Positions 1 through 64,000 of a DNA stretch of 64,000 bases are shown here, piece after piece. This stretch comes from Rhizobiales bacterium PAR1 (GTDB lineage: Bacteria > Pseudomonadota > Alphaproteobacteria > Rhizobiales > Beijerinckiaceae). A program made the translations under genes and the position numbers. The stretch lies in assembly GCA_002256205.1 (NCBI GenBank), contig NKIW01000004.1, positions 325,802 through 389,801 of the forward strand, written 5' to 3'. The notes below the pieces were generated by a model. It saw nothing but the letters and a program-made list of their open reading frames with translations, was not told the origin of the DNA and made no database searches. The stretch's first letter is position 1; each line of letters begins with the position of its first letter.

Positions 1-701
1 CCAAGCTTATCGTCTTCGAGAGCGTCTATTCGATGGATGGCGATGTCGGCCCACTCCACGCTTTTGCGGATCTCGCGCAAAAATACGGTGCGCTGACCTA
101 TCTCGATGAGGTCCATGCCGTCGGGCTTTATGGTGCGCATGGCGCGGGCTATGCCGAGGAAATCGGCGCGATGGATCGCATCGATATTATTCAAGGTACG
201 CTCGGCAAGGGTTTTGGCTGTTTCGGAGGCTATATCGCCGCCAGTGCCGAAATCGTCGATGCCGTGCGCTGCAACGCCCATGGCTTTATCTTCACCACCG
301 CCCTGCCCCCGCCTGTTGCAGCCGCGGCAACAGCGTCGATCCGCCATCTCAAGGGCTCGCAAACCGAGCGTGCAGGCCAGCGCAAGCAGGTGGCGCGGAC
401 CAAGCGGATGCTCGATGAAGCTGGCATTCCGGTGCTCGATAACCCGACGCATATCGTGCCGGTGATGATCGGCGATGCCGCCAATGCCAAAGCCGCGAGC
501 GATCTCCTGCTCGAGCGGCACCATATCTACGTTCAGCCGATCAACTACCCGACCGTGCCGCGCGGAACGGAACGCCTGCGGATCACACCGACACCGTTCC
601 ATTCCGACGCGCTCATCGACGAACTGACCGCAGCGCTCGTCGATGTGTTTGATACGCTCGGCCTTGCGCGAAGGCCCGGTCAGGTCCTCGCAGCGGAATA
701 A
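1..701 (+). CDS. hemA: 5-aminolevulinate synthase, 3' part (5' end outside window)
   Basis: Catalyses the PLP-dependent condensation of glycine and succinyl-CoA to 5-aminolevulinate, the first step of haem synthesis by the Shemin route. The reading frame is already open at base 3, so the N-terminal part lies upstream. Visible family signatures are the aspartate-histidine block [12 protein letters not shown], the PLP-lysine motif [12 protein letters not shown], and the C-terminal small-domain stretch ending in [19 protein letters not shown]-type residues. The ending of the small domain is complete. Only the family assignment among alpha-oxoamine synthases needs care (KBL and BioF are relatives), but the HAVGLYG and INYPTVP motifs are those of ALAS. 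A phasin gene follows tail-to-tail after 5 bases. Confidence 0.93.
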
Positions 702-706
702 AGGCC

Positions 707-1195
707 TTACTTCTTGCCCTTGGTGACGCTGTCGACCGCAGCAGCAGCCTTGCGCGCAGTGGCAGCGCCTTCGGCCAGTGCATCCTTGGCCTTGGCCTGC
801 ATCTTCGCCGCCTCAGCTGCAAAATTCTCGGCGGCGGCCTTGGCCTGCTGCTGGATATCGGCACCCGCCTCCTGAACGTGGTCGCGCACCGAGGCGAACT
901 GCTTCGCCATATATTCGGACTGATGCTTCATCACTTCATCGAGGCTTTTGGCGCTCACCAGCTTCTGTGCGAGGTCAAACGCCGCCGCCATGCTGGATTC
1001 CGTGAAGGAAATGCTCTTCCGGCGCAGTTCGGCTGCTTTTTCCTGCGCGGTATCGGACTTCTGTTCCAGCGCGGAGACTGCTTCACCGGCGGCGCTCATC
1101 ACTTTGCCGAAACCCTCGCGCGCCTGCGTCACGCCCTGCTCGAGCAGGTTGCGCATGTCGTCGGGAACCTGAAACTTGCCATCTGGTTTGATCAT
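707..1195 (-). CDS. Phasin family protein
   Basis: 162-residue protein of low complexity, rich in Ala, Lys, Glu and Gln, predicted almost wholly alpha-helical. It matches the phasin pattern: a central segment with MAAAFDLAQKLVSAKSLDE and HQSEYMAKQF, followed by an Ala/Lys-rich tail. Phasins coat polyhydroxybutyrate granules and control granule size. The start is an ATG preceded by a good AAGGAG ribosome-binding site. A second phasin lies at 13453-13974 with little obvious sequence similarity beyond composition, suggesting two different granule-associated roles. No signal peptide, so cytoplasmic. Upstream DNA (1213-1233) contains TTGCTGCA and an imperfect GCAGG/CCTGC inverted repeat, which could be a PhaR-type control site, but this is weak. 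Confidence 0.85.
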   Translation of the reverse strand: MIKPDGKFQVPDDMRNLLEQGVTQAREGFGKVMSAAGEAVSALEQKSDTAQEKAAELRRKSISFTESSMAAAFDLAQKLVSAKSLDEVMKHQSEYMAKQFASVRDHVQEAGADIQQQAKAAAENFAAEAAKMQAKAKDALAEGAATARKAAAAVDSVTKGKK

Positions 1196-1471
1196 GTGCC
1201 TTCTCCTTACTCTTGCTGCAGGTGAATTCCTGCTTCGCTTTGACTTATAACAGATTACCTCGATCCGCCGTTAAGGTTGTTTTTCGGTAAATTCCAGCTT
1301 GCGCACCTGCAAGATAGACGAGTGGCTTGGCACGATTTATGGATAAAGCGTTAAGCCCCGTTCCAATTCGGCACAGATACCGGATTGGGCTGTTTTGACG
1401 AAGCGAAGTGCTATCCTGCGTTTTGCCTTCGGACGGGCCGCGTATGCGTTGAGTTGAGGTGAGGCGTGGTA

Positions 1472-4400
1472 ATGGCGATCGAGACCGCAAACCGGGCAGC
1501 GGGAAGTCTCCTTCCGGCGGGAATGCTGGATTCCGCTGCGCAGGACGCGCTGCTCGCGAACCCGATGCCCGGCATGCTGATCTCTCATGATGGCGGCCGC
1601 GTTCTCTGGTCCAGCCATGACGTGGCCCGCCGCTTTGGCCTGATGGACGGCACCGGCCTGATGCGGGCCGGGCTTCCAGTTCTTGCTGCCGGCACCCAGC
1701 GTCTTGCCATGCTGGCGCGCGGACTTGATGCCGATGCGCCGAAGCGACTGGAACGCCTGCGTTTCAATGTTGGCTTCCGCAGCCTTGTTCTAACGGCGCT
1801 TTGCGAGCCGCTGCGCCTTGCGGATGGCACGCAATCTCTCTTGGTTTCGCTGGTTGAGGCACGCCCTGTTCGCCTCAATGATGGGTTTGGTTATGAAGCC
1901 GGAGAGGCTCTCCTTCCGCCGCGTCAGATAACTGCACAGGGCGACACGGCTACACAGGACGACTCCGTCGCAGGAAGGGAAGCTGAGCTGGCCGAGATCG
2001 CCGCAGGGGAGCCCCCCGACTCATCGGCTCCTTCCGCAGAACCTCGCATCGCGCCCGAATGGACCGATCAACCCGTCGAAAGCCGGCACTCCCTCCGATT
2101 CATCTTTGCGCTGGATGCGAATGGCGTGGTGGAACGCGTCACACCGCCGCTCGCCAGCGCCGTCGGGGCCGGAAATGCTGATATCGTCGGACACCCGCTC
2201 GCGGGTGTCGTTGAAGCCTTTGACCCGTCCGCCGCCGAGGCGATCCGCGCCGCCGTTGCCGGCGGAGAAACCTGGAACGGCATCGCCGTCCGCTGGCCCG
2301 TCGCCGGAACCGATCTTGCGATCCCGATCGATCTTTCGGCGTTGCCGCTGCTGACCACCGAGCGGGGACTCACCGGCTATTCCGGCTTTGGTCGTTGCCA
2401 TGTGGCGCGGGCGGAACAGGTCGCGCAGAGGGAAGCGGTTATCGAGAACACGGTTGCCGCCAAGGGTGATCTTGTCGAGGGTGATCTTGCCGAGGGTGAT
2501 CTTGCCGAGGCGGACGTGCCTGCTGACGCTGAAGAAGTGTTTGCGCCGGAAGCTGCCGCCCTGCTGAACGACGCCGTTGCAGCACAAGTTGCCGCTTCGG
2601 ATGAAGCCGAACCCGTGACTGCCCAGACCACCGCTTCCTCAGCTGTAGCGGCAACCGATGTCGCCATGGAACCGGAGGTCGATGCTGCCGATGCGGAGCC
2701 GGACCTGCTGACCCTGCTCGATCCGCCAGCCTCGGCCTCGAAGGCCGAAGATGTTGCGATTGCCGGGTCTGAAGACACCATCAGTGAGGCGTCCGAAGAG
2801 GACGATGCGGAAGCGGACCTCGATGACGAAACCGCATCAGATCGGCTGACACCGGATACGCCCGTGCCGGATGAGACTGCGGCCGATACCGATATGCAGG
2901 AAGCGGCGGTTGTGCCGGTTTCCGAGCCTGTCGCCATGGTCACGCCGCAGGCGAACAACCAGAATGTTGTGCAACTCAGGGCAGGGCAAACCGGCGCCGC
3001 GCCCGGCCAACAGGGCAAGAACGGGCTTTCCATGGCCGAACGCAACGCGTTCCGAGAGATTGCCCGCGCGCTCGGTGCCAAATTCGACCCGGACTCGACC
3101 GAACCGCCTGTCGCGCCGAGTGTTGGCGCTCAAGGCAGCGCGGAAGAGCCTTCCCGTAACGAAGTGCCCGTTTTGCAGCCCCCCGCGCCGGAAGAGGCCG
3201 AGCCCGAACCCGCCGTGATGACGACGCACTCCGGCTTCACGCCGATGTTGCCGACCGCACCGCAGGCCGCCCCGCTTCCGGTTGATACCGCCGCGATGCC
3301 GCACGAGATTCTCGACCGGCTTCCCATCGGGATGCTGGTCCTCAAGGGCGATGCGGCGCTCTATGCCAACCGCACCCTGCTCGACCTGACGGGCTATCAG
3401 GATTTCGATGATTTCGTGATGCACGATGGCGCCCGCGCGATCTTCCGCAAGGGCACCCTGCCGCGTGATCGCGAAAGCGGATTCGATACCGTAGTGCTTG
3501 CCGCGCGCGATGGCGAGATGATCCCGGTCGATGCGCATCTCCAGATCGTCGATTGGCACGGGGAGAAGGCGACACTGATCTCCATGCGCCGTGCGGCCGA
3601 GTTGGAACAGGGCAAGGCGCTGCGCTCCGTCGCGCTCGATCTCAAGCGCGTTCGGGCGGAATCACAGGAATTGCGCGCGGTGCTCGATACTGCGACCGAT
3701 GGCGTGATCACGCTGGATGAAAAGGGTCGCATTCTCAGCCTTAACGGCGCGGCGGAAGCGCTCTTTGGCCTCAGCCAGAATGAGGTCGCCGGCGAGAGTT
3801 TCACGACGCTCCTGCTCAACGAGAGCCATGCCGATGCACTCGATTATTTCGAGGGTCTCCAGGCCAATGGCGTGCGCAGCGTGCTCAACGATGGCCGCGA
3901 CGTCTATGGCCGCGAGAAGAAGGGTGGACGCATTCCGCTGTTCATGACGCTCGGGCGGATCAGCGATGATGAACCACGCCGCTATTGCGCCGTGCTGCGT
4001 GATCTCACCGCATGGAAGCGCGCCGAAGCCGAACTCACCGACGCACGTCGCGCCGCCGAACTCGCCAGCGCCAAGAAATCAGATTTTCTTGCCAAGATCA
4101 GCCACGAGATCCGCACACCGATGAATGCCATTATCGGCTTTGCCGAGGTGATGATGGAGGAGCGACTCGGCCCGGTCGGTAGCGCGAAATACAAGGAATA
4201 TCTTGGCGATATTCGCACCTCAGGCAAGCATGTCGTCAGCCTCGTCAACGACCTCCTCGACCTCGCCAAGATCGAGGCCGGGCGAATGGAGATGAATTTC
4301 GCCGCGACCGATCTCAACGCGATTGTCTCCAGCTCAGTCGGCATCATCCAGCCGCAGGCGAATGCCAACCGTGTGCTAGTGCGTACACAGCTTGCGCAGA

Positions 4401-4768
4401 AGCTGCCCGCCGTGGTGGCCGATGAGCGCTCGGTCAGGCAGATCATCCTCAACATGCTGGCGAATGCGACCCGCTTCACCGAAAGCGGCGGTCAGGTCAT
4501 CGTTGCGACCGCGCTGCTGGACAGCGGCGAGGCGGTGATTCGCATCCGCGACACGGGCGTGGGCATGAGCGCAACCGAAATCGAACAGGCGCTGGAGCCG
4601 TTCCGTCAGGTCGGCACGCGGCGCGATCAAGGTGGCACAGGGCTTGGCCTGCCGCTGACCAAGGCATTGGTGGAAGCCAATCGTGCGGCCTTCTCCATTC
4701 GCTCGACCCCGGGCGAAGGTACGATGGTGGAAATCACCTTCCCCTCGACGCGGGTGCTCGCGGAGTAA
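1472..4768 (+). CDS. Multi-PAS sensor histidine kinase, PdhS/DivJ/PleC-like
   Basis: About 1098 residues. Order: N-terminal PAS-like region (to about residue 110), a second PAS-like segment (about 205-315), a long acidic Ala/Glu/Asp-rich disordered linker (about 320-520), a short conserved helix around NAFREIARALGAKF, two PAS domains (about 610-720 and 735-855), HisKA with the phospho-acceptor His878 in SHEIRTPMNAIIGF, and HATPase with NMLANATRF, DTGVGM and GTGLGL boxes. The DHp sequence and the trailing FAEVMMEERLGPVG are typical of the alphaproteobacterial PdhS group that controls DivK and asymmetric division. No transmembrane segment, so soluble, as for PdhS. I chose ATG 1472 over GTG 1466 because GAGGTGAGG at 1457-1464 is well spaced only for 1472. 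Stop codon abuts that of the convergent next gene. Confidence 0.88.
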   Translation: MAIETANRAAGSLLPAGMLDSAAQDALLANPMPGMLISHDGGRVLWSSHDVARRFGLMDGTGLMRAGLPVLAAGTQRLAMLARGLDADAPKRLERLRFNVGFRSLVLTALCEPLRLADGTQSLLVSLVEARPVRLNDGFGYEAGEALLPPRQITAQGDTATQDDSVAGREAELAEIAAGEPPDSSAPSAEPRIAPEWTDQPVESRHSLRFIFALDANGVVERVTPPLASAVGAGNADIVGHPLAGVVEAFDPSAAEAIRAAVAGGETWNGIAVRWPVAGTDLAIPIDLSALPLLTTERGLTGYSGFGRCHVARAEQVAQREAVIENTVAAKGDLVEGDLAEGDLAEADVPADAEEVFAPEAAALLNDAVAAQVAASDEAEPVTAQTTASSAVAATDVAMEPEVDAADAEPDLLTLLDPPASASKAEDVAIAGSEDTISEASEEDDAEADLDDETASDRLTPDTPVPDETAADTDMQEAAVVPVSEPVAMVTPQANNQNVVQLRAGQTGAAPGQQGKNGLSMAERNAFREIARALGAKFDPDSTEPPVAPSVGAQGSAEEPSRNEVPVLQPPAPEEAEPEPAVMTTHSGFTPMLPTAPQAAPLPVDTAAMPHEILDRLPIGMLVLKGDAALYANRTLLDLTGYQDFDDFVMHDGARAIFRKGTLPRDRESGFDTVVLAARDGEMIPVDAHLQIVDWHGEKATLISMRRAAELEQGKALRSVALDLKRVRAESQELRAVLDTATDGVITLDEKGRILSLNGAAEALFGLSQNEVAGESFTTLLLNESHADALDYFEGLQANGVRSVLNDGRDVYGREKKGGRIPLFMTLGRISDDEPRRYCAVLRDLTAWKRAEAELTDARRAAELASAKKSDFLAKISHEIRTPMNAIIGFAEVMMEERLGPVGSAKYKEYLGDIRTSGKHVVSLVNDLLDLAKIEAGRMEMNFAATDLNAIVSSSVGIIQPQANANRVLVRTQLAQKLPAVVADERSVRQIILNMLANATRFTESGGQVIVATALLDSGEAVIRIRDTGVGMSATEIEQALEPFRQVGTRRDQGGTGLGLPLTKALVEANRAAFSIRSTPGEGTMVEITFPSTRVLAE
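2465..2509 (+). repeat. Three 15-bp tandem repeats inside the kinase linker
   Basis: Three head-to-tail copies of a 15-bp unit (GGTGATCTTG(T/C)CGAG) at 2465-2479, 2480-2494 and 2495-2509; the last two are identical. In frame, they give a repeated Gly-Asp-Leu-(Val/Ala)-Glu unit in the acidic linker of the histidine kinase. The length is a multiple of three, so copy-number change would lengthen the linker without breaking the gene. Confidence 0.9.
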
Positions 4769-6220
4769 TTACTGGGGATCGATCTGCTGGATCGGTTGCG
4801 AGAAGGCTGACGCCGCGCGTGCGTCAAGCCCGGCCGCATCCAGCGCAATCGGCGGGGCCTTGGCCTTGCGCGTGGTCGGCGCATCCCCGGCGGCGGTGAG
4901 CACAGGGCCGGAATCGAGCCCGTAGATGTCGGGCCGGAAATGCACCGTTCCGTCAGGCGTGACGTAGCCCGTGAGATAGGTCCAGATCACCGGAATTGGA
5001 TGCGCCGGACGAACGTCCTTGCGTTTTCCCTCGGCGATGGCGGCATCGATGGCCTTGCGATCCCAGTCTTTGGCACCTTCGAGCACCCAGGCTGCAAAAT
5101 CACGGACATTCTCGACGCGCACGCAACCAGAGGAATGGAAGCGGTCATCGCTGGCGAACAGCCGCTTCGAAGGCGTATCGTGCATATAGACCGACTCGCG
5201 GTTCGGCATATCAATGCGGAGTTGCCCGAGCGCGTTGGCCGTACCGGAGTCCTGGCGGAGTGTGAAGGCGACGGCGCGTTCAGTTGACCAGTCAATCGCG
5301 CGCGGATCGACCTCGTTGCCCGAGATACCGTAGATGCGGATCTTCGCCTTGGTGAGATAGGCGGGATCCTTCTGCATCTTGGGAATGATGTCTTTCTTGA
5401 TGATTGAGACCGGCACCGTCCAAGTCGGGTTGAGATTGACGTTGGTGATCCGGGTTTCGACCTCCGGCGAGGCGCGCTCCTTCTTGCCGACAACGGCGAT
5501 GAAGCGCTTCTCGACGATGCTATTTTCGATCGCCTCGACCGAGGCCGAGGGGATATTCACCACGACATAGCGCTGCCCGAACGCAAAATTCCGCGTCGCG
5601 AGGCGCCGGGCGCTTTCGTTGAGCTGGGTGAAGCGCTCACGCGCCGAGATGCGCAACGCGGCCAGCGTCGGCCCCTGCACCAGCGCGTTCTGGCTCTGAC
5701 CATGCCGGGACTGAAATTTCTTCACGGCAACGGCGAGCGGTGCATCAAACACCGGGTTGGCGACATCGGTAGCCGCGAGATCGCCCTCAGCTGCGAGGCG
5801 CTGGCGCAGCGTAATGACATTGGCACCTTCTGCGCCGGGCTGGAGCGTCGCATTTGCCGGCAGAATCGGCCAACCGCCGGCATGGGCAATCGCGAGATAT
5901 TTCTGTGCCGCCTCGTTGATCAGCGCGAGCGAATCCGGGTGATAACTCGGGCGCTTGTCGTTCCGCGCGACGACGCGCTCGTGAACCACCGGTGCGGGTT
6001 TGGGTTTCGGCGCAGCAACGGGAGGCGCTGCCTGCCCGTCCGGCACGGGAACATTGTGCAGCACGCCGGGCGTCGATGAGAAAGTGTTGGTTGGCAAGGG
6101 AGCAGGCCCGAGGACAGCCGGCGGGGTTCCATGGGGTGCCGCTTGCGCCAAAGCCGCCGGCGACGCGCCGATGAGAAGGCTCGTCAAAACCGACAACAAG
6201 GATGTTCGCACGCGGTGCAT
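4769..6220 (-). CDS. L,D-transpeptidase with peptidoglycan-binding domain (YcbB/LdtD-like)
   Basis: 483 residues. N-terminal signal peptide (about residues 1-26, ending ALAQA), a Pro/Ala-rich spacer, a peptidoglycan-binding helical domain around residues 110-175 (GAEGANVITLRQRLAAEG), and a YkuD catalytic domain with MHDTPSKRLF and HSSGCVRVEN, catalytic Cys366. Such enzymes form 3-3 cross-links in the murein of the periplasm; Hyphomicrobiales use these cross-links heavily. Domain order and length agree with the large YcbB-type subgroup rather than with the short ErfK type. The gene is convergent with the kinase with no base between the stop codons. A Pro-rich tail (residues 440-483) follows the catalytic domain. 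Confidence 0.9.
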   Translation of the reverse strand: MHRVRTSLLSVLTSLLIGASPAALAQAAPHGTPPAVLGPAPLPTNTFSSTPGVLHNVPVPDGQAAPPVAAPKPKPAPVVHERVVARNDKRPSYHPDSLALINEAAQKYLAIAHAGGWPILPANATLQPGAEGANVITLRQRLAAEGDLAATDVANPVFDAPLAVAVKKFQSRHGQSQNALVQGPTLAALRISARERFTQLNESARRLATRNFAFGQRYVVVNIPSASVEAIENSIVEKRFIAVVGKKERASPEVETRITNVNLNPTWTVPVSIIKKDIIPKMQKDPAYLTKAKIRIYGISGNEVDPRAIDWSTERAVAFTLRQDSGTANALGQLRIDMPNRESVYMHDTPSKRLFASDDRFHSSGCVRVENVRDFAAWVLEGAKDWDRKAIDAAIAEGKRKDVRPAHPIPVIWTYLTGYVTPDGTVHFRPDIYGLDSGPVLTAAGDAPTTRKAKAPPIALDAAGLDARAASAFSQPIQQIDPQ

Positions 6221-6313
6221 CCGACCTTCCCGACCATGGCAACGGTTTGGACGCTAACAGCAAATGCCGAAGAAAGTGTTGTTAACCACGCCAGCCAATA
6301 GGGCCTGCGTCAA

Positions 6314-6988
6314 TTAGCCTTCAACAATGAGCACATGCAGCCGGCGCGGGCCATGAGCACCGAGCAAGATCGTCTGCTCGATATCGCCCGAGCGCGAGGC
6401 GCCTGTGATGCAGTTGACCGTGCGGGGCATTTCGCCCTTGCCATACTTCTTGCGCAGGCGCGGCCAGATTTGCTCAAGGTCGCCCACGATATCGGAGGCC
6501 GAGAGCACGACGATGTGATTGTCGGGCAAGAAATTCAGCGTCGTCGGGTTCTCGTGGCCCGAGATCATGACCACCGTTCCGGTTTCGGCAATCCCCGCCT
6601 CGGCATGGCTGATCGCATTGAGATCATGCCCATCCGAGCGCCCGACCGCGACATCGAGCGCGGTTTGAGACCACGGCAGGCCATCCAGACGCGGATCGTC
6701 ACCGCGCCGGAGCGTCGCGGGGAGATTGTTTGCGCGGAGATATTCCGCCGCTGCCGCCGGCACTTCGGAAGCGCTTTTCAGCTTTGCGAAAGTCGCCTGC
6801 ACGCCTTCGAGTTTCTCGAGCATGAGCGCGAGTTTGGCCGGCGCATCGATCTGCGCTCTGGTCGGAATAATGCCTTTCGGCGCGCGCTCCAGCCGATCCT
6901 CGACAATAGAGGCGCGGATGCGTTCATCGCCAGTAACCCCGAGCGAGCGGCGGATGGAGGAAAAAATGGTATCGCGGGAAGTGCTCAT
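6314..6988 (-). CDS. lutC: Lactate utilisation protein C (LUD domain)
   Basis: 224 residues from the ATG at 6988 (the frame extends a few codons upstream, but GGAAAC sits correctly only for this start). LUD-domain protein with the terminal signature GASRSGDIEQTILLGAHGPRRL. LutA, LutB and LutC together form the Fe-S L-lactate oxidase complex of the cytoplasm and inner-membrane face. Normally lutC directly follows lutB; here 428 bases containing an unrelated opposite-strand gene separate them, so lutC may depend on read-through or on its own promoter. Confidence 0.88.
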   Translation of the reverse strand: MSTSRDTIFSSIRRSLGVTGDERIRASIVEDRLERAPKGIIPTRAQIDAPAKLALMLEKLEGVQATFAKLKSASEVPAAAAEYLRANNLPATLRRGDDPRLDGLPWSQTALDVAVGRSDGHDLNAISHAEAGIAETGTVVMISGHENPTTLNFLPDNHIVVLSASDIVGDLEQIWPRLRKKYGKGEMPRTVNCITGASRSGDIEQTILLGAHGPRRLHVLIVEG

Positions 6989-7041
6989 TTGCTTCTGTTT
7001 CCTTTGAATTGCCAAAATCTATTGGGAACAAAATAAAAATA

Positions 7042-7070
7042 TTGACATCAATTTTTCCACTCCTTAGCCT
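7042..7070 (+). promoter_or_regulatory. Candidate sigma-70 promoter for the small membrane-protein gene
   Basis: TTGACA at 7042-7047 is a perfect -35 box. Seventeen bases later stands TAGCCT (7065-7070), a weak -10 box; TAATCT overlaps just downstream as an alternative. The predicted start would give a leader of about 20 bases containing the AGAGAGG ribosome-binding site (7082-7088) of the gene at 7097. The surrounding DNA is strikingly A+T-rich for this window. Confidence 0.45.
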
Positions 7071-7096
7071 AATCTAAATTCAGAGAGGTTTTTAAA

Positions 7097-7420
7097 ATGG
7101 TCTATTTCTATCTTCCAATTTATTTCTTGTCTGTCATTTCAACAGCCGCAATGGCACGCGCGTCAATTAAATTGAATTCTTGCATAGTAACTATCGGAAA
7201 TTTTTGTCCAATAGAAACAATTGGCATTATCTTCGCATCTGTCGTTGTCCTATTTTTTGGTGGCCTACCAATCCGGAAGATGATCGAAAGTCACGTAGCC
7301 TCTGAGATATCAAAAGATCAAAACTATAAACTGGATCCCTTTTTGAAATTTATCTATGGAAATGCTGGAATTATAACAATCGTAGCCCTCATAGGAATTG
7401 GAGTGCTCATTTTCGGCTAA
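7097..7420 (+). CDS. Small membrane protein of unknown function, A+T-rich insert in lut operon
   Basis: 107 residues. Two or three hydrophobic segments are visible: residues 3-20 (FYLPIYFLSVISTAAMA), 40-56 (ETIGIIFASVVVLFFGG) and 90-107 (GIITIVALIGIGVLIFG), with a short charged stretch between the last two (RKMIESHVASEISKDQN). It resembles no family I can name. The ribosome-binding site AGAGAGG is 8 bases from the ATG, and a TTGACA box lies upstream, so it looks like a real, self-contained gene. Codon use is A/T-ending, unlike every neighbour, which suggests recent transfer. It sits antisense within lutABC and its stop overlaps the lutB stop by 4 bases. Confidence 0.7.
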   Translation: MVYFYLPIYFLSVISTAAMARASIKLNSCIVTIGNFCPIETIGIIFASVVVLFFGGLPIRKMIESHVASEISKDQNYKLDPFLKFIYGNAGIITIVALIGIGVLIFG

Positions 7421-8841
7421 CCTCTTCTCGCATTCTTCCACTTCGCCTGAAAGGTTTCGCCCTCCGGAACGGCAAGGTCGCGGTGTTTTGTCCAGGCACC
7501 GACGCCGGGCAGCGAACGGAAACTGCCCTTCCCGCGTGAAGCCAGTTTCATCATCTTCATCGCAAGGCGCGTCGCGAGGCTGTAAAGCTTCGGTCGGCGC
7601 GCAAAGAATGCCCAGAACCCAAGGCCGTAGCGTGCAACGGCGGGATTGAGGTTGCGCTCGAACTCCCGCTCTCGCCAATGCCGCATCATCTTCGGCAGCG
7701 GGATCTTCATCGGGCAGACGCTTTCGCAGCGCCCGCAGAAGGTTGAGGCATTCGGCAAATGCCCTGCCTCATCGACACCGATCAGCGAGGGTGTGAGCAC
7801 CGAACCCATCGGGCCGGGGTAGATCCAGCCGTAAGCGTGCCCGCCGATCTGGTGATAAACCGGGCAATGGTTCATGCAGGCGGCGCAGCGGATGCAGCGC
7901 AGCATGTCCTGAAACTCGCCGCCGAGCATGGCCGAGCGACCGTTATCGAGAATGATGACGTGGTATTCCTCCGGTCCATCGACATCGCCAGAGCGCTTCG
8001 GGCCGGTGGAGAGCGTCGTGTAAACGCTCATCTCCTGCCCGGTAGCGGAGCGGGCGAGCAGGCGAAGGATCTGGCTCACGTCTTCAAGCGTCGGCACCAT
8101 CTTCTCGATGGAGGCCATGACGATATGCACTTTGGGCAGGATCTGCGTGAGATCACCGTTGCCCTCGTTGGTGACGATGATCGAGGTGCCGGTTTCCGCG
8201 ATCAGGAAATTCGCACCGGTGATGCCGACATCGGCAATCAGGAACTGCTCGCGTAGCACGGCGCGCGCCTCGGTGAGCAGCGCGGTTTTCTCGGTGAGAT
8301 CGCGCGCGGGATCGAGGTGCGTGTGCACGCGGCGGAAATCGCTCTCGATCTGCGCCTTGTTGAGATGGACCGCCGGCGCGATAATATGGCTCGGCGCCTC
8401 ACCCCGGAGCTGGATAATATATTCGCCAAGATCGGTCTCGACCGGGGTGACGCCATTGGCTTCGAGATAGGCGTTGAGGCCGACCTCCTCGGTGATCATC
8501 GATTTGCCCTTGGTGACGGTCTTCGCCCCCACTTTGCGACAAATCTCAAGCGCGATCTTGCGAGCCTCTTCGGCATCACGGGCAAAATGAACGTGACCAC
8601 CTGTTTCGGTAACCTTGGCCTCGTATTTTTCAAGGTAGAGATCGAGATGCGCCAGCGTGTGGTTCTTGATCTCCTTGGCATTCTCGCGCAGTGCCTCGAA
8701 CTCGGGGAGTTCGTGCGCAGCCTTGGCGCGCTTGTCGATGAAGTTCTGCCGCACCGCCTTGAGGTTGCCGGTGAGCTGGGTATCCGCAATCGCGCGGGTT
8801 GCGTTCGATTTGAACTGCTTCGTCGTCGAATGCGCGGTCAT
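7417..8841 (-). CDS. lutB: Lactate utilisation Fe-S protein LutB
   Basis: 474 residues. N-terminal LUD domain followed by a ferredoxin-like region with two four-cysteine clusters, CIRCAACMNHCPVY (about residue 310) and CGRCESVCPMKIP (about residue 365), each expected to bind a 4Fe-4S centre, then a C-terminal domain ending in the KWKNARRG-type tail. Length matches LutB/YkgF. It works with LutA and LutC in oxidation of L-lactate to pyruvate. It overlaps lutA by the ATGA stop/start, indicating translational coupling. Its stop codon lies in the edge of the A+T-rich insert, so the original 3' junction was probably altered. Confidence 0.93.
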   Translation of the reverse strand: MTAHSTTKQFKSNATRAIADTQLTGNLKAVRQNFIDKRAKAAHELPEFEALRENAKEIKNHTLAHLDLYLEKYEAKVTETGGHVHFARDAEEARKIALEICRKVGAKTVTKGKSMITEEVGLNAYLEANGVTPVETDLGEYIIQLRGEAPSHIIAPAVHLNKAQIESDFRRVHTHLDPARDLTEKTALLTEARAVLREQFLIADVGITGANFLIAETGTSIIVTNEGNGDLTQILPKVHIVMASIEKMVPTLEDVSQILRLLARSATGQEMSVYTTLSTGPKRSGDVDGPEEYHVIILDNGRSAMLGGEFQDMLRCIRCAACMNHCPVYHQIGGHAYGWIYPGPMGSVLTPSLIGVDEAGHLPNASTFCGRCESVCPMKIPLPKMMRHWREREFERNLNPAVARYGLGFWAFFARRPKLYSLATRLAMKMMKLASRGKGSFRSLPGVGAWTKHRDLAVPEGETFQAKWKNARRG

Positions 8842-9650
8842 GGCGTGACCTCCTGCGCCGGAGCGGCTTTGCCGATGGCGGGGGTATCCGTTATGCCCGC
8901 GAGGACTTCGGCGATATGCCGGACTTCGACCTTCGAACCTTGCCGGGAGAGTTTGCCGGCCATGTTGAGGAGGCAGCCGAGATCACCGGCGAGCAGCGTT
9001 CCGGCTTCGCTGGCCTCGACATTGTTGCTCTTTTCCGTGACGATCTTGTCGGAAATCTCGCTGTATTTCACAGCAAAGGTGCCGCCAAATCCGCAGCACA
9101 CGTCGTTGTCCTTCATCTCGACGAGGCGAAGGCCCTGAACCGAGGCAAGAAGCTGTCGCGGCTGGCTCTGTATCCCGAGTTCGCGCAGGCCCGAGCAGCT
9201 GTCATGATAAGTTACGGTGCCGTCAAACGTCGCGGAAACACCGGTAATGCCGAGCACGCCGGTCAGGAAGGAGATCAGCTCGAAGGTTTTGGCGGCAAGG
9301 CGTTCGGCGCGCCCGGCAAGGTTGGGATCGCCCGCGAATAGCTCGGGATAATGCTTGATGATCATGCCGCCGCAGGAGCCGGAGGGCACAACGACATAAT
9401 CGAAGCGCTCGAATTCGGCGATCATCTGCAAGGCGAGCGCCTTGGCGGTCTTGCGATCCCCGGAATTATAGGCAGGCTGGCCGCAGCAGGTTTGCGACGG
9501 CACCTCGACGATGCAGCCTGCATCTTCCAGCAGCTTGGCGGCAGCGAAGCCGATGGTCGGGCGCATCGTATCGACAAGGCAGGTGGCAAAAAGCGCGACG
9601 CGCTTGCCCTGACGCCCGGCAGAGGGGGCCGATGTGGGTGATGAAACCAA
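8838..9650 (-). CDS. lutA: Lactate utilisation Fe-S protein LutA
   Basis: CCG-domain (cysteine-rich) protein of the LutA/YkgE/GlpC type. Motifs: VALFATCLVDTMRP near the N-terminus, SQTCCGQPAYNSG, SGSCGG, and CCGFGGTFAVKY, the paired-cysteine sites that bind Fe-S clusters in heterodisulfide-reductase-like proteins. The frame stays open to an ATG at 9797, but homology begins only at VALFATC. I place the start at TTG 9650 (about 270 residues), without a convincing ribosome-binding site, so this start is uncertain. First gene of the lut unit, overlapping lutB by 4 bases. Confidence 0.88.
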   Translation of the reverse strand: MVSSPTSAPSAGRQGKRVALFATCLVDTMRPTIGFAAAKLLEDAGCIVEVPSQTCCGQPAYNSGDRKTAKALALQMIAEFERFDYVVVPSGSCGGMIIKHYPELFAGDPNLAGRAERLAAKTFELISFLTGVLGITGVSATFDGTVTYHDSCSGLRELGIQSQPRQLLASVQGLRLVEMKDNDVCCGFGGTFAVKYSEISDKIVTEKSNNVEASEAGTLLAGDLGCLLNMAGKLSRQGSKVEVRHIAEVLAGITDTPAIGKAAPAQEVTP

Positions 9651-9820
9651 GTTGTTTACGGGGCAGAGCCCGCCTCCCGGTGAAATCCTGGGCGGGATCG
9701 AGCCCCGTTCCTGAGCCGGTTGTAAGGGGCGCAGGAGGCATTTCGCAAGTCGTTTCGAAGCCGCAACGCGGCAGCACCCCTGCGCTTTACGAAACATTGG
9801 CCTGCAAAAACGTCTGGCCG

Positions 9821-10132
9821 TTAAAGCCCGGCCTGCCGCATCACCACTGCAACGGAAACACCTGCGATGAGCGCGATAAGGTCATTGCGCCCCATACGCG
9901 AGAGCACTATCGCGGTCAGGATCGCTGCGGCTGCGGAGGCGCCATCCGACATCACCAGCGGAGCAAAGGTCGCCGCAGCAACAGCGCCCGGCAGGGAACG
10001 GAAGCCGTTCTCAAGGCGCGGTCCCATCGGGATGAAACGCATCAGGAAAAAACCGGAGAGGCGCAGGAAAATCGTTACCGCGGACATCGCGAAAATCGCG
10101 GCAAGCGTGCCGGTGCTGGCGTCGAAGATCAC
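9821..10132 (-). CDS. azlD: AzlD family branched-chain amino acid exporter subunit
   Basis: 103-residue integral membrane protein with three or four hydrophobic helices (around residues 8-32, 50-80 and 83-98). It contains the AzlD-type motif FLRLSGFFLMRF and the RSLPGAVAAATFAPL segment. The GTG start (10132) overlaps the azlC stop codon as GTGA, the usual coupling for this pair. AzlC and AzlD form a two-component exporter of branched-chain amino acids or related compounds in the inner membrane. A longer open frame upstream in this phase is antisense noise over azlC. Confidence 0.85.
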   Translation of the reverse strand: MIFDASTGTLAAIFAMSAVTIFLRLSGFFLMRFIPMGPRLENGFRSLPGAVAAATFAPLVMSDGASAAAAILTAIVLSRMGRNDLIALIAGVSVAVVMRQAGL

Positions 10133-10896
10133 GCTTTGCCCTCCCCGCTCGCACCGACGGGCGGCGTGAGCATTGCCGCGGTGACGAGCCCCACCATCGC
10201 ACCGATCACCACATGGACCGACCCGCCGAATTGGCGCTGGATGAGGTATCCGGTCAGCCCTGCAGCGATCCACGCGATGGTATCGCCGCGCCCCTGCCAG
10301 AGCCGGGCGACCATGGCGGAGAAAAAGACGGGCATCACAAGATCGATGCCGAAAGCGCGGGCGTCGCGCGTCAGACTGCCAAGCAGGAAGCCAGGTATCG
10401 GGGCGATCATCCAGGTCGCCCAGAGGACTAGCCCGGAGCCAAGAAAGATGCCCATGTCGCGCCCGCCTTCGGCATAATAGCGTTGGCCGAGCACGTAACC
10501 GGCATCGGTCATCGTCAACAGCGCGGGATAGGCAACGTGCGATGGCGCCTGCTGAAACCACGGACGCAGCGCCGCGCTCATCAGGAACAGGCGGGCGTTG
10601 ATCGTCGCGGTAATCAACGCGATATTGAGAATCGCAGCGGCATTCCAGCTTTCTTGCCAGAAGCCAAGCGCCACGAGCTGCGCCGCACCGGCATAAACAA
10701 AAAGGTTCATGGCGTTGAGTTCGGTCAGAGTGAGGCCTTTCTGCGCCGCGACAGCACCGACCGCTGCACCGAACAGTGACACCGGCAGAATGACCGGCGC
10801 GATCATCCGGGCGCCGAGAATCAACCCGGTCATGGTGAGCGGTGCGGCGAGGCCCGCCTGACGTGATGACATCGATGCTGTGTCCGGAATGACCAT
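10129..10896 (-). CDS. azlC: AzlC family branched-chain amino acid permease
   Basis: About 255 residues from the ATG at 10896; an ATG at 10875 is also possible, and neither has a strong ribosome-binding site. Several transmembrane helices are visible: GARMIAPVILPVSLFGAAVG, the conserved NLFVYAGAAQLVAL, the NARLFLMSAAL loop and MTDAGYVLGQRYY, all characteristic of AzlC. Forms the export pore with AzlD, encoded by the overlapping downstream gene. Divergent from the phosphopantetheinyl transferase, with about 95 bases between. Confidence 0.87.
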   Translation of the reverse strand: MVIPDTASMSSRQAGLAAPLTMTGLILGARMIAPVILPVSLFGAAVGAVAAQKGLTLTELNAMNLFVYAGAAQLVALGFWQESWNAAAILNIALITATINARLFLMSAALRPWFQQAPSHVAYPALLTMTDAGYVLGQRYYAEGGRDMGIFLGSGLVLWATWMIAPIPGFLLGSLTRDARAFGIDLVMPVFFSAMVARLWQGRGDTIAWIAAGLTGYLIQRQFGGSVHVVIGAMVGLVTAAMLTPPVGASGEGKA

Positions 10897-10991
10897 GCGC
10901 AGGGCTAGCGTGCCAGCAGTGCGCGAAGCTGATAGGATTCGCGGCAAAGTCTGGCACGCTCCCGCGTCAGCCTGCAAGAAAGAAGCGCGTG

Positions 10992-11702
10992 ATGGCGAAG
11001 ACGCCTGAGACGGTGTTCACCCTGATCGGCCCGGAGACGGTCGCCGCCGGCGTTGCCACGCTCCGAGAAGGCAGGCCTGTCGCGGTGCTGGTTCCGGCCG
11101 GCGCCCCCCTACCGCCCCTTCCTCCACCTCTGGAGCGCGACATTCACGCTGCCGAGAACCGCAGGGATCGCGCCGCATTTCTTATGCGCCGCCAACTCGT
11201 ACGCGCTATCGCGCAAGGGACAACAGGCCTGACGTCGGATGCGTTGGCCTTCACCGCCGGACCGCACGGCGCGCCCCAATTTTCCAACCTTCCAGACCTC
11301 CATATCAGCCTTTCGGCACGGGAGGGCCATAGCCTGATCGGCATCGCCCGCGAGCCTATCGGTGTCGATTTTGAGCGGGCGATCCGCGTCGAAGCCTTTC
11401 CGTGGAATGTCATGCGCCCCGAAGAAGCTGCAGCGCTGCGCGCATTGCCCGAATCGCAGCAATCCGACGCGTTCCTCAGTTTCTGGACGTGCAAGGAAGC
11501 GATCCTCAAAGCCCTGGGGAGCGGATTTTCAATCCCCCCCGAAGATCTTTATCTGAGGGAAGGACGGCATTTTTCAGTGCAGGCACCGGGCCAGTGCGTT
11601 GCTGAATCCGGCGCTGTTCGCCTCTCGCAAGCCCGCTGGAATGACGAAACCGGGCATTCCTACGGGATTGCCGTGGCCATACTGTTCCAGCAGACGGGTT
11701 GA
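10992..11702 (+). CDS. 4'-phosphopantetheinyl transferase superfamily protein
   Basis: About 236 residues. Shows the two metal/CoA signatures of the Sfp/AcpS superfamily: IGVDFERAIRVEAF (Mg-binding Asp and Glu) and FWTCKEAILKALGSG (W-x-x-K-E-A-x-x-K). It would transfer the phosphopantetheine arm from CoA to a carrier-protein serine. The two-motif, roughly 240-residue build is the Sfp/Gsp type, which normally serves secondary-metabolite or lysine-pathway carriers rather than fatty-acid ACP. No carrier-protein or synthase gene is in the window, so the partner is unknown. Start: GTG 10989 or ATG 10992, adjacent codons; the ATG is preferred. Confidence 0.85.
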   Translation: MAKTPETVFTLIGPETVAAGVATLREGRPVAVLVPAGAPLPPLPPPLERDIHAAENRRDRAAFLMRRQLVRAIAQGTTGLTSDALAFTAGPHGAPQFSNLPDLHISLSAREGHSLIGIAREPIGVDFERAIRVEAFPWNVMRPEEAAALRALPESQQSDAFLSFWTCKEAILKALGSGFSIPPEDLYLREGRHFSVQAPGQCVAESGAVRLSQARWNDETGHSYGIAVAILFQQTG

Positions 11703-11756
11703 CCATGCAGCGCTTCGACCCATCTGGTAAGAGGCTACCGCTTCAAGGATTGCGCC

Positions 11757-12440
11757 ATGGACATCATTACACCCTATCTGATTCCGCTGCTCCAGATCAT
11801 CTGGATCGACCTGCTGCTTTCCGGCGACAATGCGGTGGTGATTGCGCTGGCCTGTCGCGGCCTTCCGCCCGAACAGCGGAAGATGGGCATTCTGCTCGGC
11901 ACCGCCGTCGCAATCGTGCTTCGCATCCTCTTCGCGCTGATCATCAGCTCGCTGCTAAACATCCCGTTCCTCAAGGCTGTGGGCGGGTTGATGCTGTTCT
12001 GGGTCGCTTTCCAGCTTATCAAGGGCGAGGATGAAGCCCACGGCGAGGTGGCGCAGGCCGATAACCTCTGGAAAGCGGTGCGCACCATCGCCATCGCCGA
12101 TGCTGTGATGAGCCTCGATAATGTTCTTGCGCTGGCTGCCGCCTCCAAGGGCAATATGGGCCTGTTCATCTTCGGCCTGCTGATCACGCTGCCGCTGATC
12201 ATCTACGGCAGCCAGTTGGTGCTCGGGTTGATCGAGCGCTTTCCGATCTTCGTCTGGCTTGGCGCAGCGCTGCTCGGCTGGATCGCCGGGGAGCTGATTG
12301 CGGACGATCCGGGCCTGCAAGCTTTTCTGGGCAAGGATATCCCCAATCTTCTCGGGGCTGCGGTTGGTGCGTTTCTGGTGCTTATCACCGGCTTTCTTTA
12401 TTCGAAGCGACGCCGTAAGTTGTCACCCGACGCACCATAA
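11757..12440 (+). CDS. TerC family integral membrane protein, copy 1
   Basis: 227 residues, about seven transmembrane helices. Carries the TerC motifs LLLSGDNAVVIALACRGLPP and ADAVMSLDNVLALAAAS, whose acidic residues within membrane helices are thought to bind metal ions. The subgroup is often annotated YjbE-type, with suggested roles in metal (Mn) export or metalation of exported proteins; function here is inferred only from family. A charged tail (SKRRRKLSPD) is expected on the cytoplasmic side. It is followed after 18 bases by a closely similar paralogue. Confidence 0.88.
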   Translation: MDIITPYLIPLLQIIWIDLLLSGDNAVVIALACRGLPPEQRKMGILLGTAVAIVLRILFALIISSLLNIPFLKAVGGLMLFWVAFQLIKGEDEAHGEVAQADNLWKAVRTIAIADAVMSLDNVLALAAASKGNMGLFIFGLLITLPLIIYGSQLVLGLIERFPIFVWLGAALLGWIAGELIADDPGLQAFLGKDIPNLLGAAVGAFLVLITGFLYSKRRRKLSPDAP

Positions 12441-12458
12441 GCCGCAGGATATTGCCCC

Positions 12459-13139
12459 TTGTTCGACCAACTCCCTGATTTGTTTCTGCCGATCCTCAAG
12501 ATCATCTGGATCAACATCCTGCTTTCCGGCGACAACGCGGTGGTGATTGCGCTGGCCTGTCGCGGTCTCCCGCCGAGTCAGCGCAGCATGGGCATCGCCC
12601 TCGGCGCGGGCGCGGCTGTGGTGCTGCGGATCATCTTCACCTTCATGACGACGATGCTGATGGGCCTGCCCTGGCTCACCGCCATCGGCTCGCTCCTGCT
12701 GATCTGGATTGCGGTCAAGCTCGTCATCCCGGAGGATACGGACGAAGATTCCATCGCCGGCCATGCCTCGCTGTGGAAAGCGGTACAGACCGTCACCATC
12801 GCGGACCTCGTGATGAGCCTCGATAATGTCGTGGCCATCGCGGCGGCGGCGAATGGCGATATCCGGCTGATCATTTTCGGACTGGTCCTCAGCGTGCCGC
12901 TGGTGATTGCCGGCTCGACGCTGCTGACCAAGATCATCGACCGTTTTCCGATCCTCGTCTGGGCCGGCGCGGCGCTGCTCGGTTGGGTCGCCGGCGAACT
13001 CTTCGTCAAAGACCCTGGCGTCACAGGTACGCTCGGTTGGAAATTCCCGTCGCACAGCGTCGAGATTGCCTGCACTCTTTTCGTGCTCGTGGCGGCCTTC
13101 CTGCTCAAGAAGCGCCACGACGCGGCGCACGCGTCCTGA
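12459..13139 (+). CDS. TerC family integral membrane protein, copy 2
   Basis: 226 residues, starting at TTG 12459 after a GCAGGAT ribosome-binding site. Same fold and motifs as the preceding gene (ILLSGDNAVVIALACRGLPP, ADLVMSLDNVVAIAAAANG). The DNA of the first motif is nearly identical in both genes over about 45 bases, indicating a tandem duplication. The interior has diverged, for example the acidic loop VIPEDTDEDS against KGEDEAHGE, so the two copies may handle different ions or form a heteromer. A strong terminator follows. Confidence 0.87.
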   Translation: MFDQLPDLFLPILKIIWINILLSGDNAVVIALACRGLPPSQRSMGIALGAGAAVVLRIIFTFMTTMLMGLPWLTAIGSLLLIWIAVKLVIPEDTDEDSIAGHASLWKAVQTVTIADLVMSLDNVVAIAAAANGDIRLIIFGLVLSVPLVIAGSTLLTKIIDRFPILVWAGAALLGWVAGELFVKDPGVTGTLGWKFPSHSVEIACTLFVLVAAFLLKKRHDAAHAS

Positions 13140-13170
13140 GCAGATCGTCAGGCCCTTCCAGTCAGACAAC

Positions 13171-13199
13171 AAAAAGGCCGCTCGGAAGCGGCCTTTTTT
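13171..13199 (+). terminator. Rho-independent terminator after terC pair
   Basis: Stem GGCCGCT/AGCGGCC with a 4-base loop, flanked by an A-run on the 5' side and six T residues on the 3' side. A textbook intrinsic terminator, likely to act in both directions. Confidence 0.9.
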
Positions 13200-13215
13200 G
13201 ATGCTCTGCCTTTGA

Positions 13216-13292
13216 TGGTACAGTCGGGTGGATTCGAACCGCCGACCTTCGGTGCCACAAACCGACGCTCTAACCAACTGAGCTACGACTGC
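13216..13292 (-). tRNA. tRNA-His (GTG anticodon)
   Basis: 77 bases including the encoded CCA. Cloverleaf: acceptor GCAGTCG/CGACTGT (first pair G-U), D-stem GCTC/GAGC, anticodon stem TCGGT/ACCGA with loop TTGTGGC (anticodon GTG, histidine), and T-loop TTCGAAT. The discriminator base is A73, not the C73 of most bacteria, which is known for the alphaproteobacterial tRNA-His group that does not use the G-1:C73 identity pair. The T-stem contains one C51-A63 mismatch. Confidence 0.93.
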
Positions 13293-13393
13293 CTATCAAG
13301 GGTGGGGCTTGCCTAGCTTCAATCGCCGCCAATTTCAAGACGGCTTTTTCGACTTCGGTGAATTGTTTGTCTGCCCCGCGTCCGCGGGGCCAC

Positions 13394-13421
13394 AAAAAAG
13401 GCGCGGCGAATGCCGCGCCTT
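13394..13421 (-). terminator. Rho-independent terminator after second phasin
   Basis: Read on the minus strand: a 10-bp stem AAGGCGCGGC/GCCGCGCCTT with a 4-base loop followed by six T residues, 31 bases after the phasin stop. A second GC-rich inverted repeat (GCCCCGCG/CGCGGGGC, 13373-13390) lies just beyond. Confidence 0.85.
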
Positions 13422-13452
13422 CCGTGCTGGAATGGCCCTGAGGCCGGATCCA

Positions 13453-13974
13453 TTAGGCCTTGAACGGCAAGATGATCGAATCCTTGACCGGCTCGACGAC
13501 GTCCGTCGCAACCTTCTTGGCCAGCTCAGCAAGGTGCTTCGAGTTGGCCTGCAGCGCCTCAACCTGGGTCTTGGCGAAATCCTGCTGAAGCTTCACGGCG
13601 TCGGCAACGGTCTTGACACCGAACAGCGACTGGAGATGCGCGAAACCGGCGTTGGTCTGGGCGTGGAAAAGTTCGAGAACCTTGATGTTGAACTCGCGCG
13701 CACCGGACTGGGCGGCAGCAACGCTGGCTTCGAGCTTGTCGGTCGCGGCTTCGGCGTTGCCCTTGAGGGTCGCGTAGTGCGAACGGAGCTGCTCGATGCC
13801 CTTCTCGGCGCTGGCGCGAACTTTCTCCTGAACTTCCGTGACCGGCTTGAGGAAATCGCCCGCAGCAGCGGTGACAGCGGCGGTGGCGGCATCGGTATTG
13901 GCAACAACCTGATCGACAACCTTGGTGGCGGTTTCTTCAATCACGGTGACGGCGGGCTTCTTGGCAACGGCCAT
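13453..13974 (-). CDS. Phasin family protein
   Basis: 173 residues, Ala/Lys/Glu-rich and helical. Matches phasins through FLKPVTEVQEKVRASAEKG, LKGNAEAATDKLEAS, NIKVLELFHAQTNAGFAHL and the VKLQQDFAKTQVEAL segment, the standard central part of the Hyphomicrobiales phasin family. Binds polyhydroxyalkanoate granules. ATG start preceded by AAGGAG. A good terminator lies downstream and a 15-bp perfect palindrome upstream, so it looks like a highly expressed monocistronic gene. The N-terminal AVAKKPAVTVIEE is typical of this group. Confidence 0.9.
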   Translation of the reverse strand: MAVAKKPAVTVIEETATKVVDQVVANTDAATAAVTAAAGDFLKPVTEVQEKVRASAEKGIEQLRSHYATLKGNAEAATDKLEASVAAAQSGAREFNIKVLELFHAQTNAGFAHLQSLFGVKTVADAVKLQQDFAKTQVEALQANSKHLAELAKKVATDVVEPVKDSIILPFKA

Positions 13975-14120
13975 GGTGGTAGCTCCTTGATGTGGGGGGA
14001 ACAGAACCGGGCTGGCTTGTTCCGATCAGCAGTTTCTAAAGGTGGTTCCGGAAATCTCCGGCACCCGGAGAGACCGCAAAAGGGACGCTCCGAAATGACG
14101 CAGTCTCCCTAGCTGATTTT

Positions 14121-14154
14121 TTGCTGCGCTGCAACATTTTTGTGCGTCGCACAA
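14121..14154. promoter_or_regulatory. Candidate PhaR-type operator upstream of phasin
   Basis: Two adjacent inverted repeats 147 bases or more before the phasin start: TTGC-TGCGCT-GCAA at 14121-14134, and TTGTGCG-T-CGCACAA at 14140-14154, a perfect 7+1+7 palindrome. PhaR, the polyhydroxybutyrate repressor, is known to bind TGC-rich inverted sites before phasin genes. The assignment is inference from motif type and position. Confidence 0.4.
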
Positions 14155-14235
14155 TAGTTGCTGATCCTTCCTCGAAGGAAATGCCAGATCGGCGCTTGAC
14201 CTGCCCATACCCGTATGGCAGAGGGACCGCTCGTT

Positions 14236-14310
<75 letters not shown>

Positions 14311-14387
14311 GTCCCCAAAACCGCAGAGAACATCCCCCAGCGCGCCATGCACGGCACGCGGACCAGCCTTGCAACTCGTTCAGGGCT

Positions 14388-15077
14388 TCATTCGGTCGGG
14401 ATTGGCGCCAGCTTGCCGTCGACGACGTGCAAACGCCGCGAGGCCCGCGCAGCAAGATGCGGATCATGTGTAACCACGATCACCGAGCGTCCCCCCTCGC
14501 CCACCAGCGTGCGGATGATCCCGAAGACCTGATCTGTCGAGGCAGTATCGAGGTTGCCGGTCGGCTCGTCCGCGAGAATCACTTTCGGATCATTGGCCAG
14601 AGCGCGCGCAATCGCCACTCTTTGACGCTGCCCGCCGGACATCTGATCCGGGCGCTTGTGGGCGTGCTCCTTCAAACCGAGGCGGGTCAGGAGGTCCATG
14701 GCATGGGCCTCCATCTCGGCGGGAGTGCGCTTTTCCAGCGCCCGCATCGGCAGCATGACGTTATCGAGTGCGGAGAATTCGGCGAGCAGGAAATGGAACT
14801 GGAAGACGAACCCGAGGGTTTCAAGCCGGAGCTTCGCGCGTTCATCCTCCGGCATCCCGGCGGTAGAACGACCCTCAACGAGGATATCGCCCGAGGTCGG
14901 CGAATCAAGAAGGCCCAGGAGATACATCAGCGAGGATTTCCCCGAGCCTGAAGGGCCGGTGATCGCCACGAATTCGCCGGCGTTGATCGCCAGATCAATG
15001 CCGTTGATCAGCGTCGTCTCGACCTCGCCAGGCAGAACACGGGTGATGTTGCGGGCTTCGATCAGCGGTCCGCTCAT
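14388..15077 (-). CDS. ABC transporter ATP-binding protein, LolD/MacB type
   Basis: 229 residues from ATG 15077, which overlaps the permease stop as ATGA. Walker A GPSGSGKSSLMYLLG, Q-loop VFQFHFLLAEFSALDNVMLP, signature [15 protein letters not shown], Walker B ILADEPTGNLD and the H-loop VVTHDPHL are all intact. The FHFLLAEFSALDNV region groups it with the MacB/LolD/FtsE class, which works with FtsX-fold permeases and mechanotransmits rather than carrying substrate through a pore. It forms one unit with the upstream permease and adaptor. No outer-membrane channel gene is adjacent. Confidence 0.9.
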   Translation of the reverse strand: MSGPLIEARNITRVLPGEVETTLINGIDLAINAGEFVAITGPSGSGKSSLMYLLGLLDSPTSGDILVEGRSTAGMPEDERAKLRLETLGFVFQFHFLLAEFSALDNVMLPMRALEKRTPAEMEAHAMDLLTRLGLKEHAHKRPDQMSGGQRQRVAIARALANDPKVILADEPTGNLDTASTDQVFGIIRTLVGEGGRSVIVVTHDPHLAARASRRLHVVDGKLAPIPTE

Positions 15078-16309
15078 GACGCCCCCCGGATGATATCGAC
15101 CGGATTGACGCTCGCGGCCTTCCGCGCCGGCAGCCACGCCGCGATGAACGAGGCACCGAGCGCAATCGAACCGGCCAGCGCATAATGCAGTGGCGCGTAG
15201 ATCACCGGCAGGTGGGTCGCGTCACCGTAGGGCGAGCGAAATTCAAGTGATCCCAGCGCTTGGGTCATCAGGAAGCCGAAGAGGAAACCGGCTCCCATGC
15301 CAATGAAACCGATAATCAGCGCCTCGATCACGAAGATACGTCGCACCACCGCTGCACGGAGCCCCAGCGATTTCATGATCGCGATATCGCGCGTCTTCTC
15401 GTGAGTAATGGTCGAGATGATATTGTAGGTGCCGAAGGAGGCGACCAGCAGGATCGCGCCCACCACCGTGTACATGATGAAATTGCGGATATTGAAAGCG
15501 TTGAGCAGATCCTCATGCGCCTCCTGCCATGAGACTGCCTTGTAGCCAGTCTCGGCCTCAATGCGGGTCGCGAGTTCGCGAGCTTCGAGGGCGTTATCCG
15601 CCTTGAGGCGCAGTTCGTTGATGAGGCCCGTCTGCCCGGCAAGGATTTGCGCGGTCCGGGTCAGCGCGTAGAGCTGGCTGTCGTCGATCTGCGCGACGCC
15701 GGTGCGGAAGATTCCAACCGCCGTCGCAGTCATCGCCTTGCCGCCGCTCGATGAAATCGTGATCGTATTCCCGACGCGCACGCCGAGGCGCTCGGCGAGC
15801 CTTGCCCCGAGAATCACCGCGTTGGAGGCCTTGAGGAGGTTGTCTAGTTGCCCCTCGACCATCTTGCTCGCGACGTTCGAAACGAGAATTTCGCGGCGGG
15901 GATCGATGCCGAGCATCACGGCACCGACATCGCGCCCCGCCTGCCGCAGCAGGATGTTGGCGCGCACGGACGGGGCAATACGCGCCGGCGCCCACCCCTC
16001 AATCTCCGAGATCACCGCGAGCGGATTCTTGATGCCGCGACGTCGATCCACCGTCGAGAGGTTGGAAATCTCGACATCGGCGTAGACTTCGGCTGCGGGC
16101 TGCACGGGTGGCGTTCGGCGCTCATCGCTTACCGTGATATGTGGCAGGGAATCGACGAGTTGTGAGATGAAATCGCGCTGCGAGCCTTCCATCAAGCCGG
16201 CCATCATGACCGAAAAGCCAACACCTGTCGCAACGCCAAGCACACCCACGAGCGTTTGCCGCAGACGGGACCGGATATGCGTGACGGCGATATCGAGGGC
16301 GAGACCCAT
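15074..16309 (-). CDS. ABC transporter permease, FtsX/MacB/LolC fold
   Basis: 411 residues. One N-terminal transmembrane helix (about 15-40), a large periplasmic domain (about 45-280), and three C-terminal helices (about 285-400), the type VII ABC permease layout. Conserved FtsX-domain motifs: YTVVGAILLVASFGTYNII, TREKTRDIAIMKSLG-like (here THEKTRDIAIMKSLGLRA), and LPARKAASVNPVDIIRGAS at the C-terminus. Acts with the adjacent ATPase and adaptor; substrate unknown. Could be DevC-like (glycolipid) or MacB-like (peptide, toxin, lipoprotein). Overlaps the ATPase gene by 4 bases. Confidence 0.87.
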   Translation of the reverse strand: MGLALDIAVTHIRSRLRQTLVGVLGVATGVGFSVMMAGLMEGSQRDFISQLVDSLPHITVSDERRTPPVQPAAEVYADVEISNLSTVDRRRGIKNPLAVISEIEGWAPARIAPSVRANILLRQAGRDVGAVMLGIDPRREILVSNVASKMVEGQLDNLLKASNAVILGARLAERLGVRVGNTITISSSGGKAMTATAVGIFRTGVAQIDDSQLYALTRTAQILAGQTGLINELRLKADNALEARELATRIEAETGYKAVSWQEAHEDLLNAFNIRNFIMYTVVGAILLVASFGTYNIISTITHEKTRDIAIMKSLGLRAAVVRRIFVIEALIIGFIGMGAGFLFGFLMTQALGSLEFRSPYGDATHLPVIYAPLHYALAGSIALGASFIAAWLPARKAASVNPVDIIRGAS

Positions 16310-16326
16310 CGGCTTTCCCTCCAGCC

Positions 16327-17340
16327 CTAGCGGGCGATCCGTACGGCCATGCCATCGGTAAAGTCAGGCTTGACCGGTGCGGCAAGCTCGGCACCTTCCT
16401 CGAGCCCGGAGATGATCTCGACGAGGCGGCTGCCCTTGATGCCGGTTGTGACGGAGACCATCCGCAGCTTGTCCTTTTCCACGACGAAAGCGACCGTCGG
16501 CTTGCCAACAGCCGTCCGAAGCGCCTCGGCAGGCGCGAGCAGCACGCCCTTTTTCTCGCGCACGACGATATTCGCTTCAACGCTCATACCGATGCGCAGC
16601 GGCGTCGAGTCCGGCAGGGCAAGATAGGCGCGGAAGGTCTTGGTGGTCGGATCGCCCTTGGGGGTTACGGTCGCAACAGCAGCAGAGAGGCCGCCTTGCG
16701 GGAAGCCATCGTTGCGCAGAAGCGCGACCTGCCCTTGCACCACCTTGGCGATATCCTCCTCATTGACATCCGCGACGACCTGCAAGGGCTTGGGCTGGCC
16801 GACCCAGAACAATACGTCGGTCGTCACCGGAATATCGCCGACCTGCCCGTCAGCGCGGAGCACCGTGCCATCTTTCGGTGCAACGAGCAGATAATCCGTG
16901 AGGCGTGCGGTCAGGGCCGCGATCTGGCTGTCGAGCTGACGGAGTTCGTTTTCGGCGCGCTCCAGCGTCAGGCGGGTCGTCGCACCCCGCGAAATCAGGT
17001 CAGCGGTACGGTTCACCTCGCTCTGCGCGAAATCACGCTTGGCGCTGATCTGCCGCAACTCGGCTTGTGCCGCCGTATCATCGAGTTTCGCAAGGATATC
17101 GCCCTTGCGGACAACCTTGCCTTCGCAGGTGCAGTGATCAACGATTCGCGCACGCAGCAGCGGCAGCACCTTCGACCACGTTACCGGCTCGATGGTCCCC
17201 GTTGCGTAGACAACTTCGGCAACATCGCCACGCGTGAGCTTTGTGACCGGGATGACGGGGCCGCGCAGGAACATGAAGTAACCGGCAACGCCCGAAAAAA
17301 GCACCGCAGCCAGTGCGAGCCAACGTCCGAAACCCTTCAT
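16327..17340 (-). CDS. HlyD/RND-family periplasmic adaptor of the ABC exporter
   Basis: 337 residues from ATG 17340, which has a GGAGAAAATGGC upstream sequence; earlier in-frame ATGs lack homology. A single N-terminal membrane anchor (LALAAVLFSGVAGYFMFL) precedes a lipoyl/barrel-sandwich hybrid domain split by a short coiled-coil hairpin (VVRKGDILAKLDDTAAQAELRQ and ENELRQLDSQIAALTARL), then beta-barrel domains. The barrel-sandwich signature KDGTVLRADGQVGDI is visible. It would link the inner-membrane permease to an outer-membrane channel encoded elsewhere. First gene of the three-gene operon; 17-base gap to the permease. Confidence 0.87.
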   Translation of the reverse strand: MKGFGRWLALAAVLFSGVAGYFMFLRGPVIPVTKLTRGDVAEVVYATGTIEPVTWSKVLPLLRARIVDHCTCEGKVVRKGDILAKLDDTAAQAELRQISAKRDFAQSEVNRTADLISRGATTRLTLERAENELRQLDSQIAALTARLTDYLLVAPKDGTVLRADGQVGDIPVTTDVLFWVGQPKPLQVVADVNEEDIAKVVQGQVALLRNDGFPQGGLSAAVATVTPKGDPTTKTFRAYLALPDSTPLRIGMSVEANIVVREKKGVLLAPAEALRTAVGKPTVAFVVEKDKLRMVSVTTGIKGSRLVEIISGLEEGAELAAPVKPDFTDGMAVRIAR

Positions 17341-17545
17341 GCCATTTTCTCCATCCGGCGATCTGATGGCGGGTGCGCCGCTCCCTGACCTAGCGGAGTT
17401 CAGCCCGGTAGCGAGATGATGTCCATCAAAATTGATCCCGCCAATTTGAAAGGGAGGCGAAGCATACCGCGCGGGTTGTATTTCCAGCCGGAAGCCCCAC
17501 ACTCTTTTCCAACGGCGTCATCGGACGCCCCTTCAGGATCTCCCC

Positions 17546-18562
17546 ATGACCGCCTTCTCGATTCTCGATCTCGCCCCGGTGCCGGAAGGCTGCCGCCCCG
17601 GCGATGCCTTGCGCAACACCATCGACCTCGCCCGTCATGCCGATGGCCTCCGCTACACACGGTACTGGCTCGCCGAACATCACAACATGGTGGGGATCGC
17701 GAGCGCGGCGACCGCCGTCGTGATCGGGCAGGTGGCGGCGGCAACGCAGCGCATCCGCGTCGGCGCCGGTGGAATCATGCTGCCGAACCATGCGCCGATG
17801 GTGATTGCCGAGCAATTCGGCACGCTGGAAGAGCTTTTTCCGGGCCGGATCGATCTCGGTCTTGGCCGTGCACCGGGGACGGATCAGCGCACGCTCCGCG
17901 CCCTGCGCATCGACCCGATGGAGGCCGACCGCTTCCCCGACGATGTGCTTGAATTGCAGGCGTTTCTGGCGGATCCGGCACCGGGACAGCCGATTCGCGC
18001 CGTGCCGGGCTTTGGCACCCATGTGCCGCTATGGATCCTCGGTTCCAGCCATTTCGGCTCGCAACTCGCGGCCATGCTGGGCCTACCCTACGCTTTCGCC
18101 TCGCACTTCGCGCCCGATGCACTCGATAGCGCACTCCAGATCTACCGCAGCCAATTCCGCCCCTCGGCGCAGATGCAGCACGCTTATGCCGCTGCCGGTG
18201 TGAATGTGATCGCAGCGGAGACGGATGAAGAGGCGCAACATCTTTTCACCTCGGCGCAACAGCGTGCTGCGGGGATTTTCCGCGGCGTACGCGGCTATCT
18301 GCCACCACCAATCGACGATATCGAGACCTACTGGAGCCCGATGGAAAAGGTTCAGGCGAGCCGCATGCTGGCCTGCTCGATTGTCGGCTCGCCCGATACG
18401 GTCAGGAAAGGGTTGGAGGCCTTCATTGCCCGCACCGGGGCGGATGAACTCATTGTCGCCGCCGCGATTTTCGATCACGAGGCGCGGAAACGCTCCTATT
18501 CTATCCTCGATGAGGTCGCAGCGGAGTTCCGGGACAGGCCTGCGATGGCGGCTGCCGGCTAA
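17546..18562 (+). CDS. LLM-class flavin-dependent oxidoreductase (luciferase-like, MsnO8 type)
   Basis: 338 residues, a single TIM-barrel luciferase-like monooxygenase. Motifs: [49 protein letters not shown], all standard for the F420/FMN-binding LLM group annotated MsnO8. The substrate cannot be read from sequence. The gene is preceded by CAGGATC and is convergent with a nitronate-monooxygenase-like gene, 2 bases between stops. No dedicated flavin reductase is adjacent. Confidence 0.87.
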
Positions 18563-18564
18563 TA

Positions 18565-19641
18565 TCATCCCAGCAGCGCCTCTGTTTCGCGCCAGAGACG
18601 CGCAACGATTTCGGCAGCGGGCTCGACCCGCGCCATCTTGGCGGATTGCCCGGCCCAAGCCTGCATACGCTGGAGATCGTTGCTCTTGATGCCCTGTTCG
18701 CGCAGCGCGCGCGTCATGCCGCGCTGGATCGGGTAAGGGGCGGGGCGGGGCACCTCGGGTGCGGCGCTGGCGCGAACATAATCGGTCGCAATGCCGCGCC
18801 CGGCGCGACCGCTGAAGGCGCGCGTGAGTGTGGTTTCCTCTGGCTTTGTTGCGCCAAGTGCATCCGCCCATGCCGGCGCAATTTTCGCCTCCGGCGCGCG
18901 GAGGAAAGCCGTACCGATCTGTACCGCGCTTGCGCCGAGAACAAGGCTCGCAAGGATCGTGCGGCCATCCGCGATCCCACCGGTCGCGATGATGGGGCGT
19001 GACACCGCATCCGCAACAGCAGGGATCAGGGAAAGCAGCCCGACGGCTTCTGCCTCCGCAGGTTCGGAGGTGAATGCGCCACGATGGCCGCCCGCCTCGA
19101 AGCCCTGTACGGCGATGATATCCGCACCGGCCTTCTCAGCCGCAAGCGCGTCGCGAACCGTGGTCACAGCGGCAACCCACGGGATGCCGCGCGCCTTGAG
19201 TTCACGCACCTTGTCCGGTTCGAAGAGCCCCATCACCGAAGCGGCCGCATCGGGCTTCGAATCGAGCAGCGCCTGGAATTGCGCCTCATAATCCTGCAGC
19301 GGCGTATCGGCATCACCGGGAAAGACGGGCGGCCCCCATTGCTCGAGATGGCGCCGCACCGCACCTTCGTGCATCGCATCACGCCGGGGTGGTGCATCCG
19401 GCACCCAGAGATTGATCTGGACCGGCCCCTTGGAAGCAGCTCTGAAATCCGCCATCCATTTTGCGATGGCCTCCGGTGTCAGCATCAGCGCGCCGAGCGC
19501 ACCCATTGCCCCCGCATTGGCGACGGCAATGGAAAGCTCAACCGGGCAGGCCCCAGCCATCGGCGCGAGTGCGATGGGGATGGAAAGACCGGTCTGACGG
19601 CAAAAGGCATCGGTACGGGCGCGTACGGCGGCGAGCGTCAT
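18565..19641 (-). CDS. Nitronate monooxygenase (2-nitropropane dioxygenase family)
   Basis: About 358 residues. FMN-dependent TIM barrel with IALAPMAGACPVELSIAVANAG at the N-terminus (broken pattern of the NMO family), GADIIAVQGFEAGGHRGAF (the catalytic-histidine region; H in GGHRG) and IIATGGIADGRTILASLVLGA (phosphate-binding loop), plus VQIGTAFL. Oxidises alkyl nitronates such as propionate-3-nitronate to carbonyl compounds and nitrite. Start ATG 19641, with a TTG codon immediately before it. Not obviously linked to neighbours; a 100-base gap separates it from the GntR gene. Confidence 0.88.
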   Translation of the reverse strand: MTLAAVRARTDAFCRQTGLSIPIALAPMAGACPVELSIAVANAGAMGALGALMLTPEAIAKWMADFRAASKGPVQINLWVPDAPPRRDAMHEGAVRRHLEQWGPPVFPGDADTPLQDYEAQFQALLDSKPDAAASVMGLFEPDKVRELKARGIPWVAAVTTVRDALAAEKAGADIIAVQGFEAGGHRGAFTSEPAEAEAVGLLSLIPAVADAVSRPIIATGGIADGRTILASLVLGASAVQIGTAFLRAPEAKIAPAWADALGATKPEETTLTRAFSGRAGRGIATDYVRASAAPEVPRPAPYPIQRGMTRALREQGIKSNDLQRMQAWAGQSAKMARVEPAAEIVARLWRETEALLG

Positions 19642-19740
19642 CAAAGGTTCCTCCTGTTGGCGGGGAACCTAGCCGAGCTGGTGCATCCATCGCCAGCCGG
19701 ATTTTCTCATGCTCGGTGAGCAAAACTCCTCACGAACGGA

Positions 19741-20463
19741 TCAGGGCTTGCCCACCTGAAGCATGGCGGTATGTGCGGGCAAATCGCGATCCTCGAAGAG
19801 ATCCGGAAAATTCTGGGCGATCAGCGGCAGGGCAATCAGGATTTCGCGCAAATGACGGCGCGTCGCGAGTTCCGCCGCATCCGGATCACGCTGCGCCAGC
19901 GCTTCCACGATGGCTGTATGCTGCTGCACGAGGATGGTCATCGGCGTTGCGTGCCAGAGGCCGAGATAGCGCACGCGATCGGTTTGCGCGCGCGCACCTT
20001 CAACAATCCGCGAAGCGTAATCACAATCCACGACATCGGCGATAGCGCGGTGAAAGGCATCATCGAGCACATTGAGCTGGCGATGATCCGCGTTCGCGAC
20101 CGACTCACGTTGACGCTCGATGCAGGCGTAGAGGCCATCAATCTGCGCGTTGGTCATCATCTGGCTGGCGCTGCGGGCAATGCCAACTTCCACCGCCTCA
20201 CGCACGAAGCGGGCATTCGCCACCTCGCGCACCGAGATTTTCACAACAAACGTGCCGCGATTGGGCAGGATTTGCAGGAGGCCGGCTTCAGAGAGCTTGA
20301 TAAAGGCTTCGCGCACCGGCTGCCGACTGACGCCAAAGCGGCTCGCAATCTCCTTCTCCGAGAGCGCCTCGCCGGGGCGAAGCGTCATCTCGATGATCGC
20401 CTGCCGCAGCTTGGCAAAAAGCTGAGGGGCAATCGGGTCCTTGGGCCGGAGCGTGGCGTCCAT
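19741..20463 (-). CDS. GntR family regulator, FadR/FCD subgroup
   Basis: 240 residues. N-terminal winged helix (KLRQAIIEMTLRPGEALSEKEIASRFGVSRQPVREAF) followed by an all-helical FCD ligand-binding domain with the metal-ligand pattern DDAFHRAI, and QHTAIVEAL near the C-terminus. FCD regulators sense small organic acids or amino acids. It begins 12 bases after the second permease of the transporter, so it is probably the last gene of that operon and a local repressor of it. A TetR gene stands at the other end of the same unit. Confidence 0.88.
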   Translation of the reverse strand: MDATLRPKDPIAPQLFAKLRQAIIEMTLRPGEALSEKEIASRFGVSRQPVREAFIKLSEAGLLQILPNRGTFVVKISVREVANARFVREAVEVGIARSASQMMTNAQIDGLYACIERQRESVANADHRQLNVLDDAFHRAIADVVDCDYASRIVEGARAQTDRVRYLGLWHATPMTILVQQHTAIVEALAQRDPDAAELATRRHLREILIALPLIAQNFPDLFEDRDLPAHTAMLQVGKP

Positions 20464-20475
20464 CAGCCGGCCATT

Positions 20476-21315
20476 TCAGTTCGCCTCGCGCTTGGCCCGC
20501 GCGACGATCTGGGTCGGGTTGACGAAGCGCAACGCGATAATCAGCCAGACGAGCGTGGTCAGCATGTAGATCACCGCCATCGCGTCGATCGACTGCACCG
20601 CGCGAACACCCGCCGCGAAGACCGAATAGTAGAGCGCGACGACCAGCGTCTGGCTCGTTGGTCCGGCCGTGAGGAAGGTGAGTTCGAACATCGCGATAGT
20701 GCGCACTAGGACGAGCAAGAGCGCCGCCAGCACACCCGGCGTCAGGATCGGCAGCAGCACATGCAGGAAAACCTGCCGCGTATTAGCGCCGAACACTCGC
20801 GCCGCCGATTCAATGCGCGGATCGACCTGCTCGATGAAGGGGATCATCACGAGAATGACAAAGGGCACCGTCGGCACAAGGTTCGCCAGAATGACGCCAG
20901 TGATCGAGCCGCCAAGGCCAACCTTGTAGAGCACTGTCGCCAGCGGAATACCGAAGGTGACAGGCGGCACAAGGATCGGCAGCAGGAAGAGGATCATCAC
21001 CAGCTGCTTGCCGGGGAAATTCCGTCGCGCCATGGCATAAGCGACCGGCACACCGATCAGGCCCGAGAGGAACACCACGGCAAAGACGATCTGGAAGGTG
21101 ACGGTCAGCACGTCATCGAGCTGGAACTCGGCCCAGGCCGAGAAGTACCAGCGCGTGGTGAAGCCTGCCGGCAGCCATGTGCCGAGCCAGCGGGTCGCGA
21201 ACGAGCTTGTCACCACCGAGCCGATCAGGCCGAGCAGATTGATAAGGAAGAGGCCGACCAGCGTCCAGATTGCGAACGCCCAGAGCCGTGCCGAGATGGT
21301 GGTATCCTTCGGCAT
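20476..21315 (-). CDS. ABC transporter permease, PotC type
   Basis: 279 residues, six transmembrane helices expected. The inner-membrane EAA-like loop reads IESAARVFGANTRQVFLHVLLPILTPG, the conserved contact with the ATPase. Family: 2-component permeases of polyamine/iron/phosphonate-type importers. It follows the PotB-type permease after 3 bases and pairs with it. Substrate unresolved; the linked sulfatase-fold hydrolase suggests an ester or its product. Confidence 0.87.
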   Translation of the reverse strand: MPKDTTISARLWAFAIWTLVGLFLINLLGLIGSVVTSSFATRWLGTWLPAGFTTRWYFSAWAEFQLDDVLTVTFQIVFAVVFLSGLIGVPVAYAMARRNFPGKQLVMILFLLPILVPPVTFGIPLATVLYKVGLGGSITGVILANLVPTVPFVILVMIPFIEQVDPRIESAARVFGANTRQVFLHVLLPILTPGVLAALLLVLVRTIAMFELTFLTAGPTSQTLVVALYYSVFAAGVRAVQSIDAMAVIYMLTTLVWLIIALRFVNPTQIVARAKREAN

Positions 21316-21318
21316 ATC

Positions 21319-22218
21319 TCACCCCTTCGCTGCGGCAACGGGGCCGCGATAGACCAGAGACCGGAGTGCGAGTACCAGCGCGACCACGCCGAGCTGCGTC
21401 ACCCCCATGATCATCGCAATGGCCGAGGCCATGGGATAATCATATTCCTCGGTAGCGGCTTGATAGGCGGCAATCGAGATCACGCGGGTCGCATTGGCAG
21501 GATCACCGACGAGCACAGCAGAAGGCAGCACCGAATAGGCCTGCACGAACGCCAGACAGAACGTGATCGCAAGGCCGGGCAGCAGAAGCGGGAAGAACAC
21601 CTCGCGGAAGCGATTGCGCGCGTTGGCCCCCAGCGTCGCGGCTGCCTGCTCCAGCGAAGGGTCAATGCCCGTCACATAGGAGAGGATCAGCAGGAAGGTG
21701 AACGGAAAGCCGGTGATCACGAGGCTGATGAACACCCCCCAATAATTGTTCACGAGCTTCAGGGGTGCGGAAATCAAACCGAAGGTCAGGAGGATGCGGT
21801 TAAACCAGCCCTGTGGGCCGAGATAGAAAATCATCCCCTCCGCCACCAGCACGGTACCGAGCGTGATGGGGAGAATGAGCAGCGTCGTAAGAAGCCGCTG
21901 ATTGCGCATGAGGCGTACGCGGAACGCAATCGGTAGCGAGATCAAGAGGTTGATCAGCGTCACCGGCAGTGCGAGCCGCATCGTGGTCCAGATGGTGTTG
22001 TAGAGAAAGGGTTGCGAGAAGAACTTCTCGTAATTCGCCAGTGCGCCGCCCACCTTCGGTTGAAACGAGAGCCAGAGGCCGTAACAGAACGGGTACACAA
22101 ACAGCGCGAAGATAAAAATGATGCCTGGCAAGATGAGCAGCGTCGTGCCGTCGATCCCCTTCTCAGCGAGCCGGGTGCGCAGGGAGACGCGCTCTTCGTT
22201 CAGCGTTGCCCCGCTCAT
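21319..22218 (-). CDS. ABC transporter permease, PotB type
   Basis: 299 residues with six predicted transmembrane helices beginning at GTTLLILPGIIFIFALFVYPF. EAA-type loop: LEQAAATLGANARNRFREVFFPLLLPG. Works with the PotC-type partner to form the heterodimeric pore. The start codon region overlaps the end of the ATPase gene (4-base overlap), indicating coupled expression. Confidence 0.87.
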   Translation of the reverse strand: MSGATLNEERVSLRTRLAEKGIDGTTLLILPGIIFIFALFVYPFCYGLWLSFQPKVGGALANYEKFFSQPFLYNTIWTTMRLALPVTLINLLISLPIAFRVRLMRNQRLLTTLLILPITLGTVLVAEGMIFYLGPQGWFNRILLTFGLISAPLKLVNNYWGVFISLVITGFPFTFLLILSYVTGIDPSLEQAAATLGANARNRFREVFFPLLLPGLAITFCLAFVQAYSVLPSAVLVGDPANATRVISIAAYQAATEEYDYPMASAIAMIMGVTQLGVVALVLALRSLVYRGPVAAAKG

Positions 22219-23291
22219 GCTTTCGCTCCATCGAAAACCAGCGTCCGCTCCGGCATTCCGCGCAGGCGGATGCGTTCGCCAACGCCGTGGCGGTGGTGCG
22301 AGGAGAAATGGAGCTCCGTGCCCTGATCGGTCATCGCAAGGCCGTGGAATTCAGAGCCGCGATATTCAATCGCCGTGACCTTGGCACCGAAAGAGCCGGC
22401 TTCGCCACCGCCGGTCATATCCGTCGAGAGATCTTCAGGGCGAAGCGCGACCACGGCGGCATCGCCGGAGAAACTCCCCTGAAGCAGGCCAACGAGTTCG
22501 CCGCCACCAATATCGATGCGGGCGGTAGCACCATCGCGCGAAACGATCTTCCCCGCGAGGCGGTTGCGATAGCCCATGAAGTCCGCAACGCCGACATCCG
22601 CCGGGCGTGCATAAAGATCTTCCGGCGTGCCGACCTGCCGGATTTCTCCCTCGCGCAGGACGACGATGCGATCCGCCAGCGAAAGCGCCTCTTCCTGATC
22701 GTGGGTGACATAGATAGTCGTCGAGCCGAGGCTTGAATGGATGCGGCGGATTTCCTGCCGCATTTCAAGCCGGAGCTTGGCATCGAGGTTCGAGAGCGGC
22801 TCATCCATCAGCACGAGCGGTGGCTCGATCACAATGGCGCGGGCAATCGCGACGCGCTGCTGCTGGCCACCCGAGAGCTGGCCCGGCAGCTTCGCTTCCT
22901 GCCCTTGCAGGCGGACGAGGTTGACGGCTTCCGCGACCCGACGGTCGATCTCGGATTTCGCGACACCGCGCATCCTGAGGCCGAAGCCGATATTCTTCGC
23001 AACGCTCATGTGCGGAAAGAGCGCATAGTTCTGGAACACCATGCCGAAGCCGCGCTCTTCGGGGCGCAGGTCATCGATGCGCCGGTCATCCAGCATGATC
23101 TTGCCACCGGAGAGCGAAAGGAGCCCGGCGATGCAATTAAGCGCCGTGGTTTTTCCGCAGCCCGAGGGGCCGAGAAGCGCAATGAACTCGCCGCGCTTGA
23201 TGGTGAGCGAGATGCCCTTCAGCGCATTGAAGCCGCCAAATTCGCGCCGGATGGTATCAAGGCGCAATTCGTTGAATTCCGGTGATTTCAT
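22215..23291 (-). CDS. ABC transporter ATP-binding protein, PotA type
   Basis: 358 residues from ATG 23291; the frame extends upstream without homology. Complete nucleotide-binding domain: Walker [18 protein letters not shown]-loop [13 protein letters not shown], signature [15 protein letters not shown], Walker [14 protein letters not shown]-loop [11 protein letters not shown]-terminal TOBE domain follows (about residues 270-350), as usual for PotA/UgpC/FbpC ATPases, which energise import and can be allosterically regulated there. It lies 192 bases after its binding-protein gene. Confidence 0.9.
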
Positions 23292-23388
23292 GATCTCGGC
23301 CAGCCCTCGAAAAGCGGGGAATTGTCGTGACAAAATACGAGCAGCGAGGCCGGCTTTCAGGCAGCCAGCCCCTTGGTTTGGTGCATAG

Positions 23389-23410
23389 GCCCGCCCCGGC
23401 AAGGGCGGGC
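23389..23410. other. GC-rich inverted repeat between binding protein and ATPase genes
   Basis: 8-bp stem GCCCGCCC/GGGCGGGC with a 6-base loop, in the 192-base gap between the binding-protein gene and the ATPase gene. There is no T-run, so it is not a classical terminator. Such hairpins commonly protect the 3' end of binding-protein mRNA and reduce downstream expression; that role is inferred. Confidence 0.4.
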
Positions 23411-23439
23411 TTCCGTTCGGTGAAATCCGTTACTCCGCC

Positions 23440-23493
23440 CTGCTCAAGTGCTTGGCCCTGCTCAAGTGCTTGGCCTTGCCCAATTACTTGGAC
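23440..23493. repeat. 18-bp tandem repeat at the 3' end of the binding-protein gene
   Basis: Two identical 18-bp units (CTGCTCAAGTGCTTGGCC) at 23440-23457 and 23458-23475, with a diverged third unit at 23476-23493 that contains the stop codon of the binding-protein gene. If the TAA were read through, the frame would continue for 17 codons with the repeated peptide KHLSRA. Confidence 0.85.
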
Positions 23494-24674
23494 TTACGCG
23501 AACCGATTTCCTCGTCCCACTTGCGGAAGGCGAGGACCATCTTGTCCGGCATCAGCGGCAGCTCAATAGGATTGTTGGCGATCAGGTCAGCATAGGCCGC
23601 GCGGCCGAATTCCTTGATCGCGGCCTGGCTTTCAGCCGGTGCCATTTCGAGCGTCACGCCCTTCACAGCCGGACCCGGATAGAAGTAGCCCTCGTCGTAG
23701 GTGTAGGCCTGCTGTTCCTTGGTGAGGAGAAAATTCATCAAGTCTATGACGACATTGAGCTTTTCGGCTGATATGCCCTTCGGCACGCACATGTAATGTG
23801 CATCGGCCACCCAGCGGAAATTCTTCAGTGCCGCGATTTCGGCATTCTTCGGCACGACGCCGAGAACGCGCGGGTTGATATCCCAGCCGGTCGTCGAGGC
23901 GATCATATCGACGGTGCCTTCACCGAGGGCCTTCATCGTCGGGGTGGTGCCCGCCGGATAGGTGTCGATGTTCTCGCCAAGTTCGCGCAGATAAGCCCAG
24001 GTCTTGTCCCAGCCGTTGACCGGATCCTGCGGATCCTTGTCCCCGAGGAGATAGGGGATACCCATGATAAAGGTACGGCCCGGACCCGAGTTCGCCGGGC
24101 GGGCATACATGAACTTGCCCTTGTTGGCCTTGGCCCATGCGAGAAGCTCCTCGGCCGTCTTCGGCACGGTCTTTACCTTGTCCGGCATGTACTCGAGAAG
24201 CGGACCCGAGGGATAATAGGTCACGACAACGCCCTGCCCCTGCGCGAGACCCTGCATGCGATAGGCAGGCTCCAGGAAAATTTCCTTGAGGTTCGGCAGG
24301 TTCGCAGACTGCGTGCCGAGAAGGTCGATCCAGAGCTTCTGATCAAGGCCGGCCGAGAGCACGTCCGTGCCGGTCAACACGAGGTCGATATCGACGCGGT
24401 TGGCGTCCTGCTGGGCCTTGATCTTGCCCGGCAGCTCCGGAGCCGGCGACTTGGTGAAGGTGATGCGTGAAACCCAATCCGGCTTGGCCTTGCGGTAATT
24501 CTCGATGGCCTTCTGCGTCAGCGCCAGATTGCCGGCGACATCCATGATGTTCAGCGCGACCGGGGCCGAGGGCTTGGTCGGCGCGGCAAAAACCGGCATG
24601 CCGCTCGAAGCCAGAACCGCGAGGCCCGCCGAGGTCTTCAGCAGATGGCGGCGATCAATACCCTTGTGTGACAT
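23484..24674 (-). CDS. ABC transporter substrate-binding protein (PotD/iron-type class)
   Basis: 396 residues from ATG 24674. N-terminal twin-arginine-like signal (DRRHLLKTSAGLAVLASSG, cleavage near VFAAP), then a periplasmic binding fold: ALNIMDVAGNLALTQKAIENY, GTDVLSAGLDQKLW, and a C-terminal EQQAYTYDEGYFYPGPA segment. The class serves polyamine, putrescine, thiamine, iron or phosphonate-type importers; the substrate is not determined by motif. It is the first transporter gene after the sulfatase, from which it is separated by 171 bases. Confidence 0.87.
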   Translation of the reverse strand: MSHKGIDRRHLLKTSAGLAVLASSGMPVFAAPTKPSAPVALNIMDVAGNLALTQKAIENYRKAKPDWVSRITFTKSPAPELPGKIKAQQDANRVDIDLVLTGTDVLSAGLDQKLWIDLLGTQSANLPNLKEIFLEPAYRMQGLAQGQGVVVTYYPSGPLLEYMPDKVKTVPKTAEELLAWAKANKGKFMYARPANSGPGRTFIMGIPYLLGDKDPQDPVNGWDKTWAYLRELGENIDTYPAGTTPTMKALGEGTVDMIASTTGWDINPRVLGVVPKNAEIAALKNFRWVADAHYMCVPKGISAEKLNVVIDLMNFLLTKEQQAYTYDEGYFYPGPAVKGVTLEMAPAESQAAIKEFGRAAYADLIANNPIELPLMPDKMVLAFRKWDEEIGSRKSK

Positions 24675-24845
24675 GGTGTCCTGTCCTCTCTGGAACCGCT
24701 GCGGAAGCGCGGTCGATGCGTGTCCTCGATCGGCGCTCTTGAGCATCGTGGCATGGGTCTCCCCCGCCTCAATCCGGCACCGTCATACCACCATACCGGT
24801 TTGTCACGTTTTGGCAAGAGGGCTGATTCAGTCGGTCTGGTCGCT

Positions 24846-26501
24846 TCAGGATGGTGGCTTTGCAACAGGCCGAGACCAGAGTTCCGCCGGAACTTCACTC
24901 TCGTCATAAATGCCGAGAAGAATGCCCTTGCGATCCGAGGCGCCACGCATTTTCGCGATCTGGGCCTCGGATCGTGTGGTGCGCTGGCTGGTTCGAAGCC
25001 CCCATTCCGCAAGCGCGGCTTGGAGCCGCGCGCATTCCCCGGCAAACTCCGGATCATCCCCGAGATCGCGGAATTCCTGTGGGTCGGTTGCGAGATCGAA
25101 CAGGAGCGGACGGAAGCCGGGGGCGTGGATATATTTCCAGCGGCCGTCCGTGATCATGAACAGCCTTGCCTGAAGCGGCGCGACATCGAGCTTCGGCGCG
25201 GCTCCGCCGAGACCATAGTCATATTCGCTGATCGCGTATTGGCGCCAAGAAACCGCTTCGCCGCGCAGAAGCGGCATCAGGGAGCGGCCTTCGAGGCGAT
25301 GCTTCTGACCTTCAGAATCGCCGCCCGCCGCGTCGAGAAAGCTCGGCAGGAGATCGATGGTTTCAACGAGGGCGGCATGGGTTGTGCCGCGCGTGCCATC
25401 CGCCGAAGGGCGTGGATCGGCAATGATCAGCGGTACCTTGACGCTGGGATCATGGAAGAGATCCTTCTCGCCGAGCCAGTGATCGCCGAGATAATCGCCG
25501 TGATCGGAGGTGAAAACCACCAGCGTTTCCTGCGCAAGGCCGCGCTGTTCCAGAAAGGCGAAGAGCAGGCCAAGCTGATCATCGATCTGGCTGATCAGCC
25601 CCATATAGACCGGGATCACCGCCTCCCTCACCTCATCGCGCGCAAAGCTTTTCCCGATGCGGTTTTCCATGAAGGCGCGATAAACCGGATGCGGGTTCTG
25701 GCGCTCACCGTCCGAGCGGGCGAGCGGGATGACATGTTCCTCTCCGTACATCGCGTGGTAGGGCGCGGGCGCAATGTAAGGCCAGTGTGGCTTGATGAAC
25801 GAGAGGTGCAAACACCAGCGATTTTCACCCGCCTCTTCGATGAACTCCATCGCGCGGCGGGTCATATAAGGTGTTTCGCTATCTTCCTCGCGGACGCGCG
25901 CCGGCTGCGGAGCATGGCGCATGGCAAAGCCGTTGCCGATCTCGCCGCCTTCAGCTGCGACGCCATTCGCCCAATCCTGCCAACCATAGTCGCCCGGATA
26001 GCCCTTCTCGCGCAGGTAGTCCTCGTAACGCGGCAGGTTGGGATCGTAGCGCCCGTCCGGTCCCACGGGGTGAAGCCCGTCATCGCGATTAAAGGGGTCG
26101 AAGCCGCATTCGGCGACGCGGACGCCGATGATCGAGTCCGGGGCAATGCCCAGGCGCTCCATCCCTTCGGTATCGGCACGCATATGGGTCTTGCCAACCA
26201 GCGTTGCCGCCATGCCGAGCGGGCGAAGGTAATCGCCCATCGTCATCTCGCCGACCTTCAGCGGCACACCATTCCATGAGGCGCCATGCGAGGAGACATA
26301 GCGCCCGGTGTAAAATGACATCCGCGACGCGCCACACACCGGAGACTGGCAATAGGCATTGGTGAAGCGCACACCGCGCGCGGCCAGCGCATCGATATTC
26401 GGCGTCCTGATATGAGGATGGCCGGCGCAGCCGAGGTAATCGAACCGCAACTGGTCGCACATGATGAAAAGGATATTGCGGATCGGGCGTTCGCTCGGCA
26501 C
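24846..26501 (-). CDS. Sulfatase-family hydrolase, similar to phosphonate monoester hydrolase
   Basis: 551 residues. Alkaline-phosphatase superfamily sulfatase: N-terminal metal site NILFIMCDQLRFDYLG, formylglycine site PVCGASRMSFYTGRY with the convertible Cys56, VGKTHM, FIKPHWPYIAPAPYHAMY, FTSDHGDYLGDHWLGEKD (metal Asp/His) and the WKYIHAPGFRPLLFDL C-terminal subdomain. The APYHAMY and PLLFDLATDP blocks recall the Rhizobium phosphonate monoester hydrolase/phosphodiesterase, whereas choline sulfatase differs. The site reads C-x-A-x-R rather than C-x-P-x-R, a tolerated variant. No signal peptide, so cytoplasmic: substrate is probably imported by the linked ABC system and then hydrolysed. Lies 3 bases after the TetR gene. 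Confidence 0.85.
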   Translation of the reverse strand: MPSERPIRNILFIMCDQLRFDYLGCAGHPHIRTPNIDALAARGVRFTNAYCQSPVCGASRMSFYTGRYVSSHGASWNGVPLKVGEMTMGDYLRPLGMAATLVGKTHMRADTEGMERLGIAPDSIIGVRVAECGFDPFNRDDGLHPVGPDGRYDPNLPRYEDYLREKGYPGDYGWQDWANGVAAEGGEIGNGFAMRHAPQPARVREEDSETPYMTRRAMEFIEEAGENRWCLHLSFIKPHWPYIAPAPYHAMYGEEHVIPLARSDGERQNPHPVYRAFMENRIGKSFARDEVREAVIPVYMGLISQIDDQLGLLFAFLEQRGLAQETLVVFTSDHGDYLGDHWLGEKDLFHDPSVKVPLIIADPRPSADGTRGTTHAALVETIDLLPSFLDAAGGDSEGQKHRLEGRSLMPLLRGEAVSWRQYAISEYDYGLGGAAPKLDVAPLQARLFMITDGRWKYIHAPGFRPLLFDLATDPQEFRDLGDDPEFAGECARLQAALAEWGLRTSQRTTRSEAQIAKMRGASDRKGILLGIYDESEVPAELWSRPVAKPPS

Positions 26502-26504
26502 GCG

Positions 26505-27104
26505 TTATTTCCGTCTGGTGCCATAAGCGTGATGCACGACACGGCTGAACGAGCGATAGAGCTGCTCAAGCCGGTCGAAATTACCGCCATCCTGCGTGAT
26601 AGGCCCGGCGGAATTGGCAATCGCCACGAGTTGCAGGGCAATATCCGAACGGGGAATGTCGTTCGAGAGTTCCCCCTTCGCCACTGCCTGATCAATGCCG
26701 TCGATGACGAGATTTTCCAGCGTGACGCCAAAATCCGCCAGCGCCTTTCGCGCCTTGGGGCCGATGACATCCCGCTCAAGCCGCATACGACCGATCAGGC
26801 TCCATGGGTTCGCGGTGACACCTGTCGGATTGTAGCGCAGGTAGCGCTGACGGTTCGATTCCATCATGCCGTGGATTTTCGCCTCAAAAGAGGCGTCGCT
26901 TTTCCAGTTCGCGGTCCAACTCGCCAGCGTCTCATCGACGTAATCGACAATCACCTCCTCGGCGAGGTTGAGCTTGTTGCCGTAGTAATAATGGATGTTC
27001 GCCCGCGTGGTCTTGAGCACCTCGGCAATGTCGCGGAAGCGGAAGCCCTGATAGCCATTGCGAATGAGCAATTCTGTCGAGACGTTCTTGATCTCGTCCT
27101 TCAT
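26505..27104 (-). CDS. TetR family transcriptional regulator
   Basis: 199 residues from ATG 27104, where the TetR domain begins (MKDEIKNVSTELLIRNGYQG). The helix-turn-helix reads FRFRDIAEVLKTTRANIHYYYGNKLNLAEEV, a clear TetR pattern. The C-terminal ligand domain is unassigned. As the first gene of the sulfatase-transporter unit and divergent from the hut importer, it probably autoregulates that unit. An earlier in-frame ATG at 27278 would add 58 residues with no TetR homology. Confidence 0.88.
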   Translation of the reverse strand: MKDEIKNVSTELLIRNGYQGFRFRDIAEVLKTTRANIHYYYGNKLNLAEEVIVDYVDETLASWTANWKSDASFEAKIHGMMESNRQRYLRYNPTGVTANPWSLIGRMRLERDVIGPKARKALADFGVTLENLVIDGIDQAVAKGELSNDIPRSDIALQLVAIANSAGPITQDGGNFDRLEQLYRSFSRVVHHAYGTRRK

Positions 27105-27304
27105 GCCTGTCGCCCCACGCCGATCCCGAACCGCTTCCTGTCCTATCGTTGTGCGACGTTCTGGCCGAGCCGTCCAGAGGATGCCGGCGGATAAGCCGCG
27201 CTGTGCACCGGATATCAGCAGATTGCCCGGATCGATGCAGCTGGAATGCCCGTGGTTTTCTGAGGCGAGCCGTGGCAAGCTCGTTTCACAGAACGATTGT
27301 TTAT

Positions 27305-27316
27305 TTGTCTAGACAA
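27305..27316. promoter_or_regulatory. Candidate HutC operator before the hut importer
   Basis: Perfect 12-bp palindrome TTGTCTAGACAA, 56 bases before the start of the binding-protein gene. It resembles the known HutC operator core TTGTATRTACAA, and a 10/12 match to it lies at 32486-32497 before hutI. The pairing of the two sites with hutC in the same locus supports HutC control; this remains inference. Confidence 0.6.
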
Positions 27317-27371
27317 TTAATCGGGGCGATGCTTGTATCGCCCTCAGTCACCGCCACAGGGAGCCGGAACC

Positions 27372-28334
27372 ATGACCAAATCTCTCGCTGCCATTGCCTT
27401 GTCGTCCGCCGTTGTTGCCGCATCCTGTCTCGCCTTTGGTTCCGCCCAGGCGCAGGAAACCAAGGTCTCGATCGGTTATGCCGGCTGGACCGGCTTTGCA
27501 CCGCTGACGCTCGCCAAGGAAGCCGGCATCTTCAAGAAGAACGGCCTTGATGTAACGCTGAAGAAGATCCCTCAGGCCTCGCGCCATCTCGCGCTGCTCT
27601 CGGGCGATATCCAGTGCGCGGCAACCACGGTGGAAACATGGGTCGTCTGGAACGCCAACGGTGTACCGACCAAGCAGATTTTCCAGCTCGACAAGAGCTA
27701 TGGCGCGGACGGCATGGTCGTGCGCTCCTCAACGGCCAAGATCGCCGATCTCAAGGGCAAGACCGTGGCCGCCTCGGCGCCGGGCACCGCACCCTATTTC
27801 ACGCTGGCGTGGTTCCTCAAGAAGAACGGCCTTTCGGTGAAGGATGTCACCGTCGTCAACATGGAGCCGGGTCCGGCGGCGCAAGCCTTCATTGCCGGCC
27901 AGAACGACGCCGCGATGACCTATGAGCCCTATCTCTCCGCCGTGCGTGAAGCGCCACAATCGGGCAAGATCATCGCGACAACGCTCGATTATCCGATGAT
28001 CATGGATACCTTCGGCTGCTCTTCCGATTATCTCGCCAAGAACGAGAAGGTCGCCAAGGCACTGACCGACAGCTATTTCGAAGCCATTGCACTGATCGAG
28101 AAGGACAAGGCAAAGTCCTACGAGATCATGGGCGCCGATGTGAAGCAGACCGGCGAAGCCTTCGGTAAATCCGCCGCCAACCTGCGCTGGCAGGACAAGG
28201 CTGCGAACAAGAAGTTCTTCTCCGGCGAACATGCGCAGTTCTCGGCCGAAGCGGCGGACCTGCTGCTCGAGATCGGCATCATCAAGCAGAAGCCGGATAT
28301 CAGCGCGCTCGCCGACACGCGCTTCGTGCAGTAG
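27372..28334 (+). CDS. ABC transporter substrate-binding protein, NitT/TauT (NMT1-like) family, hut-linked
   Basis: 320 residues from ATG 27372 (GGAGCC-type site upstream). Signal peptide ends at SAQAQ. The mature part begins VSIGYAGWTGFAPLTLAKEAG and contains AASAPGTAPYFTLAWFLKKNG and the AFIAGQNDAAMTYEPY block, typical of NMT1/SsuA-like binding proteins for nitrate, taurine, aromatic or heterocyclic compounds. Location between a HutC-like operator and the hut genes suggests it binds histidine, urocanate or a related imidazole. That is unusual because most hut importers are of the polar-amino-acid or HutXWV type. Confidence 0.85.
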   Translation: MTKSLAAIALSSAVVAASCLAFGSAQAQETKVSIGYAGWTGFAPLTLAKEAGIFKKNGLDVTLKKIPQASRHLALLSGDIQCAATTVETWVVWNANGVPTKQIFQLDKSYGADGMVVRSSTAKIADLKGKTVAASAPGTAPYFTLAWFLKKNGLSVKDVTVVNMEPGPAAQAFIAGQNDAAMTYEPYLSAVREAPQSGKIIATTLDYPMIMDTFGCSSDYLAKNEKVAKALTDSYFEAIALIEKDKAKSYEIMGADVKQTGEAFGKSAANLRWQDKAANKKFFSGEHAQFSAEAADLLLEIGIIKQKPDISALADTRFVQ

Positions 28335-28355
28335 GGCGTTAGAATTTTGCCCCGC

Positions 28356-28709
28356 ATGATCTGGTGCTGGCGCTGTAAGACTGAAATGCCAATGTTAGAT
28401 GAGGAGGAGTTCACGCAACTCCACGCTTTCGCGGAGAATGGTCAACGCAGATCCTTCTGGCATTTCTTCAAGCAGCCCAGCGCCATCGAGCGATCGCTGA
28501 ATTGGCAGCGCCTATGGTGCTCTGAATACGAACGGATAACTGGGCACAAAGAGTCCAACCCTAACGTAATCTGGCACCATCGGGTCAGTCTACATGGCCC
28601 ACCCTGCGCAACTTGTGGCAAACCGCTTAGAACGCCCCAAGCGAAGCTTTGTGCATTTTGTGGTTCCGCTGCGGCGGCAGCTCCCGAGGAACGCGATGCG
28701 GCCACTTGA
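28356..28709 (+). CDS. Small zinc-ribbon protein of unknown function
   Basis: About 117 residues from ATG 28356 (a TTG at 28347 is also in frame). Three Cys pairs: CWRC near the N-terminus, then CATCGKPL and LCAFCG near the C-terminus, giving a probable zinc ribbon or rubredoxin-like knuckle. Between them lies a segment rich in Trp, His and charged residues (SFWHFFKQPSAIERSLNWQRLW). I recognise the build from uncharacterised proteobacterial proteins but know no function. It sits between the binding-protein and permease genes of the hut importer and overlaps the permease start by 14 bases. Base composition is somewhat less G+C-rich than the neighbours, suggesting later insertion. Confidence 0.7.
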   Translation: MIWCWRCKTEMPMLDEEEFTQLHAFAENGQRRSFWHFFKQPSAIERSLNWQRLWCSEYERITGHKESNPNVIWHHRVSLHGPPCATCGKPLRTPQAKLCAFCGSAAAAAPEERDAAT

Positions 28710-29469
28710 ACCAATTTCCCAACCCGCCCGCCTCTGGTTGGGCGTGAGCTTTTTCGTCGTCTTCTTTGCCGGCTGGGCGCTGGCAACGCTTGGCGGTTAT
28801 GTTCCGAAAATCTTCCTCGCCGATCCGATCACCATGGTCGAGGACGGCTGGCGGTTGCTGACGAAATTCGGCTTCGGGCTTGATATCGCGATCACCATCT
28901 GGCGCGTGGTCGGCGGCTTCGTGCTGGCCGTGATCGTCGCCGTGCCGCTCGGCATCCTGATGGGCGCCTACAAGCCGATCGAAGCGTTTTTCGAGCCCTT
29001 CGTTTCCTTCGCCCGCTACCTGCCAGCCTCGGCGTTTGTGCCGCTCCTCATCCTCTGGGCTGGCCTTGGCGAGACGCAGAAACTGCTGGTGATTTTCCTC
29101 GGCTCCGTGTTCCAGATCGTGCTGATGGTGGCGGTCGTTGTCGGCAATACGCGGCGTGATCTCGTGGAGGCGGCGTATACGCTCGGTTCGGGCGACCGCT
29201 CGGTTGTACGCCGCGTGCTGATCCCGATGAATGCGCCGGAGATCGCGGAAATCCTTCGCCTCGTCCTCGGATGGGCCTGGACCTACGTTATTGTCGCTGA
29301 GCTCATCGGCTCCTCAGCCGGCATCGGCCATATGATCATAGACTCTCAGGCGCTGATGGCGACCGGGCAGATCATCTTCGGCATCATCGTCATTGGCGTG
29401 ATCGGTCTCGTGTCGGATTTTCTGTTCAAGCTGGTCAACCGGCGCCTCTTCCCCTGGAGACTGGCATGA
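28696..29469 (+). CDS. ABC transporter permease, SsuC/TauC type, hut-linked
   Basis: 257 residues from ATG 28696 (GAGGA ribosome-binding site 28687-28691). Six transmembrane helices; the first reads LWLGVSFFVVFFAGWALATLGG. Contains the class loop ARYLPASAFVPLLILWAGLGETQK and the EAA loop EAAYTLGSGDRSVVRRVLIPMNAPEI. Homodimeric pore of a NitT/TauT importer with the adjacent ATPase. An upstream in-frame ATG (28594) would run antisense to nothing but overlaps the zinc-ribbon gene and lacks homology. The stop TGA lies in the first unit of a 17-bp tandem repeat. Confidence 0.87.
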   Translation: MRPLEPISQPARLWLGVSFFVVFFAGWALATLGGYVPKIFLADPITMVEDGWRLLTKFGFGLDIAITIWRVVGGFVLAVIVAVPLGILMGAYKPIEAFFEPFVSFARYLPASAFVPLLILWAGLGETQKLLVIFLGSVFQIVLMVAVVVGNTRRDLVEAAYTLGSGDRSVVRRVLIPMNAPEIAEILRLVLGWAWTYVIVAELIGSSAGIGHMIIDSQALMATGQIIFGIIVIGVIGLVSDFLFKLVNRRLFPWRLA

Positions 29470-29516
29470 TTGGACGACTGGCATGATTGGACGACTTGCA
29501 TGATTGGGAGGCTGGC

Positions 29517-29520
<4 letters not shown>
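29461..29520 (+). repeat. Three 17-bp tandem units forming a chain of ATGA-coupled mini-ORFs
   Basis: Units at 29461-29477, 29478-29494 (identical) and 29495-29511 (diverged), with a partial fourth at 29512-29520. Each unit carries the ATGA stop/start overlap. The permease stop TGA (29467-29469) overlaps ATG 29466, which encodes MIGRLA and a stop that overlaps ATG 29483. This again encodes MIGRLA and overlaps ATG 29500, which encodes MIGRLA and overlaps ATG 29517, the ATPase start. The third unit has changed GGACGA to GGGAGG, giving a Shine-Dalgarno sequence 5 bases before ATG 29517, yet still encodes MIGRLA. Confidence 0.9.
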
Positions 29521-30299
<779 letters not shown>

Positions 30300-30305
30300 A
30301 GCGGG

Positions 30306-31037
30306 TTATACCCCCACATTCCCACCAGGCCGGAAGTGGCTCGTGAGCTGGTGGCGCTCACCGGGATAGGAGAGGCGGACCCAGGTGATGGTCGCCTCAC
30401 CCTGCCACGTCCGCCGCTCGATAACGAGGCAGGCCGCCTTGCGGGCGATCTCGAGCTTCTCCGCAATCAACGGGCTGGCGAGATCTGCCTGAATGACATG
30501 TTCGGCATTGGTCCAAGGCACGACATTCAACAGCCAAGTACCGGGTGGAGAATCCTCGAATGCTTCAGTGGAGGCCGCAGGAACCACAGAAAGGTTCATC
30601 AGCCGCTCTTCAAAAACGAAAGGCCGGTTGCCAGCGTAGTGCATCACGGTCAGCGCGAGCACCTTGCCGCGCGCGGGCACGGCGAGTCGGGCGGCATCCT
30701 CCGCCGTAATCCGGCGCTCCTCCCGTGAGAGGATTTCGAAGCGATACTTTCGACCCGTCGCGAGAATTTCAGCCTTGATGTCATGGATCGAGAGGATGGT
30801 TTCCTGCGATTTCGGGCTTGCGACAAACGAGCCGGAGCGACGCTTACGGATCACCAGACCAGCTTTCGCGAGCGCCGAGAGCGCCTTGTTCACGGTCATG
30901 CGCGAGCAATCGTATTGTGCCTGCAACTCGTGCTCCGCCGGCACGCGCGCGCCTGGCCCCCATTCACCGCTCGCAATCTTGGCCTGAAGATCGCGCTCGA
31001 TGGCGAGATAACGCGGCAGGGGGGCTTCGATATTCAA
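30306..31037 (-). CDS. hutC: Histidine utilisation repressor HutC (GntR/UTRA)
   Basis: 243 residues. N-terminal GntR winged helix (GPGARVPAEHELQAQYDCSRMTVNKALSALAKAGLV), then a UTRA effector domain with LALTVMHYAGNRPFVFEERLMN and a C-terminal SYPGERHQLTSHFRP block characteristic of HutC. In known systems HutC represses hut genes and is released by urocanate. Encoded 18 bases after hutF and transcribed with it; convergent with the importer. Candidate operators at 27305-27316 and 32486-32497. Confidence 0.92.
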   Translation of the reverse strand: MNIEAPLPRYLAIERDLQAKIASGEWGPGARVPAEHELQAQYDCSRMTVNKALSALAKAGLVIRKRRSGSFVASPKSQETILSIHDIKAEILATGRKYRFEILSREERRITAEDAARLAVPARGKVLALTVMHYAGNRPFVFEERLMNLSVVPAASTEAFEDSPPGTWLLNVVPWTNAEHVIQADLASPLIAEKLEIARKAACLVIERRTWQGEATITWVRLSYPGERHQLTSHFRPGGNVGV

Positions 31038-31055
31038 GGGAAGGCTCCGGGTAGG

Positions 31056-32411
31056 CTAGAGCGCCGCAAGACGCGTGAGCGCTTTGGTGTAGCGCCGCGT
31101 GATAGCTTCACGCGCGAGATGGCGCCCTGCATTCACCCGCTCGATGCCGCCGACATACACGCTTTGAACGGCGCGCGCACCTGCAACAAAAAGATAGGAA
31201 TCAAGCCAGCGATCTCCGTTCACAGCGACCAGATCGGGATGGTCCGCATCCAGCACGACGATATCTGCGCGGAACCCCTTCTCGATCCGGCCGATCTCGC
31301 GATCAAGTGCCTGCGCGCCGCCCGAAAGCGCGCCCCGATAGAGCGCGAGACCCGTGGATTGGCCTTCCTTTTCGGGGAAAATATTGCGGGCACGCAGCGC
31401 GAGGCGCTGGCTGTATTCGAGCAGTTTCAATTCGCCCGGAGCTGTGATCTCAACGTTGGAATCGGTGCCGACACCGAAGCGTCCGCCTGCGGTGAGCATG
31501 GTCGGCGCGTCAAAAATACCGTCGCCGAGGTTCGCCTCGGTGATCGGGCAGAGCCCTGCGACAGCACCGGAGCGCGCCACCGCGCGCCCTTCCGCTTCGG
31601 TCATGTGCGTCGCATGGATCAGGCACCACCGCTGATCGACCGCGACGTGATCATAGAGCCATTCGACCGGACGCCGCCCGCTCCAGGCAATGCAATCCTC
31701 AACCTCGCGCATCTGTTCTGCAATGTGGATGTGGATCGGCCCTGTTGGATGTGCCTTCAGAAGTGCCGCAAGACTTTCGGGCGTCACAGCGCGCAAGGAG
31801 TGCGGTGCAATGCCGATATTCGCATCCGCAAGCGGCGCAATGGCCCGTTTCGAGCCTTCGAACAGCCGGGCGTAAGCCTCGGGATCATTGATGAAGCGCC
31901 GCTGTCCTTCCGTGGGAAGCGCGGCACCAAAGCCGCCCTGCGCATAGAACACCGGCAGCAGCGTGAGGCCGATCCCGGTCTCCTCTGCCGCTGCGGCGAT
32001 GCGCTCGGCGTGCTCGGCGATATTGGCGTAAGGCACGCCGCCAATACCGTGATGGAGATAATGGAATTCACCAACGGCAGTAAAACCGGTCTCCAGCATT
32101 TCCATGAAGGCGTAGGCGGCGATGGCCTCGACATCCTCCGGCGTCAGCGCGCCGAGGAAGCGATACATCACCTGCCGCCACGACCAGAAACTGTCCGAGG
32201 TCGGCCCACGCGTCTCGCCGAGCCCGGCCATGCCGCGTTGAAAGGTATGGCTATGCAGGGAAGCCAGGCCGGGCAGAGCGATTCCGGCTTGCGTCGGCGT
32301 CGGCGTCGCATAGCTTTCGACCTCGACGATGACACCCTCTTCAACGCCGACACGAACATTCCTCGCCCATCCCTCCGGGAGCAGGGCCGCGTCAAAATGC
32401 AGGCTGCGCAT
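31056..32411 (-). CDS. hutF: N-formimidoylglutamate deiminase HutF
   Basis: 451 residues from ATG 32411; the frame opens 14 codons earlier without homology. Amidohydrolase-fold enzyme converting N-formimidoyl-glutamate to N-formyl-glutamate and ammonia. Metal site motif LPGLASLHSHTFQRGMAGL at the N-terminus, FHYLHHGIGG, the IHIHIAEQMREVEDC block with HxH, and GVGTDSNVEITAPGELKLLEYSQRL with the metal Asp. Its presence with HutG shows the five-step hut route in which formate and glutamate, not formamide, are the products. Divergent from hutI, with a candidate HutC site between. Confidence 0.93.
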   Translation of the reverse strand: MRSLHFDAALLPEGWARNVRVGVEEGVIVEVESYATPTPTQAGIALPGLASLHSHTFQRGMAGLGETRGPTSDSFWSWRQVMYRFLGALTPEDVEAIAAYAFMEMLETGFTAVGEFHYLHHGIGGVPYANIAEHAERIAAAAEETGIGLTLLPVFYAQGGFGAALPTEGQRRFINDPEAYARLFEGSKRAIAPLADANIGIAPHSLRAVTPESLAALLKAHPTGPIHIHIAEQMREVEDCIAWSGRRPVEWLYDHVAVDQRWCLIHATHMTEAEGRAVARSGAVAGLCPITEANLGDGIFDAPTMLTAGGRFGVGTDSNVEITAPGELKLLEYSQRLALRARNIFPEKEGQSTGLALYRGALSGGAQALDREIGRIEKGFRADIVVLDADHPDLVAVNGDRWLDSYLFVAGARAVQSVYVGGIERVNAGRHLAREAITRRYTKALTRLAAL

Positions 32412-32485
32412 GATCCTTCCGGCCTCGCGGCCGCCTTCCAGCAGGGGTTCCAAAAACTGCTGGACACTAGCCCAGCATCGCTATT

Positions 32486-32497
32486 ATGTATAGACAA
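32486..32497. promoter_or_regulatory. Candidate HutC operator between hutF and hutI
   Basis: ATGTATAGACAA matches the perfect palindrome at 27305-27316 at 10 of 12 positions and the HutC core TTGTATRTACAA well. It lies 26 bases before the hutI start and 75 bases before the hutF start, so one site could control both directions. Confidence 0.5.
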
Positions 32498-32522
32498 ATA
32501 AACATCACCTCGGGAGGGTATC

Positions 32523-33731
32523 ATGCCGTTCGACCGCCTCTGGCGCAATGCCCGGATCGCGACGATGGCGGAGCGTCAACCCGGCCTTGGCGTCATCGAG
32601 CAGGGTGCCCTTGCAAGCCGAGGTGGCCGCATCATCTATGTCGGCCCGGAGGCGGATTTGCCCGTTGGCCCGATCGCCAAAGAGACGATCGACTGCGAGG
32701 GACGCTGGATCACGCCGGGGCTCGTCGATTGCCATACGCACCTTGTCTACGGCGGCAACCGCGCAAAGGAATTCGAGTTGCGCCTTGCCGGAGCGAGCTA
32801 CGAGGAGATCGCCCGCGCCGGTGGCGGTATCCTCTCGACCGTTGCCGCCACGCGCGCCGCGAGCCTTGAAACGCTGGTGGCCAGCGCCTTACCCCGTCTA
32901 GATCACCTGCTCGCTGAGGGTGTCACGACGGTGGAGATCAAGTCCGGCTACGGGCTTGATTTGAACACCGAGGCACAGATGCTGCGGGCAGCGCGGCGTC
33001 TTGGGGAAATCCGCGATGTCAGCGTCGCGACAACCTTCCTTGGCGCGCATGCCCTGCCGGCAGAAGCAGCGGGTGACAAGGACACCTATATCGCGCGGCT
33101 CTGTGACGAAGTTCTGCCCGCGATTGCGGCCGAAGGGCTCGCCGATGCGGTTGATGCCTTCTGCGAGGGCATTGCGTTTTCGCTTCAGCAGACTGCCCGC
33201 GTTTTCGAGACGGCGCGAAAGCTCGGCCTGCCGGTGAAGCTTCATGCCGATCAACTGTCGAACCTCGGCGGGGCGGCGCTGGCGGCACGGTTCGGCGCGC
33301 TTTCGGCGGATCACCTCGAATACACCGACGAGACGGGCGCGGCAGCCATGGCCAAGGCCGGCACCGTCGCGGTGCTGCTGCCGGGCGCGTTCTATTTCAT
33401 CCGCGAAACGCAAAAGCCGCCCGTCGAGCTCTTCCGCAAGGCCGGCACGAAAATCGCGCTGGCAACGGATTGTAACCCCGGCTCCTCGCCGCTGACCTCG
33501 CTGCTCCTGACCATGAACATGGGCGCGACTCTCTTCCGCCTTACGGTCGAGGAATGCCTTGCCGGGGTGACGCGAGAAGCCGCGCGCGCGCTTGGCAAGC
33601 TTGATGAGATCGGCACGCTGGAAGTCGGCAAGTCCTGCGATCTTGCGATCTGGGACATCGAGACGCCAGCCGAACTTGTCTACCGCATCGGGTTCAACCC
33701 GCTCCATACCCGCATCCGGAGAGGCCTATGA
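32523..33731 (+). CDS. hutI: Imidazolonepropionase HutI
   Basis: 402 residues, preceded by a strong GGGAGGG site. Amidohydrolase that opens imidazolone-5-propionate to N-formimidoyl-glutamate. Motifs: [20 protein letters not shown] (metal His pair), [29 protein letters not shown] (metal His), [10 protein letters not shown] and [12 protein letters not shown] (metal Asp). Overlaps hutH by 4 bases. Confidence 0.95.
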
Positions 33732-35272
33732 CCACGCTCACCCTGACACCCGGCACCGTGACGCTCGCCGACTGGCGCCGCATTTACGAGGGCGCGCGCG
33801 CCAGCCTGAATACGGCATGCCATGCCGCCATCGAGCGCTCGGCGGCGGCGGTCCATGCCATTCTGGCTAAGGGTGAGCCGGTTTACGGGATCAATACCGG
33901 CTTCGGCAAACTCGCGATGGTGCGCATCGCCTCGGAAGACCTTGCGACTCTCCAGCGCAATATCGTGCTGAGCCATGCCGCCGGCACCGGCGCGCCCATG
34001 CCCGTGCCGGTCGCACGACTAATGATGGCGCTCAAACTCGCAAGTCTCGCACAGGGCGCATCCGGCGCCAGCATGGCTACCATCCGCATGCTCGAAGCGC
34101 TGCTCAACAAGGGCCTGACACCTGTGGTGCCGTGCAAGGGGTCCGTGGGCGCTTCGGGCGATCTTGCGCCGCTCTCGCATATGACCGCTGCGATGATCGG
34201 CGTCGGGGCGTTCTTCGTTGAAGGAAAGCAGGTCGAGGCGAAGGCGGCGCTCGCAAAAGCCGGGCTGAAACCCCTCACCCTCGGCCCCAAGGAAGGGCTG
34301 GCGCTGCTCAACGGCACGCAATTCTCGACCGCCTACGCCCTCGCCGGGCTCTTTGAGGCCGAGACACTGTTCCAGTCTGCGCTGATCACGGGGGCGCTCT
34401 CCACCGATGCCGCGCGCGGCTCGGATACGCCGTTCGACCCGCGCATTCACGCGCTCCGACGGCATCGCGGCCAGATCGAAACCGCGACCGCGCTTCGTAA
34501 CCTGATGGCCGGTTCGAAAATCCGCGCGTCGCACCTCGTCGGCGACGAGCGCGTGCAGGACCCCTATTGCCTGCGTTGCCAGCCGCAGGTGATGGGCGCT
34601 GTGCTCGACCTCTTGCGACAGGCGGCGACAACGCTCGAGACCGAGGCCAATGGCGTTTCGGATAACCCGTTGATTTTCGCCGATACCGGCGAAGCGCTCT
34701 CGGGCGGGAATTTCCATGCCGAGCCGGTGGCTTTCGCGGCAGATATGATCGCGCTGGCGCTGTGTGAAATTGGCTCCCTTGCCGAACGGCGGATCGCCAT
34801 GCTTGTGGACCCGGCGCTTTCCGGCCTGCCCGCGTTCCTCACGCCGAAGCCGGGGCTCAATTCCGGCTTCATGATCCCGCAGGTGACGGCTGCCGCGCTC
34901 GTCTCCGAGAACAAGCAGCGGGCTTACCCCGCGAGTGTGGATTCGATCCCGACCTCCGCCAATCAGGAGGATCACGTCTCGATGGCGGCGCATGGCGCGC
35001 GACGTCTCCTTGAGATGGCGGAGAATGCGCGCGGCGTCGTGGCGATCGAATATCTCGCCGCCGTGCAAGGCTGCGATTTTCACGCGCCACTCACGTCCAG
35101 TCCCCCGCTGGAGGCGGCACGCGCCTTGTTGCGCGCGGAGGTCGCGCATCTTGAGGAAGACCGGCATTTCCACCCGGATATCGAAGCCGCCACGCGCCTT
35201 GTCGCGAACGGGGATTTGCTCAACGCCGCGAGCTTCCGTCTGCTGCCCGCCCTGACTAGAGAGACCCGATGA
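33728..35272 (+). CDS. hutH: Histidine ammonia-lyase HutH
   Basis: 514 residues. Converts L-histidine to trans-urocanate and ammonia, first step of the pathway. The MIO prosthetic group forms from Ala142-Ser143-Gly144 in [15 protein letters not shown], same numbering as the well-studied Pseudomonas enzyme. Other signatures: [11 protein letters not shown] near residue 53, [15 protein letters not shown] and [20 protein letters not shown] overlaps the hutI stop and its own stop overlaps hutG, so the four genes are translationally coupled. Confidence 0.96.
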
Positions 35273-36093
35273 CACCGGACTGGATCACCCTGAGGCAAGG
35301 CAAGGCGCCGCTTCTCGTCAGCCTGCCGCATACCGGAACCGAGATTCCGCCAGAGTTTCTGCCGGGGCTCGTCTCGCCCTGGCTCGCGCGCAAGGATTGC
35401 GACTGGTGGATCGACAAGCTCTACGATTTCGCCGCCGACCTCGACGCGACCATCGTCCGCACGACGATTTCGCGTACCGTCATTGACGTCAACCGTGATC
35501 CCTCCGGCGTCTCGCTCTACCCCGGTCAGGCGACGACCGAGCTTTGCCCGACGACAACCTTTGACGGTGAGCCGCTCTATCGCGACGGCCATGCACCCGA
35601 TGCCTCGGGAATTGCGCATCGGCGCGAGACTTATTTCGACCCCTATCACGCGATGGTGACGCAGGAACTGGCGCGCCTGCGCGGGCTCCATCCGCGCGTG
35701 GTGATCTACGATTGCCATTCGATACGATCGGTCATTCCGAGGCTTTTCGAAGGGGAGTTGCCGAATTTCAACCTCGGCACCAATTCTGGCGCCTCCTGTC
35801 ACCCCGAGTTGCAAAAGCGTATCGAACGGCTTTGCGACGCCACAGCCTTCAGCCGCGTTTCCAATGGGCGGTTCAAGGGCGGCTATATTACCCGCCATTT
35901 CGGTGCACCTGAGAACGGCATTCACGCCGTACAGATGGAACTCGCTTGCCGGGGCTACATGCCGGAAACCATCGGCCCCGTGAGCGCGGCCAACTGGCCG
36001 AGCAGCTATGATCCGGCTTACGCCGCACCGATGCGCAACGCCCTCACCCATATTCTCGAGACCTGCCTCGATTTTGCCCGTTCCGCGACCTGA
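35269..36093 (+). CDS. hutG: N-formylglutamate deformylase HutG
   Basis: 274 residues of the N-formylglutamate amidohydrolase fold. Motifs: [35 protein letters not shown] (here [13 protein letters not shown]), [29 protein letters not shown] and a C-terminal [15 protein letters not shown]. Hydrolyses N-formyl-glutamate to formate and glutamate, closing the pathway begun by HutF. Overlaps hutH by 4 bases and is followed after 11 bases by hutU. Confidence 0.94.
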
Positions 36094-36104
36094 CGGAGAG
36101 TTCC

Positions 36105-37766
36105 ATGACCCGTATCGACAACGCCCGCACCATCCGTGCGCCCCACGGACCTGAGATTTCCGCCAAGAGCTGGCTCACCGAAGCGCCCTTGCGGATGCTG
36201 ATGAACAACCTCGACCCGGATGTTGCCGAAAAGCCCGGCGAACTCGTGGTCTACGGCGGCATCGGCCGCGCGGCACGTGACTGGGAGAGCTTTGATCGCA
36301 TCGTTGCTGCACTGAAGCGGCTGGAGGCAGACCAGACGCTACTCGTCCAATCGGGCAAGCCCGTTGGCGTCTTCCGCACCCATGCCGATGCACCGCGCGT
36401 GCTGATCGCCAATTCCAATCTGGTACCGCACTGGGCAACCTGGGATCACTTCAACGAACTCGATAAGAAGGGTCTTATGATGTACGGCCAGATGACGGCC
36501 GGCTCATGGATCTATATCGGGTCGCAAGGCATCGTTCAGGGCACCTACGAAACCTTCGTCGAGATGGGGCGCCAGCATTACGGGGGCGACCTTTCAGGGC
36601 GCTGGATCCTGACCGCTGGCCTCGGCGGCATGGGCGGTGCGCAACCGCTCGCCGCGACCATGGCCGGTGCCTCCTGCCTCGCGGTCGAGTGCCGTCCTTC
36701 CTCCATCGAGTTCCGCCTCCGCACCGGCTATGTCGACGTGCAGGCCAAGGACCTTGATGATGCCCTCGCGATCATCGAAAAGGCCGGCAAGGAGAAGAAG
36801 GCGATTTCGGTCGCCCTCCTCGGCAATGCCGCCGATGTCTTTCCCGAGCTTGTGCGGCGCGGCATCCGCCCCGACTGCGTGACCGATCAGACCTCGGCGC
36901 ACGATCCGCTGAACGGCTATCTTCCGAAGGGCTGGACCCTGGCGGAATGGGAGGCCAAGCGCACCGCCGATCCCAAAGCCGTCACGACCGCTGCGAAGCA
37001 CTCGATGGCGACGCATGTGCGTGCCATGCTGGACTTCCACAAACAGGGTATCCCCACGGTCGATTACGGCAACAACATCCGCCAGATGGCGCTGGAAGAC
37101 GGCGTCGCGGATGCCTTCGATTTTCCCGGTTTTGTGCCGGCCTATATCCGCCCGCTGTTCTGCCGGGGTATCGGCCCCTTCCGATGGGCTGCGCTCTCGG
37201 GCGACCCGGAGGACATCTACAGGACCGACGCCAAGGTCAAAGAGCTGCTGCCCGATAACAAACATCTCCATCGTTGGCTCGATATGGCGAAGGAGCGCAT
37301 CAAGTTCCAGGGCCTGCCGGCACGCATCTGCTGGGTGGGTCTCGGCGATCGCCACAAGCTCGGCCTCGCGTTCAACGAGATGGTGGCTTCGGGCGAGCTT
37401 AAGGCGCCCATCGTCATCGGACGTGACCATCTTGATTCCGGTTCGGTCGCCTCCCCCAACCGCGAGACCGAGGCGATGAAGGATGGCTCGGATGCCGTCT
37501 CCGACTGGCCGCTGCTGAACGCGCTCCTCAATTGTGCCTCCGGCGCGACATGGGTTTCGCTGCATCACGGCGGCGGCGTCGGCATGGGCTTCTCGCAGCA
37601 TTCGGGCATGGTGATCTGCTGCGATGGCACCGAGGATGCCGCACGGCGCATCGCCCGCGTGCTCTGGAATGATCCGGCGACGGGCGTAATGCGCCACGCC
37701 GACGCCGGGTACGACATTGCCATCGATTGCGCCCGCGCGAACGGGCTCGATCTGCCAAGCCTCTGA
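36105..37766 (+). CDS. hutU: Urocanate hydratase HutU
   Basis: 553 residues, the usual length. NAD-dependent hydration of urocanate to imidazolone propionate. NAD-binding region [21 protein letters not shown] (positions about 168-188), [11 protein letters not shown], and the catalytic-domain signature [19 protein letters not shown] near the C-terminus. Preceded by GGAGAG. A 10-bp stem hairpin 15 bases after the stop probably ends the hutIHGU transcript. Confidence 0.96.
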
Positions 37767-37780
37767 CAGCGCAACGGTGG

Positions 37781-37808
37781 ACGCGGTGCGGAAATTTTCG
37801 CACCGCGT
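37781..37808 (+). terminator. Probable terminator after hutU
   Basis: Perfect 10-bp stem ACGCGGTGCG/CGCACCGCGT with an 8-base loop GAAATTTT, 15 bases after the hutU stop. The following T-tract is weak (GTCGGTTTGGGTT), so termination may be partial or Rho-aided. Confidence 0.65.
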
Positions 37809-37931
37809 GTCGGTTTGGGTTGCCATTCGCCGGGTGAGGTGGTCGATTGCGCGGGCAATGACCGGACAGACTCTGAATCTCGCGATATCGAACAGCCCTT
37901 CTCGCGAGGGGTGCGTGGCTGAGGCGCCGCG

Positions 37932-39419
37932 ATGAGCATCACGCTCGCGGTTGATCTCGGCAGCACGACGTTCCGCGCTGCACTGGTGACGGCGGATGGC
38001 GAAATCGCCCACCTCGATGCCATCCCGCCCGCTGTTCAGGCCAGTGCGACAGGTTGGGCGGAATGTGATCCCGATCTCTGGTGGGAGGCGCTTTGCCATT
38101 GTGCGAACGCTTTGGCCCGCGAGGCGCCCGACCTGTTTTCCCGCGTCACGGCCATCGCGATTTCCGGGTTTACGCGCGCGCAGGTGATGGTCGATGGTGC
38201 GGGGCGCCCGACCGGCCCGGCGATCCTCTGGAATGATATCCGCGCCGGTGAAACGCTCGCGGATTTGCGGGCGCTCCTGCCGGAGACCCATCCCGAGACA
38301 CGGGAGATCAACGCCTATCATCCGCTCGCGCGGCTCTTCTGGCTCGCCCGCCATGAACCGGAGCGACTGTCAAAAGCCGTCGCGGTTCTCGATCCCAAGG
38401 ACGACCTCAATCTCAAACTCACCGGCATCATCAGCAGCGATCCGGTATCGCTCGCGCGGCTGTTGGCAGCTGGAGTTGTGGGTCCAAATGGTCTTTCGCT
38501 CGTCGCCGCATCAGGTTTGCGCGAAGACCTTGTCCCACCGTTGCAGGCGCCGGTCTCCATCATGGGGAAAGTCCGGCTTGGCCATCCCGGCGCGCTGGCG
38601 CGGCTCGCCGGCTGCCCGGTAATCACCATGGCGAACGATACCTGGGCAAGCGTGGTCGGCCTTGGCGCGATGCGTCCCGGCTTTGGCTATAACCTCACCG
38701 GGACGACAGAAGTTTTTGGCCTTGTCTCGACCAGCGGCGCCACCGCCGAAGGCCTGATGCGAGTCGATTGGGGCGATGGCCTGACGCAACTCGGCGGTCC
38801 GAGCCAATGCGGCGGCGATACGCTGGCATGGCTTCTCGGTGTTCTGGGGTGTCCCGATCCCACAATATTCGAAGCGCTGCTGGCAACGCCGCGCGATCCT
38901 GATCCACTGCTGTTCCTGCCTTACCTGCAAGGCGAACGCGTACCCTACTGGAACCCCGCCCTGCGTGGTGCCATGATCGGCCTCAACCGGCGGCACGGGC
39001 CGGTGGATATCGCCTATGCGGTCATGGAGGGCGTTGCGTTTCTCAACCGGATCGTCCTCGACCGTGCGGAGGCAGCCACTCAGACAACAGTGTGCGACAT
39101 CCGCTTCGGCGGAGGCGGCGCAGCGAACTCCATCTGGTGCCAGATCAAGGCGGATGTTCTCGGGCGGGCCATTTCGGTCGTGGAAGCGCAGGAGGTCGGC
39201 CTCCTCGGCGCGGCGATTGTTGCACAGACCGCCATCGGACGTTACCCCACGCTAGCCGCTGCGCAGGAGGCTCTCGTCCGCGTGCGAAAAACCTACTTGC
39301 CGGATGCGATCCGTTCTGCCGATTATGCGCGCCTGTTCGCGCTCTATCGCGAGGCGGAACAGGCCCTGACGCCGATCAGCGCGCGTCTGGCCGACTGGCG
39401 GGGGAACCGGGTACCATGA
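37932..39419 (+). CDS. FGGY-family carbohydrate kinase (xylulokinase-like)
   Basis: 495 residues. ASKHA fold: phosphate-1 loop LAVDLGSTTFRAALVTADGE at the N-terminus, IAISGFTRAQVMVDGAGRP, the phosphate-2 motif NLTGTTEVFGLV, and the adenosine motif IRFGGGGAANSIWCQIKADVLGR. Length and motifs suit kinases of xylulose, ribulose, erythritol or other polyols; the substrate cannot be chosen from sequence. It overlaps the following permease gene as ATGA, so kinase and importer are one operon. Gap of about 120 bases to the hut terminator probably holds the promoter, but no clear box was seen. Confidence 0.87.
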   Translation: MSITLAVDLGSTTFRAALVTADGEIAHLDAIPPAVQASATGWAECDPDLWWEALCHCANALAREAPDLFSRVTAIAISGFTRAQVMVDGAGRPTGPAILWNDIRAGETLADLRALLPETHPETREINAYHPLARLFWLARHEPERLSKAVAVLDPKDDLNLKLTGIISSDPVSLARLLAAGVVGPNGLSLVAASGLREDLVPPLQAPVSIMGKVRLGHPGALARLAGCPVITMANDTWASVVGLGAMRPGFGYNLTGTTEVFGLVSTSGATAEGLMRVDWGDGLTQLGGPSQCGGDTLAWLLGVLGCPDPTIFEALLATPRDPDPLLFLPYLQGERVPYWNPALRGAMIGLNRRHGPVDIAYAVMEGVAFLNRIVLDRAEAATQTTVCDIRFGGGGAANSIWCQIKADVLGRAISVVEAQEVGLLGAAIVAQTAIGRYPTLAAAQEALVRVRKTYLPDAIRSADYARLFALYREAEQALTPISARLADWRGNRVP

Positions 39420-40357
39420 GGTCTATTATCGAGCGCTTCGGCACCGCCATCGCCGGGCTGATGCTGATCGCGTTCTTTCTTGTCTTCGCACCGAACTTCG
39501 CCAGTCCGACGAACCTTCTCAACGTCGTCAAGGATACGAGTTTTCTTGCCATTCTCGCGCTCGGTTTTGCCTTCGCACTGACGGTCTCGGAACTTGATCT
39601 CTCGATCGCGGAAGTCGCGAGCCTTGTTGCCGTGCTGGTAGGCTGGATGATCCAGTCTAAGGTTGATCCCTGGCTTGCGACCGGCATTGCGCTGGCGGCG
39701 GGTGCCGCGCTCGGTGCCTGCAACGGGTTCGTCGTCACCGTGCTGAAAGTGCCTTCGCTCATCGCCACGCTGGGCATGGCAGCGATTGCGAAGGGCCTTG
39801 CCTTCATGATCACGCAAGGCGTCAGCTTTGTCGGGCGCTGGCCGACCGGCTTTACCGGGCTTGCGCGCGGCATGACCCTCGGCGTGCCGAACCTCGTGTG
39901 GTTCCTCGTCGCGGCGACGCTCTTCGCCTACATCTTCCTCAAATGGACCCGCACCGGCGCGCATATGATCGCGACCGGGGAAGCCGATGAGGCTGCACGC
40001 CTCGCGGGCATTGCCACCAAGCGGATGAAGCGGCTCGGCCTTATCCTCTGCGGGCTGTTCGCCGGCATTGCGGCGGTGCTGCTGGCGGCGAACCTTTCCT
40101 CCGCCGCACCAGGCATGGCCGGTGATTACTTCCTCTACGCCATCGCGGCGGTGCTGCTTGGCATGACAATGATCGAGCCGGGCAAGGCCAATGTTGCCGG
40201 CACGGTGTTCGCGGCCTTCGTGCTCAAGGTGCTTGGCAACGGGCTGGTGCTGATGGGTGTGCCTTATTTCGTGCAGGATATGGCGCTTGGCGTCATCATC
40301 ATCGGCTCGGTCGCCTTCTCGGCGAGTGTTGTCAAACGGGCCGCATTCAAGGTCTAA
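39416..40357 (+). CDS. Sugar ABC transporter permease, RbsC/FrcC type
   Basis: 313 residues from ATG 39416 overlapping the kinase stop; the longer open frame upstream is out-of-phase kinase sequence. Eight to ten transmembrane helices. Class motifs: FLAILALGFAFALTVSELDLSIAEVASL (the LTxxxDLSVG-like block, here ELDLSIAEV), VPSLIATLGMAAI, and AARLAGIATKRMKRLGLILCG. Homodimeric pore for a CUT2-class sugar importer. Confidence 0.88.
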   Translation: MRSIIERFGTAIAGLMLIAFFLVFAPNFASPTNLLNVVKDTSFLAILALGFAFALTVSELDLSIAEVASLVAVLVGWMIQSKVDPWLATGIALAAGAALGACNGFVVTVLKVPSLIATLGMAAIAKGLAFMITQGVSFVGRWPTGFTGLARGMTLGVPNLVWFLVAATLFAYIFLKWTRTGAHMIATGEADEAARLAGIATKRMKRLGLILCGLFAGIAAVLLAANLSSAAPGMAGDYFLYAIAAVLLGMTMIEPGKANVAGTVFAAFVLKVLGNGLVLMGVPYFVQDMALGVIIIGSVAFSASVVKRAAFKV

Positions 40358-40389
40358 TACGTGCAATGAAATCCGACAGGAGAAACAGG

Positions 40390-41331
40390 ATGAACCGCCT
40401 CAAGACCCTCGCTGCCGCTACCCTCGCGCTGGGCTGGAGTTTGGGTGCCGCAAACGCCTTCGAACTCGGCGTGATCGGCTTCCAGTTCTCGTCGGAAACG
40501 CATGCCCGCGTTGCCAACGCGGCAGCTGCGGCGGCCAAGGCGCGCGGCTGGAACGTGACGTTGCTCAACTCGGAAGGCGCCCTGCCGAAGCATGCCGAGC
40601 AGTTCGAAGCGCTGATTGCCAAGAAGGTCGATGCCATCATCGTTGCCATGGGCAAGCCGGTCGAGGCGGATGCGCAATTCAAGGCTGCAAAGGAAAAGGG
40701 AATTCCGGTGATCACCGTGATGTCCGGCTCCGGCCCGCATGCGCTGTTCGACATCCAGGCGAACGAATACAAGATCGGCGCGGATGCCGCGCTCGCGCTC
40801 TTCGGCCAGATGGGTTATGTCGGCAACCTCCTGACTGTGCGGTTCGAGGCCAATGTTGCGACGCGCATTCGCGGCAAGGTGCTCGATACCGTGCTCTCGG
40901 AGAACACCGCGCTCAAGGAAATCGGCAAGCACACCATGGCGCGCACCCAGAGCTGGCGTGACGATGTGAAAAGCGGCGTGCAGGCGCTGCTGTTGCAAAA
41001 TCAGGGCAAGATCAACGGCATCTGGGCTTCGTTTGACGGGCAGGCCTATGTGATCGATGATCTTCTCAAGGCGCAGGGCGTCAAGAAGGGCCAGATCCCG
41101 CTGATCTCGGTCGACGGTGGCGCGGAGACCTACCGCCGCATTGCCGACCCGGAATCGACGCTGCTCGCGACCGTCGCTATTCCCTTCGAGGACATGGGTG
41201 CGAAAGCGGTCGATGCTGTCGATAGCATCGCGGTTAAGAAGCAGCCAGCATCGAGCGTGGCCTCCGGCCCCTACCTCTTCGTGGACGCCGTCGTGGTCGA
41301 CAAGACCAATGTTTCGAAGTTCCTGAAGTGA
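40390..41331 (+). CDS. Sugar ABC transporter substrate-binding protein (CUT2 class)
   Basis: 313 residues from ATG 40390, which has AGGAGAAACAGG just before it; ATG 40366 is also in frame. Signal peptide ends LGAANA, mature protein FELGVIGFQF. Periplasmic-binding-protein type 1 fold with ALIAKKVDAIIVAMGKPVE, VITVMSGSGPHALFDIQANEY and WASFDGQAYVIDDLL, like ribose/xylose/fructose-binding proteins. Serves the permease and ATPase on either side. Confidence 0.87.
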   Translation: MNRLKTLAAATLALGWSLGAANAFELGVIGFQFSSETHARVANAAAAAAKARGWNVTLLNSEGALPKHAEQFEALIAKKVDAIIVAMGKPVEADAQFKAAKEKGIPVITVMSGSGPHALFDIQANEYKIGADAALALFGQMGYVGNLLTVRFEANVATRIRGKVLDTVLSENTALKEIGKHTMARTQSWRDDVKSGVQALLLQNQGKINGIWASFDGQAYVIDDLLKAQGVKKGQIPLISVDGGAETYRRIADPESTLLATVAIPFEDMGAKAVDAVDSIAVKKQPASSVASGPYLFVDAVVVDKTNVSKFLK

Positions 41332-41344
41332 CCCGGCACAGCCT

Positions 41345-42109
41345 GTGACAGCTTCAGACGAACCGATCTATGCTCTCCGCGCCGTGACCAAGAATTACGG
41401 CGCGGTGGAGGCTTTGCGCGGCGTTGATCTCACCGTTTTCGCAGGCGAGGTTCTGGCGATCTGCGGCGATAACGGTGCCGGCAAATCAACGCTGATCAAG
41501 ATCATGTCCGGCGCGGAAGAACCCACCTCCGGCACCTTGCGGCTCAGGGGGAGCGATGTGCGGTTCCGGACGCCGCAGGATGCGCTGCAGCAGGGTGTTG
41601 CGACGATCTATCAGGATCTCGCGCTGGCACCGCGCCTTTCGATTGCCGCGAATGTGTTTCTCGGCGCGGAGCATCTGCGCAGTATCGGGCTACCCTTCCT
41701 CAAGATGCTCGACAAGGCACGCATGGCGCGTGAGGCGCAAGGCTATCTCGAACGTCTCTCGGTGAAAATCACCGATGTCAGCCGCCCCGTCGAGCGGCTC
41801 TCCGGCGGCCAGCGGCAAGCGGTGGCCATTGCCCGTGCGCTGCGCTGGAATGCCGATGTCATCATTATGGACGAACCCACCGCCGCGCTCGGCGTGAAGG
41901 AAACCGCACAAGTTCTCGACCTGATCCGCCACCTCAAATCCGAGGGGCGCACGGTGATCCTGATCAGTCACAACATGCGCGATGTTGTGGCTCTGGCGAC
42001 GCGCATCGCGATCCTCAAAGGCGGCCGCAAGGTGCATGAACTCGTCAATGAGGGCCTGAGGCCTGATGATGTGAGCCACCTCATCATGTCAGCGCCCGAA
42101 GCTGCTTGA
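41345..42109 (+). CDS. Sugar ABC transporter ATP-binding protein, single-domain (FrcA-like)
   Basis: 254 residues, GTG start 13 bases after the binding-protein gene. Walker A GDNGAGKSTLIKIMSG, Q-loop IYQDLALAPRLSIAANVFLG, signature LSGGQRQAVAIARAL, Walker B VIIMDEPTAALG, H-loop LISHNM. Only one nucleotide-binding domain is present, like FrcA, whereas RbsA/XylG types carry two. It must therefore act as a homodimer. Last gene of the kinase-importer operon. Confidence 0.88.
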   Translation: MTASDEPIYALRAVTKNYGAVEALRGVDLTVFAGEVLAICGDNGAGKSTLIKIMSGAEEPTSGTLRLRGSDVRFRTPQDALQQGVATIYQDLALAPRLSIAANVFLGAEHLRSIGLPFLKMLDKARMAREAQGYLERLSVKITDVSRPVERLSGGQRQAVAIARALRWNADVIIMDEPTAALGVKETAQVLDLIRHLKSEGRTVILISHNMRDVVALATRIAILKGGRKVHELVNEGLRPDDVSHLIMSAPEAA

Positions 42110-42170
42110 TTTCTTTTTCCCTCACATCGGGCCTCTTCAAGGCCCTGTTCGGCGTCGAATTCGCTCCTAG

Positions 42171-42193
42171 ACCGGCTCTCTACCAGAGCCGGT
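42171..42193. terminator. Hairpin between convergent operons
   Basis: Perfect 9-bp stem ACCGGCTCT/AGAGCCGGT with a 5-base loop, in the 88-base gap between the sugar ATPase and the convergent fumarylacetoacetase-family gene. No long T-run on either strand; probably a shared bidirectional terminator. Confidence 0.5.
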
Positions 42194-42197
42194 TGGG

Positions 42198-43388
42198 CTA
42201 TTTCAACACACCGCGCTTGGCCAGATTGGCCATCAGGGCGCGGGTTCCGAAGGTCCAGGGCGGGCATTCGTCACTAGTTTTCATTCGGTTGACGAGCGCG
42301 CCGAGCTTCGGCGTCGCGATCGTCACGAGATCGCCAAGAGCATGGGTGAACCCCTTGCCCGGCGCACCGCGATCCTTCGTCGGCGCGAAGAGCGTGCCGA
42401 GAAAAAGGATCGCACCATCCGGGTACTGGTGATGCGGGCCCAGCATCTGCCGCGCGAGATCCGCTGGATCACGGCTGATCTTCGACATGTTGGAGGCGCC
42501 GTGCATCACGAAACCATCCTCGCCTTCAACAACGAGGGTCAATTCCATCCGCCGCACATCATCAAGTGAGAACTTGGCGTCGAACAGGCGGATGAACGGG
42601 CCGAGTGTACAGGACGCGTTGTTATCCTTCGCCTTGCCGAGGAGAAGTGCTGAACGCCCCTCGACATCGCGAAGGTTGACATCATTGCCAAGCGTCGCCC
42701 CGACGATCCGGCCATCGGATGTGACGACCAGCACAACCTCCGGCTCCGGGTTATTCCATGTCGAGACCCGGTGAAGCCCGGCATCCGCGCCCGTTCCGAC
42801 GGCGGACATCGGCTGGGACTTCGTGAAAATCTCGGCGTCCGGCCCGATCCCGACCTCGAGATACTGGCTCCATGCGCCTTGGGCGATCAGCACGTCCTTG
42901 AGACGCATCGCCTCGGGCGAACCGGGTTTGAGTTGACTGAGATCATCGCCCACCAGCGCGGTGATCTCGCCGCGAATAGCCTCGGCCGCTGCGGGATTGC
43001 CACGCGCCTTTTCCTCGATGACGCGTTCGAGCATCGAGATCGCGAAAGTCACGCCAGCGGCCTTATGGGCCTGAAGATCCGTGGGAGAGAGCAGCCATGG
43101 GCGGGCAGGATCGCGCGTATCCGGCGCTGAATTGGCGAGAATCGGGCCGATGGGACCAAGCGTTTCGCCGCGGGCAGAACGCAGAGCAGCCGCAGGGTCT
43201 TCCGCTTCGCAAAGTTCGCTGACGGTTGCGAAGCTCGCGGTGATATCGATGAGATTGCCATCGCGCAGCGTCACCACGGATGGCCCGTCTACATCAGGCC
43301 GCCAGACACGCCCGACGAGATGGGCCTCAGCGGCATTAACCGGAAGCGCCTTTTCGGGCTGGAGGTGCGAGGCGATATCGAGCGGCAT
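42198..43388 (-). CDS. Fumarylacetoacetate hydrolase family protein
   Basis: 396 residues from ATG 43388. FAH-fold C-terminal half with the metal and catalytic blocks PEPEVVLVVTSDGRIVGATLGNDVNLRDVEG and CTLGPFIRLFD, and GAILFLGTLFAP. The N-terminal 100 residues are an additional domain. Proteins of this length and layout are found near sugar-acid and aromatic catabolism and may be dehydratases (for example of keto-deoxy sugar acids) or C-C hydrolases. Here it is the last gene of the hpa-type unit, 114 bases after hpaH, so its link to the aromatic pathway is likely but not certain. Confidence 0.82.
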   Translation of the reverse strand: MPLDIASHLQPEKALPVNAAEAHLVGRVWRPDVDGPSVVTLRDGNLIDITASFATVSELCEAEDPAAALRSARGETLGPIGPILANSAPDTRDPARPWLLSPTDLQAHKAAGVTFAISMLERVIEEKARGNPAAAEAIRGEITALVGDDLSQLKPGSPEAMRLKDVLIAQGAWSQYLEVGIGPDAEIFTKSQPMSAVGTGADAGLHRVSTWNNPEPEVVLVVTSDGRIVGATLGNDVNLRDVEGRSALLLGKAKDNNASCTLGPFIRLFDAKFSLDDVRRMELTLVVEGEDGFVMHGASNMSKISRDPADLARQMLGPHHQYPDGAILFLGTLFAPTKDRGAPGKGFTHALGDLVTIATPKLGALVNRMKTSDECPPWTFGTRALMANLAKRGVLK

Positions 43389-43442
43389 GGCGGGTCTTCT
43401 CCGGCGGGCGTCCTCTGACGCTGTGATCACAGTTGGTCAGAC

Positions 43443-43490
43443 TAGAGCATTTTCATGCGGTGTGGATACTGGCTTCCATGAAGAAAATGC
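43443..43490. repeat. Palindromic intergenic repeat of the Hyphomicrobiales type
   Basis: Begins TAGAGCATTTTCATGCGG and ends with CATGAAGAAAATGC; arms GCATTTTC (43447-43454) and GAAAATGC (43483-43490) pair perfectly with further ATG/CAT pairing inside. The arrangement (AGAGCATTTTC ... GTGGATAC ... GAAGAAAATGCG) is that of small palindromic elements scattered between genes in rhizobial genomes. Located between hpaH and the FAH-family gene. Confidence 0.7.
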
Positions 43491-43502
43491 GCCTGCCGCG
43501 TC

Positions 43503-44309
43503 TCACACGAAACGGCAGGAGACTGAGCCCATCGGGCCGTAATCCGCATGGATCGTATCGCCCTTGCGCGCTTCGATGGGGCGGATGAAGGAGCCAGAGA
43601 GCACGATTTCTCCCGCCTTTAGCCCCTTGCCTTCCTGCATCGCGAGCCTGCGCAACAGCCATACGATGCCGCTCGCGGGATTGTTGAGCACGCCAGCGGC
43701 GAGGCCAGTTTCCTCCACCGCCGCGTTTTTCGAGACAATCGCGCCGACCCAGCGAAGATCGAGCGCATCCGGCTTCATCGGCCGGCCGCCAATCACGATG
43801 CCGGCATTGGCGGCATTATCCGCCACGGTATCGACGATAATCCGCGCCTTGCCGGTTGCAGGGTCAGCGCGGAGAATGCGCGTATCGAGAATTTCGAGCG
43901 CGGGAACCACGTAATCCGTCGCGTTCATCACATCGAAAATCGTGCAGTTTTCACCCGCGAGATCACGCTTCAGGACGAAGGCGAGTTCCGCCTCGATGCG
44001 CGTCGCAATGAAACGGTTCGTCGGCACCTCGCCAGCATCCTCGAACAGCATGTCATCGAAAAGCACGCCGGAATCGGGTGTGGCGATATTGAGCGCCTGC
44101 TGCATCGCGCGGCTTGTGAGGCCGATCTTGTGGCCGATGATCCGTCGCCCCGCCGCTTGCTTCAGACCCACCCAGGCACGCTGGATGGCGTAGGCCTCAT
44201 CCAGCGCCATGCCCGGATAGGCAAGGCTCAGGAGGCCGATCTGCTGGCGTGAACGCTCGGCCTGATCGAGGCTTTGAGCAGCGGTCTTGATGTCATCCGA
44301 CGTCAGCAT
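43503..44309 (-). CDS. hpaH: 2-oxo-hept-4-ene-1,7-dioate hydratase HpaH
   Basis: 268 residues, the usual size. Hydrates 2-oxo-hept-4-ene-1,7-dioate (HpaG product) to 4-hydroxy-2-oxo-heptane-1,7-dioate. Signatures: RRIIGHKIGLTSRAMQQAL, PDSGVLFDDMLFEDAGEVP, IEAELAFVLKRDL and IVWLLRRLAMQEG, as in HpaH/MhpD-type hydratases. Next step would need HpaI aldolase, which is not in the window. Followed and preceded by small palindromic repeats. Confidence 0.92.
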   Translation of the reverse strand: MLTSDDIKTAAQSLDQAERSRQQIGLLSLAYPGMALDEAYAIQRAWVGLKQAAGRRIIGHKIGLTSRAMQQALNIATPDSGVLFDDMLFEDAGEVPTNRFIATRIEAELAFVLKRDLAGENCTIFDVMNATDYVVPALEILDTRILRADPATGKARIIVDTVADNAANAGIVIGGRPMKPDALDLRWVGAIVSKNAAVEETGLAAGVLNNPASGIVWLLRRLAMQEGKGLKAGEIVLSGSFIRPIEARKGDTIHADYGPMGSVSCRFV

Positions 44310-44351
44310 AACGGCCTCGCTTGATCTTCTTGTTTTGTCGCATGCTGTTAC

Positions 44352-44385
44352 GCAAAACCGGTTCCCACTTTTGCTCAGCAGGCTC
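44352..44385. repeat. Second palindromic intergenic repeat, abutting hpaD stop
   Basis: Arms GCAAAA (44352-44357) and TTTTGC (44369-44374) around CCGGTTCCCAC, followed by CAGGCTCTA whose minus-strand reading supplies the TAG stop of hpaD. The core AAAACCGGTTCCCACTTTTGC is the familiar sequence of short Hyphomicrobiales intergenic palindromes. Confidence 0.65.
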
Positions 44386-45368
44386 TAATTTGCCACGATC
44401 ACATTGGCCTTGAACAACGCATCGCGCTGCTCGATGCCAGCAAAGGACGAACCTTCCTCAAACCAGGATTTTGGTGCCGGCTGACCCCAAAGCGTCTGCC
44501 GGCGCGGATCGCGCAGTGACCAGCGGATCGGCTCATGGTCCGGGTCCATCGTTTGATAATCGGACGAATAGATCTCGATCCGATGACCATCCGGGCAACG
44601 GACATAGAGAAAAAAGGCGTTGGAAATGCCATGCCGCCCCGGTCCACGCTCGATATTCGGCAGGTAGCCCGTGGTCGCCATGACATCGCAGAGGTGGATG
44701 ATATTCATCGGGGTCGGCGCCCAGTAGGCCGTGTGATGAAGGCGCGGGCCGCGTCCGTTGGTGAAAGCAAGATCGTGGACATTGCCCTTGCGGTGCATCC
44801 AGCCTGCTGCGATGCGCCCCTTCGGGCCATCCTCCTCGGCGTATTCGGTCAGGCGGAAGCCGACGCCCGCGTAAAAATCGAGCGACCCCTGAACATCCGG
44901 CGCGAAGATGTTGAAATGGTCGAGCCGCTGCGGCTGCACGCCCTTGTAGAGCCCGTATTGCTGCAGCAGGATCTCGCGTTTCTCCATCGTGAAATAGAGT
45001 TCGATCGGCGTGCCATAGGGGTCGATAAAGGTAAGCGTCCGCCCCTGAAAGGGCCGCTCGACAAAGGCATGCACAAGCCTCTTCGCCTTGCAGAAAGCCG
45101 CCGCCTTATCGAGGTCTTCCTCCGAGCCGACCTTGAAGCCGAGATGATGGGCCTCGCTCATGGCGGACTTCTTCAGGACGATCGAATGATGCTGCCGCTC
45201 CTCAAGGCCGCGCAGGTAAAGCGCATCCTGCGTTTCTTCCTCGACATGAAGGCCAAGGGCACCTTCATAAAACGCGCGCGACCGCGCGAGGTCCGTCACG
45301 CCGAGCGTCACATGGCTGCACCGGATGATATTGAAGGGCGGATCAAAAATGTGCTTAGGCGCAGGCAT
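44385..45368 (-). CDS. hpaD: 3,4-dihydroxyphenylacetate 2,3-dioxygenase HpaD (VOC type)
   Basis: 327 residues. Two vicinal-oxygen-chelate modules: residues about 15-135 (IIRCSHVTLGVTDLARSRAFY) and about 145-285 (RLDHFNIFAPDV, LHHTAYWA, DGHRIEIYSSDY), the second carrying the 2-His-1-Glu iron site. Cleaves homoprotocatechuate between C2 and C3 to 5-carboxymethyl-2-hydroxymuconate semialdehyde. This is the Brevibacterium/Arthrobacter-like VOC form, not the LigB-fold HpaD of E. coli. Lies within the hpa gene series, 42 bases after hpaE. Confidence 0.92.
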   Translation of the reverse strand: MPAPKHIFDPPFNIIRCSHVTLGVTDLARSRAFYEGALGLHVEEETQDALYLRGLEERQHHSIVLKKSAMSEAHHLGFKVGSEEDLDKAAAFCKAKRLVHAFVERPFQGRTLTFIDPYGTPIELYFTMEKREILLQQYGLYKGVQPQRLDHFNIFAPDVQGSLDFYAGVGFRLTEYAEEDGPKGRIAAGWMHRKGNVHDLAFTNGRGPRLHHTAYWAPTPMNIIHLCDVMATTGYLPNIERGPGRHGISNAFFLYVRCPDGHRIEIYSSDYQTMDPDHEPIRWSLRDPRRQTLWGQPAPKSWFEEGSSFAGIEQRDALFKANVIVAN

Positions 45369-45410
45369 ATCAACCTCTCCTGTTTCTTCAGGTTTTTTAT
45401 GATCCGGCGA

Positions 45411-46937
45411 TCAGGCGCCGAGCTTCGGTATGCTGTGGGTGCCCTTCGCAAGGCAGATGTTCTTGGTTTCCATGTAGAAATCGAAGGAATAATCACCACC
45501 GTCGCGACCGATTCCGCTATCCTTCATGCCGCCGAAAGGCGTCGGAAGATGGCGGACATTTTCCGAATTCAGCCAAATCATGCCGGCTTCCAATTCGTCC
45601 GCGACGCGCAAGGCACGGCCCATGTCGTTGGTCCAGACATAGCCGGTGAGACCATAGCGAACGTCGTTGGCGATGCGGATCGCATCGGCCTCATCCTTGA
45701 ACGGAATGACCGTCAGCACCGGCCCAAAGATTTCCTCGCGGGCGATGCGCATCGCCATATCCGCACCGGTGAACAGCGTCGGCTCGACGAAATGTCCTCC
45801 GCCCGGTCCGGCATGCGGAGCACCGCCAGCGGCGATGATGGCGCCCTCCTCTTTCGCCGCCGCAAAAAAGGAACACACCTTGGCGTGGTGCCGCGCATGG
45901 ATCAGCGGGCCGAGTTCGGTCGCGGGGTCGAGCGGGTGACCGACCTTAATCCGCCTGACGCGCTCGACGATGCGGGCCGAAAATGCCTCCGCGATGCTCT
46001 CCTGCACCAGAAGGCGAGAGGAGGAAGTGCAACGCTCGCCATTCAGCGAATAGATCATGAAGACAACCGCATCGAGCGCGCGATCAAGGGCGGCGTCGTC
46101 AAACACGATCACCGGGTTCTTGCCGCCGAGTTCGAAGTGTACGCGCTTGAGCGTAGCCGACCCCTGCCGCATGATCGCGGATCCGGTCGCGCTTTCGCCG
46201 ACAAAGCCGATGGCCTTGATATCTGGATGTTCGGTCAACGCTTTGCCGGCTTCTTCGCCTAGGCCGTGCACGGTGTTGAGCACGCCATCGGGAAGCCCCG
46301 CCTCACGGCAAATGCGGGCAAGGATATTCGCTGTCACCGGCGACCATTCCGCCGGCTTATGCACCACGGTACACCCCGCCGCGAGCGCTGGCGCGATCTT
46401 CCAGGTCGAGAGCATGAACGGCGTATTCCACGGTGTGATGATGCCGACAGGGCCAATCGGTACGCGGGTCGAGACATTCCAGTGGTCCGGCGTCGGCATG
46501 CTGCGCCCATCACGGGCCTCGATCACACGATCCGCGAAGAAACGGAAATTTTCTGCCGCGCGCACCGCCGCTTTTGACATGAAGCGATAGGCCTGCCCGG
46601 TATCCCAGCTTTCGAGGATGGCAATTTCCTCGGCATTGGCCTCGATGCCATCCGCGATTTTGTGGAGGATCGCGCGGCGCTTCTCGACAGGCCATTTCGA
46701 CCACGGTTTGAATGCCGCTTTCGCCGCCTGCGCCGCGCGGTCGATATCCTCTGCCGTGCCCTGTGCGACGCGGGCGATCACCGAGAGGTCCGTGGGCGAG
46801 ATGGTCTCGAAGGTGGTTTGGCTCTCGACACGCCGGCCATTGATGAGGTGGCCGATACCATCGTTTTTCAGCGCGGCAAGAAGCGGCTGGAGACGCGCGA
46901 GATTGGCCTCGAAAGTCGGGCCGCCTGCTTTGCTCAT
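45411..46937 (-). CDS. hpaE: 5-carboxymethyl-2-hydroxymuconate semialdehyde dehydrogenase HpaE
   Basis: 508 residues, an NAD-linked aldehyde dehydrogenase. PVGIITPWNTPFMLSTWKIA (active-site Asn region), FVGESATGSAIMRQG, the catalytic-glutamate motif FELGGKNPVIVFDDA and the catalytic-cysteine motif YSLNGERCTSSSRLLVQ are intact. Oxidises the ring-cleavage semialdehyde to the dicarboxylic acid. Operon context with HpaD and HpaF makes the HpaE assignment firm. Start overlaps the hpaF stop by 4 bases. Confidence 0.93.
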   Translation of the reverse strand: MSKAGGPTFEANLARLQPLLAALKNDGIGHLINGRRVESQTTFETISPTDLSVIARVAQGTAEDIDRAAQAAKAAFKPWSKWPVEKRRAILHKIADGIEANAEEIAILESWDTGQAYRFMSKAAVRAAENFRFFADRVIEARDGRSMPTPDHWNVSTRVPIGPVGIITPWNTPFMLSTWKIAPALAAGCTVVHKPAEWSPVTANILARICREAGLPDGVLNTVHGLGEEAGKALTEHPDIKAIGFVGESATGSAIMRQGSATLKRVHFELGGKNPVIVFDDAALDRALDAVVFMIYSLNGERCTSSSRLLVQESIAEAFSARIVERVRRIKVGHPLDPATELGPLIHARHHAKVCSFFAAAKEEGAIIAAGGAPHAGPGGGHFVEPTLFTGADMAMRIAREEIFGPVLTVIPFKDEADAIRIANDVRYGLTGYVWTNDMGRALRVADELEAGMIWLNSENVRHLPTPFGGMKDSGIGRDGGDYSFDFYMETKNICLAKGTHSIPKLGA

Positions 46938-47338
46938 GATGTTTTCCCCTCCCGCCGCATGGCGATGATCTCGTGCAGATTGTTATGCTTCAGCGCACCA
47001 ACGGGATCGATCTCAACGATCTCGAAGGTGAGACCGAATGGCTTTGCGGCAAAGATCTCGACCACGAACGCTTTCAGCGCAGCGAAAATCGTCTCGGCGA
47101 CTTGCTGACGCACCTCAGGCGGACGGCCCGCGCCGATGCGCGCCTGAAGATGGATGAAGCGATTTTCCGGATGGCCATCGCCGATGATGTAGATGTCGCG
47201 GCGGGCAATGCGCGTCCGGCAACCGCCGATCGGGAACACACCGGTCAAGAGCGCTGTTTCGTGCAGCGCCTGGGCGAGGTCGCGGATGTTGATATCAGCA
47301 TCAAGATTGGCGGAATATTCAAGAATGAGATGGGGCAT
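46934..47338 (-). CDS. hpaF: 5-carboxymethyl-2-hydroxymuconate delta-isomerase HpaF
   Basis: 134 residues. Tautomerase-superfamily protein beginning MPHLILEYSANLDADINI with the catalytic Pro2, then RCRTRIARRDIYIIGDG-like and FIHLQARIGAGRPPEVRQQVAE blocks, and EIDPVGALKHNNLHE near the C-terminus. Isomerises 5-carboxymethyl-2-hydroxymuconate. Only 3 bases after hpaG and overlapping hpaE. Confidence 0.92.
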   Translation of the reverse strand: MPHLILEYSANLDADINIRDLAQALHETALLTGVFPIGGCRTRIARRDIYIIGDGHPENRFIHLQARIGAGRPPEVRQQVAETIFAALKAFVVEIFAAKPFGLTFEIVEIDPVGALKHNNLHEIIAMRREGKTS

Positions 47339-47341
47339 GGT

Positions 47342-48190
47342 TCACGCCTTCTCGTCTTCGACGGTGTTGCGGAGGAGCCCGATCTCGGGGCTTTCGACCT
47401 CGACAACATCGCCGGGCTTGAGCCATCTCGGCGGATCAAACCGGCCGCCGGCACCGGGCGGCGTGCCGGTAGCAATCAGATCGCCCGGCTCCAGCGTCGT
47501 GAAGGTCGAGACATAGGCGATGATGCGCGCAAAGGAGAACGCGAGCGTGCCGGTGTTGCCGCGCTGGCGCTCCTCGCCGTTGACGCGGGTCATGACGGTG
47601 AGATTATCAGGCGGCGTCGCAGCGCTGATGGGCACGATCCATGGCCCGATGGCGCCGGAGCGATCAAAGTTCTTGCCTTGCGTGACGTTGAACTTGCCAT
47701 GGCGGATCCAGTCACGGATCGAGCCCTCGTTCATCAGCGTGAAGCCGAAGATATGCGCGTGCGCTTGTGCCTCCGAGACGCGACGTCCGCCCTTGCCGAC
47801 GACAACGACGATCTCGCCCTCGTAGTCGAACTGCTCGGATTCCGGCGGGCGCAGGATTGGTGTTTCGTGCCCGACAAACGAGCCGGGGAAGCGCACGAAG
47901 AGGCTCGGATATTTCGGTAGCTCCGAACCATCCTTATATTCGGCGTTGCGCTCGGGATAATTGACACCGACGCAAAGGATCTTGCCAGGATTGGGGATCG
48001 GCGGAAGCAGGGTCACCGCACCAAGCCGCAGGCCTGTCGCCTTCGCCATACCCAACAGGGCGTCGGGCGCGCCCGCCTCAACCACGGCCTTGAGATCGGC
48101 AAAGCGATGCGCGAGGCTCGAAAGCGCACCATCCTCCTCCACCAGGCCAAAGTCCGTCGCCGCGCCGCTGCGCCAGCTTGCCATTTTCAC
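47342..48190 (-). CDS. hpaG: HpaG-type fumarylacetoacetate hydrolase family enzyme
   Basis: 282 residues, a single FAH domain: GKILCVGVNYPERNAEYK, FVRFPGSFVGHETPI, EQFDYEGEIVVVVGKGGRRV, and the metal-site block IFGFTLMNEGSIRDW. In the HPA pathway HpaG decarboxylates 5-oxopent-3-ene-1,2,5-tricarboxylate to 2-hydroxyhepta-2,4-diene-1,7-dioate. E. coli HpaG has two fused FAH halves; this one has one, as in many other bacteria. Upstream of hpaF by 3 bases. Confidence 0.85.
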   Translation of the reverse strand: MKMASWRSGAATDFGLVEEDGALSSLAHRFADLKAVVEAGAPDALLGMAKATGLRLGAVTLLPPIPNPGKILCVGVNYPERNAEYKDGSELPKYPSLFVRFPGSFVGHETPILRPPESEQFDYEGEIVVVVGKGGRRVSEAQAHAHIFGFTLMNEGSIRDWIRHGKFNVTQGKNFDRSGAIGPWIVPISAATPPDNLTVMTRVNGEERQRGNTGTLAFSFARIIAYVSTFTTLEPGDLIATGTPPGAGGRFDPPRWLKPGDVVEVESPEIGLLRNTVEDEKA

Positions 48191-48233
48191 GTTTCAACTC
48201 CCTGATTTGCCGGCTTTATTTCAGGCTTTTTGA

Positions 48234-49922
48234 TTAAGTCCGCTTGGGGTGGATGAACTCCCAAGGGCTGACTTCGCTGCCCTGTTCGACCATGATCTCG
48301 ATCACCACCGGTTCGCGTGTGGCGAGTGCCTTTGTCAGCATCGGCCGCAGCGTCTCAGGCGACGTCACGCGATGCGTCTCGACACCAAAGGCCTTCGCGA
48401 AAAGAGAGAAATCAGGGTTTTGCAATACCGAGCCGATCACGCGGTTGCCAAAACCAACCTGCTGATCCCGCAGCACATTGCCGTAAGCGCCGTTGTTGAA
48501 CAGGAGCGTGACAAGACCGATCCCCTCCTGTTTCGCGGTCGCGAGTTCAGCACCAGCGAAAAGGAAGCCGCCATCGCCGGTGATGCACACCACGGGCGTT
48601 TCCGGGTGCGCAGCCTTGACGCCAAGGGCCGTCGGGAAGCCGAAGCCAAGCGTCCCCTGATACCCCTCCGTGATGTAGGTGCGCGGCGCCAGAACCGGGT
48701 AACCGAAATACGAGGTGAAGCCGACCTGGCTGAGTTCTGTCGTGATGATCCCGTCGCCGGGCAGAACCTCTCGGATCACGTCGAGATAGCCAAGTTGCGG
48801 CTGGACCTTTTCGATGGCCGTGCGCACCTCGCGCTTCACGTCGGCGATGCGCTGGCGGATGCCCTTGCTCATTGAAGGCGTTGCGCTGCCGCGAAGCCGC
48901 AGAACCTCCGCGAGGAGTGCCTCCGCCCCGGCTTCCGCGTCCGCGATGATGGGGGCATGAGGAACAAGCCGTGTCATTTCCTCGGGATCGACATCGATGC
49001 GGATAAGATGCGGCGGCGCGGCGGGGCGGTCGATGAGTTTCATCATCCCCTCCCAGCGCATGTAAGGCATCTCAAGGCGCGAACCGATGCCAAGCAGCGC
49101 ATCCGTTTCCGGCCAGAGCCGCCATGCCGTGTAGGAAGAAATCCCAAGCTCGACATCCTCGGGCATCACGCCGCGTCCGCCACGCAGGGCCGCGACCGGC
49201 GCATCAAGCGCCTCGGCCAGCGCGCGGATTGCACTGCTCGCGTGTTGCGCGCCCGCGCCAGTCATGATCATCGGGCGCTTCGCGTCGACAAGAAGACGCG
49301 CAGCTGCGGCAACTTCCTCAGTTGACGGCGCGGGCGCCGCCGGGATGATCGCGCCCGGCAAGGATATCACCGGCGCGCGCGAGGCCATTACATCCCACGC
49401 CATTTCGAGCGCGACAGGGCCGGGCCTGCCGGAGAGCATCTGCCGGAATGCCTCGTTGACGATTTCCGGTGCATCTTCGACGCGCTCGATCCGCGCCGAC
49501 CACTTGGTAAGCGTCCGCAATGTCGCCAGCTGGTCCGGGAGCTCGTGCAAATGACCCCGCCCCTTGCCGAGGAAGGCGGAAGGCACTTGTCCGGTGATGC
49601 AGAGCACCGGCGCATTGCAGCCCAACGCCGTACACAGCGCGGCGGTTGCGTTGAGGACACCCGGCCCCGGTACAACCGAGAAGACGCCGGGTCGCCCTGT
49701 CGAACGGGCATAGCCAAAAGCCATGTAGCCGCAGGTCTGCTCATGGCGCGCGCCGAAGGTGCGGATGCGATCCGCGTTCTGCTGGAGTGCATCGAAAAAC
49801 GGATACATCTGCGCGCCCGGAAGGCCGAAAACCGTCTCGACGCCATTGGCGATGAGCGCCTCAACAATCGCCGCACCGCCCGTTTTCACTTCGCCACCGG
49901 TCTTCGCTTGGCCCTGTGTCAT
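48234..49922 (-). CDS. Thiamine-diphosphate-dependent enzyme, acetolactate-synthase-like
   Basis: 562 residues with the three domains of the ThDP decarboxylase/carboligase family: Pyr domain (catalytic Glu in GARHEQTCGYMAFGYAR), a central Rossmann domain, and PP domain with the ThDP motif GDGGFLFAGAELATAKQEG...NN. Annotated families include acetolactate synthase, benzoylformate and arylpyruvate decarboxylases; motifs do not decide among them. Its place between a ring-cleaving dioxygenase and hpaG suggests a 2-oxo-acid substrate, either an arylpyruvate made before ring cleavage or the C-C bond step normally done by an aldolase. Lacks a small regulatory subunit partner. Confidence 0.85.
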   Translation of the reverse strand: MTQGQAKTGGEVKTGGAAIVEALIANGVETVFGLPGAQMYPFFDALQQNADRIRTFGARHEQTCGYMAFGYARSTGRPGVFSVVPGPGVLNATAALCTALGCNAPVLCITGQVPSAFLGKGRGHLHELPDQLATLRTLTKWSARIERVEDAPEIVNEAFRQMLSGRPGPVALEMAWDVMASRAPVISLPGAIIPAAPAPSTEEVAAAARLLVDAKRPMIMTGAGAQHASSAIRALAEALDAPVAALRGGRGVMPEDVELGISSYTAWRLWPETDALLGIGSRLEMPYMRWEGMMKLIDRPAAPPHLIRIDVDPEEMTRLVPHAPIIADAEAGAEALLAEVLRLRGSATPSMSKGIRQRIADVKREVRTAIEKVQPQLGYLDVIREVLPGDGIITTELSQVGFTSYFGYPVLAPRTYITEGYQGTLGFGFPTALGVKAAHPETPVVCITGDGGFLFAGAELATAKQEGIGLVTLLFNNGAYGNVLRDQQVGFGNRVIGSVLQNPDFSLFAKAFGVETHRVTSPETLRPMLTKALATREPVVIEIMVEQGSEVSPWEFIHPKRT

Positions 49923-49967
49923 CGGATCGCCTTGAGTTTGAGAGTAGCGGGTTAGCTTAGTGGTCTC

Positions 49968-50930
49968 TCACGAATGCTCAACCGGCGGCGTACCGTGGGT
50001 GTGGAAGGATTCAACGGTCTTCAACCCCCAGGCCTGCCCCTTCTTGCGCTCGGCCTCGGTCCAGATGATCGGCTTCCAATCCGGCGCGATCATCAGGCGA
50101 GCGCCAGCGTTTGCGATTTCGACCCGGTTGCCCCCAGGCTCCCAGACATAGAGGAAGAACGTCTGCTGCACGGCGTGCTTGTGCGGTCCGGTTTCGATGA
50201 AAACACCGTTTTCGAGGAAAACATCGGCCGCGCGCAGAATATCCTCACGGCAATCGACAGCATAGGTGACGTGATGAAAACGCCCCGGCGTTCCGGTAAA
50301 ATCGCGGGTGAAGGCGATGTCATAGGTCTTATTGGTGCAGGTCAGCCAGTTTCCGGCCTCCTGCCCGTTATCAAGAATGATTTGCTCGGTGGTGCGCATG
50401 CCGAGCCCCTGTTCGAGGAAAAGCCGCGTTTCCTTGGGGTCGAGCACCAGCAAATTGAGGTGATCAAGCCGCCGAACCGAGCATCCCCGCGCCGGGTAGC
50501 GTTGCGCCTGATTTTTCAGCGCGGGTTTCAGTTCCGGCGGCGCTTCGTACCAGCGCGTGTCGTAATAGATCTCGAAGATATGCCCGTCGGCATTGCGGGC
50601 GCGATACGCAGGGCCGTGACCAAGATCGCCCTCGGTCCAGCCGAGGCCCGCGCCCATCGTTTCGAGCACCTTGACGCGGCGCTGAAGCGCCTCCGGGCTC
50701 ATGGCACGGAAGGCGACATGCCCAACGCCTGCCGTCTTACGCGCCGTCAGCTTCAGGGTATGAAACTCGTAGTCATCCCACGCGCGAAGGTAGACGCTGT
50801 CGCCCTCGCGCCCGCTCTCCGTCATGCCCATGATGTCGATGAAGAAGCGCAAGCTCTCCTCGATCTTTGGGGTGAACATCTCGACATGGCCGAGGTGGGC
50901 AAGGTCGCGGACGGGTTCGGAGGCGGACAT
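49968..50930 (-). CDS. Catechol 2,3-dioxygenase-like extradiol dioxygenase (XylE class)
   Basis: 320 residues, two-module VOC extradiol dioxygenase. N-terminal module opens LAHLGHVEMFTPKIEESLRFF; the C-terminal module has RRLDHLNLLVLD (first iron His), RFHHVTYAVD (second His) and PGGNRVEIANAG (Glu). The order and the DILRAADVF segment recall the Pseudomonas metapyrocatechases. Substrate ring not deducible. It is the first gene of the minus-strand aromatic unit and divergent from a LysR gene, so it is probably inducible by the LysR ligand. A second extradiol enzyme, HpaD, is encoded in the same unit. Confidence 0.87.
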   Translation of the reverse strand: MSASEPVRDLAHLGHVEMFTPKIEESLRFFIDIMGMTESGREGDSVYLRAWDDYEFHTLKLTARKTAGVGHVAFRAMSPEALQRRVKVLETMGAGLGWTEGDLGHGPAYRARNADGHIFEIYYDTRWYEAPPELKPALKNQAQRYPARGCSVRRLDHLNLLVLDPKETRLFLEQGLGMRTTEQIILDNGQEAGNWLTCTNKTYDIAFTRDFTGTPGRFHHVTYAVDCREDILRAADVFLENGVFIETGPHKHAVQQTFFLYVWEPGGNRVEIANAGARLMIAPDWKPIIWTEAERKKGQAWGLKTVESFHTHGTPPVEHS

Positions 50931-51017
50931 GAGGCGGCTTTCTTCAGAAAAATGCGATGTTCAGGTCAGGACATGAGCACGCGGGCTTGATGTGAATCAA
51001 ATTGGATGTTTTTGGGT

Positions 51018-51060
51018 ATTCATGCATTCATTTCATGCAAGAGCTTGCAATTCACGCAAG
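51018..51060. promoter_or_regulatory. LysR-type operator region between dioxygenase and lysR genes
   Basis: Contains ATTCATGC (51018-51025), TTCATGC (51032-51038) and the inverted repeat TGCAAG-AG-CTTGCA (51036-51049), then TTCACGCAAG. The same half-site TTCATGC forms a full inverted repeat at 51994-52016. The position between divergent genes, one of them lysR, is the classical site for LysR control. Confidence 0.5.
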
Positions 51061-51088
51061 AACCTGACTCTCCTGAACAGGAGCCGCC

Positions 51089-51985
51089 ATGCGCATCGAC
51101 TTTCTTGGCCTTGAAGCATTCCTGTCAATCGCCGATCGTGGCAGCTTTCACCGCGCGGCGGCGCATCTCAACCTGTCGCAAACTGCGCTGAGCCACCGGA
51201 TGAAAAAGCTGGAGGACGATCTCGGCCTCAAGCTGCTGACACGCACCACGCGGCAGGTCGCGCTGACCCCGGCGGGGATCGAGCTTCTCCCCAGCGCGCG
51301 CCGGATGCTGGAGGATATGGCGACCTCCTACGAAGCGTTGCGTCAGCAGGGGCGCGAGCGGAGCGAACATCTCGCCATCGGCTGCCTGCCGACGATTGCG
51401 ACCTATTATCTGCCGCGGCTGCTCTCGGAGTTCAGCCGCCAGTTCCCGGACCTTACCGTGCGGGTGCATGACAATTCCTCCAATGAAATCGCAGAGCTGG
51501 TGCAATCCGGGCAGGCGGAATTCGGGATCACGATCGTCTCTGCCAACCGCTGGGATCTTGAAATCAAGCCGCTGCTCAAGGAGCCCTACATCCTGCTCTG
51601 CCGGCCCGATCATGCCTTTGCCGGACGCGAGACAGTAAGCTGGTCCGACCTCGCGGGTCTGCCGCTGGTGCGTGTCAGCACACGGACCGGCAACCGCATC
51701 ATCATCGACGACGCGCTCGGCAGCCGACGCGAACAGATGTGCTGGCGCTATGAAGTTCAGCATGTCGCGACCGCCGTAAGCCTTGTTCAAGCGGGTGTCG
51801 GGCTGACGATCGTGCCCCGCCTCGCCGTTGATCTTGGCAAGACGCCGGACCTTGCAGGGGTGCCCGTGCGCAACCCCGGCATCACCCGTACACTCGGCAT
51901 CGTCATGAAGCGCGGCTCGCCGATTTCGGCGCCGGGCGAGGTGCTCAAGAAGATGATCGAGACCAAGATGCGTCAGGATGGATAA
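51089..51985 (+). CDS. LysR family transcriptional regulator
   Basis: 298 residues, with AGGAG ribosome-binding site. N-terminal winged helix FLGLEAFLSIADRGSFHRAAAHLNLSQTALSHRMKKLEDDLG (whole LysR HTH), then the type 2 periplasmic-binding-like effector domain (about 90-295; KPYILLCRPDHAFAGR-like). Expected to sense an aromatic acid or ring-cleavage product. Divergent from the dioxygenase operon and just before galB. Candidate operators on both sides. Confidence 0.92.
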   Translation: MRIDFLGLEAFLSIADRGSFHRAAAHLNLSQTALSHRMKKLEDDLGLKLLTRTTRQVALTPAGIELLPSARRMLEDMATSYEALRQQGRERSEHLAIGCLPTIATYYLPRLLSEFSRQFPDLTVRVHDNSSNEIAELVQSGQAEFGITIVSANRWDLEIKPLLKEPYILLCRPDHAFAGRETVSWSDLAGLPLVRVSTRTGNRIIIDDALGSRREQMCWRYEVQHVATAVSLVQAGVGLTIVPRLAVDLGKTPDLAGVPVRNPGITRTLGIVMKRGSPISAPGEVLKKMIETKMRQDG

Positions 51986-51993
51986 TGCGCTTC

Positions 51994-52016
51994 ATTCATG
52001 CAATTGGCGCATGAAT
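51994..52016. promoter_or_regulatory. LysR-type inverted repeat before galB
   Basis: ATTCATGC-N7-GCATGAAT, an 8-bp-arm inverted repeat fitting the LysR T-N11-A rule, 114 bases upstream of the galB start and 9 bases after the lysR stop. It shares the TTCATGC half-site with the divergent promoter at 51018-51060. Confidence 0.6.
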
Positions 52017-52129
52017 TCGATGGAAAACATCATTTGATTCATTGATGGTGATTGGCCATTCTCGCCCGCGATCCGGACGGCATGTCGAACTCCGGACCTT
52101 CCTATCACGTTCGAAACAGGATCTTTCTC

Positions 52130-52855
52130 ATGTCGAATTCCCAGAAAACGGCTCTGGTCGTCACCGCCCATCCCGGTGATTTCGTCTGGCGTGCCGGCGG
52201 CGCCATCGCGCAGCATGCGGCCAAAGGGTATCGCGTCAAGATCGCCTGTCTGGCGTATGGCGAGCGCGGTGAAAGCCAATGGGCGTGGAAGACTGCAGGC
52301 GTGAAGCTGGAGGACGTCAAGGCGCAGCGCAAGGACGAAGCCGAGCGTGCCGCCGCGATCCTTGGTGCGGAGATCGAGTTCTTCGACGCCAGCGATTATC
52401 CGCTGCGTGGCACGGAAGCGATCCTCGACCGTCTTGTCGATATCAACCGCGAGCTCAAGCCGTCCTTCATCCTGACGCACTCATTGCAGGACCCGTACAA
52501 CATCGACCATCCGGAAGCGACGCGCCTTGCGCAGGAGGCCCGCATCATCGCGCAGGCCGCCGGCCACAAGCCAGACCCAACCCGCGCCTACACCGCTCCG
52601 CCGGTGTTCCTCTTCGAACCCCATCAGCCGGAGCAGTGCAACTACAAGCCGAATGTCATCCTCAACATTGATGACGTCTGGGAGACCAAGCGCCGCGCCT
52701 TCGAGGTGCTCGCGGCGCAGAAGCATCTCTGGGAGTATTACACCCGTGTCGCGCTTAACCGCGGCATGCAGGGCGGGCGCAATTCCGGCCGCGCCATGAC
52801 CTACGGCGAAGCGTATCAGCGGCTCTTCCCGATGGTGATGGAAGAACTCTTCTAA
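52130..52855 (+). CDS. galB: 4-oxalomesaconate hydratase GalB (PIG-L fold)
   Basis: 241 residues from ATG 52130. PIG-L/LmbE-fold metal enzyme. The N-terminal metal site is AHPGDFVWRAGGAIAQHA, and the body carries CLAYGERGESQWAWK, THSLQDPYNIDHPEATRLAQ, FEPHQPEQCNYKPN and QKHLWEYYTRVALNRG, all of which correspond to the Pseudomonas putida gallate-pathway enzyme GalB as I remember it. GalB adds water to 4-oxalomesaconate, giving 4-carboxy-4-hydroxy-2-oxoadipate. The other gallate genes (GalA dioxygenase, GalD isomerase, GalC aldolase) are not in the window. Operator-like inverted repeat upstream. Confidence 0.8.
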   Translation: MSNSQKTALVVTAHPGDFVWRAGGAIAQHAAKGYRVKIACLAYGERGESQWAWKTAGVKLEDVKAQRKDEAERAAAILGAEIEFFDASDYPLRGTEAILDRLVDINRELKPSFILTHSLQDPYNIDHPEATRLAQEARIIAQAAGHKPDPTRAYTAPPVFLFEPHQPEQCNYKPNVILNIDDVWETKRRAFEVLAAQKHLWEYYTRVALNRGMQGGRNSGRAMTYGEAYQRLFPMVMEELF

Positions 52856-52931
52856 GAGAGTTGATTTCGCAGCATTCCGGGCGACATAGTCGTTCGGAAC
52901 AGCTTGTCGAGTGCACTTGAAAAGAACATGC

Positions 52932-52955
52932 GGCGCCCCCGATCCGGCGGGCGCC
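52932..52955. other. GC-rich inverted repeat between galB and livK
   Basis: GGCGCCC (52932-52938) and GGGCGCC (52949-52955) form a 7-bp stem with a 10-base loop, about 75 bases after galB and 50 before livK. No T-run follows; may be a Rho-aided terminator or an mRNA-stabilising structure. Confidence 0.35.
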
Positions 52956-53007
52956 AGAACACACAAGGTCCGGTCAACGGACCACACGGGAACCCGAGGA
53001 GAACACC

Positions 53008-54195
53008 ATGACCACGAGACGTTCGATCATCCGTGCGGGCCTTCTGGGTTCCGCGATCCTTACGGGTGCAGTCAGCTATGCGCCGATGGCCATGGCACAG
53101 GAGGTCGTGAAGATCGGCCTGATCCTGCCGATGACCGGCCCCTTCGCTTCCACCGGCCGCCAGATCGAAGCCGCCGCCAAGCTCTATATGGCGCAGAATG
53201 GCGCGACCGTTGCGGGCAAGAAGATCGAGTTGATCGTCAAGGATGATACCGGCACGCCAGACGTGACCCGCCGCCTCGCGCAGGAACTGCTGGTCAATGA
53301 GAAAGTCTCCGTCCTCGGCGGCTTCGGCCTCACACCGCTCGCCATGTCGACGGTTCCGCTCGCGACACAGGCGAAAGTGCCGATGGTGGTGATGGCCGCC
53401 GCGACTTCGATGATCACGGAGGCTTCACCCTTCGTGACGCGTACAAGTTTCACGCTGCCGCAGGCAGCCTCCGTGATGGCCGATTGGGCCAGCAAGAACG
53501 GCGTGAAAAAAGTGGTTACGCTGGTCTCGGATTACGCCCCGGGGCATGATGCCGAGAAGTGGTTCGCCGACACCTTCACAGCCGCCGGCGGCAAGGTCGA
53601 GGCTTCGATCCGCGCACCGCTCCAAAACCCGGATTTCGCCGCCTTCCTCCAGCGCGTGAAAGAAGCGCAGCCGGATGCACTCTATGTCTTCGTGCCATCG
53701 GGCGTTGGCGCGACCGTGATGAAGCAGTTTGTCGAGCGCGGGCTTGATAAATCCGGCATCAAGCTGATCGGCACGGGTGATGTTACCGATGACGATATCA
53801 TCAACGGCTATGGCGATGCGGCCATCGGCGCGATTACCGCGCATCATTACTCCGCCGCTCATCCCTCCGCGAAGAACAAGGCCTTCGTTGAAGCCTTCAA
53901 GAAGGCCTCCAACATGCGTCCGAACTTCATGGGCGTCGCCGGCTATGACGGCATGCACCTGATCTACGAGGCGCTCAAGAAAACCGGCGGGACGACGGAC
54001 GGCACGAAGCTGATGGACGCCATGAAAGGCACCGCCTGGGAAAGCCCGCGCGGGCCAGTCTCAATCGACCCGGAGACGCGCGAAATTGTGCTCAACATGT
54101 ATGTCCGCAAAGTCGAGAAGGTCGATGGCGAACTCTACAACGTTGAATTCTCGACCTTCGAAGGCGTGAAAGACCCGGCCAAGAAAAAGAAGTAA
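53008..54195 (+). CDS. Branched-chain-amino-acid-type ABC transporter substrate-binding protein (LivK family)
   Basis: 395 residues. Signal peptide MTTRRSIIRAGLLGSAILTG... ending MAMAQ; the start includes an Arg pair, possibly Tat. Periplasmic binding protein type 1: KIGLILPMTGPFASTGRQIE, LILVKDDTGTPDV-like, and GYDGMHLIYEAL near the C-terminus. The family also binds aromatic acids (for example p-coumarate, protocatechuate), which fits its place after galB and LysR. GAGGAGAA ribosome-binding site. First gene of the five-gene importer. Confidence 0.87.
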   Translation: MTTRRSIIRAGLLGSAILTGAVSYAPMAMAQEVVKIGLILPMTGPFASTGRQIEAAAKLYMAQNGATVAGKKIELIVKDDTGTPDVTRRLAQELLVNEKVSVLGGFGLTPLAMSTVPLATQAKVPMVVMAAATSMITEASPFVTRTSFTLPQAASVMADWASKNGVKKVVTLVSDYAPGHDAEKWFADTFTAAGGKVEASIRAPLQNPDFAAFLQRVKEAQPDALYVFVPSGVGATVMKQFVERGLDKSGIKLIGTGDVTDDDIINGYGDAAIGAITAHHYSAAHPSAKNKAFVEAFKKASNMRPNFMGVAGYDGMHLIYEALKKTGGTTDGTKLMDAMKGTAWESPRGPVSIDPETREIVLNMYVRKVEKVDGELYNVEFSTFEGVKDPAKKKK

Positions 54196-54264
54196 GTCTC
54201 CTTTTCATCTGCGTCCCGGTTCACCGGGGCGCGTCTTCCTCCCCTCTGGACACGCCCGGAAGCC

Positions 54265-55119
54265 ATGCTGACCATTCTTTTCGACGGGATTGCCTATGGC
54301 ATGCTGCTCTTCGTGCTGGCATGCGGGCTTGCGATCACGCTCGGGCTGATGAACTTCGTCAACCTCGCCCATGGCGCCTTTGCTATGGCGGGCGGCTATG
54401 CCACGGTGGTGATGGTCAACTGGCTCGGGATACCCTTCATTTTTTCGCTTCCGTTGGCGTTTTTCGTGACCGCAGCCCTTGGTCTCGTGCTGGAGCGGAC
54501 GCTCTATCGCCACCTCTACGGGCGCACTCACCTTGATCAGGTGCTCTTCTCCATTGGCCTCGTCTTCATGGCGATTGCCAGCATGGATTACCTGATGGGG
54601 TCGAGCCAGCAGTTCTACAAGCTGCCCGAGGCGCTCAAGGGCCAGTTCGATGTGTTCGGCGTCGGCATTGGGCGCTACCGGCTGCTGATTGTGGTCATCT
54701 GTGGCCTCCTGGCGCTCGGGCTACAAATCGTGCTCGCCAAGAGCCTGTTCGGGGCACGGCTGCGCGCGGCGGTGGATGATCCGCGTGTCGCACGCGGGCT
54801 TGGTATTCCGGTGAATTCGGTATTTGCCATCACCTTCGCGGTGGGTTCGGGCCTTGCAGGCCTCGGCGGCGCGCTCGCAACCGAGATCACCGGCCTCGAT
54901 CCGACGTTCCCGCTGAAATTCATGCTGTATTTTCTGATCGTCGTGACCGTTGGCGGCACATCAAGCCTTACCGGTCCGCTACTGGCCGCGCTGCTGCTTG
55001 GCATCACCGATGTCACCGGCAAGTATCTCGCGCCGCAGTTTGGTGCCTTTTTCATCTACGCCGTCATGATCCTGATCCTGACGCTGAGGCCGCAGGGCCT
55101 CTTCTCCCGCGAGAAGTGA
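54265..55119 (+). CDS. livH: Branched-chain-type ABC transporter permease (LivH)
   Basis: 284 residues with about eight transmembrane helices. LivH motifs: GLMNFVNLAHGAFAMAGGYATV near residue 30 and the cytoplasmic coupling region GARLRAAVDDPRVARGLGIPV with GGTSSLTGPLLAALLLG. Forms the pore with LivM. 69 bases after the binding-protein gene and 7 bases before livM. Confidence 0.9.
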   Translation: MLTILFDGIAYGMLLFVLACGLAITLGLMNFVNLAHGAFAMAGGYATVVMVNWLGIPFIFSLPLAFFVTAALGLVLERTLYRHLYGRTHLDQVLFSIGLVFMAIASMDYLMGSSQQFYKLPEALKGQFDVFGVGIGRYRLLIVVICGLLALGLQIVLAKSLFGARLRAAVDDPRVARGLGIPVNSVFAITFAVGSGLAGLGGALATEITGLDPTFPLKFMLYFLIVVTVGGTSSLTGPLLAALLLGITDVTGKYLAPQFGAFFIYAVMILILTLRPQGLFSREK

Positions 55120-55126
55120 GGCGTCG

Positions 55127-56170
55127 ATGCGCATGTCGTCCCGAGAAGTGTCCTCCTCTGAAATCAAAACAACCCAACCGGCCCTGACGCCGCAGGCCTT
55201 CCTGCTCGCCAAAACAAAATGGCGTTGGCCGGAAGTCGCCTTCTGGCTCGTGGCATTCTCGCTGATCTGGCTGATGCCGAACCGGCATCTCCTCCTCAAT
55301 GAAATTGCCATTCTCGGGCTGTTCGCGCTTTCGATTGACCTCATTCTCGGCTTTGCCGGGATCATCTCGCTCGGCCATGCCGCGTTCTTTGGTCTTGGCG
55401 CTTATGCGGCCGGGCTGATGGCGAAGCATGGCATCGGCGAGCCGGTGGTAGGGCTCCTGGTCGCCGGCGGAATCGCCGGGATCGCGGGGTTTTTTTCGAG
55501 CTTCCTGATCCTGCGCGGGAGCGACCTCACCCGCCTGATGATCACGCTCGGAGTCGCCCTCATTTTCCACGAAATCGCCAATCGCATGGCCTGGCTCACT
55601 GGCGGCGCTGATGGCCTGCTCGGGATCATCATCCCGCCGATTCTCGGGCAGTTCGAATTCGATTTCCGGGGTGCGACGGCCTATACCTACAGCCTTGTTG
55701 TGTTGTTCCTGCTGTTTTTGCTGGCGCGGCGGATCATCCATTCGCCGTTCGGGCTTTCGCTGAAGGCGTTGAAGGATAATCGTCTGCGTGCCGGCACCAT
55801 CGGCATTGCATCGGCCCGGCGCATCGTCGCGATCTACACACTCGCGGCGGCCTACGCCGGAATTGCTGGCGGCCTTCTGACGCAGACCACCGCTTTCGTT
55901 TCGCTTGAAGTGCTGGATTTTGCCCGCTCTGCAGATGCCCTGCTCGTGCTGGTGATCGGCGGCTCGGGGTACCTCTATGGCGGGCCGATCGGCGCGATTT
56001 TCTTCAAGATCATGAAGGACGGGCTTTCCGCCCTTACCCCTGCCTACTGGCTGTTCTGGATGGGTTTTGCACTGGTGGTGCTAGTGCTCGTCGGGCGAGA
56101 CCGCATCACCGGCTTCGCGGACCGCCTCTTCGCGCCTGTCGTCGCTCTTTTCGGGAGGAAGGCGCGATGA
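55127..56170 (+). CDS. livM: Branched-chain-type ABC transporter permease (LivM)
   Basis: 347 residues. A longer N-terminal cytoplasmic tail (about 40 residues) precedes about ten transmembrane helices. LivM motifs: LILGFAGIISLGHAAFFGLGAY and LSLKALKDNRLRAGTIGIAS (coupling helix), plus GGSGYLYGGPIGAIFF. Overlaps livG by 4 bases. The start codon of the first ATG (55127) lies in a poor Shine-Dalgarno context; ATG 55133 is also possible. Confidence 0.9.
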   Translation: MRMSSREVSSSEIKTTQPALTPQAFLLAKTKWRWPEVAFWLVAFSLIWLMPNRHLLLNEIAILGLFALSIDLILGFAGIISLGHAAFFGLGAYAAGLMAKHGIGEPVVGLLVAGGIAGIAGFFSSFLILRGSDLTRLMITLGVALIFHEIANRMAWLTGGADGLLGIIIPPILGQFEFDFRGATAYTYSLVVLFLLFLLARRIIHSPFGLSLKALKDNRLRAGTIGIASARRIVAIYTLAAAYAGIAGGLLTQTTAFVSLEVLDFARSADALLVLVIGGSGYLYGGPIGAIFFKIMKDGLSALTPAYWLFWMGFALVVLVLVGRDRITGFADRLFAPVVALFGRKAR

Positions 56171-56922
56171 GTGTTCTTGCGCTAGAAACACGCGGCCTTT
56201 CAAAATCCTTCGGCGGGTTCAAGGCCAATACCGATGTCTCACTCAAGGTGCAGGCCGGTGCACGCCATGCGCTGATCGGTCCGAATGGCGCAGGTAAGAC
56301 GACCTTCATCAACCTGTTAACCGGCGTGTTGCCGGCGACCGCCGGTTCGGTCTGGCTCCAGGGCGAGGACGTCACCACCATCTCACCTCAGGGGCGCGTG
56401 CGACGCGGGATGGCGCGCACCTTCCAGATCAATCAGCTTTTCAATGAGTTGACGCCGCTCGAAACGGTGGGTCTCGCAATCTCCGAGCGCACCGGCTTTG
56501 GCGCGCAGTGGTGGCGGCGGATTGGCACCAACTCCGCGGTCGTTGATGAGGCCGCCGAACTCCTGATGCGGATGCGGCTTGGCGATGTCATGTTGCGGCA
56601 AACCAAGGTTCTCCCCTATGGCAAGCAGCGGCTTTTGGAAATCAGCCTTGCTTTGGCGTGTCAGCCGAGCCTCTTGCTGCTCGATGAGCCCGCCGCCGGC
56701 GTGCCCGAAGACGAGCGTCATGAAATCCTCGACATTGTCACCGCTCTGCCGGAGAGCGTCACCGTGCTGCTGATCGAACATGACATGGAACTCGTGTTTA
56801 CCTTCGCAGACCGGATTTCCGTGCTGGTGCAGGGCATGCTGTTTGCAGAAGGTTCGGTTGAGGAAATCTCGAATGACCCACGCGTAAAGGCGGTCTATCT
56901 CGGTGAGGAAGCCCATGTCTGA
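56167..56922 (+). CDS. livG: Branched-chain-type ABC transporter ATP-binding protein (LivG)
   Basis: 251 residues. Walker A GPNGAGKTTFINLLTG, Q-loop FQINQLFNELTPLETV, signature-like LPYGKQRLLEISLAL (the usual LivG LSYGxQR form), Walker B LLLLDEPAAGVPEDE, H-loop LIEHDMELVF. All residues are intact. Overlaps livM at its start and livF by 8 bases at its end. Confidence 0.92.
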   Translation: MSVLALETRGLSKSFGGFKANTDVSLKVQAGARHALIGPNGAGKTTFINLLTGVLPATAGSVWLQGEDVTTISPQGRVRRGMARTFQINQLFNELTPLETVGLAISERTGFGAQWWRRIGTNSAVVDEAAELLMRMRLGDVMLRQTKVLPYGKQRLLEISLALACQPSLLLLDEPAAGVPEDERHEILDIVTALPESVTVLLIEHDMELVFTFADRISVLVQGMLFAEGSVEEISNDPRVKAVYLGEEAHV

Positions 56923-57703
56923 GGCAGGGATATCTGAGGCAGGGACGTCTGGGGCCAGAACCGTGACAAGTGGCGCATCGCTTCTCGAATTTGATCAGGT
57001 CATCTCCGGCTATGGCGAGGCGGTCGTTCTCAACCGGGTGAGTTTCACGCTGCGGGAGGGCCATTCGCTCGCTCTGCTCGGGCGGAACGGTACGGGCAAG
57101 ACCACGCTGATCGACACGATCATGGGCCAGACCCGGCATTTCTCCGGCACGATCCGCTTTGAAGGCCGGGACATGACAGCCCTCGCACCCGAGGACCGCG
57201 CAGCAGCGGGGATCGGCTGGGTGCCACAGGAGCGCAACATCTTCCGTTCGCTCACGGTCGAGGAGAACCTCACGGCGGTGGCGCGCGGGAAAGGCTGGGA
57301 TCTGCCCCGCATTTACGCGATGTTCCCGCGCCTTCAGGAACGCAAGGGCAACCTCGGCAGCCAACTCTCCGGCGGCGAACAGCAGATGCTCGCGGTCGCG
57401 CGCGCGCTCATGCTCAACCCGAAGCTCCTGCTGCTCGACGAGCCGCTTGAAGGCCTTGCGCCGATCATCGTCGATGAGCTTCTCGCCGCCATCGCCCGTC
57501 TCATCCGCGAGGAAGGGCTGACCGTGATCCTCGTCGAGCAGAAGGCGAAGAAAATCCTGCCTGTCACGGACACCGCGATCATTCTTGATCGCGGCGCCAT
57601 CGTCCATCAGGCAGCCTCCGTCGACCTCCTTAAGGATGAAAACGCGCTGGCGTTGCACCTCGGTGTCGCGGAGCGTCCGAAGGCGGCAAAAGCCGCGCGC
57701 TGA
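56915..57703 (+). CDS. livF: Branched-chain-type ABC transporter ATP-binding protein (LivF)
   Basis: 262 residues from ATG 56915 (GTG 56903 is in frame further up). Walker A GRNGTGKTTLIDTIMG, signature LSGGEQQMLAVARAL, Walker B LLLLDEPLEGLAPIIV, and H-loop replaced by VEQKAKKIL (LivF normally has VEQN at this place), so the switch residue is Gln as in the family. The first 25 residues are a low-complexity extension (SEAGISEAGTSGART) coded by a 15-bp tandem repeat. Ends 23 bases before the convergent aldolase gene. Confidence 0.9.
   Translation: MSEAGISEAGTSGARTVTSGASLLEFDQVISGYGEAVVLNRVSFTLREGHSLALLGRNGTGKTTLIDTIMGQTRHFSGTIRFEGRDMTALAPEDRAAAGIGWVPQERNIFRSLTVEENLTAVARGKGWDLPRIYAMFPRLQERKGNLGSQLSGGEQQMLAVARALMLNPKLLLLDEPLEGLAPIIVDELLAAIARLIREEGLTVILVEQKAKKILPVTDTAIILDRGAIVHQAASVDLLKDENALALHLGVAERPKAAKAAR
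56918..56962 (+). repeat. 15-bp tandem repeat at the livG/livF junction
   Basis: Units TCTGAGGCAGGGATA (56918-56932) and TCTGAGGCAGGGACG (56933-56947), with a decayed third unit to 56962. The first unit contains the livG stop. The repeats are translated as SEAGI SEAGT SGART in the LivF N-terminus. Confidence 0.8.
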
Positions 57704-57726
57704 TCTGACCTTCGTGCCAGCAGAAG

Positions 57727-58806
57727 TTAAGTGAGCTTCCCGCGTGCCTCGACATCGATGTGCTCGATGATCTCATTGCCACGTGTGAGCACGAGGCTTC
57801 CCACGACATTGACCACCGGGCAAATGTGATTGGGGATGACGGTCAGGACATCCCCAACCTTCGGGCGGTCATTGCAGCGGGCAAGATCGAGAAAGCCGTG
57901 TTCCTCGGCAAAGCGCGCAACCTCGGCCTCGGGATGTTCGAGGATGAAGCCATAGCCCTTGAGGCCCCAGCCGGTATCGGTGGTGAAAACCTTGGAGCCG
58001 GCATCGAGAATGCCGCGTTCCGCCCCACCCCGGCTGACCACTGTGGTGTAGATGCGGAGCGCGCATTCCTCGAGGCTGGCGAAGCCGGCCGCCATCATCA
58101 TGCGATCATTGAAAATCGAGGTGCCCGCTCGATGCTCGGTCTGCCCTTCGATGCTGCCGAGCGTGAGCAGGTTCGGTGTGCCGCCGCTCGAAATCACGCG
58201 CGCGGCCAGGCCGCTCTCTTTCAGGCCAGCATGAACCTCGGAGAGAAAGGCATTGGTGAAGGCCGCGCCATCTTCCGGCGGGTACATCATGAGACCATCG
58301 AACACGAGGCCCGGTGTCTCGGCAATCTTGCGCGCGAGCGCAATCGCCTCGGCAGGCGTTTCCACCCCGGCACGCTTGCGCCCGGTATCGCATTCGACGA
58401 GCACGAAGAGATCACGCCCCGCCATAGCGGCGGCAGTCGCAAGATGCTCGACCACGAGGGGATTGTCGGCGGCAACACTCATCCGCGCCTTGCCCATCAG
58501 GGCCGCGAGACGCGCCATCTTCTCCTCACCGAGGAGATTGTAGGAGATAAAGATATCGTCGAGGCCGCCCTCAGCCATCGCCTCGGCTTCACCGATCTTT
58601 TGGCAGGTGATGCCTTTTGCGCCAGCATCGCGCTGCATCTTGGCGAGCAGAACGGATTTGTGCGTCTTGATGTGCGGGCGGTTGGCGATGCCTTTGGCGT
58701 CACAGATCGCCTGCGTTCGCGCGATGTTGCGGGCGGCGGCATCGAGATCCACGACAAGCGCCGGGGTGCCGATCTCGCGGGAGATTTTGCCCTTGAGCGT
58801 TTCCAT
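57727..58806 (-). CDS. D-threonine-aldolase-like/DSD1 family PLP enzyme
   Basis: 359 residues from ATG 58806 (a GTG codon directly precedes). Fold type III: alanine-racemase N-terminal barrel with the PLP lysine in NRPHIKTHKS, followed by a D-serine-dehydratase-like C-terminal barrel with the metal motif IPNHICPVVN (His-x-Cys). Known activities are D-threonine or D-3-hydroxyaspartate aldolases/dehydratases. Overlaps ridA, which detoxifies the enamine products of such enzymes, a sensible partnership. The D-amino acid substrate is not identified. Confidence 0.87.
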   Translation of the reverse strand: METLKGKISREIGTPALVVDLDAAARNIARTQAICDAKGIANRPHIKTHKSVLLAKMQRDAGAKGITCQKIGEAEAMAEGGLDDIFISYNLLGEEKMARLAALMGKARMSVAADNPLVVEHLATAAAMAGRDLFVLVECDTGRKRAGVETPAEAIALARKIAETPGLVFDGLMMYPPEDGAAFTNAFLSEVHAGLKESGLAARVISSGGTPNLLTLGSIEGQTEHRAGTSIFNDRMMMAAGFASLEECALRIYTTVVSRGGAERGILDAGSKVFTTDTGWGLKGYGFILEHPEAEVARFAEEHGFLDLARCNDRPKVGDVLTVIPNHICPVVNVVGSLVLTRGNEIIEHIDVEARGKLT

Positions 58807-59267
58807 CACGGGCGCACCAGCAGAATCGCTTCAATCTCGACTGCCATGCGGTTCGGCAACGAGCCCATGCCGACCGCCGAGCGGGCGTGGCGCCCCGCCT
58901 CACCCAGAACCTCGACCAGAAGATCCGAACAGCCGTTGATGACCTTGGGATGATCGGAAAAATCCGGCTCCGCGTTCACCATGCCCAGGAGTTTCACCAC
59001 CGCCTCGATGCGGCTGAGATCGCCCAGCGCGGCCTTGGCCACAGCAAGGAGATTGAGCCCGGTGAGGCGCGCTTCCTGATAGGCTTCCTCGACGCTCATG
59101 TCTCGCCCGAGACGGCCATGCTTGTAGGTGCCATCTGCCCGCTTCGGCCCCTGCCCCGAGATGTAGAGGAGATTACCAGCAAGGCGAGTCGGGACATAAT
59201 TGGCAACCGGCACCGGGGCGACCGGCAGGGTAATGCCAAGGGCTTTGAGGCGATCTTCGGGCGTCAT
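58806..59267 (-). CDS. RidA family protein (enamine/imine deaminase)
   Basis: 153 residues from ATG 59267 (GAGGA site well placed); ATG 59279 and 59321 in frame. YjgF/YER057c/UK114 fold: KALGITLPVAPVPVANYVPTR, LYISGQGPKRADGTYKHGRLGRD and the C-terminal ARSAVGMGSLPNRMAVEIEAI, the type of the longer RidA subgroups. Hydrolyses reactive 2-aminoacrylate-like intermediates. Stop codon overlaps the start of the PLP-enzyme gene. Confidence 0.9.
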   Translation of the reverse strand: MTPEDRLKALGITLPVAPVPVANYVPTRLAGNLLYISGQGPKRADGTYKHGRLGRDMSVEEAYQEARLTGLNLLAVAKAALGDLSRIEAVVKLLGMVNAEPDFSDHPKVINGCSDLLVEVLGEAGRHARSAVGMGSLPNRMAVEIEAILLVRP

Positions 59268-59403
59268 GGATTTCCTCATCAGGATGAAATTTCCGCCAGT
59301 GTTGCAGCGCGCGATGCGCAAGGCAATGGCGGAAATTTGTGTTTTCCAGACGCATTTTGTTCATGCCAACCGGAAGCCACTTCGCTTGAAAATGCTCTTG
59401 TTC

Positions 59404-61263
59404 TCAGAGGAACCCGATGGAAATCCACGGAATGGCAGCAACCACAATCAGGCCCGCGAGCAGCGCCAGCATATAAGCCCAAATCGGCCGCATCCCTTCG
59501 TCCGGATGCACCTTGCCGATGGCGCAGGCCGCATAATACCCAACACCGAAGGGCGGCGCGAAGAGCCCGAGGCCCATCGCGAGGATCACGACCATCGCGT
59601 AATGCACCTCGTGGATGCCCACGGCCTTGGCAATGGGGAACAGGAGCGGGCCGAAGAGCACGATGGCCGGAATGCCTTCAAGGACCGAGCCGAGGATCAC
59701 GAAGGCGATGATCGAAACGATCATGAAAGTCGTCTTGCCGCCAGGAAGCGTCGTCATCGCCGTGGCGAGTGTTTTCGAAAACCCGGATTGCGTGAGGCCC
59801 CAAGCCATCGCGGAGGCGGCACCGATGATAAAGAGGATTGCACCGGAGAGCTGCGCAGTTTCCACCAGCATGGGTTTGAGGCGTTTGACGTCAAACTCGC
59901 GGTAGATCAGCAGGCCTGCGATCACGGAATAGAAGATACCGATGGTCGAAACCTCAGTCGCAGTCGCTACGCCCTCGACCACCGCCGCGCGGATCACGAA
60001 GGGCAACGCCAGTGCCGGAATCGCGATGAGGAAGGCACGCAGCACGGCCTTTGCCGGTGCGCGAACGACATGGCTGAGATCGTCGTTGCGGTAGCGCCGC
60101 GCGACCACGAAGCACAGCCCGATGGCGAGCACCACGCCCGGCAACATGCCGCCTGTGAAAAGCGCGGCAATCGAGACGCCCGTCACCGAACCGATGGTGA
60201 TCAGCACGATGGAGGGAGGAATGGTTTCGGTCTGCGCACCTGTGGCGGAGAGGAGCGCGACAAGATCACCGGGTTTGGCACCGCGTTTCATCATCTCCGG
60301 GAAGAGCGCTGGCGCAACCGCCGCCATATCCGCGGCCTTCGAACCGGAAATGCCGGAGACGAGATACATCGCGCCGATCAGCACATAGGAGAGGCCACCG
60401 CGCACATGACCGAGAAGGGAGGCGAGAAACTGCACCATCGCGCGGGCCATGCCGGTCATCTCGATCAGCAGGCCGAGGAAGACGAACAGCGGCACCGCGA
60501 GCAGGATGAGATGGCTCATCCCTTCATCGATACGCCCGACCATCACCATGGTCGGCACGCGAGTCGTTAGCGCGAGATAGCCATAGGTCGCGAGCGCGAA
60601 CGAGAAGCCGATGGGCACGCCGGCAAAGACCGCGAGCATCACAATCCCGACGAAGAAAATGATGAGGTTGAGGTTACCGAGCGTCTTGAAGGTCGGCCCG
60701 ATCAGCCAGAAAACGCCGACAATCGCCGCCACTGTCAACAGGGCCAAAACCGCCTGAGAGGGGATCGTCCGCATCGACAGCCGAAACCCCGAGAACAAGA
60801 TCATCAGACCGATGCCAACGGGGAAGGCACTGGCACGCCAAGCGCCAGAGATTTCCATCGCCGAGGTGGTGATGAAGCTTTCCTCATAGGCGTATTCGAC
60901 CGCCGGATGGGCGATCAGCAGCAGGAAGGCGAGCGAGGCGGCAACTGCCAGCGCATCAAAGAGGTATTGGCGCCTGGCACTCATCATACCGACGAGCGCC
61001 GTCATCCGCATGTGCGCACTATGGCGCACTGCAATCACGGAGCCGAACATCGCCAGCCAAAGGAAGAGCGTGGAGGCGAGTTCATCTGACCACGTCAGCG
61101 GCTTGTGGAAGACATAGCGCGAGACGACACCCGAAAACAGGATGACGACCTCGGCCAGAACGAGAAGGGCCGCCAGCGTCTCGATGACGCTGCCGAGCCC
61201 CTTTTCCACGGCTGCCAGGGGGCCCGAACGGGTTTCCGGCGCGCGCTGTGATGCGAGTTCCAT
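59404..61263 (-). CDS. TRAP transporter fused permease (DctQ-DctM)
   Basis: 619 residues. Residues about 15-180 are the small DctQ-type subunit (four helices; VVSRYVFHKPLTWSDELASTLFLWLAMFG is typical), and about 190-619 the large DctM subunit with 12 helices and motifs GVPIGFSFALATYGYL, PLFVFLGLLIEMTGMA, SGISGSKAADMAAVAPAL, ATGAQTETIPPSIVLI and NPPFGV-like APPFGVGYYAACAIGK. The fusion is known in some TRAP systems. Imports an organic acid using the Na gradient with the linked binding protein. 21 bases after dctP. Confidence 0.92.
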   Translation of the reverse strand: MELASQRAPETRSGPLAAVEKGLGSVIETLAALLVLAEVVILFSGVVSRYVFHKPLTWSDELASTLFLWLAMFGSVIAVRHSAHMRMTALVGMMSARRQYLFDALAVAASLAFLLLIAHPAVEYAYEESFITTSAMEISGAWRASAFPVGIGLMILFSGFRLSMRTIPSQAVLALLTVAAIVGVFWLIGPTFKTLGNLNLIIFFVGIVMLAVFAGVPIGFSFALATYGYLALTTRVPTMVMVGRIDEGMSHLILLAVPLFVFLGLLIEMTGMARAMVQFLASLLGHVRGGLSYVLIGAMYLVSGISGSKAADMAAVAPALFPEMMKRGAKPGDLVALLSATGAQTETIPPSIVLITIGSVTGVSIAALFTGGMLPGVVLAIGLCFVVARRYRNDDLSHVVRAPAKAVLRAFLIAIPALALPFVIRAAVVEGVATATEVSTIGIFYSVIAGLLIYREFDVKRLKPMLVETAQLSGAILFIIGAASAMAWGLTQSGFSKTLATAMTTLPGGKTTFMIVSIIAFVILGSVLEGIPAIVLFGPLLFPIAKAVGIHEVHYAMVVILAMGLGLFAPPFGVGYYAACAIGKVHPDEGMRPIWAYMLALLAGLIVVAAIPWISIGFL

Positions 61264-61284
61264 GATCCAGCCGGCTCTGGCAGA

Positions 61285-62313
61285 TCAGCTCAGCTTGCCG
61301 ACGGCGGCTTCGAGCGTTTCCCAGGCCTTGTCGCCGAACTTGCCCTTCCATTCGGTATAGAAGCCGGCGGCGCGGAGCTTTTCGCGGAAGAGCGCCGGGT
61401 TCACATCGTTGAACTTCATGCCCTTCGAGGAGAGCTGCTCACGCAGGCTCGCGGTCAGCTTTTCGATATCCGCGCGTTCAGCCACACCAGCAGCATTGAT
61501 GTGCTTGGTCACGACCTCCTGAATGTCCTTCGGCAGGGCATCCCAGTTGCGGCGGTTAGCGAGAATCCAGAAGCCGTCCCACATGTGGTTGGTAGTCGAG
61601 CAATAGGTCTGCACTTCATAGAGCTTCGCGGTTTCGATGATCGCGAGCGGATTTTCCTGCCCGTCGACCACCTTGGCCTGCAGCGCCGAATAGGTCTCGT
61701 TGAAGTTGATCGTCGTCGGCGAGGCACCGAAGGCCTTGAACATCGAGGTCCAGAGCGGCGCCGGCGGCACGCGCAGCTTCACGCCATCGAGATCCGCCGG
61801 GGTCAACACCGGCTTGGAGCTGGTCGTGGTCTGGCGGAAGCCATTGTCCCAGATCTTCTCGAAGGCGAAAATCTGGCGGCTCTTGGCAATTTCCTCACGG
61901 ACAAACGCGCCGAGCTGGCCATCCATCGCCTTCCAGACTGTGGGGTAGCTATCGAAGGCAAAGCCAACGCCGCTGATCGCCGCAGCTGGCACGAGGGTCG
62001 AGAGAATGAGGCCCGAGAGCGAGAAGAAATCGACCGCGCCGTTCCGGATCTGACCGAGCGTATCTGTATCCGAACCGAGCTGGCTCGACGGGAACACCTG
62101 AAGCTCGAAGCGACCCTTGGTCTCTTCCTTGATCTTGTCCGCAGCTTCCGCAAGGCGCTTGTTCAGCGGATGGGTCAGCGCGAGGTTGTTGGCGAACTTG
62201 TAGGTGAATTCTGCGGCCCGCGCACGGCCGATCGAGAACGTCCCGATCGCGGCGGCGCCGGCGCCAACAGAAAGGGCGCTCGTAAAGGTGCGGCGGGTAA
62301 GCTTGGTCATCAT
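61285..62313 (-). CDS. TRAP transporter substrate-binding protein (DctP family)
   Basis: 342 residues from ATG 62313 (GAGGAAACG site). Tat-type leader MTKLTRRTFTSALSVGAGAAA ending near ARAAEF. DctP fold: FANNLALTHPLNKRLAEAADKI, LQVFPSSQLGSDTDTLGQIRNG, and the substrate Arg region DLDGVKLRVPPAPLW; YSALQAKVVDGQENPLAIIE is the standard family block. Ligand probably a carboxylate. Divergent from iclR, with candidate operators between. Confidence 0.9.
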   Translation of the reverse strand: MMTKLTRRTFTSALSVGAGAAAIGTFSIGRARAAEFTYKFANNLALTHPLNKRLAEAADKIKEETKGRFELQVFPSSQLGSDTDTLGQIRNGAVDFFSLSGLILSTLVPAAAISGVGFAFDSYPTVWKAMDGQLGAFVREEIAKSRQIFAFEKIWDNGFRQTTTSSKPVLTPADLDGVKLRVPPAPLWTSMFKAFGASPTTINFNETYSALQAKVVDGQENPLAIIETAKLYEVQTYCSTTNHMWDGFWILANRRNWDALPKDIQEVVTKHINAAGVAERADIEKLTASLREQLSSKGMKFNDVNPALFREKLRAAGFYTEWKGKFGDKAWETLEAAVGKLS

Positions 62314-62362
62314 CGTTTCCTCATGTTGCGGCCAGAACACCAGCCTCGGCGCCCAGACGAAC

Positions 62363-62398
62363 GGTCCATTGAGTGGACCTTAAATGCCTCTCGCATTT
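62363..62398. promoter_or_regulatory. Two adjacent inverted repeats in the dctP/iclR promoter
   Basis: GGTCCA-N5-TGGACC (62363-62379) and AAATGC-N5-GCATTT (62382-62398), both with 6-bp perfect arms and 5-bp spacers, centres 19 bases apart, i.e. nearly two helical turns. They lie 50 bases upstream of dctP and 81 before iclR. Likely binding sites for the IclR-type protein; not tested. Confidence 0.55.
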
Positions 62399-62478
62399 TT
62401 CATCTTGACTCATGCGAGGCGCTATTGATGGTGTCAACAGGTTTTTGCGGCAAATTCGCATGTGAAAAGTTCCGTATT

Positions 62479-63327
62479 ATGGACTTTACTAAATCAGATA
62501 TCGCGGAAATAGCCGCGGGCGCGCAGAGCATCGGGCGTGCTCTGGCCTTGCTGCGCCTGCTCGGTGGCCGCCCGAAGGATGGTGCGAGCCTCAGCGAGCT
62601 TGTCGCGCGATCGGGTCTCGCGAAGCCGACCTGCCGGCGCATCCTGCTTGCGCTGATGGAAGCGGGCCTTGTCGAGCAGGAAGCGCTGAACCGTCGTTAT
62701 TTCCTCGGGCCCGAGGTTTATGTGCTCGGCACCATTGCTGCCGATCGTTACGGGATCGACCGGCATGCGCTCGATTGCGTCAGCCGCCTCGCGCAGAAGA
62801 CTGGCGACGCCGCGTTTCTTCAGGTTCGGCGAGGCGGGTTTGTCGTGTGTCTGGCGCGAGAGGATGGCACCTATCCCATTCGCTCACATGTTCTTGCCGC
62901 CGGTGATCGGCATCCCCTCGGTGCCGGCGCCGGAGCACTTGCGGTGCTGGCCGCGTTGGATGATGCCGACATCGAGGCGACATTCGCAGCCAATGCACGC
63001 CTGCTGGAATCCGAGTATCCCACGCTCTCACTGCCCCTCTTGCGCATCTTGGTGCAGGAGACGCGGAGCAAGGGCTACAGCCTCAATCGCGGGCTTCTGT
63101 TCCCCGGTTCCTGGGGTATGGGTATGGCCATCCGGGGCGCTTCCGGACATGTCGAGGCTTGCCTGTCGCTGGCCTCCATCGAGAGCCGGATGCAGCCCGA
63201 GCGCGAACCCCAACTCGCTGGCTGGCTGACCGAGGAGGTGCGCCTTGTCGAGCAACGCCTCACGGAAGCCGCCGGCCATCGCGACAACCGATACCAGAAC
63301 ACGGCCGCACTGCGGCAAAAAGCCTAG
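62479..63327 (+). CDS. IclR family transcriptional regulator
   Basis: 282 residues from ATG 62479; an earlier in-frame ATG at 62428 cannot be ruled out. Winged helix RALALLRLLGGRPKDGASLSELVARSGLAKPTCRRILLALMEAGLV, then the IclR effector domain with GDAAFLQVRRGGFVVCLARE, PLGAGAGALAVLAALDD (the conserved hydrophobic helix) and a C-terminal ASIESRM. Likely controls the divergent TRAP operon and the following thiolase gene, 12 bases downstream. Confidence 0.92.
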   Translation: MDFTKSDIAEIAAGAQSIGRALALLRLLGGRPKDGASLSELVARSGLAKPTCRRILLALMEAGLVEQEALNRRYFLGPEVYVLGTIAADRYGIDRHALDCVSRLAQKTGDAAFLQVRRGGFVVCLAREDGTYPIRSHVLAAGDRHPLGAGAGALAVLAALDDADIEATFAANARLLESEYPTLSLPLLRILVQETRSKGYSLNRGLLFPGSWGMGMAIRGASGHVEACLSLASIESRMQPEREPQLAGWLTEEVRLVEQRLTEAAGHRDNRYQNTAALRQKA

Positions 63328-63339
63328 GAAGGAACCCTC

Positions 63340-64000
63340 ATGTCCCAACTCCCCCGCGGCAAGGCCGCCATCGTCGGCTGGGCGCATTCGCCCTTCGGCA
63401 AACTCGAGGATCCGGATGTCGAAAGCCTGATCGGGCGCGTCGCCTCGGGTGCGCTGGACCATGCCGGGATCGGCGCCGCCGATGTCGATTTCATCACTGT
63501 CGGGGTTCTCAACTGCGGCTTCTCCAAGCAGGGTTTTGAGGGCGCGCTGGTCGGCGCGGCCTTGCCAGAGCTCGGCTACACGCCTTCGATGCATGTCGAG
63601 AATGCCTGCGCCACCGGTTCGGCCGCGATCCATACAGCGCTCGATTTCATCGAAAGCGGCCGCGGACGCATCGCGCTGGTCATCGGTGCGGAAAAAATGA
63701 CCGCGACCCCGACGAGCGAGGTCGGCGATATTCTGCTCGCCGGCTGCTATCGCAAGGAAGAAGATCGCGTCGAGGCCGGTTTTGCCGGCATCTTCGGGCA
63801 GATCGCCGCGAACTATTTCCAGCGTTATGGCGACAAGAGCGCCGAACTCGCGATGATTGCTGCGAAGAACCATGTGCATGGTCTTTCGAATCCGTACGCC
63901 CACATGCGTAAGGATTTCGGCTTCGAGTTCTGCAACACCGTGTCGGAGAAGAACCCGCTGGTCGCTGGCCCACTGCGCCGCACCGATTGCAGCCTCGTCT
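63340..64000 (+). CDS. Thiolase-like (acetyl-CoA acetyltransferase family) protein, partial
   Basis: First 220 residues visible; the gene runs off the window. Thiolase fold: KAAIVGWAHSPFGKL, the catalytic Cys90 in MHVENACATGSAAIHTAL, GRGRIALVIGAEKMT and a C-terminal stretch KEEDRVEAGFAGIFGQIA. The family covers acetyl-CoA acetyltransferases and the nondecarboxylating SCP2-like thiolases often found beside DUF35/OB-fold proteins. It is co-directional with iclR after 12 bases (AGGAAGGAA site), perhaps one operon. Partners probably lie to the right. Confidence 0.88.
   Translation, partial: MSQLPRGKAAIVGWAHSPFGKLEDPDVESLIGRVASGALDHAGIGAADVDFITVGVLNCGFSKQGFEGALVGAALPELGYTPSMHVENACATGSAAIHTALDFIESGRGRIALVIGAEKMTATPTSEVGDILLAGCYRKEEDRVEAGFAGIFGQIAANYFQRYGDKSAELAMIAAKNHVHGLSNPYAHMRKDFGFEFCNTVSEKNPLVAGPLRRTDCSLV

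Follow-up and report, generated by a model that had tools for sequence, protein, structure and literature searches.

How could two genes joined by a stop/start overlap stay coupled in translation once the sequence between them has grown? The question is raised by the permease and ATPase genes of an ABC transporter in the window, by which we mean the whole 64-kb stretch of DNA analysed. Here, the permease stop and the ATPase start are 47 nt apart and the junction is widened by 51 bp. Judged from the sequence, a chain of relay mini-ORFs probably keeps the two genes translationally coupled despite this widening.

The permease-ATPase junction in the window

The permease gene (28696..29469, + strand) and the ATPase gene (29517..30299, + strand), which begins ATG AGC AAG, were assigned from domain and homology matches as SsuC/TauC-like (BPD_transp_1) and SsuB/TauB/NtrD-like, respectively. 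The permease start at 28696 follows the gene call and the orthologue alignments, in which most rows begin at residue 18 or later; the longest permease ORF in the ORF list starts at 28594. The 3´ end of the permease gene (29455..29469, + strand) reads TGG AGA CTG GCA TGA, and its stop codon lies within the ATGA at 29466-29469. From this stop to the ATPase start, a 17-bp unit is present three times, and ATGA is found at four places (29466, 29483, 29500, and 29517). The units encode three mini-ORFs on the + strand, each translated as MIGRLA: relay 1 at 29466..29486 (ATG ATT GGA CGA CTG GCA TGA), relay 2 at 29483..29503 (ATG ATT GGA CGA CTT GCA TGA), and relay 3 at 29500..29520 (ATG ATT GGG AGG CTG GCA TGA). 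Relays 1 and 2 have an ATGA at each end, and the last ATGA of relay 3 is the ATPase start, where the relay TGA overlaps the ATPase ATG in the manner of RTGA-coupled small ORFs. A stop/start overlap (NTGA) is found at every step from the permease through the relays to the ATPase. Relay 3 also contains GGGAGG (29506..29511, + strand), a Shine-Dalgarno-like site of the ATPase start with an anti-SD duplex of -10.2 kcal/mol. The first-pass annotation had described both this ladder of three ATGA-linked MIGRLA units ending on the ATPase ATG and a third unit that keeps the peptide while carrying GGGAGG before the ATPase start, and the window sequence bears out both points.

Tandem Repeats Finder places the array at 29455-29520 with a period of 17 and a score of 97, the top of 24 rows in the 64-kb window, so that the array is no chance match. 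The three units are identical at 16/17, 14/17, and 13/17 positions in pairwise comparison, at spacings of 17 and 17. The array starts at 29455 with the 3´ end of the permease gene, which resembles the unit. Most simply, the unit would be the final stretch of the permease gene, duplicated, plus ATGA, with 29455..29469 as its probable source, and the relay peptides would end in RLA because the unit copies the last codons of the permease. When the 4.2-Mb genome was searched with a 21-nt unit pattern at up to 3 mismatches, only these three places were found (reversed control, 0), and the 101-bp junction has one match in its own genome. A mobile repeat as the origin of the unit was ruled out for this genome, which has no other copies. 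Two other tandem repeats in the window, at 2459-2510 (15 bp x 3.5, score 90) and 23437-23491 (18 bp x 3.1, score 82), have periods that are multiples of 3.

The transporter is flanked upstream of the permease by a gene for a substrate-binding protein of the SsuA/NMT1 type and downstream by hutC and hutF on the other strand, followed by hutI and hutH. Between the binding-protein and permease genes lies a 120-codon ORF (28347-28709, + strand) with CxxC motifs and no Pfam match. The first-pass annotation had named the transporter gene a Hut permease. The adjoining hut genes agree with this name, and the models for hutC, hutF, hutI, and hutH pass curated cut-offs; the transporter proteins resemble the SsuABC/TauABC/Sao group and fall below the curated equivalog cut-offs, so that the link to histidine use rests on gene position. 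An internal promoter was considered and rejected: the one sigma-70-like match found, against 1.2 expected, is on the minus strand. No sigma-70-like site was found on the + strand between 27000 and 30500, and relay 1 overlaps the permease stop with its start codon.

Since 17 is 2 mod 3, a frame that opens at one ATG closes at the TGA of the next ATGA, and frame arithmetic requires a distance of 2 mod 3 from NTGA to NTGA wherever frames are to be chained. A unit in phase 0 would join the frame of the first start to that of the ATPase, which would thereby be lengthened; with a unit in phase 1, the first frame would overrun the ATPase start out of frame. The unit length had been noted before together with the restoration of frame over 51 bp. 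It is the phase of the 17-bp length that is decisive, and the restoration over three units is incidental.

We propose that the two genes once shared a single NTGA, an ancestral state supported by the comparison below, and that the 17-bp units were added when the permease 3´ end was duplicated in tandem, as the similarity of unit and permease suggests. A ribosome ending at ATGA would restart there and find its next stop in the following ATGA, and three rounds of six codons each would bring it to termination on the ATPase start; the relay peptides would be by-products. In E. coli, one study reports that at a distance of 38 nt reinitiation fell by 80-90% in two gene pairs and was lost in a third, that one pair still reinitiated over 15 nt, and that the last 15 nt of the upstream gene were enough for coupling (PMC10666635). 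In view of the losses published for 38 nt, direct hand-over across the 47-nt gap of the window should be poor, and the relays would make each step an overlap. The Shine-Dalgarno pairing is moderate at the start of relay 1 (-6.4 kcal/mol) and there is hardly any at the starts of relays 2 and 3 (-3.0 kcal/mol). The GGGAGG site implies that initiation at a site of its own may aid synthesis of the ATPase or even be required for it.

Orthologous junctions and the hutI-hutH pair

The permease was searched in 61 genomes, in 397 genomes of the family (122 matched at E 1e-90), in 397 genomes of the order (51 matched), in 385 genomes of the class (21 matched at E 1e-80), and in a further collection from which the best 80 of 425 matches were kept. 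From the 257 loci obtained, seven without an adjacent partner (L024, L027, L028, L030, L105, L178, and L200) and five with less than 60% permease identity (L022, L023, L025, L026, and L029) were left out. The remaining loci gave 196 distinct junctions after identical ones were merged, with start codons predicted from the alignment. The labels set by the script were direct NTGA overlap for 164 junctions, another kind of overlap for 12, relay for 12, and gap for eight; four labels were changed by hand, L020 (TTGA ... GTGA) to relay and L128, L221, and L225 to gap.

The resulting set comprises 172 direct overlaps, 13 relay-bridged junctions, and 11 plain gaps. As 164 of the direct overlaps are a single NTGA and eight are of other kinds, overlap is conserved among the orthologous pairs. 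With a single NTGA in 164/196 distinct junctions and stop-start contact kept, the comparison agrees with the earlier suggestion that an ancestral single overlap was multiplied in the window. A class sample of 19 loci, one of them from a genome already included, gave 15 direct overlaps, two gaps, and two junctions cut at a contig end. The 11 plain gaps among 196 and the two in the class sample imply that coupling can be given up. The first-pass annotation had also suggested aligning this junction in relatives; most of them do carry a single ATGA, and this does not by itself refute the relays, because other relatives have different ones.

Widened junctions that keep an NTGA at the permease stop are relays in 13 of 14 cases, from 14 to 188 nt long and with unrelated peptides. 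In the exception, L138, the frame is closed by a TAA that immediately precedes a TTG in frame with the ATPase; in the ten remaining gap junctions, the permease ends in TAA or TAG. In-frame extensions take the place of a relay in three direct junctions (24 nt in L219, 48 nt in L098, and 186 nt in L084). The six loci L213, L221, L225, L231, L232, and L138 form a clade with a duplication-like insert, an earlier TAG permease stop (TGA in L138), and a gap that measures 33 nt in L138 and about 15 nt in the others; with no NTGA linking them to the ATPase, these junctions are a natural contrast group.

Length, start codon, and peptide vary among the relay junctions, and the linkage is constant. The nearest relative of the window locus (L002) has one relay of 20 nt, MILGSTP; L004 has a five-codon relay of 14 nt that starts from GTG, and L011 a 17-nt relay, MTGGCA. 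Four successive 32-nt relays of the MSKPVQEERLA type, ending on GTGA, are found in L013, and its sister L012 has one 22-codon frame across units of 33 and 32 nt. Two links, MTSLS and MTGSRS, make up the chain in L062. The remaining relays have 19 (L032), 15 (L053), 12 (L201), and five codons (L234, and L020 from TTG), and L096 has 63. The latter (L096/L187, genome G115) has a palindrome-rich, interspersed insert of 188 nt with 63 codons open from ATGA to GTGA and eight further partial matches in its own genome at 67-82% identity; being interspersed, it indicates that such elements too can become relays.

Within the genus of the window, relay number ranges from none (a single overlap) through one and three to four. 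The first-pass annotation had raised the possibility that the ladder sets the permease:ATPase ratio; on this view, the number of relays would govern the ratio, with a constant fraction of ribosomes lost at every restart. The spread of relay numbers across species of the genus would suit such tuning, as would the imperfect reinitiation in published tests (PMC10666635), yet the strong final Shine-Dalgarno site in the window would blur the steps and other species of the genus manage with a single overlap or one relay. On this comparison of sequences we consider tuning improbable.

Relay peptides of 4 to 67 codons that differ wholly between relatives also bear on the notion that the peptide or an RNA structure is what counts, as in a leader peptide or attenuator. 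The four base differences among the window units are all synonymous, which speaks for such a role, and in the axe-txe system a two-codon minigene raises txe expression in cis, although its peptide is not considered to be active there (PMC8708949). Four differences are, however, too few to show conservation, so that selection on the MIGRLA peptide cannot be claimed, and the relays display neither the conserved peptide nor the conserved RNA structure by which a leader peptide or attenuator is recognized. We regard this explanation as very improbable. RNA structure at the junction was rejected separately, as folding was no better than that of shuffles (z +0.89), and Rfam gave no family at gathering score between 27200 and 31200.

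A second gene pair in the window, hutI and hutH, overlaps by ATGA at 33728-33731. In the family, hutI was matched in 167/397 genomes, and 70 loci were examined, made up of the top 30 and another 40 picked by hand to give spread and to represent the window's genus. The partner hutH is adjacent in 67 of these 70, with 56 direct NTGA overlaps, one TGATG, four other overlaps, four relays, and two gaps. Four of the five hutI-hutH junctions widened with an NTGA among the 70 loci are relays: L331 and L333, which are alike, L339 (links of 54 and 4 codons), and L381 (67 codons). The fifth, L332, carries an insert like that of L331, but its frame stops one base before the ATG. The inserts of L381 (200 nt) and L339 (about 172 nt), which are also open from NTGA to NTGA, have the look of inverted repeats, e.g., CTCTCCCGTCGGGAGAG in L381. 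The other gap, L395, has a CTGA; in L326 and L395, CTGA stands at the upstream stop and the next ATG is 2 mod 3 away, as read by eye, and both were counted as plain gaps because CTG is a rare start. The different chains in the relatives and at hutI-hutH suggest that such inserts may have been kept since they preserve coupling. Selection would tend to remove widenings that break the hand-over, leaving lineages that differ in their relays, a step that the comparison supports.

Phase, probable repeated origin, and chance

In all 17 relay junctions of the two gene pairs, the length from NTG to NTG mod 3 equals 2 x the number of links mod 3. These include three multi-link cases in which the total length is not 2 mod 3 and the chain rule still holds. 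When length was fixed and the interior shuffled, chains survived at a frequency of 0.04 for L062, 0.10 for L001, 0.12 for L339, and 0.30 for L013, of 0.45 to 0.96 for most others, and of about 1.00 for the shortest. As short G+C-rich inserts can be open by chance, most of the information lies in the phase.

A tree of permease plus ATPase proteins (local support 0.49 to 0.99) places the 13 relay tips with at least 10 changes, a parsimony figure that counts changes and not only gains, and the 11 gap tips with 5. Shuffled relay labels required a mean of 12.8 changes and a minimum of 10. The relays are nearly as scattered as chance permits, which points to repeated origin.

For a binomial test, we took about 13 separate relay origins, 10 from the parsimony changes and 3 at hutI-hutH by eye, with a probability of 1/3 each; the origin counts are approximate. 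The outcome is p 6e-7 for 13/13 origins and 6e-6 for 13/14, with L138 as a miss. It becomes 3e-4 for 13/17 if the three in-frame extensions are also misses, 0.007 for 13/21 if all gap changes on the tree are misses, 0.03 for 13/24 if L318, L326, and L395 are added, and 0.05 for 12/23 if the discovery origin is excluded. The statistical strength depends on what counts as a miss, from p 6e-7 to 0.05. The relay idea is addressed by the strict test, which is confined to junctions whose upstream stop has kept its NTGA.

These figures weigh most on the alternative of neutral slippage, according to which replication slippage produced the repeat at a place tolerant of changes in length, translation of the ATPase begins at its own Shine-Dalgarno site, and the mini-ORFs arose incidentally. 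The strong GGGAGG ahead of the ATPase start fits this alternative. Duplication of a stop/start site brings its ATGA along and gives an NTGA at both ends without selection, G+C-rich short inserts are usually open in several frames, and in-frame extensions and plain gaps occur too. Slippage of this kind nevertheless leaves the phase unexplained, since 13/14 widened junctions with the NTGA kept are chained (approximate per-origin p 6e-6) and 4/5 are chained at hutI-hutH. Moreover, some relays derive from an interspersed element and not from duplication (L096), and the ATPase start is without a Shine-Dalgarno site in three relay junctions (-2.7 kcal/mol in L020, -2.5 in L053, and -1.8 in L234). 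Neutral growth of the repeat is in our judgement unlikely, and the preferred reading is still a chain of relays that would keep permease and ATPase coupled.

Gene pairs 0-100 nt apart were examined in 840 kb of the genome that contains the window, a portion for which 751 genes were predicted. A one-link relay is found in 15/52 pairs with an NTGA stop against 28/194 with other stops (p 0.016), and in 15/52 in the true frame against 10/52 in the frame shifted by two (p 0.18). With multi-link relays allowed, the count is 20/52 against 8 and 11 of 52 in the shifted frames. The frame shifted by two and the other stop codons served for comparison because the frame shifted by one is depleted by construction, direct overlaps having been removed. 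A strong genome-wide excess of relays was not established, as the difference from the frame shifted by two is not significant and the excess is weak, and some of the matches may be ordinary small genes, e.g., a 45-codon frame in contig C7. On the same contig, a relay frame between two predicted genes (L302:9358-9389, - strand) holds a 17-nt near-duplication around ATGA.

Known coupled ORFs and the possible wider meaning of relays

Between senX3 and regX3 of mycobacteria, interspersed repetitive units (MIRUs) occur in tandem copies of 77 and 53 bp, both of which are 2 mod 3. MIRUs were reportedly described by Supply et al. in 1997. According to a later source, a MIRU is a short repeat whose ORF becomes joined by a 4-nt overlap to the gene beside it, so that its insertion has little effect on expression (PMC12548453). 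The ORF within the window repeat likewise overlaps its neighbours by 4 nt. Unlike a MIRU, the window unit is a 17-bp copy of the junction itself, found in an alphaproteobacterium, and is not dispersed, with only three units in the genome within 3 mismatches; the interspersed L096 insert with its 8 partial matches is closer to MIRUs than the window unit is. In mycobacteria, RTGA-coupled small ORFs are overrepresented, with an unconserved peptide and a conserved linkage, as one paper reports (PMC4633059). They share with the window a small ORF linked by RTGA to the next gene. However, they open a leaderless transcript, whereas the window relays stand between two genes, have a link at either end, and form a stack.

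Overlapping gene pairs coupled by termination-reinitiation are treated in two sources (PMC10666635; PMC6728339). The ATGA signal and the inferred mechanism would be common to those pairs and the window, and short upstream stretches suffice; the known cases have one overlap, whereas the window has a series of overlaps bridging a gap. The axe-txe minigene is similar in that a very short ORF, when translated, increases expression of the gene that follows in cis and that distance and frame matter. It differs in having two codons, 15 nt before the gene, no stop/start overlap, and a proposed role in mRNA protection (PMC8708949). In the engineered short-ORF ribosome delivery mentioned in PMC12548453, a short ORF brings the ribosome to the next start, as the relays would; the window relays are in contrast natural, placed between two genes, and repeated. 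We found no description of stacked relay ORFs between two genes in a literature search outside which most subscription journals and the supplements lay. Stacked relays that copy the junction between genes are a variant on known coupled-ORF systems, the closest being MIRUs and the RTGA-coupled small ORFs.

A more general rule may be considered tentatively, and we hold it to be possible though rather doubtful: that a coupled overlapping gene pair can usually be widened only by an insert with an unbroken chain from NTGA to NTGA. If true, coupled operons would gather cryptic relay ORFs whose sole product is the hand-over of ribosomes, and repeated insertions, by duplication or by an inserted element, would stack relays into ladders. 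Two models have been argued, in which the terminating ribosome either restarts at once or travels along the mRNA (PMC10666635). The junctions described here are a natural series of insertions into a coupled junction, and if widened junctions have survived mainly where a relay spares the ribosome this travel, evolution has run that experiment repeatedly. With ladders of one to four steps, the loss at each restart could then be measured directly. Relays of this kind would also explain one class of very small ORFs between genes that annotation overlooks.
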